Source of the DNA: Pseudomonadota bacterium
GTDB taxonomy: Bacteria > Pseudomonadota > Gammaproteobacteria > Steroidobacterales > Steroidobacteraceae
Direction of reading: 5' to 3'
NCBI GenBank assembly: GCA_026398735.1
Contig: JAPLSH010000009.1
Coordinates: 1 to 64,000 of the forward strand
DNA: 64,000 nucleotides
Part shown: positions 1 to 64,000 of the stretch, piece after piece
How the letters are laid out: the number at the start of each line of letters is the position of its first letter
How positions within the stretch are numbered: position 1 is the first letter of the stretch
Program-made: the position numbers and the translations under genes
The notes under the pieces: generated by a model
What the model was told of the DNA's origin: nothing
Database searches by the model: none
Seen by the model: only the letters and a program-made list of their open reading frames with translations

Positions 1-186
1 ATCTTCACCCAGACCCACAGACAAGAGCGTGGTCGACTCCGAAAGCAGCGTGGCATCCACGGCCCAACGCGCGAACTTGGTTCCAAACTCGACCACCCCG
101 GGCTTTTGATCCACCCAGTAAAAAGGCTCTTTGCCTGCGACGGTTCGCAGAATAGTCCCGCGGCGAATCGCTCTATAGACGTTCAT
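1..186 (-). CDS. Partial hypothetical protein (N-terminal part)
   Basis: An open frame runs on the minus strand from an ATG at 186 to the window edge without a stop, giving 62 residues that begin MNVYRAIRRGTILRTVAG. No signal peptide or membrane segment is visible and I recognise no family. The Shine-Dalgarno match before the ATG is weak (GAGAC). It diverges from the gene at 326, with about 140 bp between them as a possible shared promoter region. The call rests only on the open frame and ordinary-looking composition. Confidence 0.4.
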   Translation of the reverse strand, partial: MNVYRAIRRGTILRTVAGKEPFYWVDQKPGVVEFGTKFARWAVDATLLSESTTLLSVGLGED

Positions 187-325
187 GCGTCTCGGAATCC
201 TGCATCAGGTTTTTGCAGACCCTATCACGGCTGATCGTGCCCGGCCCTAAAGACTGCGCCGGGTTCGGAAGTCCCTGCAGCCTCCGGTACACTGCAGAAC
301 GTCGACCACCGGGAGGGAATTTGCC

Positions 326-880
326 ATGACCAAAAGCCTGCTGTTTTCGGCTCTGTTGCTGCTCGGCGGCTGCGCTCAGCTGCCGCAACACTCCACGGCA
401 GAGGCCGACCGGGCCGCCATCATCGACCTGCAGCACCGCTATGTGCTGGCAATGGATTTTTTTGATGCGGATGGCTACGCCGCCGTATTCACCGAAGACG
501 CCGTGCTGGACTGGGCACGCGGCGAGGTCAAGGGACGCGCCGCGATCCGCGAGTTCATGGCCAGCGGCACCTATGACCTGCGCAAGATGAACTTTCAGCC
601 CGCCAAGACACCGGATGGTCGGGACTGGCCCTCGACGGTGCGCCACATCGTCACCAACCAGGTAATCGAGATCAACGGCAACACAGCGCGCGGCATTTCT
701 TATTGGATGAACTACGCCAACAACGCCGACCGCCGCAAAATCGAGTGGCTGAGCTTCGGTAGTTGGGACGATCAGTTCGTCAAATACGGTGGTAAGTGGT
801 ACTTCAAACGGCACACCATCTACAACGAAACCAGCCCCACGCGGTTCATTGCCGACAAACCCAACCCGCTCAAGCACTGA
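326..880 (+). CDS. SnoaL/NTF2-like domain lipoprotein
   Basis: A 184-residue protein starting at an ATG with the strong ribosome site GGGAGGGA about 8 bp upstream. Residues 1-16 form a lipoprotein signal ending in the lipobox LLGGC, so it is probably an outer- or inner-membrane-anchored periplasmic lipoprotein. From about residue 27 it follows the SnoaL-like/NTF2-like cone fold pattern: [16 protein letters not shown], then [13 protein letters not shown] and [10 protein letters not shown]. Such domains occur in polyketide cyclases, dehydratases and ring-hydroxylating dioxygenase small subunits, so the chemistry cannot be assigned. Several secreted relatives of this fold occur elsewhere in the window. 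The aldolase gene follows 58 bp downstream. Confidence 0.8.
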
Positions 881-938
881 TGGCGATCGCCCCGGCCTAC
901 CGGGGCGCTATAATCGGTCATCTACGAAGGAGTTCGTT

Positions 939-2003
939 ATGCCTATTGTTTCCATGCGCCAACTGCTCGATCACGCCGCCGAAAACGGTTACGGCCTGCC
1001 CGCCTTCAATGTGAACAACATGGAGCAGGTCTGGGCGATCATGGAAGCGGCAAACAAGCTAGACGCCCCTGTCATCATGCAGGCCAGCGCCGGCGCCAGA
1101 AAGTACGCCGGCGAGGCCTTCCTGCGGCACCAGATCCTCGCCGCGCTGGAAACCTACCCGCACATTCCGATCGTCATGCACCAGGACCACGGCCAGTCCC
1201 CGGCGGTGTGCATGGCAGCCATCCGCTCCGGTTTTTCCTCGGTGATGATGGACGGCTCGCTGGAGGCCGACGGCAAGACGGTGGCCAGCTACGAGTACAA
1301 CATCGAAGTCAGCCGTAAGGTCGTCGACTTCGCACACTCCATCGGCGTGTCGGTCGAGGCCGAGCTGGGCGTGCTGGGTTCGCTGGAGACCATGAAGGGC
1401 GACAAGGAAGACGGTCATGGCGCCGAGGGTCATATGACCCGCGAGCAGCTGCTCACCGACGTAGAGCAGGCCGCCGACTTTGTTCGCCAGACCAACTGCG
1501 ACGCGCTGGCTATCGCTATCGGTACCAGCCACGGCGCCTACAAGTTCAGCAAAAAGCCCACCGGCGACATTCTGGCCATCGACCGCATCGCCGAGATTCA
1601 CGCGCGCATTCCCAACACCCATCTGGTCATGCACGGCTCGAGCAGCGTGCCGCAGGACCTGCTGGCCGAAATACGCGAGTTCGGTGGCGATATGAAAGAA
1701 ACCTATGGCGTGCCGGTCGAAGAGATCGTGCGCGGCATCAAGCACGGCGTGCGTAAGGTCAACATCGACACCGATATCCGCTTGGCCATGACCGGCGCCA
1801 TCCGCCGTTATTTTGCCGAGAACCCGGGCAAGTTCGACCCGCGTGATTACCTCAAGCCGGCACGCGAAGCAGCCAAGAAGATCTGCCTGGCGCGCTTTGA
1901 GTCCTTTGGCTGCGCCGGTCAGGGCAGCAAGATCAAGCCCATCGCGCTCGACAAGATGGCCGAGCGCTATGCCAAGGGCGAACTCAACCAAGTCGTGCGC
2001 TAG
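939..2003 (+). CDS. fba: Class II fructose-bisphosphate aldolase
   Basis: Zinc-dependent cytosolic aldolase that interconverts fructose 1,6-bisphosphate with dihydroxyacetone phosphate and glyceraldehyde 3-phosphate (EC 4.1.2.13). The frame is open further upstream, but the ATG at 939 has the site AAGGAG 6 bp before it and starts with the family sequence [19 protein letters not shown], giving 354 residues, the usual size of class IIB enzymes. Visible signatures are HQDHG at residues 81-85 (catalytic Asp83, zinc His84), EAELG at 140-144, GTSHGAYKF around 195 with zinc His198, and MHGSSS at 231-236 with zinc His232. It is the only clear central-carbon gene among the secreted enzymes here. Confidence 0.97.
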
Positions 2004-2043
2004 CACAGCATCGATCCACACCAGCCGCAGCACCCAAGCAGCC

Positions 2044-2847
2044 ATGAGCATTACTCGCCGTGAACTGATTCTGGCCAGCGCTGCGGCTGCACTGGGCACC
2101 AATACATTGGGCGCCGAGGCACTGGCCGCGCAGCCTAAGGCGCCAGTGCTGGGTCTGATCTTCCCGCCAAACCGCACCGCGATACCCGAAGAGGGTGTGG
2201 CGATGTACGGCGATCGACTGCGCTATGTCACCGTAGGACTGGGCATCGAGCGCATGACACCCGACAGCTTCGATGCAGCGCTGTCGCTCATACCCGCGGC
2301 GGCCAAGCAGCTGGCGGCAGCCGGCGCAGAGGCCATCGAACTGACCGGCACTTCGCTCACGTTTTATAAGGGCGAGGCGTTCAATCGCCAATTGCGCGAG
2401 ACGGTAATGCAAGCCTCGGGGCTGCGCGCTACCACCATGAGCAATGGCGTGATCGACGGCCTCAAGGCCGTCGGTGCCACACGAGTGGCTGTGGCAACGG
2501 CATACAACGACGAAGTCAATGCGCGACTGCGTGCTTTCCTGCTCGAACACGGCATAGAGCCGGTCGTGGTTGAAGGCTTGGGCATCGAAGCGATGACCGA
2601 CATCGACAAGGTGACTCAACAGGACCTGATCAACTTTGGTGTAAGCGTGCAGGCCAAGGCACGCGGTACCAATGCGCTGCTGGTGTCCTGCGGCGGCTTT
2701 CGTACGCTGGAACTGATCGCGCCGCTAGAAGCGCGCACCGGCGTACCAGTTATCTCGAGCATGCCGCATGGCCTGTGGGCCGGTGCGAAACTGGTGGGCC
2801 TTAAAGGGTCTGCGCCGGGTTACGGTCGGCTACTCTCGAAGACCTGA
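2044..2847 (+). CDS. Arylmalonate decarboxylase homologue with Tat-type signal
   Basis: A 267-residue protein of the Asp/Glu racemase superfamily that matches arylmalonate decarboxylase (AMDase, EC 4.1.1.76) motif by motif: GTSLTFYKG at 102-110 (dioxyanion pocket), TTMSN at 130-134, ATAYNDEVN at 151-159, LLVSCGG at 212-218 with the single catalytic cysteine Cys216, and PGYGRL at 258-263. The pocket position that is a cysteine in two-cysteine racemases is a glycine here (Gly102), as in AMDase, so decarboxylation is more likely than racemisation. Residues 1-29 (TRRELILASAAAALG) look like a twin-arginine signal, unlike the cytosolic model enzyme. The start is the ATG at 2044, 40 bp after the aldolase stop. 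Substrate unknown. Confidence 0.85.
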   Translation: MSITRRELILASAAAALGTNTLGAEALAAQPKAPVLGLIFPPNRTAIPEEGVAMYGDRLRYVTVGLGIERMTPDSFDAALSLIPAAAKQLAAAGAEAIELTGTSLTFYKGEAFNRQLRETVMQASGLRATTMSNGVIDGLKAVGATRVAVATAYNDEVNARLRAFLLEHGIEPVVVEGLGIEAMTDIDKVTQQDLINFGVSVQAKARGTNALLVSCGGFRTLELIAPLEARTGVPVISSMPHGLWAGAKLVGLKGSAPGYGRLLSKT

Positions 2848-2867
2848 GCCAACATAGCGGGGAAACA

Positions 2868-3416
2868 ATGATGCTGCACACTTTCACTAAAGCCGGGTGC
2901 GCGAGCGCTGTTGCAGCGTTGCTGATGACAGTAGCGACTGCCTCTGCACCGGCTGCAGAGGTCACCACCAAGACAGTCGTCGATCGCTTGCAGATACAAG
3001 ACCTCATCACCCGCTACTACAACAACTTCGGGCGCGAGAACGCCGAGAACTTCGCCGACTTCTATGCCGAGGGAGCCGAGCTGATCCTGGGTGAGCGTCA
3101 CTTCAAGGGCAAAGACGGCATCCTAGAAGCCTACGGTCGCGGCCCTGCAAAGGAAGGCCAGCCACCGCGCCCGCCGCGCCCTGCCCGCTACTCGTTCATC
3201 GTCACCATCAGCAATCCGCTCATCGTCGTCGACGGCAACAGCGCCAGCGCAGAGCTGGTGTTTACCGAGTTCGAGATCGAAAAGCAGGGCGATGCCCCCA
3301 AGGTGATCGTGCAAGGCAAAGAGTACGCACGGTTCACCAAGGTCAAAGGCATCTGGCGCTATGCGGTGCGCCAGATCAAGAGCGGCACAGAGCCGCCCTT
3401 GGGCTGGAAGCCTTAA
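2868..3416 (+). CDS. Secreted SnoaL/NTF2-like protein
   Basis: A 182-residue protein with a cleavable signal peptide (hydrophobic stretch ending near ASAPAAE, residues 20-29). The mature part has the SnoaL-like pattern: LQIQDLITRYYNNFG, then ENFADFYAEGAELILGE and KGKDGILEAYGRG. It starts at the ATG at 2868 (a second ATG lies at 2871) behind GGGGA, 20 bp after the decarboxylase gene, so the two are probably co-transcribed. Its 3' end overlaps by 4 bp the 3' end of the convergent carboxylesterase gene. No catalytic residues can be assigned with certainty; it may be a hydratase, isomerase or binding protein acting with the neighbouring decarboxylase. Confidence 0.8.
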   Translation: MMLHTFTKAGCASAVAALLMTVATASAPAAEVTTKTVVDRLQIQDLITRYYNNFGRENAENFADFYAEGAELILGERHFKGKDGILEAYGRGPAKEGQPPRPPRPARYSFIVTISNPLIVVDGNSASAELVFTEFEIEKQGDAPKVIVQGKEYARFTKVKGIWRYAVRQIKSGTEPPLGWKP

Positions 3417-5800
3417 CGCCGCCCTTCAAAGTAAGGGTTAAACAGCTTCACCCGCTGCAGCAGCGGGTAGGTGCGAGAGCTGGGTGCTGCATCAAAGACC
3501 ATGGCTTGCGGGCTAGCTTCGGTAAACGCTGCCCACGTGGGCAAGCCCGGGCCGTTGGGGTCGCCCTTCGCGGCAAAGTTCACGTATAGGGAACTGATCG
3601 TGTCGGCCAACGCTGCATCCTGCAGCGACGGCGCGCGGCGCGTTGCCAGCGTGCGGAACGCAAACGGCACATCGCTGCCATGCCCCGAACCCTCTGCCGG
3701 CGGCACCGGGTTGTTGAAGTGATACAGGAACACCTTGCCCTTGCCGTGTAGCGACTGGTCACGCGCCCAAGCCCACGTGTTCCACGTAAAGCTGGTCTCG
3801 TTGCCTACATGGCGCAAGGCCTTGATGGCCTCGGCCTCGGTCGCATGCGGATAGGCGGCCAGAATCGCGTCCGCCTGCGCGGGGTAACGCTCGCGCATCT
3901 GTTTCTCAAAGTCTGCAGGCGTTACGGACTTGGGCCCGCCAAACACCAGCGTTTCATCTGACACATTACCCAGCAACACGGGCGTGTCATTGAAGCGACC
4001 TTTGCCATACAACGTGCGCAGATCTGCGTTGATCAAATAGCCATCGGCAGCAGGCCGAAACGCCATGCCTGCAGTGGCTGCCTGAAGCGTCTGCGCATCT
4101 AAGCGCCGTGCTGCAGCAATATCTTTGACGCCAAGCTTGTCTAAGAAAGCCTTGCCATTAGATTCGGCATACGCCAGCGCCGGAATGCCAAGACCCGAAC
4201 CGTTCGCGGCCGACGTCTGCAAGGGGCCAAACGATGCGCCACTCATGGCAATGACACGATGGAACAGACCCTTGGAGCGCGGGCTAGCTGCCAGCAGACT
4301 GACCGCAGCGCTGCCTGCCGAATGACCGAAGATGGTGACGTTGTCCGGATCGCCGCCAAACGCTGCGGCATTGGCCTTCACCCACTGCAGGCCGGCCACC
4401 AGATCCAAAATGCCATAGGCACCTGAGCCGCGGCCACTCTCACGGCTGAGCTGAGGATGCGCCATGAAGCCATACACACCGAGGCGATACGCCACACTCA
4501 CCACGACCGCGCCCTTGTTGGCCAGCGCAGTGCCGTCATACATCGGAATGCTGGTGGAACCGCCCACATAGCCGCCACCGTGAATCCAAACGATCACCGG
4601 CAACTTCGCTGTAGTGGTGCGCGCGGGAGTCCATACGTTGAGGTACAAGCAGTCTTCGCTGACCGGCGCAGTGTTGCCCTGTGTGTTGGGCGCCTGCATG
4701 CAGGCATTGGCAAAGCTGTCGGCCTTGCGCGTACCAGTCCAAGGCGCAACAGGTGCAGGCGCCTTCCAGCGCAGCGCGCCAACCGGCGGCGCCGCGAAGG
4801 CAATGCCTTTGAACACAGACAGACCACTCTCGTACAGCCCACTGACCTCGCCGCCTGTGACCTTGACCGGCGGGATCTGCGCCACGATGGGCGACGTGGG
4901 CCACGGTGGCGGCATGTAGTAAGGCGCGCCCAAGAACACGGCCTGTACCGCAGTAATGCGCCGGTCTTCTACCTTGAACATCTCGAGAAAGGCCCAGCTG
5001 TGCGGCTCGCGATATACAGACTTGCGCGGTGCGCCATCGGTGAGCACGTAGTCATCGAGCACACCCTTGTGATCGATAAAGCCGCGGGCAATCACCACCT
5101 GCCGCTCTTCGTCGATCAGCACATAGTCGCGGTCACGCACACGCTCATTGAAGCGATAGTTGCCGGTCTTGAAGCCCTTCTCGATCTCGGGAAACAGCAA
5201 GCCGTTCTCGATGCGCGTGGCCTCTGGCGAGAAGGCAGTGCCACGGATCGTGCCGTCGTTCTGCTGCAACGTCGAAAAGTAGCCATCGGCATAGGTCACC
5301 AGCTGCTCGCGTGGCAGGCGGCGGGCTGAATCGACCGACTTCACAAAGTTGCGATCGGGTTTGTACTGCGCGTGCGGGCCGATGGGTGTGGGTGGCGACG
5401 ACAGGTTGCGCTTGGTCGAGACGATGTGTTCGATCTCGGTGATTTCGCCGTCAGCGATCTTGAGGCGGATGGCCAAGTAGCCTTCGGTGTCGCGACTCTG
5501 CACGATGGCGGTATACACGCCCACATTGCCAGTGCGCGGGTCTGAGAAGGTCATGGCCGTGCCGACCTCAGCGGTGACAGTGTCCCAGGTGCCATCGGGG
5601 AACTTGAGCACCACACCGTTCTCGGTGTAACGCAGCGTGCGGGCCAGCGGCAGTCCTTTGGGATCGTGCTTCACATAGGCCGCACGGTACTGGTCGGCGA
5701 TGGCCTCCATGCAAGCCTTGTCGCAAGGCCCTGCCGCTGCATTGGCCAGCGACGCACCCACCACCAACAGCCCCGTAAACAGGATTTTTGCGTACCGCAT
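3413..5800 (-). CDS. Type B carboxylesterase fused to N-terminal NTF2-like domains
   Basis: A 795-residue secreted protein. Residues 1-22 are a signal peptide. Residues 25 to about 300 form two NTF2-like repeats (CDKACMEAIADQY; then PREQLVTYADGYFSTL). This part is homologous to the whole protein encoded at 12525-13436. From about residue 310 a type B carboxylesterase follows: VFKGIAFAAPPVG, EDCLYLNVWTP, the oxyanion-hole motif HGGGYVGG, the nucleophile elbow GHSAGS near residue 493, and HGSDVPF near the end for the catalytic histidine. It should hydrolyse esters in the periplasm or outside the cell. Most type B esterases lack the N-terminal module. It diverges from the alpha/beta hydrolase gene at 5960. 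Confidence 0.9.
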   Translation of the reverse strand: MRYAKILFTGLLVVGASLANAAAGPCDKACMEAIADQYRAAYVKHDPKGLPLARTLRYTENGVVLKFPDGTWDTVTAEVGTAMTFSDPRTGNVGVYTAIVQSRDTEGYLAIRLKIADGEITEIEHIVSTKRNLSSPPTPIGPHAQYKPDRNFVKSVDSARRLPREQLVTYADGYFSTLQQNDGTIRGTAFSPEATRIENGLLFPEIEKGFKTGNYRFNERVRDRDYVLIDEERQVVIARGFIDHKGVLDDYVLTDGAPRKSVYREPHSWAFLEMFKVEDRRITAVQAVFLGAPYYMPPPWPTSPIVAQIPPVKVTGGEVSGLYESGLSVFKGIAFAAPPVGALRWKAPAPVAPWTGTRKADSFANACMQAPNTQGNTAPVSEDCLYLNVWTPARTTTAKLPVIVWIHGGGYVGGSTSIPMYDGTALANKGAVVVSVAYRLGVYGFMAHPQLSRESGRGSGAYGILDLVAGLQWVKANAAAFGGDPDNVTIFGHSAGSAAVSLLAASPRSKGLFHRVIAMSGASFGPLQTSAANGSGLGIPALAYAESNGKAFLDKLGVKDIAAARRLDAQTLQAATAGMAFRPAADGYLINADLRTLYGKGRFNDTPVLLGNVSDETLVFGGPKSVTPADFEKQMRERYPAQADAILAAYPHATEAEAIKALRHVGNETSFTWNTWAWARDQSLHGKGKVFLYHFNNPVPPAEGSGHGSDVPFAFRTLATRRAPSLQDAALADTISSLYVNFAAKGDPNGPGLPTWAAFTEASPQAMVFDAAPSSRTYPLLQRVKLFNPYFEGRR

Positions 5801-5959
5801 GCCCCACCCCGCCGCTTGTTATTTGTGGTGAATTTAGCAGGTATTGACCGACTATAGACTTGGCCGTCCAAAGGATCGAACATAGCTTGGATCAGCCCAA
5901 GCCCGGCAAGAGGCATTGGCTGACAGCTGCCGGTTTAACGCTCTGAGGGGGACTGCCTG

Positions 5960-6907
5960 ATGCGTTTGAGATTCACAGTTACGGTCGCTGTCATCGCAGC
6001 CGGTCTTACACTGCCCTGCTTGGCACAAGTGCCGGCAGAGCTGGCCGCCCAGATCCGCGGCATCGGACGCACAGTCGACACGCTCAAGACCGGCGCCCTC
6101 TATGCGCCGCTGCAAGAGCCCCTGCCGGCCTCGATGCGCGCCACGCGCGATCTGAAGTTCGGTGCAGACGCCAAGCAAACCCTGGATGTCGTGGCGCCTG
6201 CTGCGGTCAGCGGCACGCCCCGTCCGGTGTTTTTGTTCGTGCACGGCGGTGGCTATGTGCGCGGCGACAAGACACTGGACGAGACCGGCAAGGCCAGCAT
6301 CTTCTACGACAACATCATGATCTGGGCCGTCAAGAACGGCATGATCGGCGTCAACGTCAACTACCGGCTGGCACCGCAGTTTCAGTATCCGGCAGTGCAA
6401 CAAGACCTGGGCGCTGCGGTGAAGTGGGTGCAGGACAACATTGCCCGCTACGGCGGCGATCCGGCCAAGCTCTACATGATGGGACACTCAGCCGGTGCAG
6501 GCCACGTGGGCTCTTACGTTGCACACCCCGAGTTTGGCCCCAACGGCCAACTGGGTCTGAAAGCAGCGGTGTTCAGCTCTGGCAATTTCGAGTTCGCGCC
6601 TGCGCCAGGCCAAAAGGCCAACCATCCTTATTTTGGCGCGCAGGCCGCCGAACACTCGTCGTTGCCGGGTTTGGTGGCCACCAAGACACCCTATCTGGTG
6701 ATCGTCGCCGAGCTTGATCCAGTTGGCTTCCATGAACAGGCCGGCAAGTTGATGAACGCTGTTTGCGCGGCAGGCAACTGCCCGCCTTATCTGCTACTGC
6801 GTGATCACGGCCATATGTCTGGCAACTATGCAGTCAACACGGCCGACACATCGCTGTCGGGCACGGTACTTGAGTTTTTAAAAAAATCCGGCGGACTCAC
6901 GAGGTAA
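5960..6907 (+). CDS. Secreted alpha/beta hydrolase (esterase/lipase-like)
   Basis: A 315-residue protein with a signal peptide ending near PCLAQVPA (residues 18-25). The HSL/BD-FAE-like alpha/beta hydrolase core shows the oxyanion motif HGGGYVRGD at about 94-102, NYRLAPQFQYP, the nucleophile elbow GHSAGAG near 175, and late in the chain ELDPVGF (acid) and HGHMS (histidine). It probably hydrolyses short-chain or aromatic esters in the periplasm. The start ATG lies 8 bp behind GAGGGGG. It heads an apparent operon: the DUF6152 gene begins 5 bp after its stop and two more secreted proteins follow. Confidence 0.88.
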   Translation: MRLRFTVTVAVIAAGLTLPCLAQVPAELAAQIRGIGRTVDTLKTGALYAPLQEPLPASMRATRDLKFGADAKQTLDVVAPAAVSGTPRPVFLFVHGGGYVRGDKTLDETGKASIFYDNIMIWAVKNGMIGVNVNYRLAPQFQYPAVQQDLGAAVKWVQDNIARYGGDPAKLYMMGHSAGAGHVGSYVAHPEFGPNGQLGLKAAVFSSGNFEFAPAPGQKANHPYFGAQAAEHSSLPGLVATKTPYLVIVAELDPVGFHEQAGKLMNAVCAAGNCPPYLLLRDHGHMSGNYAVNTADTSLSGTVLEFLKKSGGLTR

Positions 6908-6912
6908 TCAAC

Positions 6913-7308
6913 ATGAAGACCACACACGTACAGTCTCTGGTAGCAGGCCTCGTGGCGTGCGCCGTATTGCTGGTGCTGGCCGCAGGCCCGGTCTATGCAC
7001 ACCACTCCGGTGCCATGTTTGATCGCAACAAGCCAATGGTGCTCGAGGGTGTTGTGAAGGCCTTCCAGTGGACCAACCCACACTCGTGGCTGCAGGTCGA
7101 AGTGTCAGACGGTAAAGGTGGCACCAAGGAATGGTCGGTTGAATGCGGCAGCCCCAACACACTGGCTCGCACCGGCTGGCGTAAGACCACATTCAACGCG
7201 GGTGACAAGGTCAAGGTCCGCATCGGCCCGATGATCGACGGCACCGCTGCCGGCATTTTTGTTGGCGCGCAGTTGGCCAACGGCGAAACCCTCGGTGAGA
7301 TGAAGTAA
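6913..7308 (+). CDS. DUF6152 family secreted protein
   Basis: A 131-residue protein with a signal peptide ending at VYAHH. The mature protein carries the DUF6152 signature: HHSGAMFDRNKPMVLEGVV at its N-terminus, then WTNPHSWLQVEV, and later WSVECGSPNTLARTGW. Paired histidines at the new N-terminus and NPHSW are conserved in the family and hint at metal or cofactor binding, but the function is unknown. It is followed 2 bp later by its partner gene (7311). The same pairing recurs as a fused gene at 13451-14587 and as a pair at 42593-44093. Confidence 0.85.
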   Translation: MKTTHVQSLVAGLVACAVLLVLAAGPVYAHHSGAMFDRNKPMVLEGVVKAFQWTNPHSWLQVEVSDGKGGTKEWSVECGSPNTLARTGWRKTTFNAGDKVKVRIGPMIDGTAAGIFVGAQLANGETLGEMK

Positions 7309-7310
7309 CC

Positions 7311-8129
7311 GTGAAGCTCAAGCACTGGATGCTCTTAACCACCGTCGTGGCCTGCGGCGTAGCGCAAGCGCAAGCGCCTGCAGGCCCTGGCTTCAATCCC
7401 GGTGACTACACCGGCGTGTGGCGCATGATGGGCGGCACCATCTTCGACAGATCCACTGCCGAACCGGCTAATGCTGCTGCAGGCCAGCCGGGCGCACGCG
7501 AGCGTCCGCCGTATAACGCCGAGTGGGAAAAGAAATACCTCGCGCGCATCGAACTGGTGAAACAAGACAAGCTGCCCGATCCGATCAGCAATTGCGGCAC
7601 ACCGATTGGCTTCCCGCGCATCTTCAATGCACCGGATGGCTATGAGTTCGTGGTCACCCCTAAGCAGACGTGGATCCTGACCGAGAACGGCCCCAACACG
7701 CTGCGTATCTACACAGACGGGCGCAAGCACTTGCCGGATGATTTCATCTGGCCCACCTATACCGGTGACAGTGTGGGCAGTTGGCAGGGCGATACGCTGA
7801 CCTTCACCACCATCGGTCTGCGCGGCGAGGACGGCACTATCGTCGATCGCACCGGCATTATTTTGTCGGATGCAGCACATGCCACCACGCAGATCCGTAA
7901 GCCCACCGCCGATGCCATAGAAGTCAAACTGACGATCGAAGATCCCAAAGCCTTCGTGCGGCCTTGGGTGGTCACCAAGCGTTTTACGCGCATCCCAGGT
8001 GGTGACGAGATCCGCATCATGGATTACGCCTGCGCCGAAAATAACCGCAACCCGGTGGATGCGGACGGCAAGACGCTGACGCTGGATACCAACGGCAAGG
8101 TCATCGATGCAGGGCGCTCGCGGCCCTGA
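7311..8129 (+). CDS. Secreted protein of unknown function, DUF6152 partner
   Basis: A 272-residue protein starting at a GTG directly behind the DUF6152 gene. A signal peptide (MKLKHWMLLTTVVACGVAQA) precedes the mature chain. I do not know a named domain. Its core (YTGDSVGSWQGDTLTFTTIG at about 143-162, and DGYEFVVTPKQTWILTE before it) resembles the C-terminal two thirds of the protein at 13451-14587 (SIGNWEGNTLVVDTVGF), where it is joined to DUF6152 in one chain. The 2-bp spacing and the fusion suggest that the two products work together in the periplasm. Translational coupling is likely because no clear Shine-Dalgarno site precedes the GTG. Confidence 0.75.
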   Translation: MKLKHWMLLTTVVACGVAQAQAPAGPGFNPGDYTGVWRMMGGTIFDRSTAEPANAAAGQPGARERPPYNAEWEKKYLARIELVKQDKLPDPISNCGTPIGFPRIFNAPDGYEFVVTPKQTWILTENGPNTLRIYTDGRKHLPDDFIWPTYTGDSVGSWQGDTLTFTTIGLRGEDGTIVDRTGIILSDAAHATTQIRKPTADAIEVKLTIEDPKAFVRPWVVTKRFTRIPGGDEIRIMDYACAENNRNPVDADGKTLTLDTNGKVIDAGRSRP

Positions 8130-8165
8130 TCACACTGTTTCTTACTCGCTCAGGAGATCTCTGAA

Positions 8166-9080
8166 ATGTCCTCGAAAGAAAAGCGTTCAGTTCCGCCCGA
8201 AGCCATCGAACTCTACAACCAGTTCATCCATGGCGAGATCACTCGCCGCGACTTCATCAGCGGCGCAAACAAGCTGGCCGTCGCGGGGCTGACTGCCGGT
8301 GCCATCGTCACCGCTTTGATGCCCAACTATGCAGACGCGCAACAGGTCTCCAAGACCGATGAGCGCATCCGTGCCAGCTACATCACCATCCCCTCACCGC
8401 AGGGCAATGGCTATGTGAAGGGTTACTTTGTGCGGCCCTTCAGCGCTGACAGTCGCACTGAAGCGTCGGTCAAGCTGCCCGGTATCGTCGTGGTGCACGA
8501 AAACCGTGGCCTGAACCCGCACACCGAAGACGTGGCCCGTCGCTTGGCGCTGGCCAACTTCAACGTGTTTGCCCCGGATGTGCTCACCTCAGTGGGCGGT
8601 TACCCTGGTGACGATTACCAAGGTGGACAGCTGTTCGCCAAGATCGATAACAACAAGAAGTTTGAAGACATCGTCGCCAGTGCGCTGTGGCTCAAGGCAC
8701 GACCCGATAGCACCGGCAAGATCGGCGCCACGGGCTTTTGCTATGGCGGCGGTGTGTCCAATCAGTTGGCCGTACGCTTGGGTGCCGACTTAGGCGCAGC
8801 GGTACCGTTCTATGGCGCAGCGCCAGAAGCTGCCGATGTGGCCAAGATCAAGGCCGCTATCCTGGTGCAGCATGGGGAGCTGGACACTCGCTTGGTGCAA
8901 GCATGGCCGGCCTATGAAAAGGCTCTGAAGGCTGCCAACGTTCCGTACCAAGGGAACATCTTCAAGGGCGCGGTGCATGGCTTCTTTAATGACGCCACAC
9001 CCGAGCGCTATGACGCGGCGGCCGCTGGCGAAGCTTGGAACAGCATGGTCGGCTGGTTCAACAAGTACCTGCGCGGCTGA
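8166..9080 (+). CDS. Tat-signal dienelactone hydrolase family protein
   Basis: A 304-residue protein. The first 35 residues are cytoplasmic-like, then GEITRRDFISGANKLAVAG provides a twin-arginine motif and hydrophobic core, a late-positioned Tat signal known for some dienelactone-hydrolase homologues. The catalytic domain has VVVHENRGLNPH, the nucleophile elbow GFCYGGG with the DLH-type cysteine, HGELDTR for the acid and KGAVHGFFND for the histidine. The family opens dienelactones or related lactones and esters (EC 3.1.1.45-like) in aromatic catabolism. The start ATG is behind AGGAGAT. It ends the operon that begins at 5960 and is followed by a perfect hairpin. Confidence 0.9.
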   Translation: MSSKEKRSVPPEAIELYNQFIHGEITRRDFISGANKLAVAGLTAGAIVTALMPNYADAQQVSKTDERIRASYITIPSPQGNGYVKGYFVRPFSADSRTEASVKLPGIVVVHENRGLNPHTEDVARRLALANFNVFAPDVLTSVGGYPGDDYQGGQLFAKIDNNKKFEDIVASALWLKARPDSTGKIGATGFCYGGGVSNQLAVRLGADLGAAVPFYGAAPEAADVAKIKAAILVQHGELDTRLVQAWPAYEKALKAANVPYQGNIFKGAVHGFFNDATPERYDAAAAGEAWNSMVGWFNKYLRG

Positions 9081-9095
9081 TCTGCCCAACCGCAA

Positions 9096-9124
9096 TGCCA
9101 AGCCACCCGCAAGGTGGCTTGGCA
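9096..9124. terminator. Perfect hairpin between convergent genes
   Basis: TGCCAAGCCACC (9096-9107) and GGTGGCTTGGCA (9113-9124) form a perfect 12-bp stem with the 5-base loop CGCAA, 16 bp after the dienelactone hydrolase stop and 13 bp before the FKBP stop on the other strand. It lacks a T-run, so it may act as a bidirectional block or an mRNA 3'-end stabiliser rather than a classical terminator. Confidence 0.7.
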
Positions 9125-9137
9125 CGGGCCGGCGACC

Positions 9138-9494
9138 TTAAACCGCCAACAACTCCACCTCAAATATCAACGTCGCGTTGGGCGGAATCACCCCGCCTGC
9201 ACCGCGCGCGCCATAGCCTAGTTCGGGCGGAATGGTCAGCACGCGAGTGCCGCCAACCTGCATACCCTGCACGCCCTCGTCCCAGCCGCCAATGACCATG
9301 CCCGCACCCAACGAGAAATCAAAGGGGTCGTTGCGATCCTTGCTGGAATCAAACTTGCGGCCACGGTTCTGCGGCGCAGCGGCATCAAACAACCAACCGG
9401 TGTAGTGCACGGTCACGTTCTGACCTGCAGCGGCCGTATCGCCCGTGCCGGTAACAGTGTCTTCGTACTGCAGACCAGAGGCAGTGGTAGTCAT
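9138..9494 (-). CDS. FKBP-type peptidyl-prolyl cis-trans isomerase
   Basis: A 118-residue single-domain FKBP that catalyses cis-trans isomerisation of Xaa-Pro bonds (EC 5.2.1.8). Family landmarks are [18 protein letters not shown], the active-site run [23 protein letters not shown] and [14 protein letters not shown]. There is no signal peptide, so it is probably cytosolic. The ATG at 9494 lies 8 bp behind GGAG, which decides against a TTG slightly upstream. It is the last gene of the long minus-strand run and lies 30 bp downstream of the dioxygenase gene, so it may help fold that enzyme, though this is only inferred from position. Confidence 0.95.
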
Positions 9495-9524
9495 AAGCAA
9501 GCTCCAGAGGGTAAGTAACAGAAA

Positions 9525-10994
9525 TTAGCGTGGTTCAAAGGGCAACAGCGTCCGCGGCGTCCACCAGCCATGCACCTGCATGTGCAAGCGGAAGGGCAGC
9601 TTGACGCGCGCCACAGCACCGGCAGCCAGGTTCATGGCATCGACCACCACCAGTTCGGATCGCAGCGCGCGAAAGTCATTCACGACGCCGATCAGGTAGC
9701 CATCGGCTTCGCCAGCAGTGGGCGAGCGCGGCACAAATTGAGGCTCAGAGACGCCATAACTGTCGCCGGCAGAAAACTTGTCGATATGACCCGTGTCGTG
9801 ATCGAGTCGATGCCATGCGTTGGAAACACGCACAGCCAAAGTGTCGGCAAAGTCGCTATTTACCGGCAGCGAGGCATCGCTGGTCATCATGAAGCTATAG
9901 CGGTTTTTGCGCCCCACATAGCGATCGTCGATGCGCGTGAAGCTGGTGACCTTCATGCCGCCGAACAGAATCTCTTCCTGCCAACGGTCACTGTTTGAGT
10001 CTAGGTCAAAGGTCCAGCGACGCATGGTGGGCACATAGCGCGAAGGATCGTTGGGCTTGCCGTCCACGCGGGGGAAATAGGAGTGAAAGTTCTCGGCGGC
10101 AACCGGTGCTTCGAGGATCACCTTGTTGCCTTCGCTCCAGGCGTTGGTGGTGTGAATCAGCATCGCCTGATCGGGTGTGCCATGAAACCAGCGCACATCA
10201 GCTGCTGTGCCGTTGCGCGGCACGATGGCCACATGCGCAGGCACCGCAGGATCGTATGCCCAATGCAGTTGGCCGCGCTGCAGGCGCTCCAGCGAAGTCA
10301 CCATGCCTGTAGTGGGCAGGATCACATGACGGTCGGTAATGGCCATGTCGTGCATGGCAGAGACCACAGGGGCCTTGAACCAGATTTCATTGGTGACGGC
10401 CCCGTTGCGGTCCATCACATACACAGCCAGATCGTCGCTGCAGTCGCCCTTGGCCTCGTAGCAGAACGCAATCAACTCACCCGTGTGAGGATCCTGTTTG
10501 GGATGAGCAGTAAACGAGGTGGCGGTGAGCTTGCCGTTAAAGTCCCACTCGCCCAGCGTGTCGAGCGTGTCGGGGTCCAGCCGCATCGGCAGGCTTTCCT
10601 CTTTCATGCTGAACAACATGCCGGCATGCACGATGGGCGTGGTGTTGGCCGTGTTGTGGCTGAGGTGCTGCACGCTGGGGTCTGAGGTGTAGCGATTGCG
10701 ATAGCGGCCAAACAGGGCGCGATGGGCGCTGCGCTCGGCCAGAAAGCGTTCGGTGCGCACGTAGCGCGACCGGTAGTCCACATGCCCGTCGTAAAAGCGG
10801 AATTGATCTACTGCGCCGTCAGCGTTGTAGGGCGTGTCGTCCGCGTAGAGCGGCTCAAACCTGCGGTCGGCACAGCTGCGATAGAACGTACCCTGCAGCG
10901 CCTCGGGCAACGTGCCCTCAACCTCGCAGTCCAGCACCTCTGCCTCGAAGCGCATGGGCGCGAAGAAGTCGCTACCGCGGGAATTGCTGGTCAT
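9525..10994 (-). CDS. Carotenoid oxygenase family dioxygenase
   Basis: A 489-residue non-haem iron dioxygenase of the carotenoid cleavage/lignostilbene dioxygenase family, which splits C=C bonds in carotenoids, stilbenes or related compounds. The four iron histidines can be placed in FTAHPKQDP, AMHDMAIT, RWFHGTP and the C-terminal RLHMQVHGWW. The N-terminal EGTLPEALQGTFYRS is also typical. There is no signal peptide, so it acts in the cytoplasm. A perfect palindrome GGTGATCACC (10996-11005) overlaps the sequence just before the start and could be an operator. It lies 139 bp downstream of the MFS gene and just upstream of FKBP. Substrate is unknown; stilbene-like aromatics would fit the neighbourhood. 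Confidence 0.92.
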   Translation of the reverse strand: MTSNSRGSDFFAPMRFEAEVLDCEVEGTLPEALQGTFYRSCADRRFEPLYADDTPYNADGAVDQFRFYDGHVDYRSRYVRTERFLAERSAHRALFGRYRNRYTSDPSVQHLSHNTANTTPIVHAGMLFSMKEESLPMRLDPDTLDTLGEWDFNGKLTATSFTAHPKQDPHTGELIAFCYEAKGDCSDDLAVYVMDRNGAVTNEIWFKAPVVSAMHDMAITDRHVILPTTGMVTSLERLQRGQLHWAYDPAVPAHVAIVPRNGTAADVRWFHGTPDQAMLIHTTNAWSEGNKVILEAPVAAENFHSYFPRVDGKPNDPSRYVPTMRRWTFDLDSNSDRWQEEILFGGMKVTSFTRIDDRYVGRKNRYSFMMTSDASLPVNSDFADTLAVRVSNAWHRLDHDTGHIDKFSAGDSYGVSEPQFVPRSPTAGEADGYLIGVVNDFRALRSELVVVDAMNLAAGAVARVKLPFRLHMQVHGWWTPRTLLPFEPR

Positions 10995-11040
10995 GGGTGA
11001 TCACCGGAAGGCCTGAAGTGGGCCGAGCGGGATATTCTGC

Positions 11041-11121
11041 TGCCAATGCCGGCCGGTTGAAACACCGGACGACATTGGCAACATCAACAGAACAGGCGTC
11101 AGACCCGAAGTGGCTGACGCC
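11041..11121 (-). terminator. Two hairpins between MFS and dioxygenase genes
   Basis: Two inverted repeats lie in the 139-bp gap. GGCGTCAG (11095-11102) pairs with CTGACGCC (11114-11121) in the first, 12 bp after the MFS stop on the minus strand. TGCCAATG (11041-11048) pairs with CATTGGCA (11073-11080) in the second, with a smaller CCGG...CCGG stem inside. There is no strong T-run. Together they may attenuate transcription between MFS and the dioxygenase. Confidence 0.5.
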
Positions 11122-11133
11122 TTGGGCCTGTGC

Positions 11134-12402
11134 TTACTGGCCGCCGGTCTTGCTGGGCGCAGTTTCCTTGAGGAACAGCGACACGACAAACCCGAGCGCC
11201 AATCCGCAGGATGCGAAATAGAGCGCAGCCTTGAGGCCGTAGATGCCTGCGAGGTGGCTCGCAATGATGGGGCTGATGCCACCACCGACGAACTCACCGG
11301 CAAAGATCACAAAGCCAGCCATCGAGGCCAACATGCCCGGAGGTGCAGCCTCTGCGGCCACCGGACCGGCCAGAATGGCCAGTGCAGCGAAGTTGAACAT
11401 CGAGGCGAAGAACAACAGGAACCACAGCGTGGTGGTGTTCTCAGGCCCGGCCTGGGTGAAGAAGTACAACGCGATAGAGGCCAGAATGTAGGACCCCAAC
11501 GTCGAGATCTTGCGGCCGATATGGTCTGACAGGGCCGGAATGGCGAATTGGCCAATGGCACCGCCCACGCCCACTGCCGAGAACACATTGCCTGCCGTGA
11601 TCGGGTCCAAGCCCAAGCCATTGCCGATAGGCGCGGTCAGGTAGGCCGTAAGCATGGCAGCAATCACGAAGATGCCACCCATCGCGCAGATGAGCGCCAG
11701 CGGGGCAATCTTGGCATTGCGGTGGCCGAACATACCCAGCAGCGAGCCGCTGCCCGGGGTGTGGTCGGTGATCGCAGCCTTAACGGGCTCACGCACCACC
11801 AGCCAAGCCAGCACAGCCATGACTACGCCGGGGATACCCACCAGCATGAAGACGGTATGCCAGCTGTGGCTGTCGAGCAGGCGCGTGGCAATGATCGGGC
11901 CCAGCGCCAAGCCAAACAACGAGACCATGCACTGGAAGATGCCGTTATTGAGGCCGCGACGCGAAGGCTTGGAAGCCTCGACTGCCACCGCCACACCGGT
12001 AGAGGCTACCGGGCCCTCGGCGATACCCATGATGACGCGCACGACAACCAGCGCCATAACCGAACCGGCCAGACCGCTGAATACCGACATCAGCGAGAAC
12101 ACCAGGATCGCGGGGATCAACACTGCTCGGCGGCCTACCTTGTCGGCCAAGTAGCCCATCACGAACGCTGACACACCCCAAGCCATACCCAGATAGCCCG
12201 CCATCGCACCGCCATCGGCAGGCGTGAGGCCAAGATCTGCAGCCATGGTGGAGTTGGGCGACTGCATAATCACCGGCAGGATGAACCGGTCGAGGCCCAC
12301 CAGACCGAAGGTAACGGCCAGAAGGGCGATGATCTTCCACTCGTAACTAGAATCCCAGGCTTTGCCGTCCGCCTGCGTTGTGCCACCGGTTGTTGTTTGC
12401 AT
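11134..12402 (-). CDS. MFS transporter
   Basis: A 422-residue inner-membrane permease of the major facilitator superfamily with about 12 hydrophobic segments. The loop motif between helices 2 and 3 is GYLADKVGRRAVL, and a second one, LSDHIGRKI, lies between helices 8 and 9. The pattern is that of anion/aromatic-acid proton symporters, but the substrate cannot be read from the sequence. The start ATG is preceded by GGGGAGCTCG. It belongs to the minus-strand run of secreted catabolic proteins and probably imports the product of their periplasmic action. The gap to the upstream gene is 122 bp, so it may have its own promoter. Confidence 0.93.
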   Translation of the reverse strand: MQTTTGGTTQADGKAWDSSYEWKIIALLAVTFGLVGLDRFILPVIMQSPNSTMAADLGLTPADGGAMAGYLGMAWGVSAFVMGYLADKVGRRAVLIPAILVFSLMSVFSGLAGSVMALVVVRVIMGIAEGPVASTGVAVAVEASKPSRRGLNNGIFQCMVSLFGLALGPIIATRLLDSHSWHTVFMLVGIPGVVMAVLAWLVVREPVKAAITDHTPGSGSLLGMFGHRNAKIAPLALICAMGGIFVIAAMLTAYLTAPIGNGLGLDPITAGNVFSAVGVGGAIGQFAIPALSDHIGRKISTLGSYILASIALYFFTQAGPENTTTLWFLLFFASMFNFAALAILAGPVAAEAAPPGMLASMAGFVIFAGEFVGGGISPIIASHLAGIYGLKAALYFASCGLALGFVVSLFLKETAPSKTGGQ

Positions 12403-12524
12403 CGAGCTCCCCTTTTTTTAAATCCAGTCTCAGCGTACCGGGCAACCCTCAGGCGGATCCCAGCGTTGCATTTAGAAGCAACTTGTATGCGCAACCTAGT
12501 GGAGCCGAAGCCCCTTGGCAACCC

Positions 12525-13436
12525 TTACCGTATGACAGGCGCGATACGCACCGGATCGGTAGTAGCCCACCAGCGCGAGGTGGAAAGCGGCAGGCCGGCA
12601 AAGAACGCATTGATCGTGCGGATCTGGCCGCCCCAGACCTTAAAGGCCTCGAAGGTGACCAGCGCGTTGCCCTCACCGTAGGCCGGGCCGGTGTAGCCGA
12701 AGTTCATCCACAACACCACGATGCCCTTGTCTTCATCGACCGCCGCGACGCTGGCCATGACCGATGGGTGCAGGATGATGTTCTGATCGTATAGCCCGCA
12801 GTGTGGCGGACGCAGACACCCTGCGCCGGCAAGGATTGCGCCATTCTCCACACGATAAGCATCGGTCGCGAACGGCGTGCCGGCATCCACAAAACTGCCG
12901 ATGCGCAAGCCCTCGGTGTAGCTAAGCGCAGTGCGCACCATCGACTCACGCGACTGGCGCTTACCGCTGGGAACAGGATCTTCCAAGCCGCGCACCGGCT
13001 TGCCCAGCTCTGTGGGCTTGAGTCTTGAATCCGGCGCGACGCGCTGCACCAGCGTTTCGATGCCGCCGATGCGACGGTCCTGCACATGCAGCACCACCGA
13101 ATACAACACCGGCGTGGCGCCCTCCAGCAGGTGCACATGCGTGGCCGCCTTTTGCTTGGCCACATCCAGATAGTCGTGACGGAAGGTGCCCTTACCAGTC
13201 ACGCTCTTCCAAAGACCCTCACCCAACTTAGCGTCTTTGGAGTCTTCGGTGTAGCGCACCGTAGGCGACACCAAAGACAATCGTGCAGGGTCATGCGCCA
13301 CCAGTGCATCGACGTACTGATTGAGCAGTCCGCCCAGACAGGCGCGATCGCAGGCGCGGGCCTGAGCAGCAGCAGCCGTACCGCTGGCAATCCAGGCCCC
13401 CACACACAGCAGGGAGAGCAAGAAACGCTTGGTCAT
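12525..13436 (-). CDS. Secreted tandem NTF2-like protein
   Basis: A 303-residue protein with a signal peptide (cleavage near GTAAAAQA). Two NTF2/SnoaL-like repeats follow: CDRACLGGLLNQYVDALVAHD with VSPTVRYTED, and SRESMVRTALSYTEGL with DAYRVENG. Both match the N-terminal half of the carboxylesterase at 3413-5800, down to the Cys-x3-Cys start. The esterase part is absent here, so the module can exist alone. Biochemical role is unknown. The start is 14 bp after the stop of the DUF6152 fusion gene, so it belongs to that operon. Confidence 0.78.
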   Translation of the reverse strand: MTKRFLLSLLCVGAWIASGTAAAAQARACDRACLGGLLNQYVDALVAHDPARLSLVSPTVRYTEDSKDAKLGEGLWKSVTGKGTFRHDYLDVAKQKAATHVHLLEGATPVLYSVVLHVQDRRIGGIETLVQRVAPDSRLKPTELGKPVRGLEDPVPSGKRQSRESMVRTALSYTEGLRIGSFVDAGTPFATDAYRVENGAILAGAGCLRPPHCGLYDQNIILHPSVMASVAAVDEDKGIVVLWMNFGYTGPAYGEGNALVTFEAFKVWGGQIRTINAFFAGLPLSTSRWWATTDPVRIAPVIR

Positions 13437-13450
13437 GCCCTACCCCTTTG

Positions 13451-14587
13451 TTACTGCTGAAACTCCGGCGTCATGTCCTTGCACGGCTGCTTCTGGAACG
13501 GCACGTCCGAGAGATACATGATGTCGTAGCTCTCATACGGCGCTGCCAGATACACCGGATCGGTGACCGAATAGTCGCGGCGCAGCGAGAACTTCTGCGG
13601 ATCAAACGTAAAGCGCTCAACGATGTGCATCTGCTCACTGCTGCGCGTGGGCGGTGACAACACGCCAGCTGCAAAGCCTACGGTGTCGACCACCAGGGTA
13701 TTGCCTTCCCAGTTGCCGATGGAGTGCCCGGCGTAGCTGGGCTTGATGCGCTCCGGATGCTTGCTCATGCCGACATGGATGCGGCGCTCGAAGTTGTAGA
13801 GACCGTAGGTGATATCGATGACCTTCTGGCCCGTGGCGGTGGTCTTTTGTACGAAGCGGTTGATGGGCCAGTCTGCGGTCCAGTCGCGAATCACGCTGGT
13901 GGGCTTGCAGGCAAACCACGGATTGTCTTTGGGTGAGCGGCCGTTGAACGCTTCAGCGGCCTTCTGGCCGTCTGCGGTGTACACGGCCTTGGCACGTGTT
14001 GGCTGCGTGGCCTGTACCTGCTGCAGGGTAATCTTGCCGGCCGCAAAGTCTGGCGACATGCTCTTGGGAACCATTGAGCCATTACCGCCGCTGGGCGGCA
14101 CGGTGAGAACCAGCTGCTCCACGGCCCAGTCACCGCTGATGTTGGGCTGGCCATCAGCCAGCTTCAGCGGGCGCTTGGACGTATCAACGGTGGTCTTGAG
14201 CGCGAACTGATCATTGCGATTGATCGCCGGCGCATCACCGATCTTGAAGGTCTCGATGTAGCAGGCGCCGGGGTCATCGCGATGCGGACGCCCTTCGATC
14301 TCGATGTGTGAGCCAGGCTTGAACATCGACGCCGACCAACCCGAGCGGATCAGCAGCGCAGCAGCGCGCATTTCGCAGCGCATGTGCAGCTTCTTACCGG
14401 TTTCATCGATGGCATCGAGTTCCATGTATGCATGCGGGTTGATCAGGTGCATCTTCGTGATGGTTCCCGACCACTTTTTCGAGATGGTCATCTGGAACAG
14501 CCCGAAGCCATGATGCGCCATGACCGGCGTGGCAACACCTACCAGCGACGCGGCAACAACGGCCGCCGTTACAAATTTGTTCGACAT
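13451..14587 (-). CDS. DUF6152-partner fusion protein, secreted
   Basis: A 378-residue protein. Signal peptide residues 1-24 end at PVMAHHG. Residues about 25-120 are a DUF6152-like domain (mature N-terminus HHGFGLF, LINPHAYMEL, SGWSASMFKPG). After a linker, residues about 150-378 resemble the stand-alone protein at 7311-8129 (ISGDWAV; SIGNWEGNTLVVDTVGF near 290). Elsewhere in the window the two parts are separate adjacent genes, so this is a natural fusion that supports a physical or functional pairing. The function of both parts is unknown; the signal peptide places them in the periplasm. Gene spacing is 36 bp from the MBL gene upstream and 14 bp to the NTF2-like gene downstream. Confidence 0.8.
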   Translation of the reverse strand: MSNKFVTAAVVAASLVGVATPVMAHHGFGLFQMTISKKWSGTITKMHLINPHAYMELDAIDETGKKLHMRCEMRAAALLIRSGWSASMFKPGSHIEIEGRPHRDDPGACYIETFKIGDAPAINRNDQFALKTTVDTSKRPLKLADGQPNISGDWAVEQLVLTVPPSGGNGSMVPKSMSPDFAAGKITLQQVQATQPTRAKAVYTADGQKAAEAFNGRSPKDNPWFACKPTSVIRDWTADWPINRFVQKTTATGQKVIDITYGLYNFERRIHVGMSKHPERIKPSYAGHSIGNWEGNTLVVDTVGFAAGVLSPPTRSSEQMHIVERFTFDPQKFSLRRDYSVTDPVYLAAPYESYDIMYLSDVPFQKQPCKDMTPEFQQ

Positions 14588-14623
14588 GGAATGAACCCCG
14601 CCCGTTATTTTTTTAATAGGTTG

Positions 14624-15649
14624 TTAGAAAGGCAGCGTAGCCAGTTGCGTGCTACGGAATGCAAACTCAAGAAACTGACTCGGATCGCCCAATTGCTGCA
14701 ACAGCGGATTGCCTAGCAACGGCCGTTCGGCCACCACAGGCACCACGCCCTTGAACTCCTTGCCTGCGTTGAACTGCGCCACGTCCACCGGACCGAAGCC
14801 CTTGTTGAACAGGACGAAGAACTGTTTGAACAGTTGCCAATACAGATCTTTCATCTTGACCAGCTCGGCACCAGTCATCACCGGGCCATTGGCGGGAATG
14901 ACGCGCGTATCGGGCTTTACCAGCTCAGACAGCATGTCGTACGAGCGGACGAAGCCATGCATGAAACCGCCGTTGAGATAATCCATCACCGGCCAGCGAT
15001 CGGAAGTGACCAGACCACCGGCCACCAACACGTTGCGTTTGGGGAAGTACACATACAGGTCGCCGCCGGTGTGTGCGCCAGGCAGGTGGCGGTATTGCAC
15101 TTGTTCGCCAGCGAAGTCGAACTCGCCAGCGTCATAGGTGGTCTTGGTCGGACGTGCCGTCTGGGGCAACGGGCCGATAGTGCCGTCGAACAGCGGCGAG
15201 CGCAGCTTGCGACCCACAGCCAGCTTGGTGACCTCGTGGCTGATGATCGTGGCGCCATCCTTGCCGGCCGATTCGTTAAGGCCGGTCTGGTCCGGGTGCC
15301 AGTGCGTGTTGATAAGCGCGCCGATACGGCGTGTGCCCAGCCGTGCGTGCACAGCTTGCAACAGCAGTGCCGCGTTGACCGCCTGGCCACCATCAATCAG
15401 CAGCGCGCCCTGCGGGCTCTGCAAGCCAACCACATTGCAGCCACTACCGGCGAATAGCGCCAGCCCGCCAATGTCCTGCTGCGTGATGTCTTTGGCAGAC
15501 ACCTTCTTGCCGACGAAGGGCTTGGTGATCTGCGAATAGTCGATGCCGGCCGGTGGAGCATCGAGCAACGGCGCTGTGGCGGCCAACAACGGCGCAGCGA
15601 AGGTCAGCTGCGCGCTGCCGCTCAAAAAATGTCGACGGGAAAGGGTCAT
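14624..15649 (-). CDS. Tat-signal MBL-fold metallo-hydrolase
   Basis: A 341-residue metallo-beta-lactamase-fold enzyme. I chose the ATG at 15649, 10 bp after the ankyrin gene stop, because it begins MTLSRRHFLSGSAQLTFAA, a good twin-arginine signal; the open frame upstream adds only an improbable leader. The metal motif is NTHWHPDQTG (the HxHxD pattern), followed by HLPGAHTGGD and AGGLVTSDRWP for the remaining ligands. A SoxH/quinoprotein-relay-like hydrolase is likely; the substrate is unknown. It is co-transcribed with the DUF1592/DUF1552/ankyrin module, and another MBL protein is encoded divergently at 21193. Confidence 0.87.
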   Translation of the reverse strand: MTLSRRHFLSGSAQLTFAAPLLAATAPLLDAPPAGIDYSQITKPFVGKKVSAKDITQQDIGGLALFAGSGCNVVGLQSPQGALLIDGGQAVNAALLLQAVHARLGTRRIGALINTHWHPDQTGLNESAGKDGATIISHEVTKLAVGRKLRSPLFDGTIGPLPQTARPTKTTYDAGEFDFAGEQVQYRHLPGAHTGGDLYVYFPKRNVLVAGGLVTSDRWPVMDYLNGGFMHGFVRSYDMLSELVKPDTRVIPANGPVMTGAELVKMKDLYWQLFKQFFVLFNKGFGPVDVAQFNAGKEFKGVVPVVAERPLLGNPLLQQLGDPSQFLEFAFRSTQLATLPF

Positions 15650-15659
15650 GAAATTCTCG

Positions 15660-17228
15660 TTAGCGCGTGACGACCGAATCGACCGGCCAGAGCACGGAGT
15701 CGTACACAGCCGTGGCAATAGGAGGGCCCTGCGGCGGCCAGTCTGGTGTCGCAGTCAATTCGACCTTGGCACCGAGCTTGCGCAGATTGGCAGCCAGCGG
15801 GTTGTTGGGCGGCTGTGCCATCTGCAGGAACGCCACATAGCCACGCCCCATCGCGTAATCGAGTGCCGTGAGCCCGTCGTCGTCTTTGGCGTTGATGTCG
15901 AGCTTGAGATCGAGCAACGCTTGGATGAGCTGTGGGTTGCCGCCGTTGCGCACCACATAGTGCAGCGGCGAACCACCGCGCGTGCGCGCGAGGAAGTGGC
16001 GCTTGGACATCAGATTGACGTCTGCACCGGCACCCGCGAGCAGCTTGACCAGATCGACCTGCGGATTGCTGCGAGCGCCACGCGGTGCATCGTCGCCTTC
16101 TGAGGGAGGAGCCGCTTCAAGCGGACCCAAGGCCGGTCTGCCGCCGCGACCACCGCGTGAGTTCACGGCCATGATGATCGGGCCGCGACCATCTGCTGTA
16201 GCCAGGTGCACATTGGCGCCGTTCGCCATCAGCAGTTTGACCACATCGATATTGCCGCTGCCGCAAGCAGCCAGAAACGGCGTAAGGCCGCGATCCGAAG
16301 CGCCGCCAAAACCCGATGCGCCAAAGTGCTGCTGCTGATTAGGATTGGCACCGCGCTCAACCAACATGTTTACCAGGTCGCGACCAGTGGTCTTGTTGGG
16401 TTGGTCGTTGTCGAGCGGATTGCGATTGTTGGCCGTCTGCATGTTGCTGATGGCCACATGCAGCGGCGCGCGACCGTACCAGTCCCAAGCATTTACATCG
16501 GCACCGGCCTCAACCAAGCGCTTGGCAATGTCCCAATTGGCATTGAGCATGGCCACCGACAGCGGCCCGACCTCGCTGGGGTCGCCCAAGTCCACATCAG
16601 CTTTGTACTTGAGCAGGATGTCGATGCACTGGCGGCAATTCTCACGGGCAGCGTACAGCAGCGGCGTAAAACCGCCGCGCTCGAGCGACTTGGCACGGCT
16701 TTCGGCAGTCACTACGCGCTGGTAATCACGAATGGTGCTGCGCGCGTTAACGTTGGCACCCTTGGACGCGAGCAACTCGACCATCGCCAGCTGGCGGCGC
16801 GCCACGGCCCACATCAGTGGCGTCTGTCCACCGAAGTTCTCGCGTGCGTCCAGCTTGGCACCGGCCTTGAGCAGCAACTTGGCTGCCTCGACATTGCCGG
16901 CGCGTGCCACCAGATGCAGTGCAGTCTCGCCATCGGCATTAGGCGACTGCGCATCAGCACCGGCCTTGAGCAGCAGCGCAATCAGCTGGGTATTGGCACT
17001 GTCGGCGGCCAACTGCATGGCGTTGACGCCATACACATTCGTGGCGCGGACATTGGCACCGGCCCTGATCAGTCGCTGGGCGGCAGCGACGTCGCCTTCA
17101 AATGCCGCCACCTGCAGCGCAGTGCTGCCATCAGCGTTGACCGGTTCATCGACCTTGGCGGCCGTCGCGCTGGCCGTCGCCAGCAGTGCTACAGCGACCG
17201 ACGCTGCAAGAAGTCGCCCTCGTGCCAT
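15660..17228 (-). CDS. Secreted ankyrin-repeat protein (module A)
   Basis: A 522-residue protein with a signal peptide (MARGRLLAASVAVALLATA) and about ten ankyrin repeats, for example DGETALHLVARAGNVEAAK, GGQTPLMWAVARRQ and DGLTALDYAMGRGY. Ankyrin repeats bind partner proteins; a periplasmic location is less common. A low-complexity Gly/Arg/Pro insert lies near residue 375. The ATG at 17228 lies 4 bp after the DUF1552 stop, which argues for translational coupling and against the longer open frame. It is paralogous to the ankyrin protein at 22190-24097, which occupies the same position in the other module. Role is probably a scaffold for the DUF1592/DUF1552 proteins (inferred). Confidence 0.9.
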   Translation of the reverse strand: MARGRLLAASVAVALLATASATAAKVDEPVNADGSTALQVAAFEGDVAAAQRLIRAGANVRATNVYGVNAMQLAADSANTQLIALLLKAGADAQSPNADGETALHLVARAGNVEAAKLLLKAGAKLDARENFGGQTPLMWAVARRQLAMVELLASKGANVNARSTIRDYQRVVTAESRAKSLERGGFTPLLYAARENCRQCIDILLKYKADVDLGDPSEVGPLSVAMLNANWDIAKRLVEAGADVNAWDWYGRAPLHVAISNMQTANNRNPLDNDQPNKTTGRDLVNMLVERGANPNQQQHFGASGFGGASDRGLTPFLAACGSGNIDVVKLLMANGANVHLATADGRGPIIMAVNSRGGRGGRPALGPLEAAPPSEGDDAPRGARSNPQVDLVKLLAGAGADVNLMSKRHFLARTRGGSPLHYVVRNGGNPQLIQALLDLKLDINAKDDDGLTALDYAMGRGYVAFLQMAQPPNNPLAANLRKLGAKVELTATPDWPPQGPPIATAVYDSVLWPVDSVVTR

Positions 17229-17232
17229 GTGA

Positions 17233-18510
17233 TTACGCCTCGCTGAATGTGCCGGTGGCGTCGCCGAACTGCTCCACCTGCACACCAGCCCGCTGCGACA
17301 TCGTCAGCAGCACATTGGCCAGCGGCGTGTCCTTGGGTGCAGAGATGTGCTGACCACCCTTGAAGCCACCACCCTTACCCAGTACCAGCACTGGCAACTG
17401 ACTGCAGTTGTGCAGATCTGAATTGCCCAGGTTGGAGCCGTACATGATCATCGAGGTGTCGAGCAGGCTCTGATTGCCTTCCTTGATGCTGTCGAGCTTC
17501 TTGGCAAACTTAGCGAAACGCTCCATCTGCCAGGTCTGCACGCGGCGCAGCTTTTCTTGCTTGTCCGGGTCTTCGCCGTGATGAGACAGCGGGTGATAGG
17601 CCTCATCCACATTGATGGACGGGAATGTGCGCATCGAGGCTTCTTTGATCATGCGCAGCGAGGCCACGCGTGTCTGGCCGGTTTGATAGGCCAGCGCCAC
17701 CATCTCGAACTGCACATCGACCAGCTCGGTGAAGTCATCAGGCGTGCCGCGCGGCGCGTCGGGCAGTTGACCCAAGCTGTCGGCCTTGGCCATCAACTTG
17801 GCAACGCGACTCTCGACCTCGCGGATCGACTCCATGTAATCGCTGACCAATGCACGATCGCTGGCACCGAGCTTGCTGCTGAGCATCTTGCTGGATTCCA
17901 GAACATAGTCGAGCAAGCTATCGGTGGCCTTGAGGCGGGCGACACGATCTGTGTTGGAGTCGCCGGGGCCAAACATCGTATAGAACAGCTTGCGCGGATT
18001 TCCTTCGAGCGGAAGGCTGCGGTTGAGGCCGGTGAACGACGTCGCGCCACCAGGCTCTGCGCACAGCTCCAGCGAGGTGAGCGGCGTGTCCTTGCCGATC
18101 GCTTTGGCAATCAGTTGGTCCACCGAGATGCCGGCCTGCGGGCCCCAAGTGTTGAGCTGCGGATCCTGCACCGTAAGCCAGGTCTGCTCGGTGATGCCAT
18201 GCGGCGGGTTCTGACGCTCGCCGGACTTGTTGCGGATGTTGGTGATCACCGTGACGTAGTCACGCACACCTTCCATCGGCTTGAGGATGGGCGAGAGCTC
18301 GAAGGCTTTGCCCGTGGTCTTGGGCACCCAGAACTTTTCGACGGCGCCGTGTGGCACATAGACAAAGCCAACGCGCGGTTTGACTGCAGCGGCAGTGGCT
18401 GCCAAAGCCGTGCCGGCAGGGATCATCGCGTCGAGCAGCGGCAAGGCGATGGCAGCGCCAGCACCCTTGAGCAGAGCGCGGCGGGGAATGTGCTTCTTAG
18501 TAATGAACAT
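17233..18510 (-). CDS. DUF1552 protein with Tat signal (module A)
   Basis: A 425-residue protein beginning MFITKKHIPRRALLKGAGA, a twin-arginine signal followed by a hydrophobic stretch. Typical DUF1552 landmarks are RVGFVYVPHGAVEKFW, LSHHGEDPDK and MIMYGSNLGNSDLHN. The family is usually encoded next to DUF1592/1588/1585 cytochrome-like proteins and has no established activity. The YGSNLGN and HHGEDP segments look like a remote alkaline-phosphatase/sulfatase-type metal site, but this is my inference. It starts 23 bp after the DUF1592 gene and is coupled to the ankyrin gene. Close paralogue at 24117-25469. Confidence 0.93.
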   Translation of the reverse strand: MFITKKHIPRRALLKGAGAAIALPLLDAMIPAGTALAATAAAVKPRVGFVYVPHGAVEKFWVPKTTGKAFELSPILKPMEGVRDYVTVITNIRNKSGERQNPPHGITEQTWLTVQDPQLNTWGPQAGISVDQLIAKAIGKDTPLTSLELCAEPGGATSFTGLNRSLPLEGNPRKLFYTMFGPGDSNTDRVARLKATDSLLDYVLESSKMLSSKLGASDRALVSDYMESIREVESRVAKLMAKADSLGQLPDAPRGTPDDFTELVDVQFEMVALAYQTGQTRVASLRMIKEASMRTFPSINVDEAYHPLSHHGEDPDKQEKLRRVQTWQMERFAKFAKKLDSIKEGNQSLLDTSMIMYGSNLGNSDLHNCSQLPVLVLGKGGGFKGGQHISAPKDTPLANVLLTMSQRAGVQVEQFGDATGTFSEA

Positions 18511-18533
18511 GATGTTCTATGCCTCCAGCTGGG

Positions 18534-21005
18534 CTACTGAACAGTCGAAACAAGCTGAGCGGTGGTGGTCTTGGGCAGTGGCGCCGCAGGTGAAGCACGG
18601 CGACGGAAGGCATCGCTGTTAACCACGCCCATCACCAACGCCTCAAAACTCAGACCCTCGGCTTCTGCCTTGCGAACGATGGCACGCACTGCCGGCATGT
18701 CATCGTGATCAACGTGGCGGCCTACCGCATAGGTCATCAGTTTCTCGGTAAGAATTTGCGAGAACTGATCGCCGCGCGCGGCCAATGCCTTGTGCAGATC
18801 TGCCGGGCCAGACAGACGCTCACCGCTGGGCATGGTGGCCGCCGAATCGATAGGCAGTCGCGATTGCGGATCGATCTTGCGGTAAGCACCCACCGTATCG
18901 AAATTCTCTAGTGCAAAGCCCAGCGGATCCATTACTGCATGGCAGCTGGCGCAGGACTTGTTGGCACGGTGGATCTCGGTCTGCTCGCGCACCGTGGCGG
19001 CTTTACCCTTCACCGCATCAGCCAGGTCCGGCACGCTGGCCGGCGGCGCGGCCGGCGGTGTGCCCAAGATGCGCTCCAGAATCCAGGCACCGCGCAGCAC
19101 TGGCGCAGTGCGATTGGGGTTGGCTGTCAGCATCAACACTGCGCCCTTACCCAACAAGCCATGGCGATTGGGATCGGTCAGTGCGACCTTGTGAAAGCCA
19201 TTGCCGCGCACGTCGGTCATACCGTAGATAAGCGCAACCTGTTCGTTGATGTAGGTGTGATCGGCTGTCAGCAGATCAGTGACCGGACGGTTGGCGCGCA
19301 GGATGCTGTCCATGAACAGTTCGAGCTCTTTCTTGAGCGCCGGGCGCGGGTCGTACACACCGCTGGCATGCTGAAACTGCGCCGCTGACGGGACGATGGA
19401 ATCCATCTTGGCGACGTTGAGCCACTGGAAGGCAAAGTCGCGCGTCAGCGAGATGCCACGAGGATCGGCGATCATGCGATGCACCTGCGCTCGAAGCACA
19501 TCGGGCTTGGCCAGATCACCCTTCTCAGCAGCCTTGAGCAGTTCGTCGTCGGGCAGGCTGCTCCACAGCACCAGCGCCAAACGCGAGGCCAGCTCCAATT
19601 GCGTCAGCTCACGAGCGCCCGCCTCTGCCGGGCCTTCAACGCGATACAGGAAGTGCGGGCTGACCAGAATGGCCGCGATGGCTTCGCGCACACCGCCCTC
19701 AAAACCGTCGGCCTTGGAACCCTTGTCGTAGAAGGCCAGCAGCGGACTCATGTCCTGATCGGTGACCGGACGGCGGAAGGCCTGACGTGCAAGCCGGCCC
19801 AGGATGCTCTGCGCACAGGCGCGCTCATCAGCAGTGCTTGACGGTTTGCAGGTAAAGATTTTTTTGCGGCTGGCCGAGTCGCTCAGGCCAGTGATTTTGA
19901 CAGGGCCTTTGACTTGGAAGACATGCACAGCAGGTACGCGATGCTGGCCGCCTTCCAGCGCATTGGCCGGGCGCCGATCGTCACCAGGCTGGTACTGCAG
20001 GGTGCGCGAATCGCTTTCGGCATAGCTGCGCCGCAGGAAGGTCACCGCAAGCGTGTGCTGACCCGCAGTGGCTGTGAAACGAATGTCCTTGAGGCGGCCG
20101 TTGATCTGCGCCACTGCATCATCCAGACGCTGATCGATAGCAGTGTGATCGTCTTCGCCACCGATTTTGGTGCGCCAGATTTCCTTGCCATCGAGCAGTG
20201 CGATGACCGTGTTCTCGAACTCCATGTTGGGCACGGTGCGCGCCAACGCCATGTCGCCGATGGTGAGCACGTAGTCGCCGTCGGCAGGGAAGTTGTGCAG
20301 CGCGCTCATACCACCGCGCGTGCCAAAGGGCATGCCGTCCTTATAGCGCCGCTGATTGCCTGAGCCTGCGGCCGGCGCTGCAGCCAGCGACAGGATCATG
20401 TTGGGCACCAGACCATAGGTGGTCTCGAGCGGCACCGACTTGGGATCGCCTACCGCCAGCAGCGCCAGCGAGCGCGACGCAGTGACCGCCTGGTCCATGA
20501 ACGATGCGTTCATCTGCAGCAGGTCGGCGTTGGTGTCGAAGTCGTCTTTGAGCGGGTCTTGCGGCAACCAAGTGGCCGCGTCGATTTGCAGACCCAGCAG
20601 GTCGTGCACCGCGTTGGCGTATTCACGGCGATTGAGACGACGCAGCGGCACATAGCCCACATGCGGTGCCACTTCCTGCGCCTTGTCCAGGGTGGTTTCG
20701 AGCCACTTGACCATGCTCTGCACGGCAGCGCGTTCTGGCTGCTTCTCGGTCGGCGGTGGCATCAAGCCGCTACGCAGCTTCTTGATCGCGGTTTCCCAAA
20801 TCTTGGCGTTCTGCGGCACATCATCGGCAGACAGCGTGTCGAGTGCGACGCTACCGGCCCAGTCGGTAGTGTTGTGGCAGCCAAAGCAGTAGGTCTCGAC
20901 GGTCTTCCAGTTGGCCGCGTGTGCATCGGCAGCCGCTGCGGTATTCGCCGGACCCACAATTGCCCCAAGGCCCGCCACCATCGCCAGCAGTCGATTCGAA
21001 CTCAC
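18534..21005 (-). CDS. DUF1592/DUF1588/DUF1585 protein with haem c motif (module A)
   Basis: A protein of about 823 residues if started at the GTG at 21005, which has GGGGG 7 bp before it and gives a signal-like N-terminus. The open frame extends to 21449, but that leader lies in the divergent regulatory region and overlaps the gene at 21193. Residues 40-44 are CFGCH, a haem-binding CxxCH. Then come RLNRREYANAVHDLLGL (DUF1587), DUF1595 and DUF1592, and near the C-terminus CASCHAVMDPLG (DUF1588) and MTYAVGRHVDHDD (DUF1585). The architecture is known from planctomycete-type cytochromes; the reaction is unknown. It is the first gene of the long operon, and its paralogue is at 25474-27861. Confidence 0.9.
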   Translation of the reverse strand: MSSNRLLAMVAGLGAIVGPANTAAAADAHAANWKTVETYCFGCHNTTDWAGSVALDTLSADDVPQNAKIWETAIKKLRSGLMPPPTEKQPERAAVQSMVKWLETTLDKAQEVAPHVGYVPLRRLNRREYANAVHDLLGLQIDAATWLPQDPLKDDFDTNADLLQMNASFMDQAVTASRSLALLAVGDPKSVPLETTYGLVPNMILSLAAAPAAGSGNQRRYKDGMPFGTRGGMSALHNFPADGDYVLTIGDMALARTVPNMEFENTVIALLDGKEIWRTKIGGEDDHTAIDQRLDDAVAQINGRLKDIRFTATAGQHTLAVTFLRRSYAESDSRTLQYQPGDDRRPANALEGGQHRVPAVHVFQVKGPVKITGLSDSASRKKIFTCKPSSTADERACAQSILGRLARQAFRRPVTDQDMSPLLAFYDKGSKADGFEGGVREAIAAILVSPHFLYRVEGPAEAGARELTQLELASRLALVLWSSLPDDELLKAAEKGDLAKPDVLRAQVHRMIADPRGISLTRDFAFQWLNVAKMDSIVPSAAQFQHASGVYDPRPALKKELELFMDSILRANRPVTDLLTADHTYINEQVALIYGMTDVRGNGFHKVALTDPNRHGLLGKGAVLMLTANPNRTAPVLRGAWILERILGTPPAAPPASVPDLADAVKGKAATVREQTEIHRANKSCASCHAVMDPLGFALENFDTVGAYRKIDPQSRLPIDSAATMPSGERLSGPADLHKALAARGDQFSQILTEKLMTYAVGRHVDHDDMPAVRAIVRKAEAEGLSFEALVMGVVNSDAFRRRASPAAPLPKTTTAQLVSTVQ

Positions 21006-21092
21006 CACAGAACCCCCGTTGGTCGCCGGCCGGGCCGACGATCCGTCCACTATCTTTGAGCTCCGAGTATAGGAGCCATTGCTGGGGTGGGG

Positions 21093-21143
21093 GTACACCT
21101 TTATCGGCCGTTGACCCCTGCGGACGCACCTGTAAAGGTGCAC
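21093..21143. promoter_or_regulatory. Imperfect inverted repeat in a divergent intergenic region
   Basis: GTACACCTTTA (21093-21103) and TAAAGGTGCAC (21133-21143) are inverted copies matching at 10 of 11 positions, with 29 bp between them. They lie between the minus-strand DUF1592 operon and the plus-strand MBL gene, a natural place for a shared operator or a hairpin in the leader of one transcript. The MBL gene has its ribosome site GGAGGAA at 21183-21189. Confidence 0.45.
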
Positions 21144-21192
21144 ACCGGATCTGCACAAAAGCGGTGCCGCCGAAGGCGGAGCCGGAGGAACC

Positions 21193-22134
21193 ATGAAGAC
21201 GCACAATTTCGCGGCCATCGCCCTGACCACCGCGCTACTGGCAGGATCCGGCTTGGCGCAGGAGGCCGCTTCGGTCGCACCGTCGCCGCCCGCCCCGCCG
21301 CCTACCGCGCCCCGCGCACCTCCCCCGCCCATGACCATCACCCAGGTAAAGCCCAACCTGTATTTCATTGTGGGTGGAGGCGGTAACTCCGAACTGCTGA
21401 CCACCGCCAACGGCGCGCTACTGGTCGATACCAAAAACCTCAATGACAAGGATTACGGCGACCTGATGACGCTCATCAGCTCGGTCACCGACAAGCCGGT
21501 CAAAGTAGTGATCGACACCCACCATCACGCCGACCACACGGGCAACAACGAGAAGTTCATCGCTGCCGGCACCAAGGTGATCGGTCAGGAAACGATGCCC
21601 AAAATCCTGGAGAACTACACCACGCGCCTGGCACCCCACACGCCGGCCGCACCCACCACGCTTTACTCCAAATTCATGCGCGTGCGTCTGGGCAAGCACA
21701 CCGATGCCCGGCTATACCACTTCGGGCCAGGACACACGGGTGCGGACACGCTGGTGTATTTCGGTAACCAGAAGGCCATCGCCTTTGGTGATCTGCTGGT
21801 GATGGATCCGACGGTGCCCAACTACGATGCCGGCAACGGGGGCGGTTCGCTGCTGGGCTTGCAGCACGCGCTAGCCGAGAGTCTGAAACTGCGTTGGGAT
21901 GTTGCGTTTCCGGGCCATGGCGGTAAGACCTTCACGCGCGATGAGGTCAAGGCCTATAAGACCAAGATCGACACGCTGATTACCCGCATCAAGGCTGCCA
22001 TCGATGCCGGCACGCCTAAAGAAGAGCTGATCGCATCGCTCAATACCGCGGACCTGGGTTGGAAGATCGGCGGCCAATTCTGGGCTCCGCCAGAGCGCGT
22101 GGATGCGTTGGTGGCGGAACTGTCCGGCAAGTAA
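21193..22134 (+). CDS. Secreted MBL-fold metallo-hydrolase
   Basis: A 313-residue protein with a signal peptide (ALLAGSGLAQEA) and a Pro/Ala-rich linker at about 30-45. The metallo-beta-lactamase fold shows DTHHHADHTGNN (the HxHxDH zinc motif), FGPGHTGADTLVYF and FPGHGGKTFTRDE. The HADH sequence suggests a dinuclear zinc hydrolase related to the B3/lactonase-type enzymes; actual substrate unknown. The gene stands alone on the plus strand between the two DUF1592 modules, divergent from module A and convergent with module B. Confidence 0.9.
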   Translation: MKTHNFAAIALTTALLAGSGLAQEAASVAPSPPAPPPTAPRAPPPPMTITQVKPNLYFIVGGGGNSELLTTANGALLVDTKNLNDKDYGDLMTLISSVTDKPVKVVIDTHHHADHTGNNEKFIAAGTKVIGQETMPKILENYTTRLAPHTPAAPTTLYSKFMRVRLGKHTDARLYHFGPGHTGADTLVYFGNQKAIAFGDLLVMDPTVPNYDAGNGGGSLLGLQHALAESLKLRWDVAFPGHGGKTFTRDEVKAYKTKIDTLITRIKAAIDAGTPKEELIASLNTADLGWKIGGQFWAPPERVDALVAELSGK

Positions 22135-22139
22135 CCAAG

Positions 22140-22179
22140 AGCGACCCACCGGTACCCGTTGAAGGTACTGGTGGGCGCT
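22140..22179. terminator. Hairpin between convergent genes
   Basis: AGCGACCCACCGGTACC (22140-22156) can pair with GGTACTGGTGGGCGCT (22164-22179) around the loop CGTTGAA, with one bulge and one G-T pair. It lies just after the MBL stop and before the ankyrin stop on the other strand, so it probably ends transcription from both sides. No strong T-run follows. Confidence 0.65.
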
Positions 22180-22189
22180 ACTTTATGGA

Positions 22190-24097
22190 TCAGTGATTGA
22201 GGCTCATCGGGTCGTAGCCCGGACGGCAGACTTCGACTATGCATAGCGACTCGAGCGTGCGGCCCTCAGGTGGTGCCTTGATGCCCGCCTTGAGCATGAA
22301 GTCACGCAGCACCTTCGATGTATCCGGATGCGGAATGGCCGACTGCACACCGACGCGGACCAATCCGTCGGCATAGTCGATCGGCAACCAAGTGTGTGCC
22401 GAGAGCTCGGGGCTGCCGCGATTGTCGGTGTTGCCGAAGTCGCGCACATCCATCTTGGCGCCCGCTGCCACCAGCACCTTCACCACTTCAGTGGCACCCT
22501 TGTGCGCCGCGCCATGCAGCGCTACGCGACCGGTATCGGCCTGGAAGTTGGGGTTGATGCCCAGCGACAGCAGGTATTTGACTGAGTCCACAGTCTCTTG
22601 AGTAGAGCGCTCTCTGGTAACGCCTTCCACCCAGCCGATACCGGCAGCCACCGCCAGCGGTGTCACGCCCAGCTTGGTGTTGATCTTCGGATCAGCGCCG
22701 CGAGCGACGAGCAGTTTGAGCAACTCCAGATCACCAGATTGCGCTGCACGCAGGAAGGCCGTCGCACCCTCTTCGTTGAGCCACTGGTTGGTAAACACCG
22801 TGCGAGTCTCAGTGCTCTCGGTGATGCGCGCATTGACGTTGGCGCCCTTATCGATAAGCAGCGTGATGAACGCAAGGCTGTCGAAGTCGGCCTCGCGCGT
22901 GGGGTAGTCGCCGCCTTCAATGTTGCGGTTGTCAGTGGCCAGATACAGCGGTGTCCAGCCACCCTTGTTGGCCAGATTCACATTGGCGCCGCGCTCAATG
23001 AGGAACTTGCCCATCTGATAGTTCTGGTTCTGCGTCGCAGCCAGCAGCGGACTCCAGCCATAGCGGGTGGTCTGATTCACATCAGCGCCACCATCGAGCA
23101 GCGCACGTGCGGTATCGATGTTGCCGTTGCGGGCCGCATAGACCAACGCGGTCAAAGCGCCGCCATCGGGTTCACGCGGTGGGGGACGACGGCCACGGCC
23201 ACTGCTGACAGGGACTGGGTCGCCATTGGCATCGAGCACCGGATTGCCGTCGGCGTCGAGCTCAAACGCCACTTCGCCACCTACACCCGCACCCGCGTTG
23301 CCACCGGCACCTGCCACAGTGACAAAACCCAAACCACGCCGCTCAATGCCTTTGCACAGATCGGCTTCAGGAATGGTGCGCTGGCCAGCGCCCAACAGGA
23401 TGACGCGCTGCTCCCGCACCTGCGCCAAATCAGGATTCTTGGCTTCGCACAGCGCAGCGATGTTCTGCTGGCGCACGGCGCGGCGAGGATCTTCGGAATT
23501 GCCCAAGGCGGCCGAACGTCCATCACGCATCACAGGCTTGGCCAGTGCCGCCACATTGGCGCCGCGCTTGATCAATTCACGCAGCACGTCAGCGTGGCCC
23601 TGATCCGCAGCCTGCATCAAGGCGCTGGTACCCCGCTCGCTCTCGACGGCATTCACATCCGCGCCGCGGTCGAGCAACGCACGCACGGCACCGACACTGC
23701 CCGAGCGTGCCGCCAGCATCAGCGGACGACGACCCAGCGGCAGCTGTTCGTTGGCGTCGGCACCGCCCTTGAGCAGCACCTGAATCACGGCAGCATCGCC
23801 ATGGGACGCAGCCAGCCACATCGGCGTAGCACCGTTGCGATTGCCCAAACCCGGCTTGGCGCCGGCCTTCAACAACCGCTCGGTCAACTTCACATCACCG
23901 CGATAGGCGGCCCACTGCAGTGCGGTAGCGCCATCGGCCTGCTGTGCGTTGACGTCGGCACCGCTCTTGAGCAGGCGCTCAACAGTCGCCGTGTCGCCCT
24001 TGCTTGCAGCGGCAGCAATCTCTACTTGCGCCAACGCAGTGCCGGCCATTGCCGACAGCACTGCAGCACAGAGCACTTTGGATATCAGGCTACGCAT
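22190..24097 (-). CDS. Secreted ankyrin-repeat protein (module B)
   Basis: A 635-residue protein with signal peptide MRSLISKVLCAAVLSAMAG and ankyrin repeats along nearly all of the chain (DGATALQWAAYRGDVKL, NGATPMWLAASHGDAAV, GWSPLLAATQNQNYQMG and others). A Gly/Pro/Arg-rich insert interrupts the repeats around residue 290-330. I chose the ATG at 24097 because GAGG lies 9 bp upstream; the ATG at 24106 is directly abutted by that site. It starts 19 bp after the DUF1552 stop and ends module B. Likely a periplasmic protein-interaction scaffold. Paralogue of 15660-17228. Confidence 0.9.
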   Translation of the reverse strand: MRSLISKVLCAAVLSAMAGTALAQVEIAAAASKGDTATVERLLKSGADVNAQQADGATALQWAAYRGDVKLTERLLKAGAKPGLGNRNGATPMWLAASHGDAAVIQVLLKGGADANEQLPLGRRPLMLAARSGSVGAVRALLDRGADVNAVESERGTSALMQAADQGHADVLRELIKRGANVAALAKPVMRDGRSAALGNSEDPRRAVRQQNIAALCEAKNPDLAQVREQRVILLGAGQRTIPEADLCKGIERRGLGFVTVAGAGGNAGAGVGGEVAFELDADGNPVLDANGDPVPVSSGRGRRPPPREPDGGALTALVYAARNGNIDTARALLDGGADVNQTTRYGWSPLLAATQNQNYQMGKFLIERGANVNLANKGGWTPLYLATDNRNIEGGDYPTREADFDSLAFITLLIDKGANVNARITESTETRTVFTNQWLNEEGATAFLRAAQSGDLELLKLLVARGADPKINTKLGVTPLAVAAGIGWVEGVTRERSTQETVDSVKYLLSLGINPNFQADTGRVALHGAAHKGATEVVKVLVAAGAKMDVRDFGNTDNRGSPELSAHTWLPIDYADGLVRVGVQSAIPHPDTSKVLRDFMLKAGIKAPPEGRTLESLCIVEVCRPGYDPMSLNH

Positions 24098-24116
24098 AGT
24101 GTTCATCCTCGAGCCG

Positions 24117-25469
24117 TTACACCAAGCCAGGCAGATGGCCCGTGCTGTCGCCGACACTGTCACGCTGAATGCCGAACTGATCGAGAACACTGAGCAGCAG
24201 GTTGCCCGTGGGCACCTGCTTGGTCGGGAACGCCAGATGGCGACCGCCCTTGAGCTTGCCGTTGTTACCGCCGATCAGGATATGCGGCACGTCGTAGTGG
24301 GCATGCTGATTGGGGTTGCCCATGTTGCTGCCGTACATCAACAGCGAGTGATCAAGCAGCGAGCCATCGCCATCGTTGGTGTTGGCCAGCTTGTCTACGA
24401 AGTACGCCATCATCTTGACGTGATACTGATTGATCTTGGACAGCTGGTTGATCAGGTTCGGGTCTTCACCGTGGTGCGAGCCACCGTGGAAGCCCAGTGT
24501 CGGCGACGCGCTATCCGGATACACACGACCCGTCAGATCGCGCGCGAACAGCATAGTGCTGACCCGAGTGATGTCGGCCTGGAAGCCCAGCGTCAGCAAG
24601 TCGAACATGATTTTGATGTGCTGATCGAAGGACTGCGGAATACCCGGCGGCACTGCGAAACCTTCCGGTGCTGCAGTCGTAGCGCTGGCCGCAATGGCCA
24701 GACGACGCTCGATTTCGCGAACGTTCTCGGTAAAGGCATCCAAACGTGCACGATCCGGTGCACTGACCGCGTTACGCACGCCCTTGATCTTGTCATTGAC
24801 CGAATCAAGGATGCTCTGGTTGCGCTCACGGCGCATCACGCGCTGCTCTGCAGTGCTGCCACTGCCGAACATGCGCTCGAACACCACCTGCGGGTTCAGC
24901 TCCATGGGCAACGGCATGTTGGGTGCTGACCAGGCAATGGTGTTGGTATAGACGCAGCTGTAGCCTTCGCCGCAGTTGCTGGAACCCGAGCCCGGGTCTT
25001 CCACAGAAATCTCTACGGACGGCAGCAGGGTTTCCTGACCGTAGCGGCCAGCGATGATCTGGTCGATGGTCTGCCCGGCGTAAACATCTGCACCGGCGGT
25101 CTTGCGCGGCTTCTGCGCGCACAGATAGGCCGCAGCGACCCAGTGATCGGCACCGGTTTCGCCCGGAGGCGGCTCAGCAGAACGCGAGTGCAGGCCACTG
25201 AGGATGTTCAGGTGCTGGCGATAAGGCTCCATCGGCTTCCAGATGAACGGCAGCTCCGCGGGCAAAGCACCCACTTTTTCAGGAATCCAGTAGCCGGGGG
25301 CAGCGCCGTGTGGCACGAAGCCACCGAAGAACCGCGACGGCGTATTTGCGGCCGTCTTGGCCTGAGCTGTCATGGCAGGAAGCATTGCATCCAGCAATGG
25401 CAGGGCCAGTGCAGCACCGGCACCGCGCAACAGAGTACGACGGTCGATGTGCTTCTTGGTAATGAACAT
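24117..25469 (-). CDS. DUF1552 protein with Tat signal (module B)
   Basis: A 450-residue protein starting MFITKKHIDRRTLLRGAGA, nearly the same twin-arginine signal as its module A paralogue. Shared family segments are FFGGFVPHGAAPGYW, FHGGSHHGEDPNL and LLMYGSNMGNPNQH. The ATG at 25469 matches the paralogue start and is 4 bp after the DUF1592 stop; the longer frame adds nine unlikely residues. A cysteine pair around CGEGYSCVY is not present in module A. Function unknown; Tat export implies folding in the cytoplasm, possibly with a cofactor or partner. Confidence 0.93.
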   Translation of the reverse strand: MFITKKHIDRRTLLRGAGAALALPLLDAMLPAMTAQAKTAANTPSRFFGGFVPHGAAPGYWIPEKVGALPAELPFIWKPMEPYRQHLNILSGLHSRSAEPPPGETGADHWVAAAYLCAQKPRKTAGADVYAGQTIDQIIAGRYGQETLLPSVEISVEDPGSGSSNCGEGYSCVYTNTIAWSAPNMPLPMELNPQVVFERMFGSGSTAEQRVMRRERNQSILDSVNDKIKGVRNAVSAPDRARLDAFTENVREIERRLAIAASATTAAPEGFAVPPGIPQSFDQHIKIMFDLLTLGFQADITRVSTMLFARDLTGRVYPDSASPTLGFHGGSHHGEDPNLINQLSKINQYHVKMMAYFVDKLANTNDGDGSLLDHSLLMYGSNMGNPNQHAHYDVPHILIGGNNGKLKGGRHLAFPTKQVPTGNLLLSVLDQFGIQRDSVGDSTGHLPGLV

Positions 25470-25473
25470 GGTG

Positions 25474-27861
25474 TTACTCCCCCCTCGATGCAACAACGGC
25501 TGATTTCATGTTCATGGTGAAAGTCGGACTCTGAACCACGCCCATGATCAGTGACGAAAACTTGTAGTCATCCTTCGCGGCGTTGTGGGCCAGCGAACGG
25601 ACCAGCGGCATGTCCTTGTGATCCAGACCGCGCCCGATGGCATAGGTCAGCAGATTCTCGATGACAACTTCAGCGAACACTTCGCGCTTGCGTACCGAGA
25701 AATCGCGCAGGCCTTTGATGCCATCGATGCGCGTGCCGTCAGAAATGGAGGCGGCCGAATCGATCGGGATACCGATTTCGGTCGTGCGCCACTGGCCCAC
25801 CGCATCGAAGTTTTCCATGGCCAAACCCATGGGCTCAAACATCTTGTGGCAACTGGCGCAGGTCGGATTGGTGGTGTGCAGCACCAAGCGCTCACGCATG
25901 GTCTTTGCGCTTTCACCGACCTTCTGATCCAACTTTGTTTCCACGCCCGGCGGCGGATCCGGGGGGCTGACGCCCAGGAAGGTTTGCAGGTACCACTTAC
26001 CGCGCTTAACAGGCGATGTACGGGCTGCATCAGAGGTGATGGTCAGCAATGCACCCTTGCCCAACAAGCCTCGGCGTATGTCTTGATCAGCTCCCAAGTT
26101 GACCCGACGGAACTGCGCGCCATAGATGCCGGGGATGCCGTAGTGCTTGGCAAGTCGCTCGTTAACGAAGGTGTAATCGGCCGTGAGCAGCTCGTTCACG
26201 CTGCGGTCTTCTTGGATGATGCTGGCGAAGAACAACTCGACTTCCCGCTTAAACGCCTCGCGCAGCGTGCTGTCGAAATCCGGGAAAGTGTTGACCACCG
26301 GCTCGCTGGCAGCGATGCCGCGGATGTTGAGCCACTGGCCGGTGAAGTTGCGCACCAACGCCTGCGAACGCGGGTCGGCGATCATGCGATCGACCTGCTT
26401 TTTGAGCACCTTGGGCTCGTGCAGCTTGTTGGCCGCAGCAAGATTGATCAGCTCGATGTCGGGGATGCTGCTCCACAGGAAGAACGACAAACGCGATGCC
26501 AACTCAATGTCGTTGATGCGATAGCCAGCGCCCGCGGTCAACTGGGCCGGCTCGATCTCGGAGCGGTAAATGAAATCCGGATCGGTCAGCAATCGCTGGA
26601 TGACCGCTTCGATGCCGCTGTCAAACTTGCCGCCCTGATCTCGCGCGCTGCGATAGAACGCAGTCATGACTTTAAGGTCTGCGTCGCTGGCAGGCCGGCG
26701 AAAGGCCTTGGTGGTCAAGGTGGTGATGATCTTGCGTGCGCAGTCGGCCTCTTCGCTGGGGCCGCGCGGGTAGCACTCGAATATGGTGCGGCGGCTTTGC
26801 GTATCGGTGGCGGGCTTGCCCTTGAACGGACCTTCGACAAACACCTGACCGACGTGCGGATAGAAGGTGTATCCGGAAATCGACCCGGGCGAATTCATGG
26901 TGCGCTGGAAGGATTTATTGAGGCCGGTATCAGGCAGATCACTGGTAGCGAGGAAGCCTACACCGATGCGATGGAAGCCAGCCGTGATGGGCAGTGCCGG
27001 CGTCTTGCCGCCATCACTGCGCGTGGGCGCGATCTCTTTGTCCCAGTCGTACAGATAAACCCGCTTGCCATCAACGGTGACTTCGAGCTTCTCGCCCTTC
27101 ACGTTTCCAAGCACCGCAGTGAAGTAACCGGTCATGCCCTTGACGGTCAGCGTGTACTCACCGTCGGCAGGGAACTCGTGCTCAATGAGCAAGCCGCCGC
27201 GGGTTCCGAAGGGCAGGCCTTCAACGTAATTGTTTTGGCTGGTGTCGTGCGGCGCATCGAACACCGCCAGCGTCGGCGCAGTCTCTGTGCCGATGGCCAG
27301 ACGGCTGATGTTGCCAGCCGCAGACAGATAAGCCTCGAGCAAGGCCGGCGACGTGGTCAGGGTACCTGCCATGTTGTCGAAGCCATGGCTGGAATCGTCG
27401 GACGGCAGAAACTTGGACGCATCAACCTTAAGACCCAGCAGGTCCCTGACAGCGTTGCTGTACTCGGTGCGATTCAAGCGATGCAGACCTGGCGCGGGCA
27501 AGTGAGCGGCTTTGGTGGCAGCCTGCTTATCGATGCTCTGCTCGAGCACTTTTGCCAGTTGCTGCACGATCTCGTAAGAGGGACGGTCTTTGCCAACCGG
27601 CGGCATCATGTCGGCGCGCAGGCGCTTGATCAGCTTCTCGCCGATGTCGGGCTTCTCGACGATGTTCGCGGCAGAGGTACCGATCAGATCGAGGCCGCCA
27701 GCGTAGTCACTGTCGTTGTGGCATTCGGTGCAGTACTTCTGGATCAACGCACCGCTGTCCACACTTGCGTGTTGCGCAACAGCAGCTTGCGAGAAAACAG
27801 TGGCGCCCACGAGCATGAACATGCCACGGCAAGCAAGCTTCAACAAAAACATCGATCGCAT
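25474..27861 (-). CDS. DUF1592/DUF1588/DUF1585 protein with haem c motif (module B)
   Basis: A 795-residue secreted protein. The signal peptide ends near SQAAVAQ. The haem c motif CTECH is at residues 44-48. Then come RLNRTEYSNAVRDLLGL (DUF1587), DUF1595 and DUF1592 regions, CASCHKMFEPMGLAMENFD (DUF1588) and LTYAIGRGLDHKDMP (DUF1585). The order of domains is the same as in module A. The ribosome site GGGGGTG lies just before the start. It heads the DUF1592-DUF1552-ankyrin operon and is divergent from the glycosyltransferase cluster. A periplasmic electron-transfer or oxidative role is plausible from the haem motif but not shown. Confidence 0.92.
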   Translation of the reverse strand: MRSMFLLKLACRGMFMLVGATVFSQAAVAQHASVDSGALIQKYCTECHNDSDYAGGLDLIGTSAANIVEKPDIGEKLIKRLRADMMPPVGKDRPSYEIVQQLAKVLEQSIDKQAATKAAHLPAPGLHRLNRTEYSNAVRDLLGLKVDASKFLPSDDSSHGFDNMAGTLTTSPALLEAYLSAAGNISRLAIGTETAPTLAVFDAPHDTSQNNYVEGLPFGTRGGLLIEHEFPADGEYTLTVKGMTGYFTAVLGNVKGEKLEVTVDGKRVYLYDWDKEIAPTRSDGGKTPALPITAGFHRIGVGFLATSDLPDTGLNKSFQRTMNSPGSISGYTFYPHVGQVFVEGPFKGKPATDTQSRRTIFECYPRGPSEEADCARKIITTLTTKAFRRPASDADLKVMTAFYRSARDQGGKFDSGIEAVIQRLLTDPDFIYRSEIEPAQLTAGAGYRINDIELASRLSFFLWSSIPDIELINLAAANKLHEPKVLKKQVDRMIADPRSQALVRNFTGQWLNIRGIAASEPVVNTFPDFDSTLREAFKREVELFFASIIQEDRSVNELLTADYTFVNERLAKHYGIPGIYGAQFRRVNLGADQDIRRGLLGKGALLTITSDAARTSPVKRGKWYLQTFLGVSPPDPPPGVETKLDQKVGESAKTMRERLVLHTTNPTCASCHKMFEPMGLAMENFDAVGQWRTTEIGIPIDSAASISDGTRIDGIKGLRDFSVRKREVFAEVVIENLLTYAIGRGLDHKDMPLVRSLAHNAAKDDYKFSSLIMGVVQSPTFTMNMKSAVVASRGE

Positions 27862-28307
27862 AACACCCCCGCCTTACAACGATGATCGAGTAAGCCTCAA
27901 CAGGCGCACGGTAAGGGACTCAGAGACGTATGTCCCCACGCGCGTCACTGGCCCGGTTGCGTCTCCCACGATCTGCTCGAAATACGTCGCGGTTGGAGAC
28001 ATCAGGCCTGCCCCGCCGATAGTACGTCGCTCTCTGGCGAAACGTGCACTGAAAAGCGTTTAAAGCTGAAAAAACAGCGCGTTACCCTAGTAGCGTCACT
28101 ACCACGTCAGCGGCTGGCAGCATGGTAACGGCTGGCCTACGCCACGCTGGAAACCGGTGCTAGTACCCCACTGTGTCATCGCAATTCTTCGAAGTGCGTC
28201 ATGGGCCGAGCCGGGGCACCCATGCATAGTCTCACCACTATGTCTGCCCATCGTTCTCGTACACGACCACAAGCCCAAGCTTGCGCAATGTCCGTCCGGA
28301 ACCCCTG
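27862..28307. other. 446-bp divergent intergenic region
   Basis: Separates the module B operon (minus) from the glycosyltransferase cluster (plus). It should contain both promoters, but I cannot place them with confidence. A small hairpin GCTG-AAAAAA-CAGC lies near 28066-28079. No open frame here looks like a gene. The composition seems to shift to lower GC at its right side, where the glycosyltransferase genes begin. Confidence 0.5.
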
Positions 28308-29438
28308 ATGACCTTGAAAATCGCCCATATCTATCCGTTTTCACCGCAAGTGTTGAATTACTCGGATAGGGACTGGGAATCCTCTCAAGTGCCGTTGGGC
28401 GCCAACAGGGTTCTGGCAGCGCTGAACTCGCAAGACAACATGCAAAACGAGATCTGGAATTACACCCAGAGCGCGACGGTTCTCGACAGAACCCTCGATG
28501 GGCTGCGATTTATTTCCTTTCCCAGAGACCTGAACTTTCTGCCGGCGCGTATGTGGGGCCTCGTGCTCAACGGGTTCAACCGCGAGCGGTCACGCCAATT
28601 TGCGGCCTATCTTGCGCAACATCGCCAAGACCTGATTCATCTGTATGGCTTGTTCCATAAGCATGATTGGCAGTTGGTCAAAGGCACTACGCCCTATGTC
28701 ATGGAGCACATGGGCGGGGAAATATATTTTGACCGGGCAAAAGTAGAGATATTTTCGAAAGCCAGGGCGATTATTTTCTCATCTGCGACATTTCTGCAGA
28801 AATACTGCCAGCAGTACGGCCTAGATAATGGCTTATATATTCCAATTCCCACCGACTTGCAGCTTTTCCAGCCAGCTCAAAATCTTCCAACAAAGAAACA
28901 GCTGATCTTTGTCGGGCAGATTTATAAGGAAAAAGACGTATTGGAGGCCGTGGAAGTTGCAAAGGGATTGCGGGATTTAAACGTCAAAGATGTGCAGTTG
29001 GTGATAGTCGGAAAAATAGTGGATGCAGCCTATTGGCAGAAGGTCGTCGCCTACATTGAGGAACATCAACTCCAAGATCAAGTCTCGTACCTAGGCTATA
29101 TCCAAGACAAGTCCAAGCTGGCGGATATTATGCGGGAGTCGCTGTTTTTGCTGTTTCCGTCCTACAAAGAAAGCTTCGGCCAGGTGGTGATAGAGGCCAT
29201 GTCTTGTGCAATACCCGCCCTGGTATTGCAGGGGTCGGTGGGGCCGGAAGACATCATTGCAGACGGTGTGGATGGGGTGATTTCCAGCCGGACCGACTTA
29301 CTGAACCACGCCCACCGACTGGTCGAAGATCCGCAATATCGCCTGCAGCTTGGCCAAAACGGCCGCCGCAAAGTACAGCAGCATTTTAACTTTGAGCAGC
29401 GCTATGCCAGCGTCAAGCAACTGTATTTAAACCAGTGA
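28308..29438 (+). CDS. Glycosyltransferase, GT4-type
   Basis: A 376-residue GT-B fold glycosyltransferase. The C-terminal nucleotide-sugar domain shows LIFVGQIYKEKDVLEAVE, VSYLGYIQDKSKL and the donor-site run FPSYKESFGQVVIEAMSCAIP containing the E-x7-E motif. The ATG at 28308 (MTLKIAHIYPFSP) gives a normal N-terminus; a nine-residue longer frame is less likely. Probably transfers a sugar in the cytoplasm to a lipid-linked glycan for surface polysaccharide. Codon use looks more AT-rich than in neighbouring operons, which suggests acquisition by transfer. Its stop is followed at once by the next glycosyltransferase. Confidence 0.9.
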   Translation: MTLKIAHIYPFSPQVLNYSDRDWESSQVPLGANRVLAALNSQDNMQNEIWNYTQSATVLDRTLDGLRFISFPRDLNFLPARMWGLVLNGFNRERSRQFAAYLAQHRQDLIHLYGLFHKHDWQLVKGTTPYVMEHMGGEIYFDRAKVEIFSKARAIIFSSATFLQKYCQQYGLDNGLYIPIPTDLQLFQPAQNLPTKKQLIFVGQIYKEKDVLEAVEVAKGLRDLNVKDVQLVIVGKIVDAAYWQKVVAYIEEHQLQDQVSYLGYIQDKSKLADIMRESLFLLFPSYKESFGQVVIEAMSCAIPALVLQGSVGPEDIIADGVDGVISSRTDLLNHAHRLVEDPQYRLQLGQNGRRKVQQHFNFEQRYASVKQLYLNQ

Positions 29439-29443
29439 ATGCG

Positions 29444-30409
29444 ATGCAATATCCAAAAGTCTCCATAATCATTCTTAATTGGAATGGCCTGAAGGACACG
29501 CTGGAGTGTCTGGCGTCAGTCTACGAAATCGACTACCCGAACTTTGACGTGGTAGTGGCAGATAACGGTTCCCGGGATGAGCAGGCGGCAGCTATTAAGC
29601 GGCACTATCCGCAGATAACCTTAATAGAAAATGGCGCCAATCTGGGCTTTGCCGACGGCAACAACGTTGCCATCAGGCACGCGCTGACAGCCGGCGCGGA
29701 CTATTTGTTCCTGCTCAACAACGACACGGTGGTTGATCCGCAGGTGCTACACGCGCTGATCGCCGCCGCCCTGGCCCGCCCAGACGCTGGGATATATGGC
29801 GCCAAGATCTATTACCACGCACACCCTCAAACCCTCTGGTACGCCGGGGCCCAATGGGATGCTCGTCACAACGGTTTTGCCCATATTGGCATGGGGAAAA
29901 TTGACGACAGTGTGACCTGGCAGCAGATGCGAGAAGTCGACTACATCACCGGCTGCGCGTTGTTCTTCTCCAAAAACGTGGCAAATACAGTCGGTTTACT
30001 CGATGGACAATTCTTCGTCTATTTTGAAGAAACTGATTGGTGCTACAGGGCCCGCAACCTAGGTTTCAAATGCCTATATGTTCCCGAAGCCAAAGTCTGG
30101 CACAAGGTCTCGGCATCAACCGGTGGCGCCACATCAACCACCTATAATTATTATATGAGCCGCAACTTATTGCTGTTCATCCACAAGAACTTCAGCGGCA
30201 TCGAGCGGTTTAGAAAGTATCTGGGAGCTGCTGCGTCGATGTTTTTCCCGGGCGCTGCGACCGGCTTTGCACTTGCAGGCCAACACCCGTGGATCAAGCG
30301 CCTGTATTGGGATTTACAGGCACTGCCCAGCAAAGCGACAAAGTTCAAATGGTTTGGCCTGATCGATTTTAGCGCTGGCCGTTTTGGCAAGACCTCCAGA
30401 ACCCTGTGA
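29444..30409 (+). CDS. Glycosyltransferase family 2 protein
   Basis: A 321-residue GT-A fold transferase of the rhamnosyltransferase/WbbL-like kind. The N-terminus KVSIIILNWNGLKDTLECL, then VVVADNGSRDE, FLLNNDTVVDP (the DxD-type metal site) and later YFEETDWCYRARNLGFK are typical of the family. The GTG at 29435 overlaps the previous stop as GTGA and would add three residues; the ATG at 29444 gives the more usual start. A C-terminal hydrophobic segment (about 265-285) may hold it at the membrane. Works with its neighbours in polysaccharide or O-antigen assembly. Confidence 0.92.
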   Translation: MQYPKVSIIILNWNGLKDTLECLASVYEIDYPNFDVVVADNGSRDEQAAAIKRHYPQITLIENGANLGFADGNNVAIRHALTAGADYLFLLNNDTVVDPQVLHALIAAALARPDAGIYGAKIYYHAHPQTLWYAGAQWDARHNGFAHIGMGKIDDSVTWQQMREVDYITGCALFFSKNVANTVGLLDGQFFVYFEETDWCYRARNLGFKCLYVPEAKVWHKVSASTGGATSTTYNYYMSRNLLLFIHKNFSGIERFRKYLGAAASMFFPGAATGFALAGQHPWIKRLYWDLQALPSKATKFKWFGLIDFSAGRFGKTSRTL

Positions 30410-30442
30410 CTTGCCCAACCGCCCCACTATCGGAGCGAAAAC

Positions 30443-31681
30443 ATGGCACCTCGTAGGGTGCTTTTTGTACTGAGCGAGCCGCCCTATCCCGTCAATTCTG
30501 GGTCGCGGATGCGTACCGGCATGTTCATCGATGCAGCACGTGAGGCCGGGCTGCTGGTGTCGTTGATCTACCAGACCGATGCAGCATCGCCGCCGCCTGC
30601 GCAGTGGGCAGATCGAGACTATGAACAGCTGTGGCCCGTCCAGACGCCACAGGAAAGACCTACTGCCAGAGGTGTTGGGGAACGACTGCTTGCCAAATGC
30701 AGCCAAGTGTTTGATCTGCTAAAGGGCCGCCCGTGGGGCTTTTCTGGCTCAGCAATCGACGAGTACGCGAGGCAATTTCGGGCCGTGGTAAACAGCCACC
30801 GGTTCGACTTTGTCTTTTGCCGCTATATCTCGACGGCGCAATTTGTCCTGCCAGAGCACGGCCTGCTGCACGGCAGAGTCATTGTGGATTTGGACGACAT
30901 AGAGCCCATTAAGGCTGCACGCCAATTGGCGCAAACAGAGCGTCCGTTTACGTATCGCTATTACAGGTCTCGGTTTAACAACTATCTGCTAGCCAACTTT
31001 CACAAGCGACTGGCAGTGTTGGATCAGGTCTTGGTTTGCTCCGAAGCGGATCGACGCCATGTGTTGGCAAGAGGCTGGTCGGGCAATGTCAGAGTCGTCC
31101 CTAATGGGATCAGTGTCGCCAGCGATACCTGCATCGCGCAGTATTCACAGCAAGCATGGTCAGCCAAAGCACTGTTGTTCTGCGGCAACCTTTCCTACGG
31201 CCCGAATCTGGACGGGTTGCAATGGTTTCTTGATCGCGCCTGGCCACTGGTTCTGGCCACCCATCCAGATGCAACACTGCACATCGTGGGCAAGACCCCA
31301 GACCCACTGTTATTCAGACATGTAGACGACAAAAGCGTCTTTCTGCATGCGGACGTTCCCAGTGTCCTACCGTTTTATTTAACTGCGTCAGTGGCCATAG
31401 CGCCCATTCTTGCAGCCGGTGGCACGCGCATAAAAATTCTGGAGTCCTTTGCCAACCGACGGCCTGTGGTATCCACCACCATTGGGGCCGAAGGACTGGA
31501 TGTTATGCACGGCGATCACTGCCTGATTGCAGATACGCCAGAGTTGTTTGCCCTAGCGTGTTGTGAGCTGCTGGGCAATTGGAAGGCAGCCGAGACACTG
31601 ACGCTGCAAGCGCACCGCCTGGTGGTTGCAAAGTACGACAGCGCGTCCATCAAGGCAGAGATCAGCCAGCTACTTGACTGA
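30443..31681 (+). CDS. Glycosyltransferase, GT4-type
   Basis: A 412-residue protein with the N-terminal pattern of GT-B transferases (VLFVLSEPPYPVNSGSRMR) and, in the C-terminal half, VRVVPNGISV, LLFCGNLSYGPNLDGLQWF, LHIVGKTPD and APILAAGGTRIKILESFA, which form the donor-binding site. The layout recalls glycosyltransferases of the exopolysaccharide-associated TIGR03087 type, but I am not certain of the subfamily. The ATG at 30443 is 33 bp after the GT2 gene. A 12-base C tract lies 21 bp beyond its stop. Confidence 0.88.
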   Translation: MAPRRVLFVLSEPPYPVNSGSRMRTGMFIDAAREAGLLVSLIYQTDAASPPPAQWADRDYEQLWPVQTPQERPTARGVGERLLAKCSQVFDLLKGRPWGFSGSAIDEYARQFRAVVNSHRFDFVFCRYISTAQFVLPEHGLLHGRVIVDLDDIEPIKAARQLAQTERPFTYRYYRSRFNNYLLANFHKRLAVLDQVLVCSEADRRHVLARGWSGNVRVVPNGISVASDTCIAQYSQQAWSAKALLFCGNLSYGPNLDGLQWFLDRAWPLVLATHPDATLHIVGKTPDPLLFRHVDDKSVFLHADVPSVLPFYLTASVAIAPILAAGGTRIKILESFANRRPVVSTTIGAEGLDVMHGDHCLIADTPELFALACCELLGNWKAAETLTLQAHRLVVAKYDSASIKAEISQLLD

Positions 31682-31702
31682 AGGGCTGCCGCTCGCCCAT
31701 CG

Positions 31703-31714
31703 CCCCCCCCCCCC
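31703..31714 (+). repeat. Homopolymeric C tract (12 bases)
   Basis: Twelve consecutive C residues in the 126-bp gap between the last glycosyltransferase stop and the G8-domain gene. Such tracts slip during replication and could vary spacing or leader structure, but this one lies about 94 bp before the next ATG and outside any frame. The length may also be uncertain from sequencing. Confidence 0.9.
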
Positions 31715-31807
31715 ACACTGGGACTGAGCGCAAACCCGGCCGATAGCGCTATCCTCTGGTCCTATCTGTTCCGGGGCAACGTTAGAAGAAGAAACAGGGG
31801 CGATAAC

Positions 31808-34384
31808 ATGATTAAGCCAGTTCATTCATTGGTTGTTGCAGTGACGGCTGCTGCCGTTTATCTCTCCTGTTCGCCCAGCGCCGCTGTAGCGGCGCAGGTC
31901 AAGGCGACGCGCTGGTCGGATCCGGCCAGTTGGCCGGGCAATAAGATTCCTAGCGCTGGCGACACCGTCGAGATTGCCAGCGACAAACAAGTGATTTTGG
32001 ACGTGAGCCCTCCTGCGCTCAACGGCATCACCATCAACGGCACGCTCAGCTTCGCCAACACGGTCGACCTGGAACTCACCACTGAATGGATCATGCTGCA
32101 CGGTGAGCTGCAGATCGGCACACAAGCCAAGCCTCACACGCGCAAAGCGACCATCACCCTCACCGACAAGATCAAAGGTGAAAACCTCATGGGTGGCATG
32201 GGTGACCGCGGCATCCTGCTGTCGGGCGGCACCTTAAACCTGCACGGCAACCAGAAGAACACGTGGACCAAGTTGACCCGGACGGCGGCGGCAGGCAGCA
32301 CGTCAATCCAAGTTGGCAATGCCTCAGGCTGGCGGGTTGGCGATGAGATCGTGCTGGCGTCAACCGATTACGATCCGCGACAGGCCGAGCAGCGCAGCAT
32401 TACTGCCATCAAGGGCAATACGATCACGCTGGATCGCAAGCTCGACTACATGCACTTCGGCAAGATTACCTTCGGGGTGGATGAACGCGGCGAAGTGGGT
32501 TTGCTGACGCGCAATATCAAGATTCAGGCATCAGAGGATGCTGCACAGTCCTTCTTTGGCGGCCACATCATGGCGATGCCCACCAGCAAGATGTTCGTCG
32601 AGGGCATCGAACTGACGCGCATGGGCCAGAACCTGACACTGGCGCGCTACCCCATCCATTGGCATTTGGTGGGCGATGCGCTGGGGCAGTACATCAAGAA
32701 TGCTGCCATCCACCACACTTACAACCGCTGTGTAACCGTGCACGGGACTCACAACCTGCGCGTGGAGAACAACGTCACCTACAACACTGTGGGTCACTGT
32801 TTCTTCATGGAAGACGGCATAGAGCACGGCAATGAGTTCATTCGCAACTTGGCGATGCAGACCAAGTGCCACACGTCTCAGCCCTGCGTGCCGACCAATC
32901 TTGCGGCAGCAGGCGAAAGCGCCGGCTTTGACGATCGCCAAGGTGTGCGAGCCAGCGGCCAGACCTCCAAGCAGGTGCTGCTGCCTTCAGACAACACCGT
33001 GTCATCTTTCTGGATCACCAACCCGGACAACACCTACCGCGACAACGTGGCCGCAGGCTCCGATGCAAATGGTTTCTGGATGTCTTTGCCCGAGCACCCC
33101 AACGGCGCATTCTTGGGCACCGATGCCAGCAAGGCCACTTGGCCGCGTCGCACGGCACTGCGCGAGTTCAAGGGTAACGTGGCGCACTCCAACTACGACG
33201 GGTTCATGCTCGACCGCAACATTGCGGCCAACAACACCTTCGGCGTCACCGGCAGTTCGCATCAGCCCAAACTGGATCCAGCAGACGCCACGAGCAAGAC
33301 GGTGGAATCGGTGTTTGCGGATCTCACCGCTTACAAGAACCGCAATGGCGGCATCTGGGGTCGTGGTGAGATGCATACCTTCATCAATCTGAAGTTGGCC
33401 GACAACGCCATGGGCTATACGCATGCCTCGGGCAACTTCGGCCGTGATCCGTTTACCTCGCGGGTGATCGATTCACTGTTCGTTGGTGAATCCGAGAACC
33501 TCGGCAACCCTCAGACACCAGCAGAAGTGGCTTACGGCCGCAGCCTTCCCAAGCCGCAGTTGCCGGACTTTCCGATCCGCGGCTATGAGTACTACGACTA
33601 CCGGCACGATGTGCAGAACAGCACCTTCGTCAATTACCAAGACAACGCGACGCGCAAGACCGGCGCCATCTCATATCTGCTGTTCACCAGCTTCGGCGTC
33701 AGCACAGAAAATGCTGTCGAGGGCGCGAAGTTCATCAATGCCAAGCCAGTGTATTTCCCAACCCTGGAACGCAAATGGGGCAATGACAATGGCAGTAGCG
33801 CAGCATGGAAAGTGTCTGCAATCCACGATAAGGACGGGTCGGTCAGCGGTGTGCCCAATTCATACATCCTGATCAACGATGGCGCTTACGACAGCATCGC
33901 TGCGGACGCGCAGGCCTGCCAGATCAAGCCCGACTGGAATGCTGCTGTTTGCAAGGGCGATGTAGGACGCATGAACTTTGCGCGCGCCGCTGGCGGACCC
34001 ATCGCCGGAATCGGTGCAGGTGCAGCGGGTACGCCGCCCCCGCCGCCGCCGCAGATTGTGCTCAGCCGCAACGGCAAGACCTATACCGTGACCCAGAGCA
34101 GCAACGTGCGATCGGGCACCGAGATCAAGCTGGCCACCGCAGAGCCTTCGCTTAACGTGAACCTGACCGAGTTGGACAAAGGCTCGTGGGTCATTTTGGA
34201 ACTGCCGGGCTATACCAGCGCAACCTCGGGCACTGCACTGGGCAGTCTCGATGCGCTGCGCAGTGCCAGTGCAACCTCGTTTTACAAAGACAAGGACGCG
34301 CTCTGGGTCAAAGTGGTCTCAGACGGCAGTGGTGCCAGCGTCGCGATTCCGGGCAGCGGCACCAGCATTCAGGTCAGTAGGTAA
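31808..34384 (+). CDS. G8-domain, right-handed beta-helix protein (CEMIP/hyaluronidase-like)
   Basis: An 858-residue secreted protein. After a signal peptide (to about residue 29) comes a G8-like domain: ATRWSDPASWPGNKIPSAGD at 33-52, LNGTITINGTLSF-like strands and LTTEWIMLHGELQIGT. The centre (about 270-560) has parallel beta-helix features with IHWHLVGDALGQYIKNAAIH and NVTYNTVGHCFFMEDGIEHG, which match the arrangement in CEMIP, TMEM2 and PKHD1-type proteins. A proline run (PPPPPPQ) near 748 leads to a C-terminal domain of about 100 residues. Related eukaryotic proteins depolymerise hyaluronan, so a polysaccharide-cleaving or binding role fits, next to the glycosyltransferases. Activity is not proven by sequence. 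Confidence 0.82.
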   Translation: MIKPVHSLVVAVTAAAVYLSCSPSAAVAAQVKATRWSDPASWPGNKIPSAGDTVEIASDKQVILDVSPPALNGITINGTLSFANTVDLELTTEWIMLHGELQIGTQAKPHTRKATITLTDKIKGENLMGGMGDRGILLSGGTLNLHGNQKNTWTKLTRTAAAGSTSIQVGNASGWRVGDEIVLASTDYDPRQAEQRSITAIKGNTITLDRKLDYMHFGKITFGVDERGEVGLLTRNIKIQASEDAAQSFFGGHIMAMPTSKMFVEGIELTRMGQNLTLARYPIHWHLVGDALGQYIKNAAIHHTYNRCVTVHGTHNLRVENNVTYNTVGHCFFMEDGIEHGNEFIRNLAMQTKCHTSQPCVPTNLAAAGESAGFDDRQGVRASGQTSKQVLLPSDNTVSSFWITNPDNTYRDNVAAGSDANGFWMSLPEHPNGAFLGTDASKATWPRRTALREFKGNVAHSNYDGFMLDRNIAANNTFGVTGSSHQPKLDPADATSKTVESVFADLTAYKNRNGGIWGRGEMHTFINLKLADNAMGYTHASGNFGRDPFTSRVIDSLFVGESENLGNPQTPAEVAYGRSLPKPQLPDFPIRGYEYYDYRHDVQNSTFVNYQDNATRKTGAISYLLFTSFGVSTENAVEGAKFINAKPVYFPTLERKWGNDNGSSAAWKVSAIHDKDGSVSGVPNSYILINDGAYDSIAADAQACQIKPDWNAAVCKGDVGRMNFARAAGGPIAGIGAGAAGTPPPPPPQIVLSRNGKTYTVTQSSNVRSGTEIKLATAEPSLNVNLTELDKGSWVILELPGYTSATSGTALGSLDALRSASATSFYKDKDALWVKVVSDGSGASVAIPGSGTSIQVSR

Positions 34385-34482
34385 GTGGCTGGCTGTTGGT
34401 GGCGGGGATAATTGACATGCCCTCCATCCGATAGCAGTCTGAAGAACGTGTCCGATTCAATCGTCACTTGGAGTCACGCTAT

Positions 34483-35004
34483 ATGAAACGCTCTCTCGCG
34501 CTGTTGATCGCTGCCAGCCTTGCCAGTGCAGCGGCTTTTGCCCAAGCACCGATGCGTTCACTGGCCGACCCGGTGGTGGCCCACGCAGATCCGGAGTCGC
34601 TGTTCACCAGCAAGAACGCGGCAATTCACCGCAACAAGCAAGCAGCCCTGCACATCATGCGTGAACTGCTGCAGTGCAATCAGTGGGCACGTTCTGACCA
34701 GTGGCTTAGCAACAAGTACATTCAGCACAACCCGATGGCTGCCTCGGGCCTGGATGGCGTGAAGAAGTACTTCATCGAGGTCGCCAAGCGCGTGCCAACG
34801 CCCACCTGCACCAAGCTCACCAGCCCGGTCGTCGCCGTGCAGGCTGAAGGCGATTACGTGACCGTGCTGACTGTGCGCGAGATCAAGTACACCGACGATC
34901 CGACCAAGTCCTATACGACTACTTGGTTTGATACTTGGCGCTTTGTCGACGGCAAGGCCGACGAGCATTGGGATCCGGCCACGCTGCCGGTGCCGGTCAA
35001 GTAA
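34483..35004 (+). CDS. Secreted SnoaL/NTF2-like protein
   Basis: A 173-residue protein with signal peptide MKRSLALLIAASLASAAAFA. The body has the SnoaL-like aldol-condensing family layout: IMRELLQCNQWARSDQWLSN, KYIQHNPMAASGLDGVKKYF and, near the end, WFDTWRFVDGKADEHWD. The ATG at 34483 lies 8 bp behind GGAGT; a start at 34468 would place that site inside the gene. Only the fold can be inferred; the HNP and DEHWD residues are the family's pocket positions. It stands between the G8 protein and the tRNA-modification fusion, with no clear partner. Confidence 0.82.
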   Translation: MKRSLALLIAASLASAAAFAQAPMRSLADPVVAHADPESLFTSKNAAIHRNKQAALHIMRELLQCNQWARSDQWLSNKYIQHNPMAASGLDGVKKYFIEVAKRVPTPTCTKLTSPVVAVQAEGDYVTVLTVREIKYTDDPTKSYTTTWFDTWRFVDGKADEHWDPATLPVPVK

Positions 35005-35078
35005 CTGGCCGACTAACGGCGCTTGGAACATGGATGATGCCTGCGGGCATCATCCATTAATCCTTTATCATCCCGCCC

Positions 35079-36908
35079 GTGACCTCTGAAGCTACAGCCA
35101 GCTCTTCGCTGCCCATCGTTAACATCGCGGCCTACCGCTTCGCCACGCTGCAAGACCTGCAGGCGCTGCGCACCGAGCTGCTCGCGCTCTGCCGCATAGG
35201 CCAGTTGCGCGGCACCATCCTGCTGAGCACCGAGGGCATCAACCTGTTCATGGCAGGCGAAGCCGGGGCAATAGAGTCGCTGCTGGCGCGTCTGCGCCGC
35301 GTGCCAGGCCTTGAACCCCTTGCAGCCAAATACAGCTACACGGCCGATCAACCCTTTAGACGTATGCTGGTGCGCATCAAGCGCGAGATCATCGCCTTTG
35401 GCGTGCCGGGCATCGTTCCGGCACAACGCACCTCACCCAAGCTAGCCCCACAGCAACTCAAAGCATGGCTGGATGAAGGCAAGCAGATCACGCTGCTAGA
35501 TACGCGCAACGACTATGAAGTAAAGCTCGGCACGTTCGAGAACGCGCTGCCTGCTGGCGTGGATCATTTTCGGGACTTCCCCGCCGCGGTCGCCAAGCTG
35601 CCAGAAGCGCTTAAAGAGCAGACCATCGTGATGTTCTGCACCGGTGGCATACGCTGCGAAAAAGCCGGACCCTATATGGAGTCGCAGGGCTTCAAAAATG
35701 TGCTGCAGCTAGATGGCGGCATCCTCAAGTACTTCGAGGAGTGTGGCGGCTCTCATTACAACGGCGAGTGCTTTGTCTTTGATCAGCGCGTGGGCGTAGA
35801 CCCTGCGCTGCAGGAGTCCGACGCTGCGCAGTGTTTCAAGTGCCTCTCGCCGCTGACTGTGGACGAGCAGAAAGACGCGCGCTATGTACCCGGGCGGTCT
35901 TGCCCGTGGTGTTATCGCAGTGATGCCGAACAGGCCGCAGCACACTTGCACAGCCGCAACCTTGCGATGCGCGCAGCCATGCATCCGCTGCCCGGCAGCA
36001 CACCCGCCGACGTGTTTCGCCCACTGCGTGTGCCACAAGACTGCGATGGCCTGTCGGTGCTGGAGACCTTCTGTCGCGTTTTGAGCCATCTGTCTGCGAA
36101 CTATTGGGATGAAGAATGTCGCGCCGGCAATCTGCTCGATTCAAGGCACCAGGTGCTGGCCGCAACGCACGTCGTGCACGCTGGCGATCGGCTGCTGCAT
36201 CGGCATCCGCAGACCATAGAGCCGGATGTGAATGGCGATGTGACGGTCCTCTATGAAGATGAGGCGCTGCTGGTGCTGAACAAGCCCGCACCCCTACCCA
36301 TGCATGCCGGTGGCCGGTTTACGCGCAACACCTTGCAGCAAGCGCTGAACACGGTGTACCGGCCGCAAAAGCCCAAGCCCGCACACCGTCTCGATGCCAA
36401 CACCACCGGTCTGGTGATTGCCGCCCGTAATCGTCACTTTGCCGGGCGGCTGCAGAGCCAGTTTGCCGAGGGTCACGTCAGCAAAACCTATCTGGTGCGG
36501 GTGCACAGCCATCCGTCGCAAGATGCCTTCCGGTGCGACGCGCCGATCGGCAGAGAAGCCTGTGCCTCTGGCACGCGCGAGGTCGATGAGCAAAATGGTG
36601 ACGACGCAACCACGCTGTTCACGGTGCTGCAGCGCTTGCCCGACGGCACCAGTCTGCTCGAAGCACGGCCGCTGACCGGGCGCACCAACCAGATCCGGAT
36701 TCATTGCGCCCATCTTGGCTGCGCAGTGGTGGGCGACGCCGCTTATCGCGACGGTGACGCGCCACCGCGACTGACCAAAGAGCTGGGCGAACCCCCGCTA
36801 TGCCTGCATGCCTGGCAGATCAGCTTTGCCCACCCGGCAAGTGGCGTTGCCGTGACGTTTACTGCGCCACCGCCCCAGTGGGCTGCCCAGGGCCAAATCG
36901 CCCCTTGA
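35079..36908 (+). CDS. TrhO-type tRNA hydroxylase fused to RluA-type pseudouridine synthase
   Basis: A 609-residue cytosolic fusion from a GTG start. Residues about 12-285 match the rhodanese-related TrhO/YceA family, which makes 5-hydroxyuridine at tRNA position 34: GTILLSTEGINLFM, the rhodanese loop CTGGIRCEKA with Cys187 and Cys193, and a cysteine cluster CFKC (252-255) and CPWC (275-278). Residues about 325-600 are an RluA-family pseudouridine synthase with HRLDANTTGL (catalytic Asp439), KTYLVRV and GRTNQIRIH. The linker near 300 shows no stop or frameshift, so it is a true two-enzyme chain. The RluA half lacks a visible S4 domain. Which RNA it modifies is unknown; tRNA would fit the first half. 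Confidence 0.92.
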   Translation: MTSEATASSSLPIVNIAAYRFATLQDLQALRTELLALCRIGQLRGTILLSTEGINLFMAGEAGAIESLLARLRRVPGLEPLAAKYSYTADQPFRRMLVRIKREIIAFGVPGIVPAQRTSPKLAPQQLKAWLDEGKQITLLDTRNDYEVKLGTFENALPAGVDHFRDFPAAVAKLPEALKEQTIVMFCTGGIRCEKAGPYMESQGFKNVLQLDGGILKYFEECGGSHYNGECFVFDQRVGVDPALQESDAAQCFKCLSPLTVDEQKDARYVPGRSCPWCYRSDAEQAAAHLHSRNLAMRAAMHPLPGSTPADVFRPLRVPQDCDGLSVLETFCRVLSHLSANYWDEECRAGNLLDSRHQVLAATHVVHAGDRLLHRHPQTIEPDVNGDVTVLYEDEALLVLNKPAPLPMHAGGRFTRNTLQQALNTVYRPQKPKPAHRLDANTTGLVIAARNRHFAGRLQSQFAEGHVSKTYLVRVHSHPSQDAFRCDAPIGREACASGTREVDEQNGDDATTLFTVLQRLPDGTSLLEARPLTGRTNQIRIHCAHLGCAVVGDAAYRDGDAPPRLTKELGEPPLCLHAWQISFAHPASGVAVTFTAPPPQWAAQGQIAP

Positions 36909-37019
36909 ACGCTGATCGCAGCTATCGCATTGCGTCGCAAAGCTGCTAAACGATACGATACGGTACGACCCGCATAGAATAATCGTTGAAAGATCAATTG
37001 GGCCGGGGTTTCTCAAATG

Positions 37020-37042
37020 GCCAGACCTGCAATCTGGCTTTT
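37020..37042 (+). terminator. Hairpin with T-run upstream of the TonB receptor
   Basis: GCCAGA (37020-37025) pairs with TCTGGC (37033-37038) around a 7-base loop, followed by TTTT. It lies 112 bp after the fusion gene stop and 45 bp before the TonB receptor start, so it may be a weak terminator for the first gene or an attenuator in the leader of the second. Confidence 0.4.
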
Positions 37043-37082
37043 CAGACTGTTCATAACTAGAAAATTTTGGGGGGAGTAGCAA

Positions 37083-40000
37083 GTGAAAGTAACTAACATC
37101 CGCGTGGCATCGGCTATTGCGTTGGCTTTAGCCAGCGCTCAGGTGGGTTTTGCTGCCGACAGCGAACCGCTGGTAGAAGTACAGATTACGGGCTCGCGCA
37201 TTGTGCTGGCACCCGGCATGAATACACCCACTCCCGTTACGTCTGTAACGGCAGAGGACATGAAGATCCTCGGCCCCAACCAGATCATCGACAGCCTGTC
37301 GGCGCTGCCGGTGTTTCGCAACAACTCCACCGCCAATGGCTCGCTGGGTGGTCAGAACTCCGGTGGTGCCAACGCCAATCTGCACGGCATCGGTGCCAAC
37401 CGCACGCTGACCTTGCTAGATGGTCGCCGTGTAGTGTCCAGCAATCGCTTCGGCAACGTGGACGTCAACATCCTGCCCAGCTTGCTGATGAAGAATGTCG
37501 AGACGATCACCGGTGGTGCGTCGGCCAGCTATGGCACAGATGCTGTCGCCGGCGTCACCAACTTCCTGCTCGACACCAAGTTCGAAGGTGTGATGCTCAA
37601 GGCCCAGACCGGCGAAACCTTTCTTAACGATGGCGCAAACAAAGAGTTTGGCATTGCGTTTGGTCGCACCTTCATGGACGGGCGACTGCATGTCGTCGGC
37701 TCTTTGGGTCGCAACACGCTAGCCCCCATCAACACCAAGGATTCGCTCGACAAGCGTCCCTTCCTAAAGCACTGGGGCTTTGTTACTAACCCCAACACGG
37801 CCGGCCCGACCTACATCACCGCGGCCAATGTGGTTCCGACTGACTTTGGCAACACCATACAGTTCACTGCCGCTGCCACCAGTCCGCTGGATCGCTTGGT
37901 GTTTGATGGATCGGGATTGTTCGCCAACAAGCTGGCCTTCTCTGGCATTGGCAAGCTCAATGGCGGATGCAATTGCCAATCGCTGGCCGACGCCAACATG
38001 TCGACCATGTATCAGGACAACACGCTGCAGGCCGGCTACACGGGCAACACCGGCTTCGGCCGCGTGGGCTTCGACCTTAGCGACGACACCGAAGTCTATG
38101 TGCAGGGCATGTGGGCAGAGAACCATCAGCGCGTGCGCTTCCAAAACGTCGCGTTGGTGTCCACCTGGGCATCGCGCATTTATGCCGATAACGCCTTTCT
38201 GCCGAGCAGCATTTCCAGCTTGATCACCCAATACGGTTCAGGCGGTACTGCCGTCGCTGACGGTGGCTCGAAGTGGGTCACCGCCACGGTGTTTCTACCT
38301 GCACTGGAAAGTGATTTCGGCGGTGATCACATCCTGGATACTGGTAACAAGCTGGCCAGCTACACCGCAGGCCTGACTTCCAAGATCGGCAAGTGGTCGA
38401 TCAACGGGTACGTGCAGCACGGCGAGAACGAGCAGTTGTACGATGCTTACAATCTGCCGCGTGTCGATCGCCTGCAGGTCGCGATGGATGCGGTGAAGGA
38501 TGCCAGCGGCAAGATCGTCTGCCGCGCTTCGCTACCGCAGTTCGATCCGAACGGCTACTGGAAAGACTGCGTTCCGGTCAACCTTCTGGGTGGCTCGGCC
38601 ACGCTGTCGAAGCAGGGGGCCGCTTACATCTCGCAGCCCTTCAAGCACGCCTTTGCCAAGGTCGATCAGGATCTGGCCGAATTGTCTGCTTCGGGTAGCT
38701 TGGGCTTCGGCTTGCCGGCAGGAGAAATCTTTGCCGCAGTGGGTGCGAACTGGCGTCGTGAAAAGTTCGTGCAGGGCACACCAATCGCAGCCGATGAATA
38801 TCCCGCGCTGCCGGATGGCCGACTGCTTAAGGACCTGGGGATTGGCGATGGCACACGTGGCATCGTGCCGCAGTACGGTTGCACGGCAGGCACGGTGCCT
38901 GTGGCCGGTGGCGTACCGGGCCTGCGTTTCGCCGCCAGCGGCTTCTGCGGTGCCAGCAACTCCAGCGTTATCCAGTTCTCCAGCCAGCGTGCCATCGAAG
39001 GCAGTGAATCGGTCAAGGAAGGCTTTGCCGAATTCCAGATTCCCGTGCTGGCCGATCTGCCGGCTGTACAGCGTTTGGATACCAACTGGGCCGTGCGCTT
39101 TGCCGATTACGCGGGCGCCGGTCAGGTTTGGGCTTGGAAGGCTGGCTTGAGCTGGAAGCTCAATGACCAGATTCGTGTCCGAGCCACGCGCTCACGCGAC
39201 GTGCGCGCACCCAACCTGCGTGATCGTTTCGACCAGACTCTGGGCGGTGTCAACGCGACGGACCGCAACTCCAAGCTCACTGCACCCATCCCGTACTCGG
39301 TCATCGGTTTCTCGGGCGGCAATCCGGACCTCAAGCCCGAAAAGGCTGACACCACCACCGCGGGTATCGTGATCCAGCCCAGCTTCATCGACGGCTTCCA
39401 AGCGTCGGTGGACTGGTACAAGGTCTCGATCAGCGGTGCGATTGCACAGCTGAGCGGACAGACCATCGTTGACCAATGTAATGCGGGCGATGCTTCGCTT
39501 TGCCAGTATGTCCTGCGCAACACCAACACCACTCAGAACCCGCTGGGCGACATCACCCAGATCAATACCTATTTCCTTAACCTGAACAAGGAAATCTATC
39601 AGGGTATCGATGCTGAGCTGGGCTGGCGTAAGGCGTTGACGTTGTTAGGTGGTGGTCCGGAGGCAGTCACGATGCGACTGTTTGCCACCCACTACCTGAC
39701 CGTGCAACAGCTGCCACCAGAGCTGATCGGTACCGGCGGCATCCGTACCCGCGGCCCGACCATCGACAACATCACGACGACTCCGGATGCGGCCACTGCC
39801 ATCCTGGGTTATCGCAATGGGGACTTCTCGGTGTCATTGCTGGAGCGCTATACCGGCAGCAGGAAGATCAACCGTTTGTATGAGGAGAGCAAGGTCAACG
39901 CACCGACCGTAACGGGTTACACAACCGTGGATGACAACTCCTTGAGTGCGACGTTCACCACCGACCTGAGCTTGGGATGGTCGCCTTCTAAGTTTGAAGG

Positions 40001-40148
40001 TCTGCGTCTGTACTCGACCATCACCAACCTGTTCGACAAAGAGCCGCAGATCTCTCCGGGCACCGGTGGCCGTACCGGCTTCGGCAGTGGCGTAGCCGGC
40101 GACAGTATCGGTCGTCGCTATGTGGCGGGAGTGCAGTACAAGTTCTAA
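37083..40148 (+). CDS. TonB-dependent outer membrane receptor
   Basis: A 1021-residue receptor from a GTG start with a very strong ribosome site (GGGGGGAG at 37069-37076). After the signal peptide comes a TonB-box-like LVEVQITGSRI, then the plug: MKILGPNQIIDSLSALPVF, GIGANRTLTLLDGRRVV and SYGTDAVAGVTNFLLD. The C-terminal barrel strands end in RYVAGVQYKF with a terminal aromatic residue, as usual for outer membrane proteins. The size and the GSRI start are those of receptors for complex organic substrates in proteobacteria; the ligand is unknown. No partner gene is adjacent; a strong terminator follows. Confidence 0.95.
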   Translation: MKVTNIRVASAIALALASAQVGFAADSEPLVEVQITGSRIVLAPGMNTPTPVTSVTAEDMKILGPNQIIDSLSALPVFRNNSTANGSLGGQNSGGANANLHGIGANRTLTLLDGRRVVSSNRFGNVDVNILPSLLMKNVETITGGASASYGTDAVAGVTNFLLDTKFEGVMLKAQTGETFLNDGANKEFGIAFGRTFMDGRLHVVGSLGRNTLAPINTKDSLDKRPFLKHWGFVTNPNTAGPTYITAANVVPTDFGNTIQFTAAATSPLDRLVFDGSGLFANKLAFSGIGKLNGGCNCQSLADANMSTMYQDNTLQAGYTGNTGFGRVGFDLSDDTEVYVQGMWAENHQRVRFQNVALVSTWASRIYADNAFLPSSISSLITQYGSGGTAVADGGSKWVTATVFLPALESDFGGDHILDTGNKLASYTAGLTSKIGKWSINGYVQHGENEQLYDAYNLPRVDRLQVAMDAVKDASGKIVCRASLPQFDPNGYWKDCVPVNLLGGSATLSKQGAAYISQPFKHAFAKVDQDLAELSASGSLGFGLPAGEIFAAVGANWRREKFVQGTPIAADEYPALPDGRLLKDLGIGDGTRGIVPQYGCTAGTVPVAGGVPGLRFAASGFCGASNSSVIQFSSQRAIEGSESVKEGFAEFQIPVLADLPAVQRLDTNWAVRFADYAGAGQVWAWKAGLSWKLNDQIRVRATRSRDVRAPNLRDRFDQTLGGVNATDRNSKLTAPIPYSVIGFSGGNPDLKPEKADTTTAGIVIQPSFIDGFQASVDWYKVSISGAIAQLSGQTIVDQCNAGDASLCQYVLRNTNTTQNPLGDITQINTYFLNLNKEIYQGIDAELGWRKALTLLGGGPEAVTMRLFATHYLTVQQLPPELIGTGGIRTRGPTIDNITTTPDAATAILGYRNGDFSVSLLERYTGSRKINRLYEESKVNAPTVTGYTTVDDNSLSATFTTDLSLGWSPSKFEGLRLYSTITNLFDKEPQISPGTGGRTGFGSGVAGDSIGRRYVAGVQYKF

Positions 40149-40177
40149 TCCCAATAGGGTTCGAACTGTAGAAACGA

Positions 40178-40212
40178 GGCGGGTCGCAGCGATGCGGCCC
40201 GCCTTTTTTTTA
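40178..40212 (+). terminator. Rho-independent terminator
   Basis: GGCGGGTCGC (40178-40187) pairs with GCGGCCCGCC (40194-40203), 10 bp with one G-T pair and a 6-base loop, followed directly by nine T residues (40204-40212). It begins 29 bp after the TonB receptor stop. The clearest intrinsic terminator in the window. Confidence 0.95.
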
Positions 40213-40364
40213 TCGTGCTGATCGGCGACAAGGACTGGCTCGCAGCTTGAGCCCTCAGGGCAGTTCGGCTCCGTGAGGCAGCCGTTGGATACTGCGTTAG
40301 AATTTGCGTGCACTGCGATGTCGCCGCGGCGCCCTCTTCAATGCAACTTCGAGCGGTACCCTGA

Positions 40365-41690
40365 ATGAAGACGCACTTCGCGGGACACCTTTCCGCTGTC
40401 ATGGTGATGGTGGGTGCGCTGACAATCGCCGGCTGCGGAGAGGTCGCAACGCTGACCCTCGCGCAGGGCACTGGCGCAACTCCAGTGCTGCCGCCACCCA
40501 ACAGGACATTGCTGCCAACGGTGAACATTGCCCGAGCAACAGGCTGGCCCACCGGTGCGACGCCGCTGGCCGCCACGGGCACTCGCGTCGCTGCCTTCGC
40601 GACGGGTATGGATCATCCGCGCTGGATGCTGGTGCTGCCCAACGGCGACGTGCTGGTGGCCGAGACCAATGCGCCTGCCAATCCGGATAGTGGCAAGAGC
40701 ATCAGGAGCTGGGTGGCGGGCTTGGTGATGAAGCGCGCTGGCGCCGGCGTACCGAGCGCAAACCGCATCACGCTGTTGCGCGACGCCGATGCAGACGGCG
40801 TGGCAGAAGTGCGCTCTGTGTTGCTGGCAGGACTGCATTCACCGTTCGGTATGGCTCTGATCGGCGACCGGCTCTTTGTGGCCAACGCCGACACAGTGCT
40901 GAGTTTTCCGTACCGGACAGGCGACACGGCCATCACGGCCGCAGGAACGAAGTTGCTGGACCTACCCGGCGGCCCGATCAATCACCACTGGACGAAGAAT
41001 CTGCTGGCCAGTGCGGATGGCAGCACGCTGTATGTCAGCGTGGGATCCAACAGCAACGTGGCCGAAAGCGGGATGGAAGTTGAGAGCGGCCGGGCAGCGA
41101 TCTGGGGAGTGAACGTGCAAACCGGCGCTCATCGCATCTATGCCTCTGGGTTGCGCAACCCCGTGGGCATGGCTTGGGGCGCGGGCGGCACCCTATGGAC
41201 AGTGGTGAATGAGCGCGACGAACTCGGCAGCGACCTAGTGCCCGATTATCTGACTTCAGTGCGCGATGGAGCTTTCTACGGCTGGCCATACAGCTATTAC
41301 GGCCAGCACGTGGACACTCGGGTGCAACCCGCACAACCTGCCCTAGTGGCCACAGCGGTGGTGCCCGACTATGCGCTGGGGCCGCACACCGCGTCGCTGG
41401 GCTTGACCTCGTCGTCGGGTAATCGGCTGCCAGCCAATTTCTCTGAAGGCCTGTTCATCGGCCAGCATGGGTCCTGGAACCGCAAGCCGCACAGCGGCTA
41501 CAAGGTGGTGTTCGTTCCCTTCCGCGATGGCAAGCCGTCAGGGTTGCCAGTGGATGTGCTCACTGGCTTTTTGAGCCCCGCCGGTGAAGCCCAGGGCAGA
41601 CCCGTGGGTGTGGCCGTCGACAAGCAAGGTGCCCTGCTGGTGGCCGACGACGTCGGTAACGTTATCTGGCGCGTCAGCGCGCAGCCTTGA
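40365..41690 (+). CDS. PQQ-type sugar (sorbosone) dehydrogenase family lipoprotein
   Basis: A 441-residue protein with a lipoprotein signal ending in the lipobox IAGC near residue 23. The mature part is a six-bladed beta-propeller of the glucose/sorbosone dehydrogenase family: [64 protein letters not shown] and [11 protein letters not shown]. Relatives use PQQ and calcium to oxidise sugars in the periplasm, which would feed electrons to the respiratory chain. Substrate is unknown. The ATG at 40365 sits 217 bp downstream of the receptor, beyond the terminator, so it has its own promoter. Confidence 0.9.
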
Positions 41691-41719
41691 ATTCACAGAG
41701 GGCGCCTCAGAACCTAACT

Positions 41720-42415
41720 TCAAAGCGGCAAAGACTTACCGTCGTAGTTCAGGAATGCGCCGGACTGTTTGAGCGTCAAGCTGCGAAATCGCGTCAGCAA
41801 TGCGGCCGCACTTTCTTGGGGGCTGATGTCTGCGCCGTCACCGCCCATAGCGGTGCGCACCCAACCAGGGTGAAAGGACGTCACGACGATACCCTCTGAT
41901 TTGAGTTCGTTAGACAGCGTGACCATCAGGTTATTGGCACCGGCCTTGGATGCGCGATAAAAGTGCGTGGTGGCGCCTTGGTGCTGCTGACTGCCCATAT
42001 ACGACGAAATAATGGCGATGCGCGGGCGCTTGCTGATTTTCAGCTGCGACAAAAAAGCCCGTACTGCAAAAAACGACCCGGCCATATTGGTCATCAGCAC
42101 CTGAGATATGGCCTCTGCGGTGTTATCGGCATCTTCAATGCCACCGCGTGCACTCATGACACCGGCGTTGCACACCAGCACATCAATGCTGCCCTGTAGT
42201 TGCTCAGCAATACGTTCAAGCGCTGCCGCATCGCAGACGTCTGCGCCGTACATCAGCCCAGCACCGTTAGAACTTTCGATCAATGCACGCAGCTCCATAG
42301 CTTCTGCCGGCTGGCGACACACGGCAATCAAGCTATCCCCCGCAGCCAATACAGCGCGCGCCATTTCAAGGCCAATGCCGCGATTGGCGCCGGTGATGAG
42401 GTAGGTATCTGGCAT
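41720..42415 (-). CDS. Short-chain dehydrogenase/reductase
   Basis: A 231-residue NAD(P)-dependent SDR. The cofactor motif TGANRGIG is at 8-15, NAGV at about 84-87, and the catalytic segment is the unusual IISSYMGS followed by FYRASKAG (Tyr-x3-Lys). The ATG at 42415 is preferred; a GTG four codons earlier would start inside a sequence derived from the guaA 3' end. The position directly beside that repeat marks the edge of the putative island. Substrate unknown; related proteins reduce small carbonyl compounds. Confidence 0.9.
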   Translation of the reverse strand: MPDTYLITGANRGIGLEMARAVLAAGDSLIAVCRQPAEAMELRALIESSNGAGLMYGADVCDAAALERIAEQLQGSIDVLVCNAGVMSARGGIEDADNTAEAISQVLMTNMAGSFFAVRAFLSQLKISKRPRIAIISSYMGSQQHQGATTHFYRASKAGANNLMVTLSNELKSEGIVVTSFHPGWVRTAMGGDGADISPQESAAALLTRFRSLTLKQSGAFLNYDGKSLPL

Positions 42416-42423
42416 GTTTGTTT

Positions 42424-42495
42424 CCACTCAATCGTCTCGGGCTGCTTGCCGCTGATGTCATATACCACGACGGACACACTCGTCACTTCGTTGAC
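42424..42495 (-). pseudogene. guaA: Remnant of the guaA 3' end (putative outer att site)
   Basis: 72 bp that match the last codons of guaA (52966-53037) at 59 of 72 positions, in the same orientation and reading frame. Translation gives [16 protein letters not shown] against the real [16 protein letters not shown]. The stop codon is lost and the frame runs on into the SDR gene start. A second, shorter copy lies at 48306. It marks the far boundary of an island that is anchored in guaA, or an older integration scar. Confidence 0.85.
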
Positions 42496-42592
42496 TTGTT
42501 GACCGGTTGGCAGGCACGACCCTAGTATCGAGGCAACAACAAAGAGGCACGGCGTCAAAAACGTCAGTCGTTCGCCTCGCCCGGGGGAGTAG

Positions 42593-43600
42593 ATGAAATT
42601 GGCAAAGCACCCGATCTGGATCGGCGTCGGCCTCCTCGCACTCAGCATCGGATCGACGGGCGCCTTTGCACAGCAAGGCGCATTTGGCGGTGGCTATGGC
42701 CCTGCGCTGAAGGTACTGGCAGCGCCGCAAACGTTTGCCACCTCCGACGAGCACTACGCGTACCTGCTCAAGCGAGCCAACGGCGGCACAAAGCACACGC
42801 TGGCCTCGGTGCCACGCTGGGACGGCTTATGGGTTGCGGCCGGCAACACGCACATGGCTGCGTTCATCGACACCGGCAACTTGGGCGGCAAGGTGATTCA
42901 AGGTGTGCTGACACCAGCCTATGAGGCGGCCTACAAAGAGCGTTGGCGCCAGCAGACCGAACAAGGTCAAGTCGACTATGACCGCTTGGGCGAGTGCCAG
43001 CCTCCGGGCATGCCTCGCTTCCTGCTCGAGCCGTACTCGCACGAGTTCATCAACCTGCCCGACCAGTCTTACCTGATTAACGACTTCGGCCCGTCGATAC
43101 GCAGGGTGCTGATCGGCAAGCAGCACAACAACCTTTACGGCACACATTCCTGGTACGGCGACACCATCGGTTTCTGGAACGGCGCCCAGCTGGTGATGAG
43201 CACCAAGTATCTGTACCCGGCCGACTTCACCCGTTGGTCACCGATGACCAGCAACCAGTTTGAAAGCATCGAGACCTGGGAGCTCAAGAAGTACCCCGGC
43301 GGCGTCGAGAGACTGGAGGTGCAAGCGACCTTCTACGACAAGCATGCATTCGTGAAGTCCATCAACGTCGTCTACGCCTTCCGGCACGCCACCAACCTGC
43401 AGAAGGCCGACTATCGCGTCGCGCATTGGGAATGCGAGCAGACCAACAACACGTATCTGGATGACCAGGGCAAATCCAATTTTCATCTGCCCGGCGAAGT
43501 AGGCTTCAACGATGGGCGGGGCCAGACGCATTTTCCGCAGCTGCCAGGTCAATCACGGGATCCGATCTACAACACGACGTTAACCCCCGGCCCGAAATAG
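42593..43600 (+). CDS. Secreted protein of unknown function, DUF6152 partner
   Basis: A 335-residue protein with a signal peptide ending at GAFAQQ and a strong ribosome site (GGGGGAG, 4 bp before the ATG). No named domain is recognised. A central segment (SWYGDTIGFWNGAQLVMSTKY near 183-203) resembles SVGSWQGDTLTFTT of the protein at 7311 and SIGNWEGNTLVVDT of the fusion at 13451, though more divergent. The DUF6152 gene follows 16 bp downstream, the reverse order to the pair at 6913-8129. It is the first gene inside the left island part. Confidence 0.7.
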   Translation: MKLAKHPIWIGVGLLALSIGSTGAFAQQGAFGGGYGPALKVLAAPQTFATSDEHYAYLLKRANGGTKHTLASVPRWDGLWVAAGNTHMAAFIDTGNLGGKVIQGVLTPAYEAAYKERWRQQTEQGQVDYDRLGECQPPGMPRFLLEPYSHEFINLPDQSYLINDFGPSIRRVLIGKQHNNLYGTHSWYGDTIGFWNGAQLVMSTKYLYPADFTRWSPMTSNQFESIETWELKKYPGGVERLEVQATFYDKHAFVKSINVVYAFRHATNLQKADYRVAHWECEQTNNTYLDDQGKSNFHLPGEVGFNDGRGQTHFPQLPGQSRDPIYNTTLTPGPK

Positions 43601-43616
43601 CAACCAGGTGCACCAC

Positions 43617-44093
43617 ATGAAGACCGCTTACAAGGCGCTGTTGATCGCATTGGTGACGAGCCTTGGCGTCATGACGGCCCATGCACATCATTCCTTCGCG
43701 ATGTTCGATCGCAGCACCGAGGTGGTGAAGACGGGCACCGTGCAGCGCTGGGCCTTCAACAACCCGCACTCATGGCTATACATCAACGTGGCAAACGACG
43801 ATGGCACGCAGACACTGTGGAGCTTCGAGAGCGCGTCTCCCACACAGCTGATCGGGCGCGGCATTACCGGCAAGTCATTCGAGCCTGGCACCACCGTGAC
43901 GGTCATGTACTGTCCGCTGCGCGATGGGCGCCCGGGTGGTGGCATCGGCTGGGTGATGGTTGCCGATGGCAAGTACTACGCCACTGCCGACGGCGGCTGC
44001 AACGGCACTGAAGAGAACATCGCACGCTGGAAGGGCTGGATGAAACTGGGCTACACGTCGAACAAGGACGCGCAAGCTGCGGGCGCAAAATAG
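43617..44093 (+). CDS. DUF6152 family secreted protein
   Basis: A 158-residue protein with signal peptide ending at TAHAHH. The mature N-terminus HHSFAMFDRSTEVVKTGTV and the later NNPHSWLYINV, FESASPTQLIGRG and KSFEPGTTVTVMY carry the DUF6152 pattern. I chose the ATG at 43617; a GTG three codons upstream is possible. Together with its upstream partner it is the third DUF6152 set in the window. Function unknown; the N-terminal His-His after cleavage is conserved among all three sets. Confidence 0.83.
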   Translation: MKTAYKALLIALVTSLGVMTAHAHHSFAMFDRSTEVVKTGTVQRWAFNNPHSWLYINVANDDGTQTLWSFESASPTQLIGRGITGKSFEPGTTVTVMYCPLRDGRPGGGIGWVMVADGKYYATADGGCNGTEENIARWKGWMKLGYTSNKDAQAAGAK

Positions 44094-44107
44094 ACGTGCA
44101 GCATTGC

Positions 44108-45004
44108 TCAGCGCGTCGGCGTGCCCGACCGCGCCACGCGGATCTGTGAGATCAATCCGTCCTTGAGCGTGTAGTAAACGAACACCGGCACGCGGATCGA
44201 CTCGCCTTTCTTCAGCGGCGCGACCACAAAATCCGGCGCGTCTTCACTGGCAGTGAACACGCTGACGAAATCGCCGACGATGGCGTTGTCGTCGAACACG
44301 ATCTGGTTGATCTCCAGGTTCTCGCGCACGGTGCGGAACATCTTGGTGTAGTAATCGACGATGGCCTTCTTGCCATCAAGGTTGCCCACTGAGCTCAGCT
44401 GCAGTTTCACGTCATCCGTATAAAAGCTCGAATACTGATCGGGCAGCGCGCCAGAGAACGCACGGGTATAGGCGAGGAAGGCCGCACGCTGTCCGGCATG
44501 GCTACCGAGCTTGGGTGCTTTGGTCACACCGGTCTCGGGCTTCCAGGTCATGGTCTTGAGCGTCTTGATCTTGCCGTTGATCACCGTGTATTCGGCAAAG
44601 AATTTCACCGTCATGATGTCGCCCGGCTGCAGGGCACCGAAGGTGAAATCGGGCCGCGGCTTCGAAGCCACGAAGTCCATGTCGATCTCGGCAAAGATGT
44701 GGTCCTTGTCCCACATCACGACCTGAGGGCGGGCAATTTCGCGCACACCATTGTGCGCCCAGGCCAGAAACTCATTCATGCCCTTGTGCCCTTCACGCAC
44801 ACCGCTGCCGCTGATCATCTGCGTGTCGGTCGTGAAGTACTTCTCGACCAGGCCGCGGTCATCACCACCGTTGAAGTCGCGCACATAGGCGCGGTAGTCC
44901 AAGGGCATCTCGCCCACGCCCTGCCAGCTTTCTGCGAGGGCGGGCACGCTACTGGCGGTCAGGGTGAGCAGAGTAAGTAAACGGATGAAGCGGATGGATG
45001 ACAT
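44108..45004 (-). CDS. Secreted tandem SnoaL/NTF2-like protein
   Basis: A 298-residue protein. The ATG at 45004 gives signal peptide MSSIRFIRLLTLLTLTASS; the longer open frame adds about 49 residues that overlap the upstream gene and is unlikely. Two NTF2-like repeats follow: VRDFNGGDDRGLVEKYF with DKDHIFAEIDMDFV, and YTRAFSGALPDQYSSFYTDDV with VDYYTKMFRTVRENL. Active-site residues cannot be assigned. It ends the minus-strand run that begins at the desaturase gene and is convergent with the DUF6152 gene, 14 bp away. Confidence 0.8.
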   Translation of the reverse strand: MSSIRFIRLLTLLTLTASSVPALAESWQGVGEMPLDYRAYVRDFNGGDDRGLVEKYFTTDTQMISGSGVREGHKGMNEFLAWAHNGVREIARPQVVMWDKDHIFAEIDMDFVASKPRPDFTFGALQPGDIMTVKFFAEYTVINGKIKTLKTMTWKPETGVTKAPKLGSHAGQRAAFLAYTRAFSGALPDQYSSFYTDDVKLQLSSVGNLDGKKAIVDYYTKMFRTVRENLEINQIVFDDNAIVGDFVSVFTASEDAPDFVVAPLKKGESIRVPVFVYYTLKDGLISQIRVARSGTPTR

Positions 45005-45050
45005 GGTGTCCTCGACTATCAAGAATCGTTTGTTGTTCTTCAGTGCAGGA

Positions 45051-45605
45051 TCAGCGCCAGTTCGCGTTAGCGTTCCAAAAGGCGACGCTACGACGGTAGG
45101 CCGCGGTGTCCAGCGGCACCCCAGACCCACCCTCCTGCACACCCAGAGCATTGCGCATCATGGTGATCGGCGCCATAGGGATCTCGGCGGGCTCGCTGGT
45201 ATACAAGCAGCCGACTATGCCCCAGTCGCCGTCTATCGGCGTGCCCTCTGCCAGCAGCTGCTCGCGGCTGTACAGAATCGGGATGAGGTAGTTGGCCACA
45301 GGCGGCTCCACACCCTCGAACCAGCGCACCAGCACCGGCAGTTCGCTGCGCTGCCGCGCCTCATAGCCCGAACGCAGCAGGTGCTGGTTAGCGGCACTGA
45401 TGGGCACAGTAAGGCAGCGCGTGGAGGTCCAGTTGCGATGCACATGCAGCCTGCAGAACGGCGCGTAGCCGGGCAGATCCTGCAACGGCGCATGCTCATT
45501 CAAGTGGCGCTCGAAGGCTTCGGCCGTAATGTCTTGGATGGTGTTGGGCCGCAGCTGCTTGGGGAACAGCCGAGCCCGGGCAAAGTCGGTCAGGATGATG
45601 CGCAT
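45051..45605 (-). CDS. Conserved protein, probably DUF3228 family
   Basis: A 184-residue soluble protein without a signal peptide. The sequence IILTDFARARLFPKQLRPNT, CRLHVHRNWTSTRCLTVPI and later DWGIVGCLYTSEPAEIPMAP looks like the DUF3228 family, which has no known function; I assign this from memory with moderate certainty. It lies 24 bp after the desaturase gene and 46 bp before the NTF2-like gene, so the three may form one transcription unit. Confidence 0.65.
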   Translation of the reverse strand: MRIILTDFARARLFPKQLRPNTIQDITAEAFERHLNEHAPLQDLPGYAPFCRLHVHRNWTSTRCLTVPISAANQHLLRSGYEARQRSELPVLVRWFEGVEPPVANYLIPILYSREQLLAEGTPIDGDWGIVGCLYTSEPAEIPMAPITMMRNALGVQEGGSGVPLDTAAYRRSVAFWNANANWR

Positions 45606-45629
45606 GGGCGCCCTCGTACGTCAGCGGGC

Positions 45630-46721
45630 CTATTGCCCGAACGCAGCGCTCTGCCGTACGCGCTGCTGATCATTGGTCGCGATGATCTGCTGCCGGTCTA
45701 TATCCCACTGCAAACACTTTAAGTGTGCCGGTATCTCGTGCAACCGTATGCGTCGCACCGTCGTGAACAAGTGCTCGTACTGGTCATGGCAGCGTGCCAG
45801 CGCATAACCGGGTATGGCTGCGCTGAGATGATGCACATGGTGATAGCCAATGTTGGCAGTCAACCAATTGAGCCAGCCCGGCAGCACCAGATAGCTGGTA
45901 CCTGTCAGCGCACTGCGGTCGCTGTCCCAGCGGTCTTTACTGTTGGCTTCGGCTTGCTCGAAGTTGTGCTGAACAGTAAACAGCGCAATGGCAAAGCCGC
46001 CAGATAGCGACACACCAGTGAGGTAAATCGCAAACAAAGTCCACGGGTTCGTCGCTTGCGTAGCAACCAACGCCCATAGCGACAACAGCACCACATTGTT
46101 TGCGGTCATGTGCCGGTACTCGCGCCAGGAGCGCCAATAGCGCGGCTTATAGCTGTGCAAGCCCTGCCCCCGCAGCAGATGCACGGCGCAGGCGAGAGTG
46201 CCTTTGAGCCAAGTAAAGCGCGGGTTGAACAGCAGGTAGACAAAGCCACCCAAGGGCGCCAGCGCAATATGCCGGGCCCGCAAATAGCTGCGCTGAGCCG
46301 ATGGCGATAGCGCTTCGAACTCGGCCACCGAAAGGGTCGATAAAGGTCCGCGGTAACTGTCCCAGTCGCCGTTGGTGCGATGGTGATAGTCGTGGTGCTG
46401 CGCCCAAACGTACTGCGGCATGCCCGACAACACACCAAACACAAAGCCAAAAATGGTGTTGAACGACTTGCTGCGAAACACACTGCCATGACCGCATTCG
46501 TGCAGCAGCGCGAACACCCGCACCATCATCAAGGCCAGCGCCAAGGTGAGCGCCACAGCGGCAAACATAGACTGTGCGGCATAGCGGTTAGCCAGCCCCG
46601 CGATCGCTGCCAGCGGCAGCAAGGTGACGGCGACCTGCCACGCACCTTGTGCGTCAGTGGCACCGGCAAACTGCCGGATCAGCTCGCGTTTGTGCAGTTT
46701 GAGCGCCGACACATCGGACAT
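45630..46721 (-). CDS. Membrane fatty acid desaturase
   Basis: A 363-residue integral membrane di-iron enzyme. The three histidine boxes are HECGH (74-78), HHDYHH (109-114) and HHVHH near residue 293, with an extra QHN near 253, as in acyl-lipid desaturases. Four or more hydrophobic segments surround them. It inserts a double bond into an acyl chain with oxygen and an electron donor, or hydroxylates a related substrate. Position and regiospecificity cannot be read. First gene of a three-gene minus-strand set. Confidence 0.92.
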   Translation of the reverse strand: MSDVSALKLHKRELIRQFAGATDAQGAWQVAVTLLPLAAIAGLANRYAAQSMFAAVALTLALALMMVRVFALLHECGHGSVFRSKSFNTIFGFVFGVLSGMPQYVWAQHHDYHHRTNGDWDSYRGPLSTLSVAEFEALSPSAQRSYLRARHIALAPLGGFVYLLFNPRFTWLKGTLACAVHLLRGQGLHSYKPRYWRSWREYRHMTANNVVLLSLWALVATQATNPWTLFAIYLTGVSLSGGFAIALFTVQHNFEQAEANSKDRWDSDRSALTGTSYLVLPGWLNWLTANIGYHHVHHLSAAIPGYALARCHDQYEHLFTTVRRIRLHEIPAHLKCLQWDIDRQQIIATNDQQRVRQSAAFGQ

Positions 46722-46824
46722 GGCATAGATCTCTTGTTGGCGCGTCTTGGCTGCGCACCTTGGTCATTGGAGAGACGAAACCCCAGTGTGCCATGCCGCG
46801 GGCGCAGCTGCACCGCACTCGCCG

Positions 46825-47097
46825 CTAGGCGCGGTCAGCCGTTAACTCAGACAGCGCTCCGTCGTCATCGACCTCACCCACGAGCTCGATGGGCTGGCAG
46901 CACACCTGGCAGTCTTCAATGTAACGGAATGCGCCCGCCGACAAATCGACCAGAGTATCGATGGACTCGCCGCAATAAGGGCACTGCACGCTGACCAGCT
47001 GCATGGGCTCACCCCGCTGCGCAGCCGGCTCAAACACCGGCTCCAATCCGTACAGCGCGTCGATCGCTTGGGCGTCGGAGGGGTCGGGCGGCGACAT
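46825..47097 (-). CDS. CPXCG-motif cysteine-rich protein
   Basis: A 90-residue soluble protein. The N-terminal third is acidic and variable; the C-terminal part has QCPYCGESIDTLVDLSAG, then YIEDCQVCCQPI, a two-CxxC arrangement that should bind one zinc ion, typical of the small CPXCG family common in gammaproteobacteria. The ATG at 47097 is preferred over a GTG at 47112 that overlaps the S41 peptidase stop. Function unknown. The 103-bp gap to the desaturase holds nothing I can recognise. Confidence 0.88.
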   Translation of the reverse strand: MSPPDPSDAQAIDALYGLEPVFEPAAQRGEPMQLVSVQCPYCGESIDTLVDLSAGAFRYIEDCQVCCQPIELVGEVDDDGALSELTADRA

Positions 47098-47111
47098 TCG
47101 CGTATTGCCCA

Positions 47112-48245
47112 CTAGCGATGCTCGAGGAGTGCGTGCACCGTCTCGACCTCTGCCCTGCGGGCGGCATCATCCACAGGCGGAGGCAGCAACACATCCGGCA
47201 GAATGCCCACCGCGTCAACAGGCAGGTACGGCAAACGCTTGGACCGCGAGGTCGCATACAGCACCATGCGCTTGCCCGACGGCAGCTTGTGGGGCCGGAG
47301 ATTGGAGTAGTCGAGCGCCCCCCTCGTGCGACGTCCAAAGAGCTTGACGTTCCACGCCTGTCGAAGTGCCAGAAGGAACTGCTCGCAGGAACTGCCGCAC
47401 CCGCTGTCGACCAGCACGGCAACGCGCTGCGGCCGCTTGCGGTCGGTGTCATCGGGTTCGATCCGTTTAGCAGTAGCTCCGAGGGTCGGGTGCGGCACAT
47501 AGGTACCAGGCTTCGCGGCGCGCATAGCTGCGACAAGGGGCTCAATCGCTACGACGCAGCTCTTGTCGCCAGGTGCGTAGAGATCGCAGATGCCGGCGGT
47601 GCCTTCGATATTGAAGGGCGTCGAGAGGAACTCTACGCCTGCGATGAAGATGGGATCTCCGATCACCGCGCTAGTAATGGATGCATAGGTGTTGTCGTCG
47701 CCGCCCTCGTTGTCGCGGACATCGATGATCCAGTTCGGCGTGCGCTCAAGACGGTCGCGGTTGTCCGCCATCAGCTTTGCGATGCTCTCGGCCGCCGTCG
47801 CGAAAAACGTGGGAAAGACGAGCAGCGCCGCGCGGTCTGACAGCCATTCGATCCGCGCCTTAGGTGGGCCCGCCGTCACCGCGCCGTCACCAGACGTACC
47901 TACGGCCTCGCGGGCGGGCGACCAGTCCGCCGGGACGATCTCGAGATGCCCCCCGCGCCACGCCCTCAAGTAGGTTTGGATAATACCGCCGCACTCATCT
48001 GCACTCTTCGCGGATGCCGCCTCGCGCAGCGCCTTGTCGTGCGCCGCCGAGATCACCGCCTCCCCGCGGAACCTGCGGTTGTCGGCCGCACCGGTGTCGT
48101 TGGCGATCAGAAAGTCGGGAAGATAGGCGATGTCGCGCTGGCAGCCGTCGACGATGCCGCTCTCATCCGCCCACGCCGCTGATGACGCAAGCCCCATCGC
48201 CACGCCGACCGAAAGCAGGAGCGAGAACGCAGAAAACGGACGCAT
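47112..48245 (-). CDS. Secreted S41 family peptidase
   Basis: A 377-residue protein with signal peptide MRPFSAFSLLLSVGVAMGLA from the ATG at 48245. The S41/tail-specific protease fold shows NWIIDVRDNEGGDDNTY, where substrate strands start, and VLVDSGCGSSCEQFLLALRQ, which holds the presumed nucleophile serine, then KLFGRRTRGALDYSN. No PDZ domain is visible, so it is closer to non-PDZ peptidases of the C-terminal processing group than to Prc. Periplasmic. The gene lies beside the inner guaA 3'-end repeat at 48306. Confidence 0.85.
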   Translation of the reverse strand: MRPFSAFSLLLSVGVAMGLASSAAWADESGIVDGCQRDIAYLPDFLIANDTGAADNRRFRGEAVISAAHDKALREAASAKSADECGGIIQTYLRAWRGGHLEIVPADWSPAREAVGTSGDGAVTAGPPKARIEWLSDRAALLVFPTFFATAAESIAKLMADNRDRLERTPNWIIDVRDNEGGDDNTYASITSAVIGDPIFIAGVEFLSTPFNIEGTAGICDLYAPGDKSCVVAIEPLVAAMRAAKPGTYVPHPTLGATAKRIEPDDTDRKRPQRVAVLVDSGCGSSCEQFLLALRQAWNVKLFGRRTRGALDYSNLRPHKLPSGKRMVLYATSRSKRLPYLPVDAVGILPDVLLPPPVDDAARRAEVETVHALLEHR

Positions 48246-48305
48246 GGGCACCCCCGGATGTCGGTTCAAAGAGCGGGTCACCAAAGTAGCAGCATCATAG
48301 CCCGT

Positions 48306-48326
48306 CTACTCCCACTCAATTGTTTC
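48306..48326 (-). repeat. Short guaA 3'-end copy (putative inner att site)
   Basis: On the minus strand this reads ETIEWE and a TAG stop, the same terminal peptide as GuaA (ATIEWE, TGA stop). Thirteen contiguous bases (ACTCCCACTCAAT) are identical to the real guaA end. Same orientation as the copies at 42424 and 52960. Supports an internal island junction. Confidence 0.75.
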
Positions 48327-48477
48327 CCGTACTCGCAACTAACTGAAGCCGTTGAATTTCCTGCAGGAAGTGTAGCAGTTTACCGTCAGGACGACCGACG
48401 AATGTTTCCGCTTGATGGCGAACGACGGCGATAGATCGCGAAAGCAACTCACGCCGCAGTGTCCGCCCGACCATCAT
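48316..48477 (-). CDS. Possible small ORF of 53 residues
   Basis: Starts at an ATG (48477; a second one follows directly) and ends at a TGA inside the guaA-end repeat. The product begins MMVGRTLRRELLSRSIAVV and is basic and Leu-rich near the end (LLHFLQEIQRLQL). No family is recognised. It may be the tail of a decayed island gene rather than a functional protein. Confidence 0.2.
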   Translation of the reverse strand: MMVGRTLRRELLSRSIAVVRHQAETFVGRPDGKLLHFLQEIQRLQLVASTGNN

Positions 48478-48598
48478 GCGCAGAACGCAGGCATCGATGC
48501 CGAGAACCCTGCGGGATCTGCTGAGAGATGGAAACCTCCCGTGCGCTCTGCGTGGCAGTCATGGCAGCGACGAGACTGACACCCGGCTACACTGCCGC

Positions 48599-49000
48599 AT
48601 GATGGACAAGCCGCATGCGCATATCCGCATCGATTATTCCGCTGCCTGTTCCCTTGGGCCCGGCAAGATCAGCCTGCTGGAAGCCATCGACCACACGGGT
48701 TCTCTGTCTGGCGCAGCTCGGTCGCTGGGCATGAGCTACCGGCGCGCCTGGCTGCTGCTGCAGAGCGTGAATGCCGGGTTTCAGGAACACGCTGTTGAAC
48801 TGGCTGCCGGCGGCAAGGATGGTGGTGGCGCGCAGCTGACGGCCTTCGGCCGACGCCTCATCGCGGACTACCGACAGTTCGAGTCGACCGTCGACCAGTT
48901 GGCCAAGAAGGCGTTTGGCGGCGTTCGCGTCAACAGCGAGTCCGGCAGTAGCGCCGCCACGCGACGCAGGCTCACGCGGAAGCTTCCGGACAAAGCCTAA
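48599..49000 (+). CDS. ModE-like winged-helix transcription regulator
   Basis: A 133-residue protein with only the DNA-binding half of ModE. Residues 24-92 match it closely: ISLLEAIDHTGSLSGAARSL, GMSYRRAWLLLQSVN, and the wing GGKDGGGAQLTAFGRRLIADY. The molybdate-binding Mop/TOBE domains of full ModE (about 260 residues) are missing; a basic tail ends the protein. The ATG at 48599 (or 48602) fits the family start; the long upstream frame does not. A perfect ModE-type palindrome lies 52 bp downstream of its stop, in front of the TonB receptor, which it very likely controls. How it senses molybdate or another oxyanion is unclear. Confidence 0.9.
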   Translation: MMDKPHAHIRIDYSAACSLGPGKISLLEAIDHTGSLSGAARSLGMSYRRAWLLLQSVNAGFQEHAVELAAGGKDGGGAQLTAFGRRLIADYRQFESTVDQLAKKAFGGVRVNSESGSSAATRRRLTRKLPDKA

Positions 49001-49033
49001 CTACCCGAGCACCTGCATTCTTCGCCACAGCGT

Positions 49034-49078
49034 TTGGGAAACCTCGACTCATGCGCTATATTCTATTGTATATAGCGC
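49034..49078 (+). promoter_or_regulatory. Promoter with ModE-type operator before the TonB receptor
   Basis: GCGCTATAT (49053-49061) and ATATAGCGC (49070-49078) form a perfect 9-bp inverted repeat with an 8-bp spacer, the layout of the known ModE consensus (CGCTATATA-N6-TATATAACG). It overlaps a good -10 element TATATT (49057-49062), which stands 17 bp from a -35 TTGGGA (49034-49039). A bound regulator would block RNA polymerase, so repression is expected. Confidence 0.8.
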
Positions 49079-49113
49079 TGTATGTTCGAGCGCTCAGTTG
49101 CGGAGTAGAGATC

Positions 49114-51603
49114 TTGCGAGTACCGACACCGACCATCTTTGTGGCAGTTCTGCTGGTCGCGACCCCAGCTCTGGCAGCGCAACCGGCCACGCTTCAACCC
49201 GCGGTGCGCTCCGACCAGCCGGTACTTGAAGAGGTCACCGTCACCGCCCGTCGCCGCGAGGAAAGTCTCCAATCGGTGCCCATGGCGGTTTCGGTGGTCG
49301 GCGGCGAATTGTTGGACAAATCTTCCACAGTGAATACTCAACAACTGTCACAACTCGTGCCCGCGCTCTATTACAACTCCGCGAATCCCCGAAACACGGC
49401 CTACACCATCCGTGGCCTGGGCTCGAACACCCTGTCGGTCAGCGCGGCCAACGATGGCATCGAGCCGGGCGTTGGCTTCTATGTGGATGGCGTGTACCAC
49501 GGTCGTCCGGCCACTGCCGCCTTCGATTTCACCGATATCGAGCGCGTGGAGATCCTGCGCGGCCCACAGGGAACCCTGTTCGGCAAGAACACCACCGGCG
49601 GCGCCATAAACATCGTCAGTCGTGCGCCTACTTTCGAACCCGAGGGCACGGCGCAGGTGTCGTTCGCCAGCGATGACTACATGCAGGCTAGGGCCAGCTT
49701 CTCGGGCGACCTTACGGATCGCGTGGCGGGCCGCCTCTCGGCACAGGTCACGCGCCGCGACGGTCTGATCACGAACGTCTCCAACGACCGCAAGCTGAAC
49801 TCCTTGAACAACGTGGCGCTGAAGGGTCAGCTGCTGTTTCAGGCCACTGACGATCTCGTGCTGCGACTGATCGCCGACGTGTCTGATTTCGACGCGGACT
49901 GTTGCACACAAAGCTATCTTCGCGTGGGCACCAGCCTGCGCGGCGCCGCCCGCCAGTTTGCTGGACTCTCCGCAGCGCTGCCCGCACACGGCTTCCCCGC
50001 CTATGTGCCACCCAGCACCAACGTGTTCGACCGACTGACAGACATCGATGCGCCGCTGCATGTGGACACTCAGGACGGTGGTATTTCTCTGAACGCCGAC
50101 TGGAAGCTCGGAGCGAGCACGCTCACCTCCATCACAGCCTGGCGTTGGTGGGACTGGGACGTTGCCAATGACCGCGACTACATTGGCGTGCCGATCCAGC
50201 TCGTGCAGCGCATCCCCTCCCGCCAGGACCAGTACAGCCAGGAACTTCGCATCGCGTCCGACGGCGAAGGTCCGCTGACCTACGTCGGTGGCCTGTATTT
50301 CTTCAAGCAGACCATCGACGGCAAGCCAACCAGCGTGTACGGCCCCGCGGCAGCGTACTGGCTGATCAGCACCACGAATTTCGTCGCGGCAGATCGGCCG
50401 GACAATCTCGCCAACGGCTACGGCCAGTTTGGCGACACGCATTTCACGATGAACAGTTACGCTGCTTTCGGCGAGCTGAACTACCGAATCCTGCCGAAAC
50501 TCACCGGCACGCTTGGCCTGCGCTACACCTACGAAGACAAGCATGGCGACTACGCCACGACGGTGTCGGGTGGTCTGCCCTTCTCCACGCTGCCTGATCC
50601 GGTCACCTGCACGATGCTCACGGGGGCCGTGCTCAATGGTCGCGACAACGCCAAGCTGTCGCTGTTCCGACCGCAGTGCTATTCCGTCGATGACAGCGGC
50701 GGCAGTCTTTCCGGACGCGCAAATCTCGCCTGGCAGTTCACCGACAATGTGATGGCCTATGCGAGCTTTGCCCACGGCTATAAGGCCGGCGGCATCAACA
50801 TGTCTGGGCTGCAGCTCACCGGTGGCACCGGGGCAGGTGCAAACCAACCCGCGCTGGACACTGCTGTGATCGGTGACGAGACGAACAGTACACTTGAGCT
50901 GGGCTTGAAAAGCACGCTGTTCCAGGGTCGCGTCACGGCGAACCTGGCCGTCTACAAGACTGTCGTGAAGGATTTCCAGGCGAACATCGCAACGCCGGTC
51001 ACCGCCAACAACGCCGCACCCTTGCGGACCTTTCCCGCCAACATCCCGGAAGTCCAGGTGAAGGGGTTCGAGGCCGACCTGGCCGCGCTCGTTTTCACCG
51101 GATTCACGCTCCGTGCGTCGCTGGCCTACGCCGACGGTACCTACACCGACTACCCTGCCGGCCCCTGCCCGCTCGAATGGCAGAACCCCAACGCCACCGG
51201 CGGCTGCCAGCCGCTGGTGCCGCCGGCAACGCTGGCAAACCAGACCGTGAACCCGCGCGGCAATCCGGCCATTCCCGGCGCTTATGTGCTGACCGGGCTG
51301 CCATTGGCCGGCCTGTCGAAGTGGGTCGGCACCGTGGGCGTCGACTACGCGACCCAGGCGGGCAGCGGTGAGGCCTACGTCCACGCCGACTGGAATGTGC
51401 GCTCCGGCTACAACGCGGATACAACGAATTCCCGCTACACCCGGCTCGCCGGATACGGTGTGGTCAATGCCAGCCTGGGCTACCGGTTCGCCTCGGGCTG
51501 GGAAGCCGAGGTGTTTGCGCGAAACCTACTCGACAAGGACTATGTGACCGCGCTGACGATCCAGACGGGCAATTCCGGCTTGATCCTCGGCCAGGCGGGT
51601 TAG
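49114..51603 (+). CDS. TonB-dependent receptor, probably ModE-controlled
   Basis: An 829-residue outer membrane receptor. I choose the TTG at 49114: GGAG lies 8 bp upstream, it yields a signal peptide (TIFVAVLLVATPALAAQ), and an ATG at 49051 would put the start inside the operator. The TonB box is about EEVTVTARRREESL, then plug motifs VNTQQLSQLVPALYYN, DGVYHGRPATAAFDF and VEILRGPQGTLFGKNTTGGAINI. The barrel ends in a truncated-looking VTALTIQTGNSGLILGQAG without the usual terminal aromatic, so the last strand may differ. The subclass is that of siderophore-like or small organic ligand receptors. Regulation suggests molybdate, tungstate or a chelate as ligand. Confidence 0.92.
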   Translation: MRVPTPTIFVAVLLVATPALAAQPATLQPAVRSDQPVLEEVTVTARRREESLQSVPMAVSVVGGELLDKSSTVNTQQLSQLVPALYYNSANPRNTAYTIRGLGSNTLSVSAANDGIEPGVGFYVDGVYHGRPATAAFDFTDIERVEILRGPQGTLFGKNTTGGAINIVSRAPTFEPEGTAQVSFASDDYMQARASFSGDLTDRVAGRLSAQVTRRDGLITNVSNDRKLNSLNNVALKGQLLFQATDDLVLRLIADVSDFDADCCTQSYLRVGTSLRGAARQFAGLSAALPAHGFPAYVPPSTNVFDRLTDIDAPLHVDTQDGGISLNADWKLGASTLTSITAWRWWDWDVANDRDYIGVPIQLVQRIPSRQDQYSQELRIASDGEGPLTYVGGLYFFKQTIDGKPTSVYGPAAAYWLISTTNFVAADRPDNLANGYGQFGDTHFTMNSYAAFGELNYRILPKLTGTLGLRYTYEDKHGDYATTVSGGLPFSTLPDPVTCTMLTGAVLNGRDNAKLSLFRPQCYSVDDSGGSLSGRANLAWQFTDNVMAYASFAHGYKAGGINMSGLQLTGGTGAGANQPALDTAVIGDETNSTLELGLKSTLFQGRVTANLAVYKTVVKDFQANIATPVTANNAAPLRTFPANIPEVQVKGFEADLAALVFTGFTLRASLAYADGTYTDYPAGPCPLEWQNPNATGGCQPLVPPATLANQTVNPRGNPAIPGAYVLTGLPLAGLSKWVGTVGVDYATQAGSGEAYVHADWNVRSGYNADTTNSRYTRLAGYGVVNASLGYRFASGWEAEVFARNLLDKDYVTALTIQTGNSGLILGQAG

Positions 51604-51675
51604 CCGCGCCTCATTGGAGTCAGCTTGCGCACCCGATTCTGAGGTCACCGCATTGGGTTTTCGAAGCAGCGATTT

Positions 51676-51699
51676 TAGTCACTCTCGGTGACTATTTTT
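51676..51699 (+). terminator. Intrinsic terminator after the TonB receptor
   Basis: TAGTCAC (51676-51682) pairs with GTGACTA (51688-51694) around the loop TCTCG, followed by TTTTT (51695-51699). It lies 72 bp after the receptor stop and overlaps the end of the chimeric transposase frame on the other strand. Confidence 0.75.
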
Positions 51700-52770
51700 G
51701 AAGACCCGTAAACCTCTCACCCCGCCTGACGCCAGATGCCTGGGTACTCGGTGGCCACCGCACAGCCGCCGCGCGGCACGGTGGCGCGCCTGCGCGAGCA
51801 CAGTCGGGACATCGGGATAGGTCCCGAGCGAGAGCGTCTTTCGCTTGCTGCCGTATCGGTACTGGTAGTGCCAGTACCGCCCGCCTTGAGGCCTGACCAG
51901 CAGATACAGACCTCCGCCGAAGAAGATCTTCCGCGGATATCGCACCGATCCCCCGATGTGCGCTCGCGCGCGCGGCGGCTTGGAACGTTCCGCCGAGTTC
52001 TGGTGCATTCGCGAAATTTGGTCGACGCCCCGAGGCAACGGTGTATCGCAATCGGCGAGCGCCAGCGCCCATGACGCCTTCAACGAGCCCGGCTGCCTGT
52101 TCGTGCCCGTCGGCAACAAGTACTGCTGCTTGCGAATGCGATGAGCGAGCTCAATGCCCGCGAGCGTAATGGTGGCCGAGCGAAAGCTCTTCAACCCCAG
52201 CATCGGCGCACACCGCTGCTTGATGGCGCGATGATCCTGCTCTACAACGTTGTTCAGATAGCGTCGCGCCCGAACTTCCACGGCACTCCACCGAGGATCT
52301 TCATCTCCCAACAGCCTCAGGCCCCGATGCGTCGCGCTGTTGCCATCGACGTTGATCTTCTGCGGCCACGGCACATCGCCCTGACTGACGGCCGCATGGA
52401 AGAACGCCTGAGCGGCCTCCATACTGCGATCATTGCAGAGCAACGAAGCCACGGACTTTCCGTGCCGATCTACCGCGCGATAAAGGTAGTGCCGCCCGCC
52501 CCGGACCGAAACTGCCGTCTCATCCATGCGCCAGGACGACCCCGGCGATCGCGCGAAGCGCGCCCATCGGCGCTCATACTCGGGCACATAGCGCAGCACC
52601 CAGCGCATGATGGTCGTGTGGGACACAACGACGCCCTGCTCCGCCATCATCGCGGCCAGATCGCGATAGCTGAGTCGATAGGTGATGTACCAGCGCACGC
52701 AGGTCTCGATGGTCTCGGCGGAAAAGCGACGCCCGGCATAGATCGGGTCGCGCGAGATACGTCTGGCCAT
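51679..52770 (-). CDS. IS6-family transposase, reading through into integrase remnant
   Basis: Residues 1 to about 220 are an IS6/IS26-like DDE transposase: helix-turn-helix region LSYRDLAAMMAEQGVVVSHT, catalytic Asp83 (SWRMDETAVSV), Asp142 (INVDGNS) and Glu177 (NNVVEQDHRAIKQR). The typical family length is about 235 residues. Here the frame continues through the left inverted repeat (51997, residue 258) and ends in 105 residues derived from flanking DNA that includes an integrase arm-binding domain. The tail is therefore an insertion by-product, and whether the enlarged enzyme is active is uncertain. Confidence 0.9.
   Translation of the reverse strand: MARRISRDPIYAGRRFSAETIETCVRWYITYRLSYRDLAAMMAEQGVVVSHTTIMRWVLRYVPEYERRWARFARSPGSSWRMDETAVSVRGGRHYLYRAVDRHGKSVASLLCNDRSMEAAQAFFHAAVSQGDVPWPQKINVDGNSATHRGLRLLGDEDPRWSAVEVRARRYLNNVVEQDHRAIKQRCAPMLGLKSFRSATITLAGIELAHRIRKQQYLLPTGTNRQPGSLKASWALALADCDTPLPRGVDQISRMHQNSAERSKPPRARAHIGGSVRYPRKIFFGGGLYLLVRPQGGRYWHYQYRYGSKRKTLSLGTYPDVPTVLAQARHRAARRLCGGHRVPRHLASGGVRGLRVFKNSHRE
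51763..51927 (-). pseudogene. Tyrosine integrase N-terminal fragment (DUF4102)
   Basis: In the frame of the transposase tail, residues about 285-336 read GGGLYLLVRPQGGRYWHYQYR, then SKRKTLSLGTYPDVPTVLAQARHRAARRL (broken here for length). This is the arm-DNA-binding domain of P4-type integrases. The catalytic domain is absent and the sequence after RRL looks frameshifted. P4-type integrases insert islands into tRNA genes and guaA-like sites, so this fragment fits the guaA island 1 kb away. Confidence 0.85.
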
Positions 52771-52829
52771 CCGGTCCGTCCTCCAATTGGGACGCGGATT
52801 CTAGGGCTCGGACGCCAATGCACCAGAAC
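51997..52829. mobile_element. IS6-family insertion sequence
   Basis: Bounded by inverted repeats GTTCTGGTGCATTCGCG (51997-52013) and CGCCAATGCACCAGAAC (52813-52829), 16 of 17 matching. Length is about 833 bp, the size expected for IS6 elements, with one transposase gene on the minus strand. The 8 bases outside each end (TCCGCCGA and CCACTTTT) do not match, so no target duplication is seen; deletion or recombination next to the element is likely. Confidence 0.85.
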
Positions 52830-52922
52830 CCACTTTTACCGTCAGAGCAGTTCGCTTGGCGCGGATAGACGGCGAACGATTCGGAGAGCTTATTTGTTTT
52901 TATTCAGTGAGTGAGGTTCGTA

Positions 52923-52950
52923 TTTCGCGGGATACCGATAGACCGCGAAA
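52923..52950. repeat. Perfect 8-bp inverted repeat next to guaA
   Basis: TTTCGCGG (52923-52930) and CCGCGAAA (52943-52950) with 12 bp between, 10 bp beyond the guaA stop. It may be the guaA terminator hairpin or part of the island attachment region. Bases 52936-52951 recur at 48429-48444 with one change. Confidence 0.6.
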
Positions 52951-52959
52951 GGCACCTAA

Positions 52960-54540
52960 TCACTCCCACTCAATCGTCGCCGGCGGCTTGCCGCTGATGT
53001 CATACACCACGCGGCTCACACCTTTGACCTCGTTGACGATGCGGCGTGAACACACGTCGAGCAGCTCATAGGGCAAGTGCGCCCAATGTGCGGTCATGAA
53101 GTCGATGGTCTCTACTGCACGCAATGCGATCACCGGGTCATAACGGCGGCCATCGCCGGTAACACCAACGCTCTTGACCGGCAGAAACACCGCGAACGCT
53201 TGGCTGGTCTTGGCGTACCACCCTGCACGGCGCAGCTCTTCGATGAAGATGTGATCGGCCAAGCGCAGTGTGTCTGCAGCGGCCTGTGTGACCTCGCCCA
53301 GAATGCGCACGCCCAAGCCCGGCCCCGGGAAGGGATGGCGCTGCACCATCTCTGCGGGCAGGCCTAACTCCAGGCCTATGCGCCGCACTTCGTCTTTGAA
53401 CAACTCACGCAGCGGTTCCACAAGCTTCATGCGCATGTGCGCGGGCAAGCCACCGACGTTGTGATGGCTCTTAATCACATGCGCTTTGCCGGTCTTACTG
53501 CCGGCCGACTCGATGACATCGGGGTAGATAGTGCCCTGCGCCAAAAAATCCACGTCCTGCAGCTTGGCGGCCTCTTCATCAAACAACTCGATGAACAAGC
53601 GGCCGATGATCTTGCGCTTGGCTTCAGGATCAGCCACACCGACAAGCTCTGCAAAATAGCGATCGGCCGCATTCACGCGGATGACGCGCACGCCCAGGTT
53701 CTGCGCAAAGATGCGCATGACGTCATCGCCTTCGTTGTGACGCAGCAGGCCATGGTCGACAAACACGCAGGTCAGTTGATCGCCAATGGCGCGGTGCAGC
53801 AACGCTGCGACCACAGATGAATCGACACCGCCCGACAGGCCCAGTAGCACCTTGCTGCTACCCACCTGCGCGCGCACGCGTGCGATGGCATCTTCGATGA
53901 TGTTGCCGGCGGTCCATGTACCGGCGCAGCCGCAGATATCGTGCAGGAAGCGCGCATACAAGCGCGCGCCCTGCGTGGTGTGCGTAACCTCTGGATGAAA
54001 CTGCAGCGCGTAATAGCGGCGCGCTTCGTCGGCCATGCCGGCGATGGGCAGGTCGGGTGTAGAGGCGATGACTTTGAAGCCCGGCGGCAACTCGACCACG
54101 CGATCGCCGTGACTCATCCACACATCAAGCAAGCCATGACCCTGCTCGTTAACGCGGTCCTGTATGTCACGCAGCAGCGCACTATGGCCGCGTGCGCGCA
54201 CCTCGGCATAGCCAAACTCATGCACTGCACCAGGCTCCACACGACCGCCCAGCTGCGCCGCAAGTGTTTGCATGCCATAGCAGATGCCCAGCACCGGCAC
54301 GCCCAACTCAAACACCGCATCAGGTGCTGCGGGTGCATCGGCCTGTGTGACCGACTCGGGCCCGCCCGACAAAATGATGCCGGTCGGTGCAAAGGCGCGC
54401 ACATCGTCACTGCCGGCATCCCAAGGGTGGATCTCGCAATACACACCCAGCTCGCGCACGCGGCGGGCGATCAGCTGCGTGTACTGCGAACCGAAGTCGA
54501 GGATCAGGACGCGCTGGGCGTGGATGTCGTTTGCGGTCAT
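52960..54540 (-). CDS. guaA: GMP synthase (glutamine-hydrolysing)
   Basis: A 526-residue cytosolic enzyme that aminates XMP to GMP with glutamine and ATP (EC 6.3.5.2). The N-terminal class I amidotransferase has [15 protein letters not shown] with the catalytic cysteine, and the GMP synthetase ATP-pyrophosphatase loop is [15 protein letters not shown]. The C-terminal dimerisation domain ends in the family sequence [19 protein letters not shown] at 54540 preferred over a GTG at 54549. The 3' end doubles as the attachment site of the putative island. guaB lies upstream on the same strand, separated by a small gene on the opposite strand. Confidence 0.98.
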
Positions 54541-54618
54541 TGTGGGCACTTAGTGGACTCGATTGACGGTACGGGGCGCCGGACACTGGAGGCTGTTGCC
54601 ACCACCGGAGCACCTTTC

Positions 54619-54888
54619 GTGGAACATCTGTATTCGCTGTATGATGCGTTGGTCAGCATTCAGGTCCCGCCCGACAAGGCGCGGGCTGTCGTAGATGCAA
54701 TGGAGCGAGACATGCGCGACCAATTGGCCAGCAAATCCGACCTTCATCACGTACGCGAACTTCTGTCGCGTGACATTCAGGCCACGCAAGTACGTATTGA
54801 TCACCAAACCACCGTCATGACGGTGCGCTTGGGCTCGATGATCGGCGCAGGCTTTGTGTTGCTGTATGCCCTGCAAAGGCTTGGCTGA
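54619..54888 (+). CDS. Small coiled-coil membrane-anchored protein
   Basis: An 89-residue protein from a GTG with GGAG 8 bp upstream. The sequence begins with EHLYSLYDALVSIQVPPDKA; a charged helical region (RDMRDQLASKSDLHHVREL) and RIDHQTTVMTVRLG lead into one C-terminal membrane helix (SMIGAGFVLLYALQRL). The layout is that of small CCDC90/DUF1640-like proteins, of unknown function. It lies between guaA and guaB on the opposite strand. Confidence 0.75.
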   Translation: MEHLYSLYDALVSIQVPPDKARAVVDAMERDMRDQLASKSDLHHVRELLSRDIQATQVRIDHQTTVMTVRLGSMIGAGFVLLYALQRLG

Positions 54889-54906
54889 CACCACCACGCC
54901 TGCGCC

Positions 54907-56448
<1,542 letters not shown>

Positions 56449-58701
56449 TCAAAAGCGCCAGGTATAGCCGGCGCGCAGGCTGATCTCGGTCGAAACGGTC
56501 GTAAAGCGGCCGTCCTTGTCCACGTCCTGCAGCCCCTGATTGGCCACCAGGAAGTACTTTTGTCCTGCCCGCGGCACCCAAACCAAGCGGGTCTGCAGGC
56601 CCATCACCTCGGATACGTTGTCGTATTGCACCAGCGTGATCCAGCTGAGGAAGGAATTGAAGGCCACCTCCGCCGTGCCGCTGACAATGCGGGTGGTGAA
56701 GTCCCCACCTGGCAATGAGATGTCGTTGAAGCTGTAGCCGGCCTTGAGGCCCAGGTTGCGTGACGGTCGCCAGGTGATCGCGCCGCCGGCCCCGGTGCGG
56801 TTGCCATCGTAAAAGCTGCCGCCGCGGACCGAGGCGCTTGCGGCCCACTCCCGCTGCGACCCAGTCTCCAAGTCAAACCCATAGTCCGCAAAGCTGTAGC
56901 TGCCGACGTGCACGACAACTCTGCGCTTAGGCTCTTGGTAGATGGTAAACGGCGTACTCAGCTGTTCCTGACTGGACTGGTACACCACGCGCAAGATGTC
57001 GCGGCCGCGTGTTTCGAGTTCCAGAGGACGCACCGAGAGCACCTGCGTCTGCAGACGGCCATCAGTGCCTTCGATGCGCTCGGCATCGACGCCCGCGAAC
57101 CAGCTCTGCAGCACGCGGCCCCGCACCACTCGCGTATAGCCCACATCAACCATGGTGTCTCGTACGCCGCGCCGACTGACAAAGCCCAACGCCGGACGGA
57201 ACTGGCTGCCAATCTCCTTGGTCGAGGCGCCCAGGCGTAGGCCTTCGTTGCCAGGCAGACGCACACCGGCACCCCAGGCGCGTGTACTGCCCGGCAAGCT
57301 GCCGCTGGCCTGCGAATCCTGGAACCAAGCCTCCGCCTCAACACTGCGCCCGCCGGGCAGACGGCTATCGAGATACAGGAAGTCGACGCCATACAACGAC
57401 GCAGCGCTATTGCTACCCGGATCACCCGAGGTTGCGATAAAGCCGACGCTGGATTCATCCAGCACGTCGGCCGACACACGCACCACACCCAAAGTGGCGC
57501 GATCAATATCGCCAACCGGCGTGGCATAGCCATCCTGACGCACAGCCAGCGCGCCGATGCGATAGCGCCCTGCGCGACCGCTGAGCTTTGCACCGGCCTC
57601 CAAGTCTACCGGCAGACCAGCGGATGAAAGACCCAAACGACGCGAGAAGAACGGTCTGCCGCTCTCTTGGCTGGCGCGCGTGGTCGAACGGTTGTTGCCC
57701 AAATAGCCGCCGCTGCCCAAACGGCCGAACTCAAACAGATCGGCATCGTTGAGGAAGAAATCGCGCTTCTCTGGGAAGAACAAGCCAAATCGCGACAGGT
57801 TCACCTGCCGGTCGTCGAGCTCGGTCGCCGAGAAATCAGTGTTGAGGGTGAGCGATGCATTGAGAGAAGGCGTGAGCCGGTAATAGGCGTCGAGCGAGGG
57901 CTCCAACACCGTGGTCTGGGTTGAATTGACCTCGTCGTGAAGATGCCGCGCGCCGGCCGACATCACCACATCAAGGCCCTTGCCTTGATCAACGTCCTTG
58001 ATGCCACGCAATTCACCCAGCACCGCAGGTCCCCAAGCGCGATTGCGCGACGTCCACAGCACTTCTTCGCCCTTGCGGCGAATGGCGCGAGACACATTAA
58101 AACCCCAAGCCTCGCGACTGGCATCGAAGGGCAGCGTCTTAAAGGGGATGGCGATCTCAAGGCTCCAGCCATAGTCGGTCAGCTGCGCGCGCGCGTCCCA
58201 GATCACTGTCCAATCGGAAGTGAAGGAGGTGGCGCCGGTGTAGAGCATGTCGTTGCGCACGCTGTTGAGGTTTGCCTCGAAGCGATAGCCGGTGCGCGAT
58301 GAATCAAACGGATCGAGAATGATGGCAATGCGGTCGTCTTCTGACAGTCGTGACCCTTGGCGCATGATGTTGGCGCTGATGCCCGTGGGTCCGGCGCTGT
58401 CCCAGAAGCGCGCCGCGATATACAGCGCATCGGCATCGTAGGTCACCAGAATCTGGCTGCGCTCGGTGCCCGGCGCACCATCGTTGGGGCGGATCTGGCG
58501 CAGATCGTCAATGTGCGCAGCCTGCTCCCATAACGGCTCGTCAACTCGCCCGTCAATGATCGGGACGACGGTGGTGCGGGTGATCTGCAACTGCGGCCGC
58601 TCGGCAGTCGCCGCGGCTGCGCAGACCGGCACTACCGCCGTCAGCAGCAACGCACAGACCGCAAGACCACCACCACGGGTTGCACTAACAACGCTCAGCA
58701 T
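56449..58701 (-). CDS. CBM9-like/DUF5916 outer-membrane-type protein
   Basis: A 750-residue secreted protein. After a signal peptide (to about residue 30) comes a carbohydrate-binding family 9-like domain: VVPIIDGRVDEPLWEQAA, VTYDADALYIAARFWD and YGWSLEIAIPFKTLPF. The rest is DUF5916, with FFPEKRDFFLNDADLFEFG and many amphipathic strands that end in SLRAGYTWRF with a terminal aromatic, so a C-terminal beta-barrel in the outer membrane is likely. The true ligand is unknown; carbohydrate or glycan binding is inferred only from the N-terminal fold. It is not part of the purine pathway and is divergent from xseA. Confidence 0.88.
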   Translation of the reverse strand: MLSVVSATRGGGLAVCALLLTAVVPVCAAAATAERPQLQITRTTVVPIIDGRVDEPLWEQAAHIDDLRQIRPNDGAPGTERSQILVTYDADALYIAARFWDSAGPTGISANIMRQGSRLSEDDRIAIILDPFDSSRTGYRFEANLNSVRNDMLYTGATSFTSDWTVIWDARAQLTDYGWSLEIAIPFKTLPFDASREAWGFNVSRAIRRKGEEVLWTSRNRAWGPAVLGELRGIKDVDQGKGLDVVMSAGARHLHDEVNSTQTTVLEPSLDAYYRLTPSLNASLTLNTDFSATELDDRQVNLSRFGLFFPEKRDFFLNDADLFEFGRLGSGGYLGNNRSTTRASQESGRPFFSRRLGLSSAGLPVDLEAGAKLSGRAGRYRIGALAVRQDGYATPVGDIDRATLGVVRVSADVLDESSVGFIATSGDPGSNSAASLYGVDFLYLDSRLPGGRSVEAEAWFQDSQASGSLPGSTRAWGAGVRLPGNEGLRLGASTKEIGSQFRPALGFVSRRGVRDTMVDVGYTRVVRGRVLQSWFAGVDAERIEGTDGRLQTQVLSVRPLELETRGRDILRVVYQSSQEQLSTPFTIYQEPKRRVVVHVGSYSFADYGFDLETGSQREWAASASVRGGSFYDGNRTGAGGAITWRPSRNLGLKAGYSFNDISLPGGDFTTRIVSGTAEVAFNSFLSWITLVQYDNVSEVMGLQTRLVWVPRAGQKYFLVANQGLQDVDKDGRFTTVSTEISLRAGYTWRF

Positions 58702-58753
58702 ACCTAAAGCTCCAGATCCAAGATTCGCCTGCGGAGTGTACTAACATCGTCAC

Positions 58754-60103
58754 ATGAACGACCCGGCAAACAGCAAACGCATCTATACCGTTAGCGGGCT
58801 CAACCGCGAGGTGGGACAACTGCTGGCGCACGGCCTGCCACTGCTGTGGGTCGAAGGCGAGATTTCCAATTTCACCGCACCAGCCTCCGGGCACTGGTAC
58901 TTCACCCTCAAGGACCGTGACGCCCAGCTGCGCTGTGCGATGTTCCGGGGTCGCCAGAACGGCACTCGTTTTAAGCCGGCCAACGGGCAGCATGTGGCCG
59001 TGCGCGGTCGGGTCGGTCTGTACGAGCCGCGTGGCGAGTACCAGATGACCGTCGAACTGATGGAAGAGGCCGGCCAAGGCGCATTGCAGCGGGCCTTCGA
59101 ACAACTCAAGCAGCGTTTGGCTGCCGAAGGGCTGTTTGACATCGGGCGCAAACGCCCCCTGCCCACACTGCCACGCCGCATCGTGGTCATCACCTCGGGC
59201 ACCGGCGCTGCGCTGCGCGACATCCTGCATGTGCTGCAGCGGCGTTTCCCGCTGGCGCAGGTGTTGCTGTTGCCTGTGCCTGTGCAAGGCACGGCCGCAG
59301 CACCGGCGATCTGCGCGGCACTCGATAGCCTCAGCACGCGCACCGATTGCCAAGTGGTCATCCTGGCGCGCGGCGGCGGTTCAATCGAAGACCTGTGGGC
59401 GTTCAACGAAGAGACGGTGGCACGGGCCATCCATCGCTGCGCGCTGCCGGTGGTCAGCGGCATCGGCCACGAAACCGATTTCACGATTGCCGACTTTGTG
59501 GCCGATGTGCGTGCGCCCACGCCCTCGGCTGCAGCACAACTGGTCAGCCCAGATCAGCAATCGTTGTTGCAACAGTTGGGCGCGCAATTGGCGCGGCTGC
59601 GACTGGGCATGCAACGCCAGCTATCGCATGCCACGCAGCACCATGCGGCTGCCGCGAGGCGTTTACAGCAGACTCATCCTGGCACGCGCTTGCATCAGCA
59701 GGCGCAGCGCTTGGATGAACTCGAGCAGCGCATGCGTTTGGCATTGGGGCACAGCGTGCGCGAGAGCCAGCAACAGCTGGCTGCTGTCACCGCGCGACTG
59801 CAGCGTGTGAATGCCGGCCAAGTGGTTGCGCAGCTGACCCAGCGCTGCACACAACTGGCACAGCACTTGCGGCGCGGCATGATCGATACGCTCAATCACT
59901 GCAACCAACGCTTGGCACTGGCGCAACGTGCACTGGATGCAGTGAGTCCGTTGGCCGTTTTAGGTCGCGGTTATGCACTGGTTGTCACGCCAGAGGGCCA
60001 GCTGATCAGACAGGCTGTCAGTCTGCACGTTGGTGATGCGCTGGACATCCGCTTGGCCGATGGCCGAGTGCAGGCCATCGTGCACAGCATCAAGGACGCT
60101 TAA
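58754..60103 (+). CDS. xseA: Exodeoxyribonuclease VII large subunit
   Basis: A 449-residue cytosolic subunit of ExoVII, which degrades single-stranded DNA in both directions (EC 3.1.11.6) with the XseB small subunit. The N-terminal OB domain shows YTVSGLNREVGQLL and VEGEISNFTAPASGHWYFTL; the catalytic part has VVITSGTGAALRDILHVLQR, ILARGGGSIEDLWAFN and GIGHETDFTIADFVAD; a long Gln-rich coiled coil follows to the C-terminal VLGRGYALV. xseB is not next to it here. The M23 peptidase starts directly after its stop. Confidence 0.98.
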   Translation: MNDPANSKRIYTVSGLNREVGQLLAHGLPLLWVEGEISNFTAPASGHWYFTLKDRDAQLRCAMFRGRQNGTRFKPANGQHVAVRGRVGLYEPRGEYQMTVELMEEAGQGALQRAFEQLKQRLAAEGLFDIGRKRPLPTLPRRIVVITSGTGAALRDILHVLQRRFPLAQVLLLPVPVQGTAAAPAICAALDSLSTRTDCQVVILARGGGSIEDLWAFNEETVARAIHRCALPVVSGIGHETDFTIADFVADVRAPTPSAAAQLVSPDQQSLLQQLGAQLARLRLGMQRQLSHATQHHAAAARRLQQTHPGTRLHQQAQRLDELEQRMRLALGHSVRESQQQLAAVTARLQRVNAGQVVAQLTQRCTQLAQHLRRGMIDTLNHCNQRLALAQRALDAVSPLAVLGRGYALVVTPEGQLIRQAVSLHVGDALDIRLADGRVQAIVHSIKDA

Positions 60104-60928
60104 ATGCACCTCAAAACACTCTGGGCCGCTCTGGTCTGTGCCTTGCCCGTAAGCGCCGTGTTGGCCGCTCTGCCGCAGCAAAGTCTGGTGCCCGGCGGCG
60201 TTGCAGTGGTCGACGTGGGCGATGCGCAAGCACCAGCACCGGCTGTCACCTTTAACGGCCGGCGTGTACTAACCGTGCGCGACGGAACACGCTGGGTAGC
60301 CGTTGTGGGCATGGCGCTGTCGACCAAGCCCGGCACCGTGCACTTGGATGTGCAGCCGTTGCAGGGTGCACCTCGCAAACTTCCCCTGACCATTGCCGAC
60401 AAGCGCTATGTGGAACAGCGCCTCAAAGTGGCGCCGGGTCAGGTGGATTTAGCACCGGCTGATCTGGCGCGTGTCGAAGTGGAACAAAAACGTATCCGCA
60501 GCTCGCTCGACAGCTTCACCGATACCAAGCCTGTAACGCTGGCACTGCGCTCCCCGGTACAAGGACCGCGCTCCAGCAGCTATGGCCTGCGCCGTGTGTT
60601 CAATGGCCAACCACGTGCACCGCACTCGGGCATGGACATCGCAGCACCCACGGGCACGCCCATCATCGCGCCTGCAGATGGCGTGGTGCTCGATGGTGGT
60701 GAGTTCTTCTTCAACGGTGGCACGTTATTCCTCGACCACGGCAGCGGCTTTGTGACGATGTACTGCCACTTGAGCGCTTGGGATGTGAAGCCCGGTGATG
60801 TGGTCAAGGCCGGCGAGGTGATCGCCAAAGTAGGCGCGACCGGTCGCGTGACCGGCCCTCACCTGCACTTTGGGGTGACGATCAACGGCACCATGGTGGA
60901 TCCGGCGCTGTTCTTGCCAGCGCCGTAA
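60104..60928 (+). CDS. M23 family metallopeptidase
   Basis: A 274-residue periplasmic peptidase. Signal peptide residues 1-21, an N-terminal beta-rich region, and a C-terminal LytM domain with HSGMDIAAPTGTP (first zinc His and Asp), YCHLS and the HLHFG motif near residue 257. Enzymes with these residues intact cleave peptidoglycan cross-links during wall growth. The ATG begins right after the xseA stop, so they are translationally coupled. It is convergent with der, 4 bp apart. Confidence 0.93.
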   Translation: MHLKTLWAALVCALPVSAVLAALPQQSLVPGGVAVVDVGDAQAPAPAVTFNGRRVLTVRDGTRWVAVVGMALSTKPGTVHLDVQPLQGAPRKLPLTIADKRYVEQRLKVAPGQVDLAPADLARVEVEQKRIRSSLDSFTDTKPVTLALRSPVQGPRSSSYGLRRVFNGQPRAPHSGMDIAAPTGTPIIAPADGVVLDGGEFFFNGGTLFLDHGSGFVTMYCHLSAWDVKPGDVVKAGEVIAKVGATGRVTGPHLHFGVTINGTMVDPALFLPAP

Positions 60929-60932
60929 GCCA

Positions 60933-62552
60933 TCAACGCGGGCGCTTACGCGCCGAAGCCTTGCCCGTTGCTGCACTCACGCGAGGTCCGCGCGTGTTGG
61001 CCTTACCACTGCGACTGCTGCCTGGCTTTGCCACTCGCGTTGCATCTGTGGTGCTGCGATTCTTGGGACCGGGCTTGTTGGGCCGCCCAGTCTCAGCAGG
61101 CTTGGCGCCCTTCGCGCCCTTTACACCCTTGACTGTCTTGGCCTTGGCTTTGGCGCGCCCGCCGGTCACGCCGCGCGTGGTCGGACGATCCACCACCTCG
61201 GGTCGCGACGTAGTCTTGCGCAAGGCGCGGCGCCGGTCGTAGGGGTTCTCGTCGGTACGAAACTCCAGCGCGACCGGGTTGGCAAACAGGTCAAAGGCCT
61301 CGCGAAACACGTTCGACAGATACCGCTTGTAGGCATCGGGCACTGCGAAGGTCTGATTGCCATGAATGATGATGCGTGGCGGGTTCTTACCACCCTGATG
61401 CGCATAACGCAGCTTGATGCGACGACCCTGCACCAGCGGCGGCTGATGCGCTTCGATGGCCTTTTCCATGACGCGCGACAATTGAGGCGTGGCCATCTGG
61501 CGCATCGAGGCGTCATAGGCGTGCACTGCAGCGCGTGCCAGCTCACCCACACCGGTGCCATGACGGGCAGAGATGAAATGCACCGGCGCAAACGGCACGA
61601 AATTAAGCCGCAACTTAAGGTCGTTGTGAATAGACTCGCGCTGCGACAACGGAATGCCGTCCCACTTGTTGACGGCAACCAGCAGCGCACGACCGCGTTC
61701 CAGTGCAATGCCCAGCACGCTGGCATCTTGCTCAGCGACCTCGCCGTGCGCATCGAGCACCATCACCACGATATGTGCTGCGGCAATGGCCTGCAGCGTC
61801 TTGGCGACGCTAGCACGCTCGATGGCGTCTTCGACGCGCGCACGGCGACGCACGCCCGCGGTATCGATCAGGGTGAACTTACGGCCATCGCGCTCGAAGG
61901 GGACAAAGATACTGTCGCGCGTAGTGCCGGGCATATCGTTGGCAATCACGCGCTCTTCGCCGATGAGGCGATTCACCAACGTGGACTTGCCCACATTGGG
62001 ACGGCCGATGATGGCGATGCGGATCGAATCATCATCAGGCACTGCGGCATCGGCATCAGGCTCAAGCCCGTCCAACACCAAGTCCATGAGTTCTTTGCAA
62101 CCGATGCCATGCGCAGCAGCAATAGCAAACGGGTCACCACAGCCCAAGCGATGAAACTCTGCGGCGATCACGCCGGGGTCACGACCCTCGGCTTTGTTGA
62201 CGGCCAGAAACACCGGCTTGCCGGCGCGGCGCAACAAGCGCGCCAAAGCCATGTCGTCTGTGGTGAGACCCGCCTGGCCATCTACCACCAGCAACAGATG
62301 ATCGGCCTCGGCAATAGCGCGCTCGGTCTGCTCGCGCATCAAAGCTTCGATGCCGGTGACCGGGCTTTCAACTATACCGCCGGTATCCACCACGATGCAG
62401 GGCACGGGACCCACGCGACCGTAGCCATACTGGCGGTCGCGCGTCACACCGGGTACGTCGGCGACGATGGCGTCGCGGGTGGCAGTCAGCGCGTTGAACA
62501 GCGTCGACTTACCTACATTAGGCCTTCCTACAATGGCAACAATTGGCAGCAT
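60933..62552 (-). CDS. der: GTPase Der (EngA), with long basic tail
   Basis: A 539-residue ribosome-assembly GTPase for the 50S subunit with two tandem G domains. First domain: GRPNVGKST at 9-17 with VDTGG and NKAEG (the usual NKxD is NKAE here). Second: GRPNVGKST near 182 with IDTAGVRRR and NKWD. The KH-like C-terminal domain ends near residue 445 (EFRTDENPYDRR). About 90 further residues rich in Lys, Arg, Ala, Gly and Pro form a low-complexity tail longer than in most homologues. It lies 9 bp downstream of bamB, in the conserved yfgM-bamB-der order. Confidence 0.97.
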   Translation of the reverse strand: MLPIVAIVGRPNVGKSTLFNALTATRDAIVADVPGVTRDRQYGYGRVGPVPCIVVDTGGIVESPVTGIEALMREQTERAIAEADHLLLVVDGQAGLTTDDMALARLLRRAGKPVFLAVNKAEGRDPGVIAAEFHRLGCGDPFAIAAAHGIGCKELMDLVLDGLEPDADAAVPDDDSIRIAIIGRPNVGKSTLVNRLIGEERVIANDMPGTTRDSIFVPFERDGRKFTLIDTAGVRRRARVEDAIERASVAKTLQAIAAAHIVVMVLDAHGEVAEQDASVLGIALERGRALLVAVNKWDGIPLSQRESIHNDLKLRLNFVPFAPVHFISARHGTGVGELARAAVHAYDASMRQMATPQLSRVMEKAIEAHQPPLVQGRRIKLRYAHQGGKNPPRIIIHGNQTFAVPDAYKRYLSNVFREAFDLFANPVALEFRTDENPYDRRRALRKTTSRPEVVDRPTTRGVTGGRAKAKAKTVKGVKGAKGAKPAETGRPNKPGPKNRSTTDATRVAKPGSSRSGKANTRGPRVSAATGKASARKRPR

Positions 62553-62561
62553 GGGTGCGCG

Positions 62562-63740
62562 TCAGCCGCGACGCGATTTGCCAATGCGCCAAGCAGTAAG
62601 CTTGCCCTGGTCATTCATGAACAACACCAGACCGTCAGCCACAGCAGGCGGCGTAGACACCAGCTTGCCGCCACCCTTCACACGGCCTGTTTCTTCGCCA
62701 GTGGCAGTATCAAAGGCATGCACCACGCCGTCAAAATCGGTAACGATAACCACGCCACCGAGCACGACTGGTGCGGATGGACGGCGATTTTTGAGTGTGT
62801 CTTTGCGCCAGATCTCAACACCGGTGCGGCGACCGATCTTGATGATCTGACCATCAGCGTTGCTGACGTACACACCATCGTCATCGACAGCCAGACCGCG
62901 GTAGCTGGACACGTCGCGCGCCCACCATATCTGCCCGCTGTCACGCGCCAAACGCGCGACCTTGCCTTGGAAAGTCACGGCATAGACATCGTCTTCGAGC
63001 GCTTTGATGGTTGAATCCACATCGACCAGACGCTCAAGTTCGGTACGGCCGCTGGGCGGCGACACCGCCACATCCCACACGGTGCTGCCGTCGCGCAGCG
63101 CCACAGCCATCACACGACCGTTATCGAAGCCGGAGATGGCAACATCATCCATCAGCAAAGGTGTAGCCGAGCCACGCAACGACAGCCGCGGCACCTGCTG
63201 TTCGATCTGCCAGATCTGCGTGCCATCGCTGGCGCGCAGCGCATGCAGACGGCCATCAACGGTACGCAGCACGACGTAATCGCCCTTAATGGCTGCGGCC
63301 GACAACATCTCGCTGTTGATGCGTGTCTTCCAACGACGACGACCCGTCTGCGCATCGAGCGCGACCAGATCGCCATGGCTTGCACCCACGACTACCAGAC
63401 CATCGCCGGCACCAGGACCGCCAGACAGCGGCAGGCGCGTATTGATTTGCCACAGCTGCTTGCCGGTCTTGAGTGACAGCGAGCGCACCTGGCCGTTGTG
63501 GCCGGCGATAAACACGCGATCACCGTCGACGGCCACGCCCAGGCCCAGTCGCAGCTTGGGCTTGGCGCCACCGACGCTGGCCGTCCAAGCCTTTTGCAGC
63601 GGCACGGTCTGTTTGATCTTGGTCAGCTTGGCCGGCTTGTCGGCCTTATCGACCGTTTCGCAACCGCCGATCAACGCCAAAGACAGCAGCAGCGCAGCGG
63701 CAAAACCGAAGCGGCTGGAGGGACGAATGCTGTGCATCAT
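62562..63740 (-). CDS. bamB: Outer membrane assembly lipoprotein BamB
   Basis: A 392-residue lipoprotein of the BAM complex that folds beta-barrel proteins into the outer membrane. The signal ends in the lipobox LIGGC near residue 27. The mature part is a beta-propeller with repeated tryptophan and Gly-rich blades: LKTGKQLWQINTRLPL, LDAQTGRRRWKTRIN, VWDVAVSPPSGRTELERL and LARDSGQIWWARDVSSYRG. The start ATG (63740 or 63737) overlaps the stop of the YfgM-like gene, so the two are translationally coupled. Confidence 0.96.
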   Translation of the reverse strand: MMHSIRPSSRFGFAAALLLSLALIGGCETVDKADKPAKLTKIKQTVPLQKAWTASVGGAKPKLRLGLGVAVDGDRVFIAGHNGQVRSLSLKTGKQLWQINTRLPLSGGPGAGDGLVVVGASHGDLVALDAQTGRRRWKTRINSEMLSAAAIKGDYVVLRTVDGRLHALRASDGTQIWQIEQQVPRLSLRGSATPLLMDDVAISGFDNGRVMAVALRDGSTVWDVAVSPPSGRTELERLVDVDSTIKALEDDVYAVTFQGKVARLARDSGQIWWARDVSSYRGLAVDDDGVYVSNADGQIIKIGRRTGVEIWRKDTLKNRRPSAPVVLGGVVIVTDFDGVVHAFDTATGEETGRVKGGGKLVSTPPAVADGLVLFMNDQGKLTAWRIGKSRRG

Positions 63741-64000
63741 GGGGTGGCCTTTGCGGGTGCAGCGGTCGCGGCGGGTGCCGCGGCCACAGCCGACAGATCG
63801 TGAAGCTTAAGAGCCAGCAGGTCTTCACGACCAGCCTGACCACCCAGCGCCGCATCGCTGGCCTGTCGCGAAGCCTGTGCTGCTTGGTACTGAGCCACTG
63901 CGCCAGCCTGGTCACCCTTGGCCAGCAGCACATCGCCCTTTACTTCGGCATAAACGGATTTGAAGGCACCTTCGGGCAACGTGCCCAAGGTGGCCAGCGC
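63737..64000 (-). CDS. YfgM-like tetratricopeptide protein, C-terminal part
   Basis: The last 87 residues of a protein whose gene runs off the window; the frame is open to position 64000. The segment SVYAEVKGDVLLAKGDQAGA and VAQYQAAQASRQ is a TPR-like repeat as in YfgM, the periplasmic chaperone that is attached to the SecYEG translocon, and the end is an Ala/Pro-rich tail. The conserved place before bamB supports the assignment. Confidence 0.88.
   Translation of the reverse strand, partial: ALATLGTLPEGAFKSVYAEVKGDVLLAKGDQAGAVAQYQAAQASRQASDAALGGQAGREDLLALKLHDLSAVAAAPAATAAPAKATP

Follow-up and report, generated by a model that had tools for sequence, protein, structure and literature searches.

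The locus described here raises the question as to what a TonB-dependent receptor would import when its gene lies directly behind a regulator of the ModE type. Established cargoes of such receptors are iron complexes, haem, cobalamin, copper, nickel, sugars and PQQ. In the window, that is, the whole 64-kb stretch of DNA that was analysed, the gene of a single-domain ModE-like regulator (48599-49000, forward strand) is located immediately 5′ of a palindromic operator (49053-49078), which is followed by the gene of a TonB-dependent outer-membrane receptor (49114-51603, forward strand). Beyond the receptor gene, at 51679-52770 on the reverse strand, an IS240/IS6-type transposase is in frame with an Arm-DNA-binding domain of the kind with which tyrosine integrases normally begin; this arrangement perhaps reflects insertion into an integrase gene. 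PADLOC defence models gave no match.

The regulator comprises 133 residues with a winged helix-turn-helix only, and in a profile search residues 19-112 match TIGR00637 (ModE_repress) with E = 2.8e-24, the score of 85 bits lying under the curated cut-off of 98.5. The N-terminal winged-helix DNA-binding domain of ModE is also identified by matches to PDB 2ijl (E = 1.1e-21) and to the E. coli ModE entries 1b9m (6.7e-13) and 1o7l, and the GGKDGGGAQLT wing is present. Since domain searches of the gene found no C-terminal Mop/TOBE molybdate-binding domain, the protein is classed as a ModE-like, single-domain regulator and not as full ModE. A sequence-only reading of this DNA had stated that the DNA-binding residues of ModE are kept and that the Mop domains are missing, and both statements hold. 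The same reduction to the DNA-binding domain is seen in the single-domain ModE of Agrobacterium (PDB 2ijl) and of Desulfovibrio (PMC545781), for which the sensing mechanism was described as unclear in 2004 (PMC545781).

The operator reads GCGCTATAT-TCTATTGT-ATATAGCGC, with perfect 9-bp arms and an 8-bp spacer, and is conserved in the receptor clade. A sigma-70-like receptor promoter was found by consensus scan (TTGGGA-N17-TATATT, 49034-49062, forward strand, 9 of 12), such that its −10 element falls within the operator, which also spans the expected transcription start. This agrees with the sequence-only reading, which had placed a perfect 9-bp palindrome with an 8-bp spacer on the −10 element; the fit to the known ModE consensus that it had claimed is likewise confirmed, with one mismatch to the published CGNTATATA-N6-TATATANCG (PMC545781). 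Within the window CGCTATAT-N8-ATATAGCG has a sole exact match, and with up to three mismatches two matches are observed versus 0.05 expected. In the whole 2.77-Mb genome CGNTATAT-N8-ATATANCG with up to two mismatches occurs at one place only, but this uniqueness alone is no proof, because 3 per strand were obtained with the reversed pattern as a control. Taken as a predicted site, the palindrome represents a ModE-type operator at the target promoter. The arrangement resembles E. coli ModE and its modABC operator in having a homologous DNA-binding domain, a consensus-fitting operator and a box on the core promoter, but differs in that the regulator is devoid of Mop/TOBE and in that an outer-membrane receptor takes the place of modABC as the target. 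By contrast with Desulfovibrio, whose operator is CGGTCACG-N14-CGTGACCG (PMC545781), the E. coli type of operator is kept here.

The position of the operator relative to the coding sequence depends on the start codon of the receptor. The longest frame opens at ATG 49051, which would place the operator inside the coding sequence. TTG 49114 appears the likelier start, because it is preceded at a distance of 8 nt by a likely Shine-Dalgarno sequence (GGAG, 49102-49105, forward strand, read from the sequence) and directly followed by a signal-peptide-like leader, a hydrophobic stretch that ends in ALA-AQ and leads into EEVTVTARRR (signal peptide and TonB box region, read by eye). With this start the operator would lie in the promoter, outside the coding sequence. 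The protein is complete and has the Plug (6e-20) and beta-barrel (TonB_dep_Rec, 3e-43) matches to Pfam that define the receptor family; its AlphaFold2 model (pLDDT 82.6, pTM 0.84), for which two plasmid rows were left out, has the TonB-dependent receptor fold and matches FyuA, Fiu and PqqU. The closest solved structure by both sequence profile (E = 4.6e-36, plug region) and fold (E = 1.4e-38) is the ferric yersiniabactin receptor FyuA (PDB 4epa), although the two differ in sequence (18% identity), in length (829 versus 632-655 residues) and in that FyuA serves an iron siderophore system. Closeness to FyuA and to catecholate receptors fits a chelate as cargo but is generic for the fold, and the residues that are specifically conserved in the receptor clade indicate no clear ligand.

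A scan by receptor alignment, with one genome per species, yielded 80 loci, mainly from Sphingomonadales and also from Dyella, Nevskia, Steroidobacter and Caulobacteraceae; 78 of these have enough upstream sequence. Scored on 16 consensus positions, a box with an N8 spacer and at least 12 matches is found upstream of the receptor in 54 of the 78 loci, compared with 0.6% of control windows drawn at random from these loci and 1% of upstream regions after shuffling. The N8 box passes in all 15 close receptors and in none of the eight outgroup receptors, and when a spacer of either N8 or N9 is allowed, 61 of the 78 loci have a box as against 0.28% of controls. On the receptor tree the box is present throughout the clade and absent outside it; about a fifth to a third of the receptor relatives have only weak boxes, and one locus (L209) has none. 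A ModE gene lies near the receptor in 42 of the 80 loci, in line with the ModE-like/TonB receptor pairs that the sequence-only reading had led one to look for in other genomes, and in an all-against-all clustering of neighbouring ORFs ModE is, shadow ORFs aside, the only recurrent neighbour family; catabolic, enzyme or siderophore genes do not recur beside the receptor in these 80 loci. In the family to which the window's genome belongs, ModE is present in 12/12 receptor-bearing genomes versus 41/148 relatives (the latter counted at E ≤ 1e-12), and in the same genus one genome (G002) has a sister receptor without a box and is itself without ModE. The pairing of box and regulator, which on the sequence-only reading should not be absent from relatives that have the receptor, recurs, and the idea survived. 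A further genome (G116, locus L052) encodes an unrelated, shorter TonB receptor of 673 residues (5122-7143, reverse strand), whose gene and that of a single-domain ModE diverge from an intergenic region with two boxes (at 7181 and 7296, 14 and 15 of 16). With modB-modC-modA at a distance of 4-6 kb, this arrangement suggests a second, independent recruitment.

The molybdenum connection is provided by the mod genes. In relatives of the window's genome the same box is located between divergent modE and modA, and it is found upstream of modA in 10 of 13 cases versus 1.4% in the control. Several receptor loci join the two sets of genes directly: one has the order modE-modA-receptor, with modA and the receptor each preceded by a box (L041), in another the receptor is divergent from modABC (L194), and in a third receptor, modB and modC form an operon in which receptor and modB overlap by 4 bases (L209). 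On one Sphingomonas plasmid, modABC lies about 7 kb from a TOBE-modE-receptor arrangement. Given the conservation of the operator, the ModE neighbourhood and these links to mod genes in relatives, it is very likely that the receptor gene is under ModE control. The genome scan for the palindrome that had been put forward with the sequence-only reading returned the receptor operator as the sole site and no recognisable box at modA or modBC of the window's genome, and ModE may for this reason be limited there to the receptor. This genome encodes about seven molybdoenzymes of the xanthine-dehydrogenase type and two of the DMSO-reductase type, from which a real demand for molybdenum can be deduced. 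The only good modA of genome G000 (contig C18, 4799-5515, reverse strand; locus L127) is short of exactly 15 residues, in frame, which read FSFAASSALARQIES in a relative (L033), at a site that is usually an oxyanion-binding loop; the deletion could be genuine or stem from misassembly.

The spacing of the operator varies with the type of regulator. In seven loci, Dyella included (two TOBE stretches), the linked ModE retains its full length and its molybdate-binding domains, and the operator spacer is N9 in six of these (L187, L188, L190, L192, L205 and L207, with Dyella as the exception), whereas it is N8 in 34/34 single-domain loci (Fisher p = 1.6e-6, a value that ignores kinship and overstates the true strength of the association, as three of the seven full-length loci are nearly identical). 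Such a pattern would be expected if the neighbouring regulator directly recognises the box. A gene for a 68-residue TOBE protein lies directly upstream of modE (e.g. 11179-11385 in L129 and 11197-11403 in L130) on two Sphingomonas plasmids and in 11 of the 34 single-domain loci, so that ModE looks split into a sensor and a DNA-binding protein in these loci. The sensor of single-domain ModE is probably a separate TOBE-containing partner, which in many Sphingomonas would be the dedicated 68-residue protein. No stand-alone TOBE/Mop gene was found in the window's genome, where the sole TOBE domain is the C-terminus of ModC, and this is the only sensor domain available to the regulator. How a ModE that lacks its sensor domain responds, a question raised by the sequence-only reading, is answered in part for relatives, in which ModE is full-length or accompanied by a separate TOBE gene; neither explanation holds for the window's own genome.

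For the locus as a whole, a ModE-controlled outer-membrane importer of molybdate or tungstate is probably the best explanation. In the E. coli modA operator the ModE box lies over the core promoter and mediates repression when the metal is plentiful. Since the box described here likewise covers the −10 element and the start site, we infer repression as the direction of control: when molybdenum is sufficient, the ModE-like protein would bind the palindrome and the receptor gene would be off, while a shortage of molybdenum would lift the block, so that the receptor is made. The receptor would then import molybdate or tungstate across the outer membrane, most likely bound to an organic chelator, and the metal would subsequently be taken up by the molybdate ABC transporter. 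ModE-type regulation and the linkage to modA, modABC and modBC (L041, L194, L209) point to molybdenum or tungsten as the likely cargo, either free or in chelated form. A chelate is the more probable, given that free molybdate can pass through porins and that the ligands of TonB receptors are usually bulky. Of the earlier proposal of a ModE-controlled receptor for molybdate, tungstate or a chelate, the control is thus supported by the box and the mod linkage, while the ligand stays inferred.

Other cargoes would also be conceivable for a receptor that answers to molybdenum. The receptor could import the organic substrate of a molybdoenzyme, such as a purine or an aromatic aldehyde, and match its uptake to the molybdenum supply; in E. 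coli, molybdoenzyme genes are under ModE control, and the window's genome has about seven xanthine-dehydrogenase-type genes. However, the families that recur beside the receptor in the 80 loci include no enzyme or catabolic genes, the linkage is to modA and modBC instead, and a box on the −10 element fits repression by the metal, which is the opposite of what a substrate importer would need, so that this alternative is unlikely. Similarly improbable is a receptor for iron siderophores, with iron as its main cargo, that responds to molybdenum too because some siderophores bind both metals. Catecholate siderophores such as azotochelin do bind molybdate, and the best structural matches, FyuA and Fiu, are ferric-siderophore receptors, albeit in a way that is generic for the fold; yet the operator is of the ModE type and siderophore genes are not among the recurring neighbours.

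A different objection concerns the palindrome itself, which might be a chance match, or an RNA hairpin or terminator that is unrelated to ModE. A loose terminator scan does list its 9-pair stem with an 8-base loop, but no continuous terminator-like T-run follows the stem, the motif is found far more often than chance allows in front of orthologous receptors and of modA, and its spacing tracks the type of regulator. Both forms of this objection are highly improbable and were rejected on account of the recurrence at receptors and modA boxes.

A ModE-controlled importer of molybdate or tungstate would differ from the molybdate systems that have been described. A dedicated acquisition route that consists of H2-T6SS, ModA and IcmP has been reported in Pseudomonas aeruginosa (PMC8602904; PMC11734730) and is the only dedicated outer-membrane molybdate route found in the open-access papers searched. 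It shares with the present locus the dedicated delivery of molybdate via an outer-membrane partner, but relies on secreted ModA and the outer-membrane metalloproteinase IcmP (PMC8602904) instead of a TonB-dependent receptor under ModE. The open-access papers searched yielded no description of a TonB-dependent receptor for molybdate or with ModE control, although an earlier computer prediction is possible. The view of the sequence-only reading that no well characterised case is known can thus be retained for ModE-controlled TonB receptors, but has to be qualified by the other route in P. aeruginosa (PMC8602904). On balance, the loci slightly favour a widespread, hitherto undescribed class of TonB-dependent transporters for molybdenum or tungsten, probably in chelated form, that are controlled by a split ModE or by one that borrows the sensor of ModC. 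If so, molybdenum would be added to the metals served by TonB-dependent receptors, and natural molybdenum complexes worth active import would be suggested, with Dyella kyungheensis, Sphingomonas echinoides, Blastomonas natatoria and Novosphingobium species among the hosts. Sensing by a ModE that is devoid of its sensor domain would also become directly testable, since one and the same target gene is found under single-domain, split and full-length forms of ModE.
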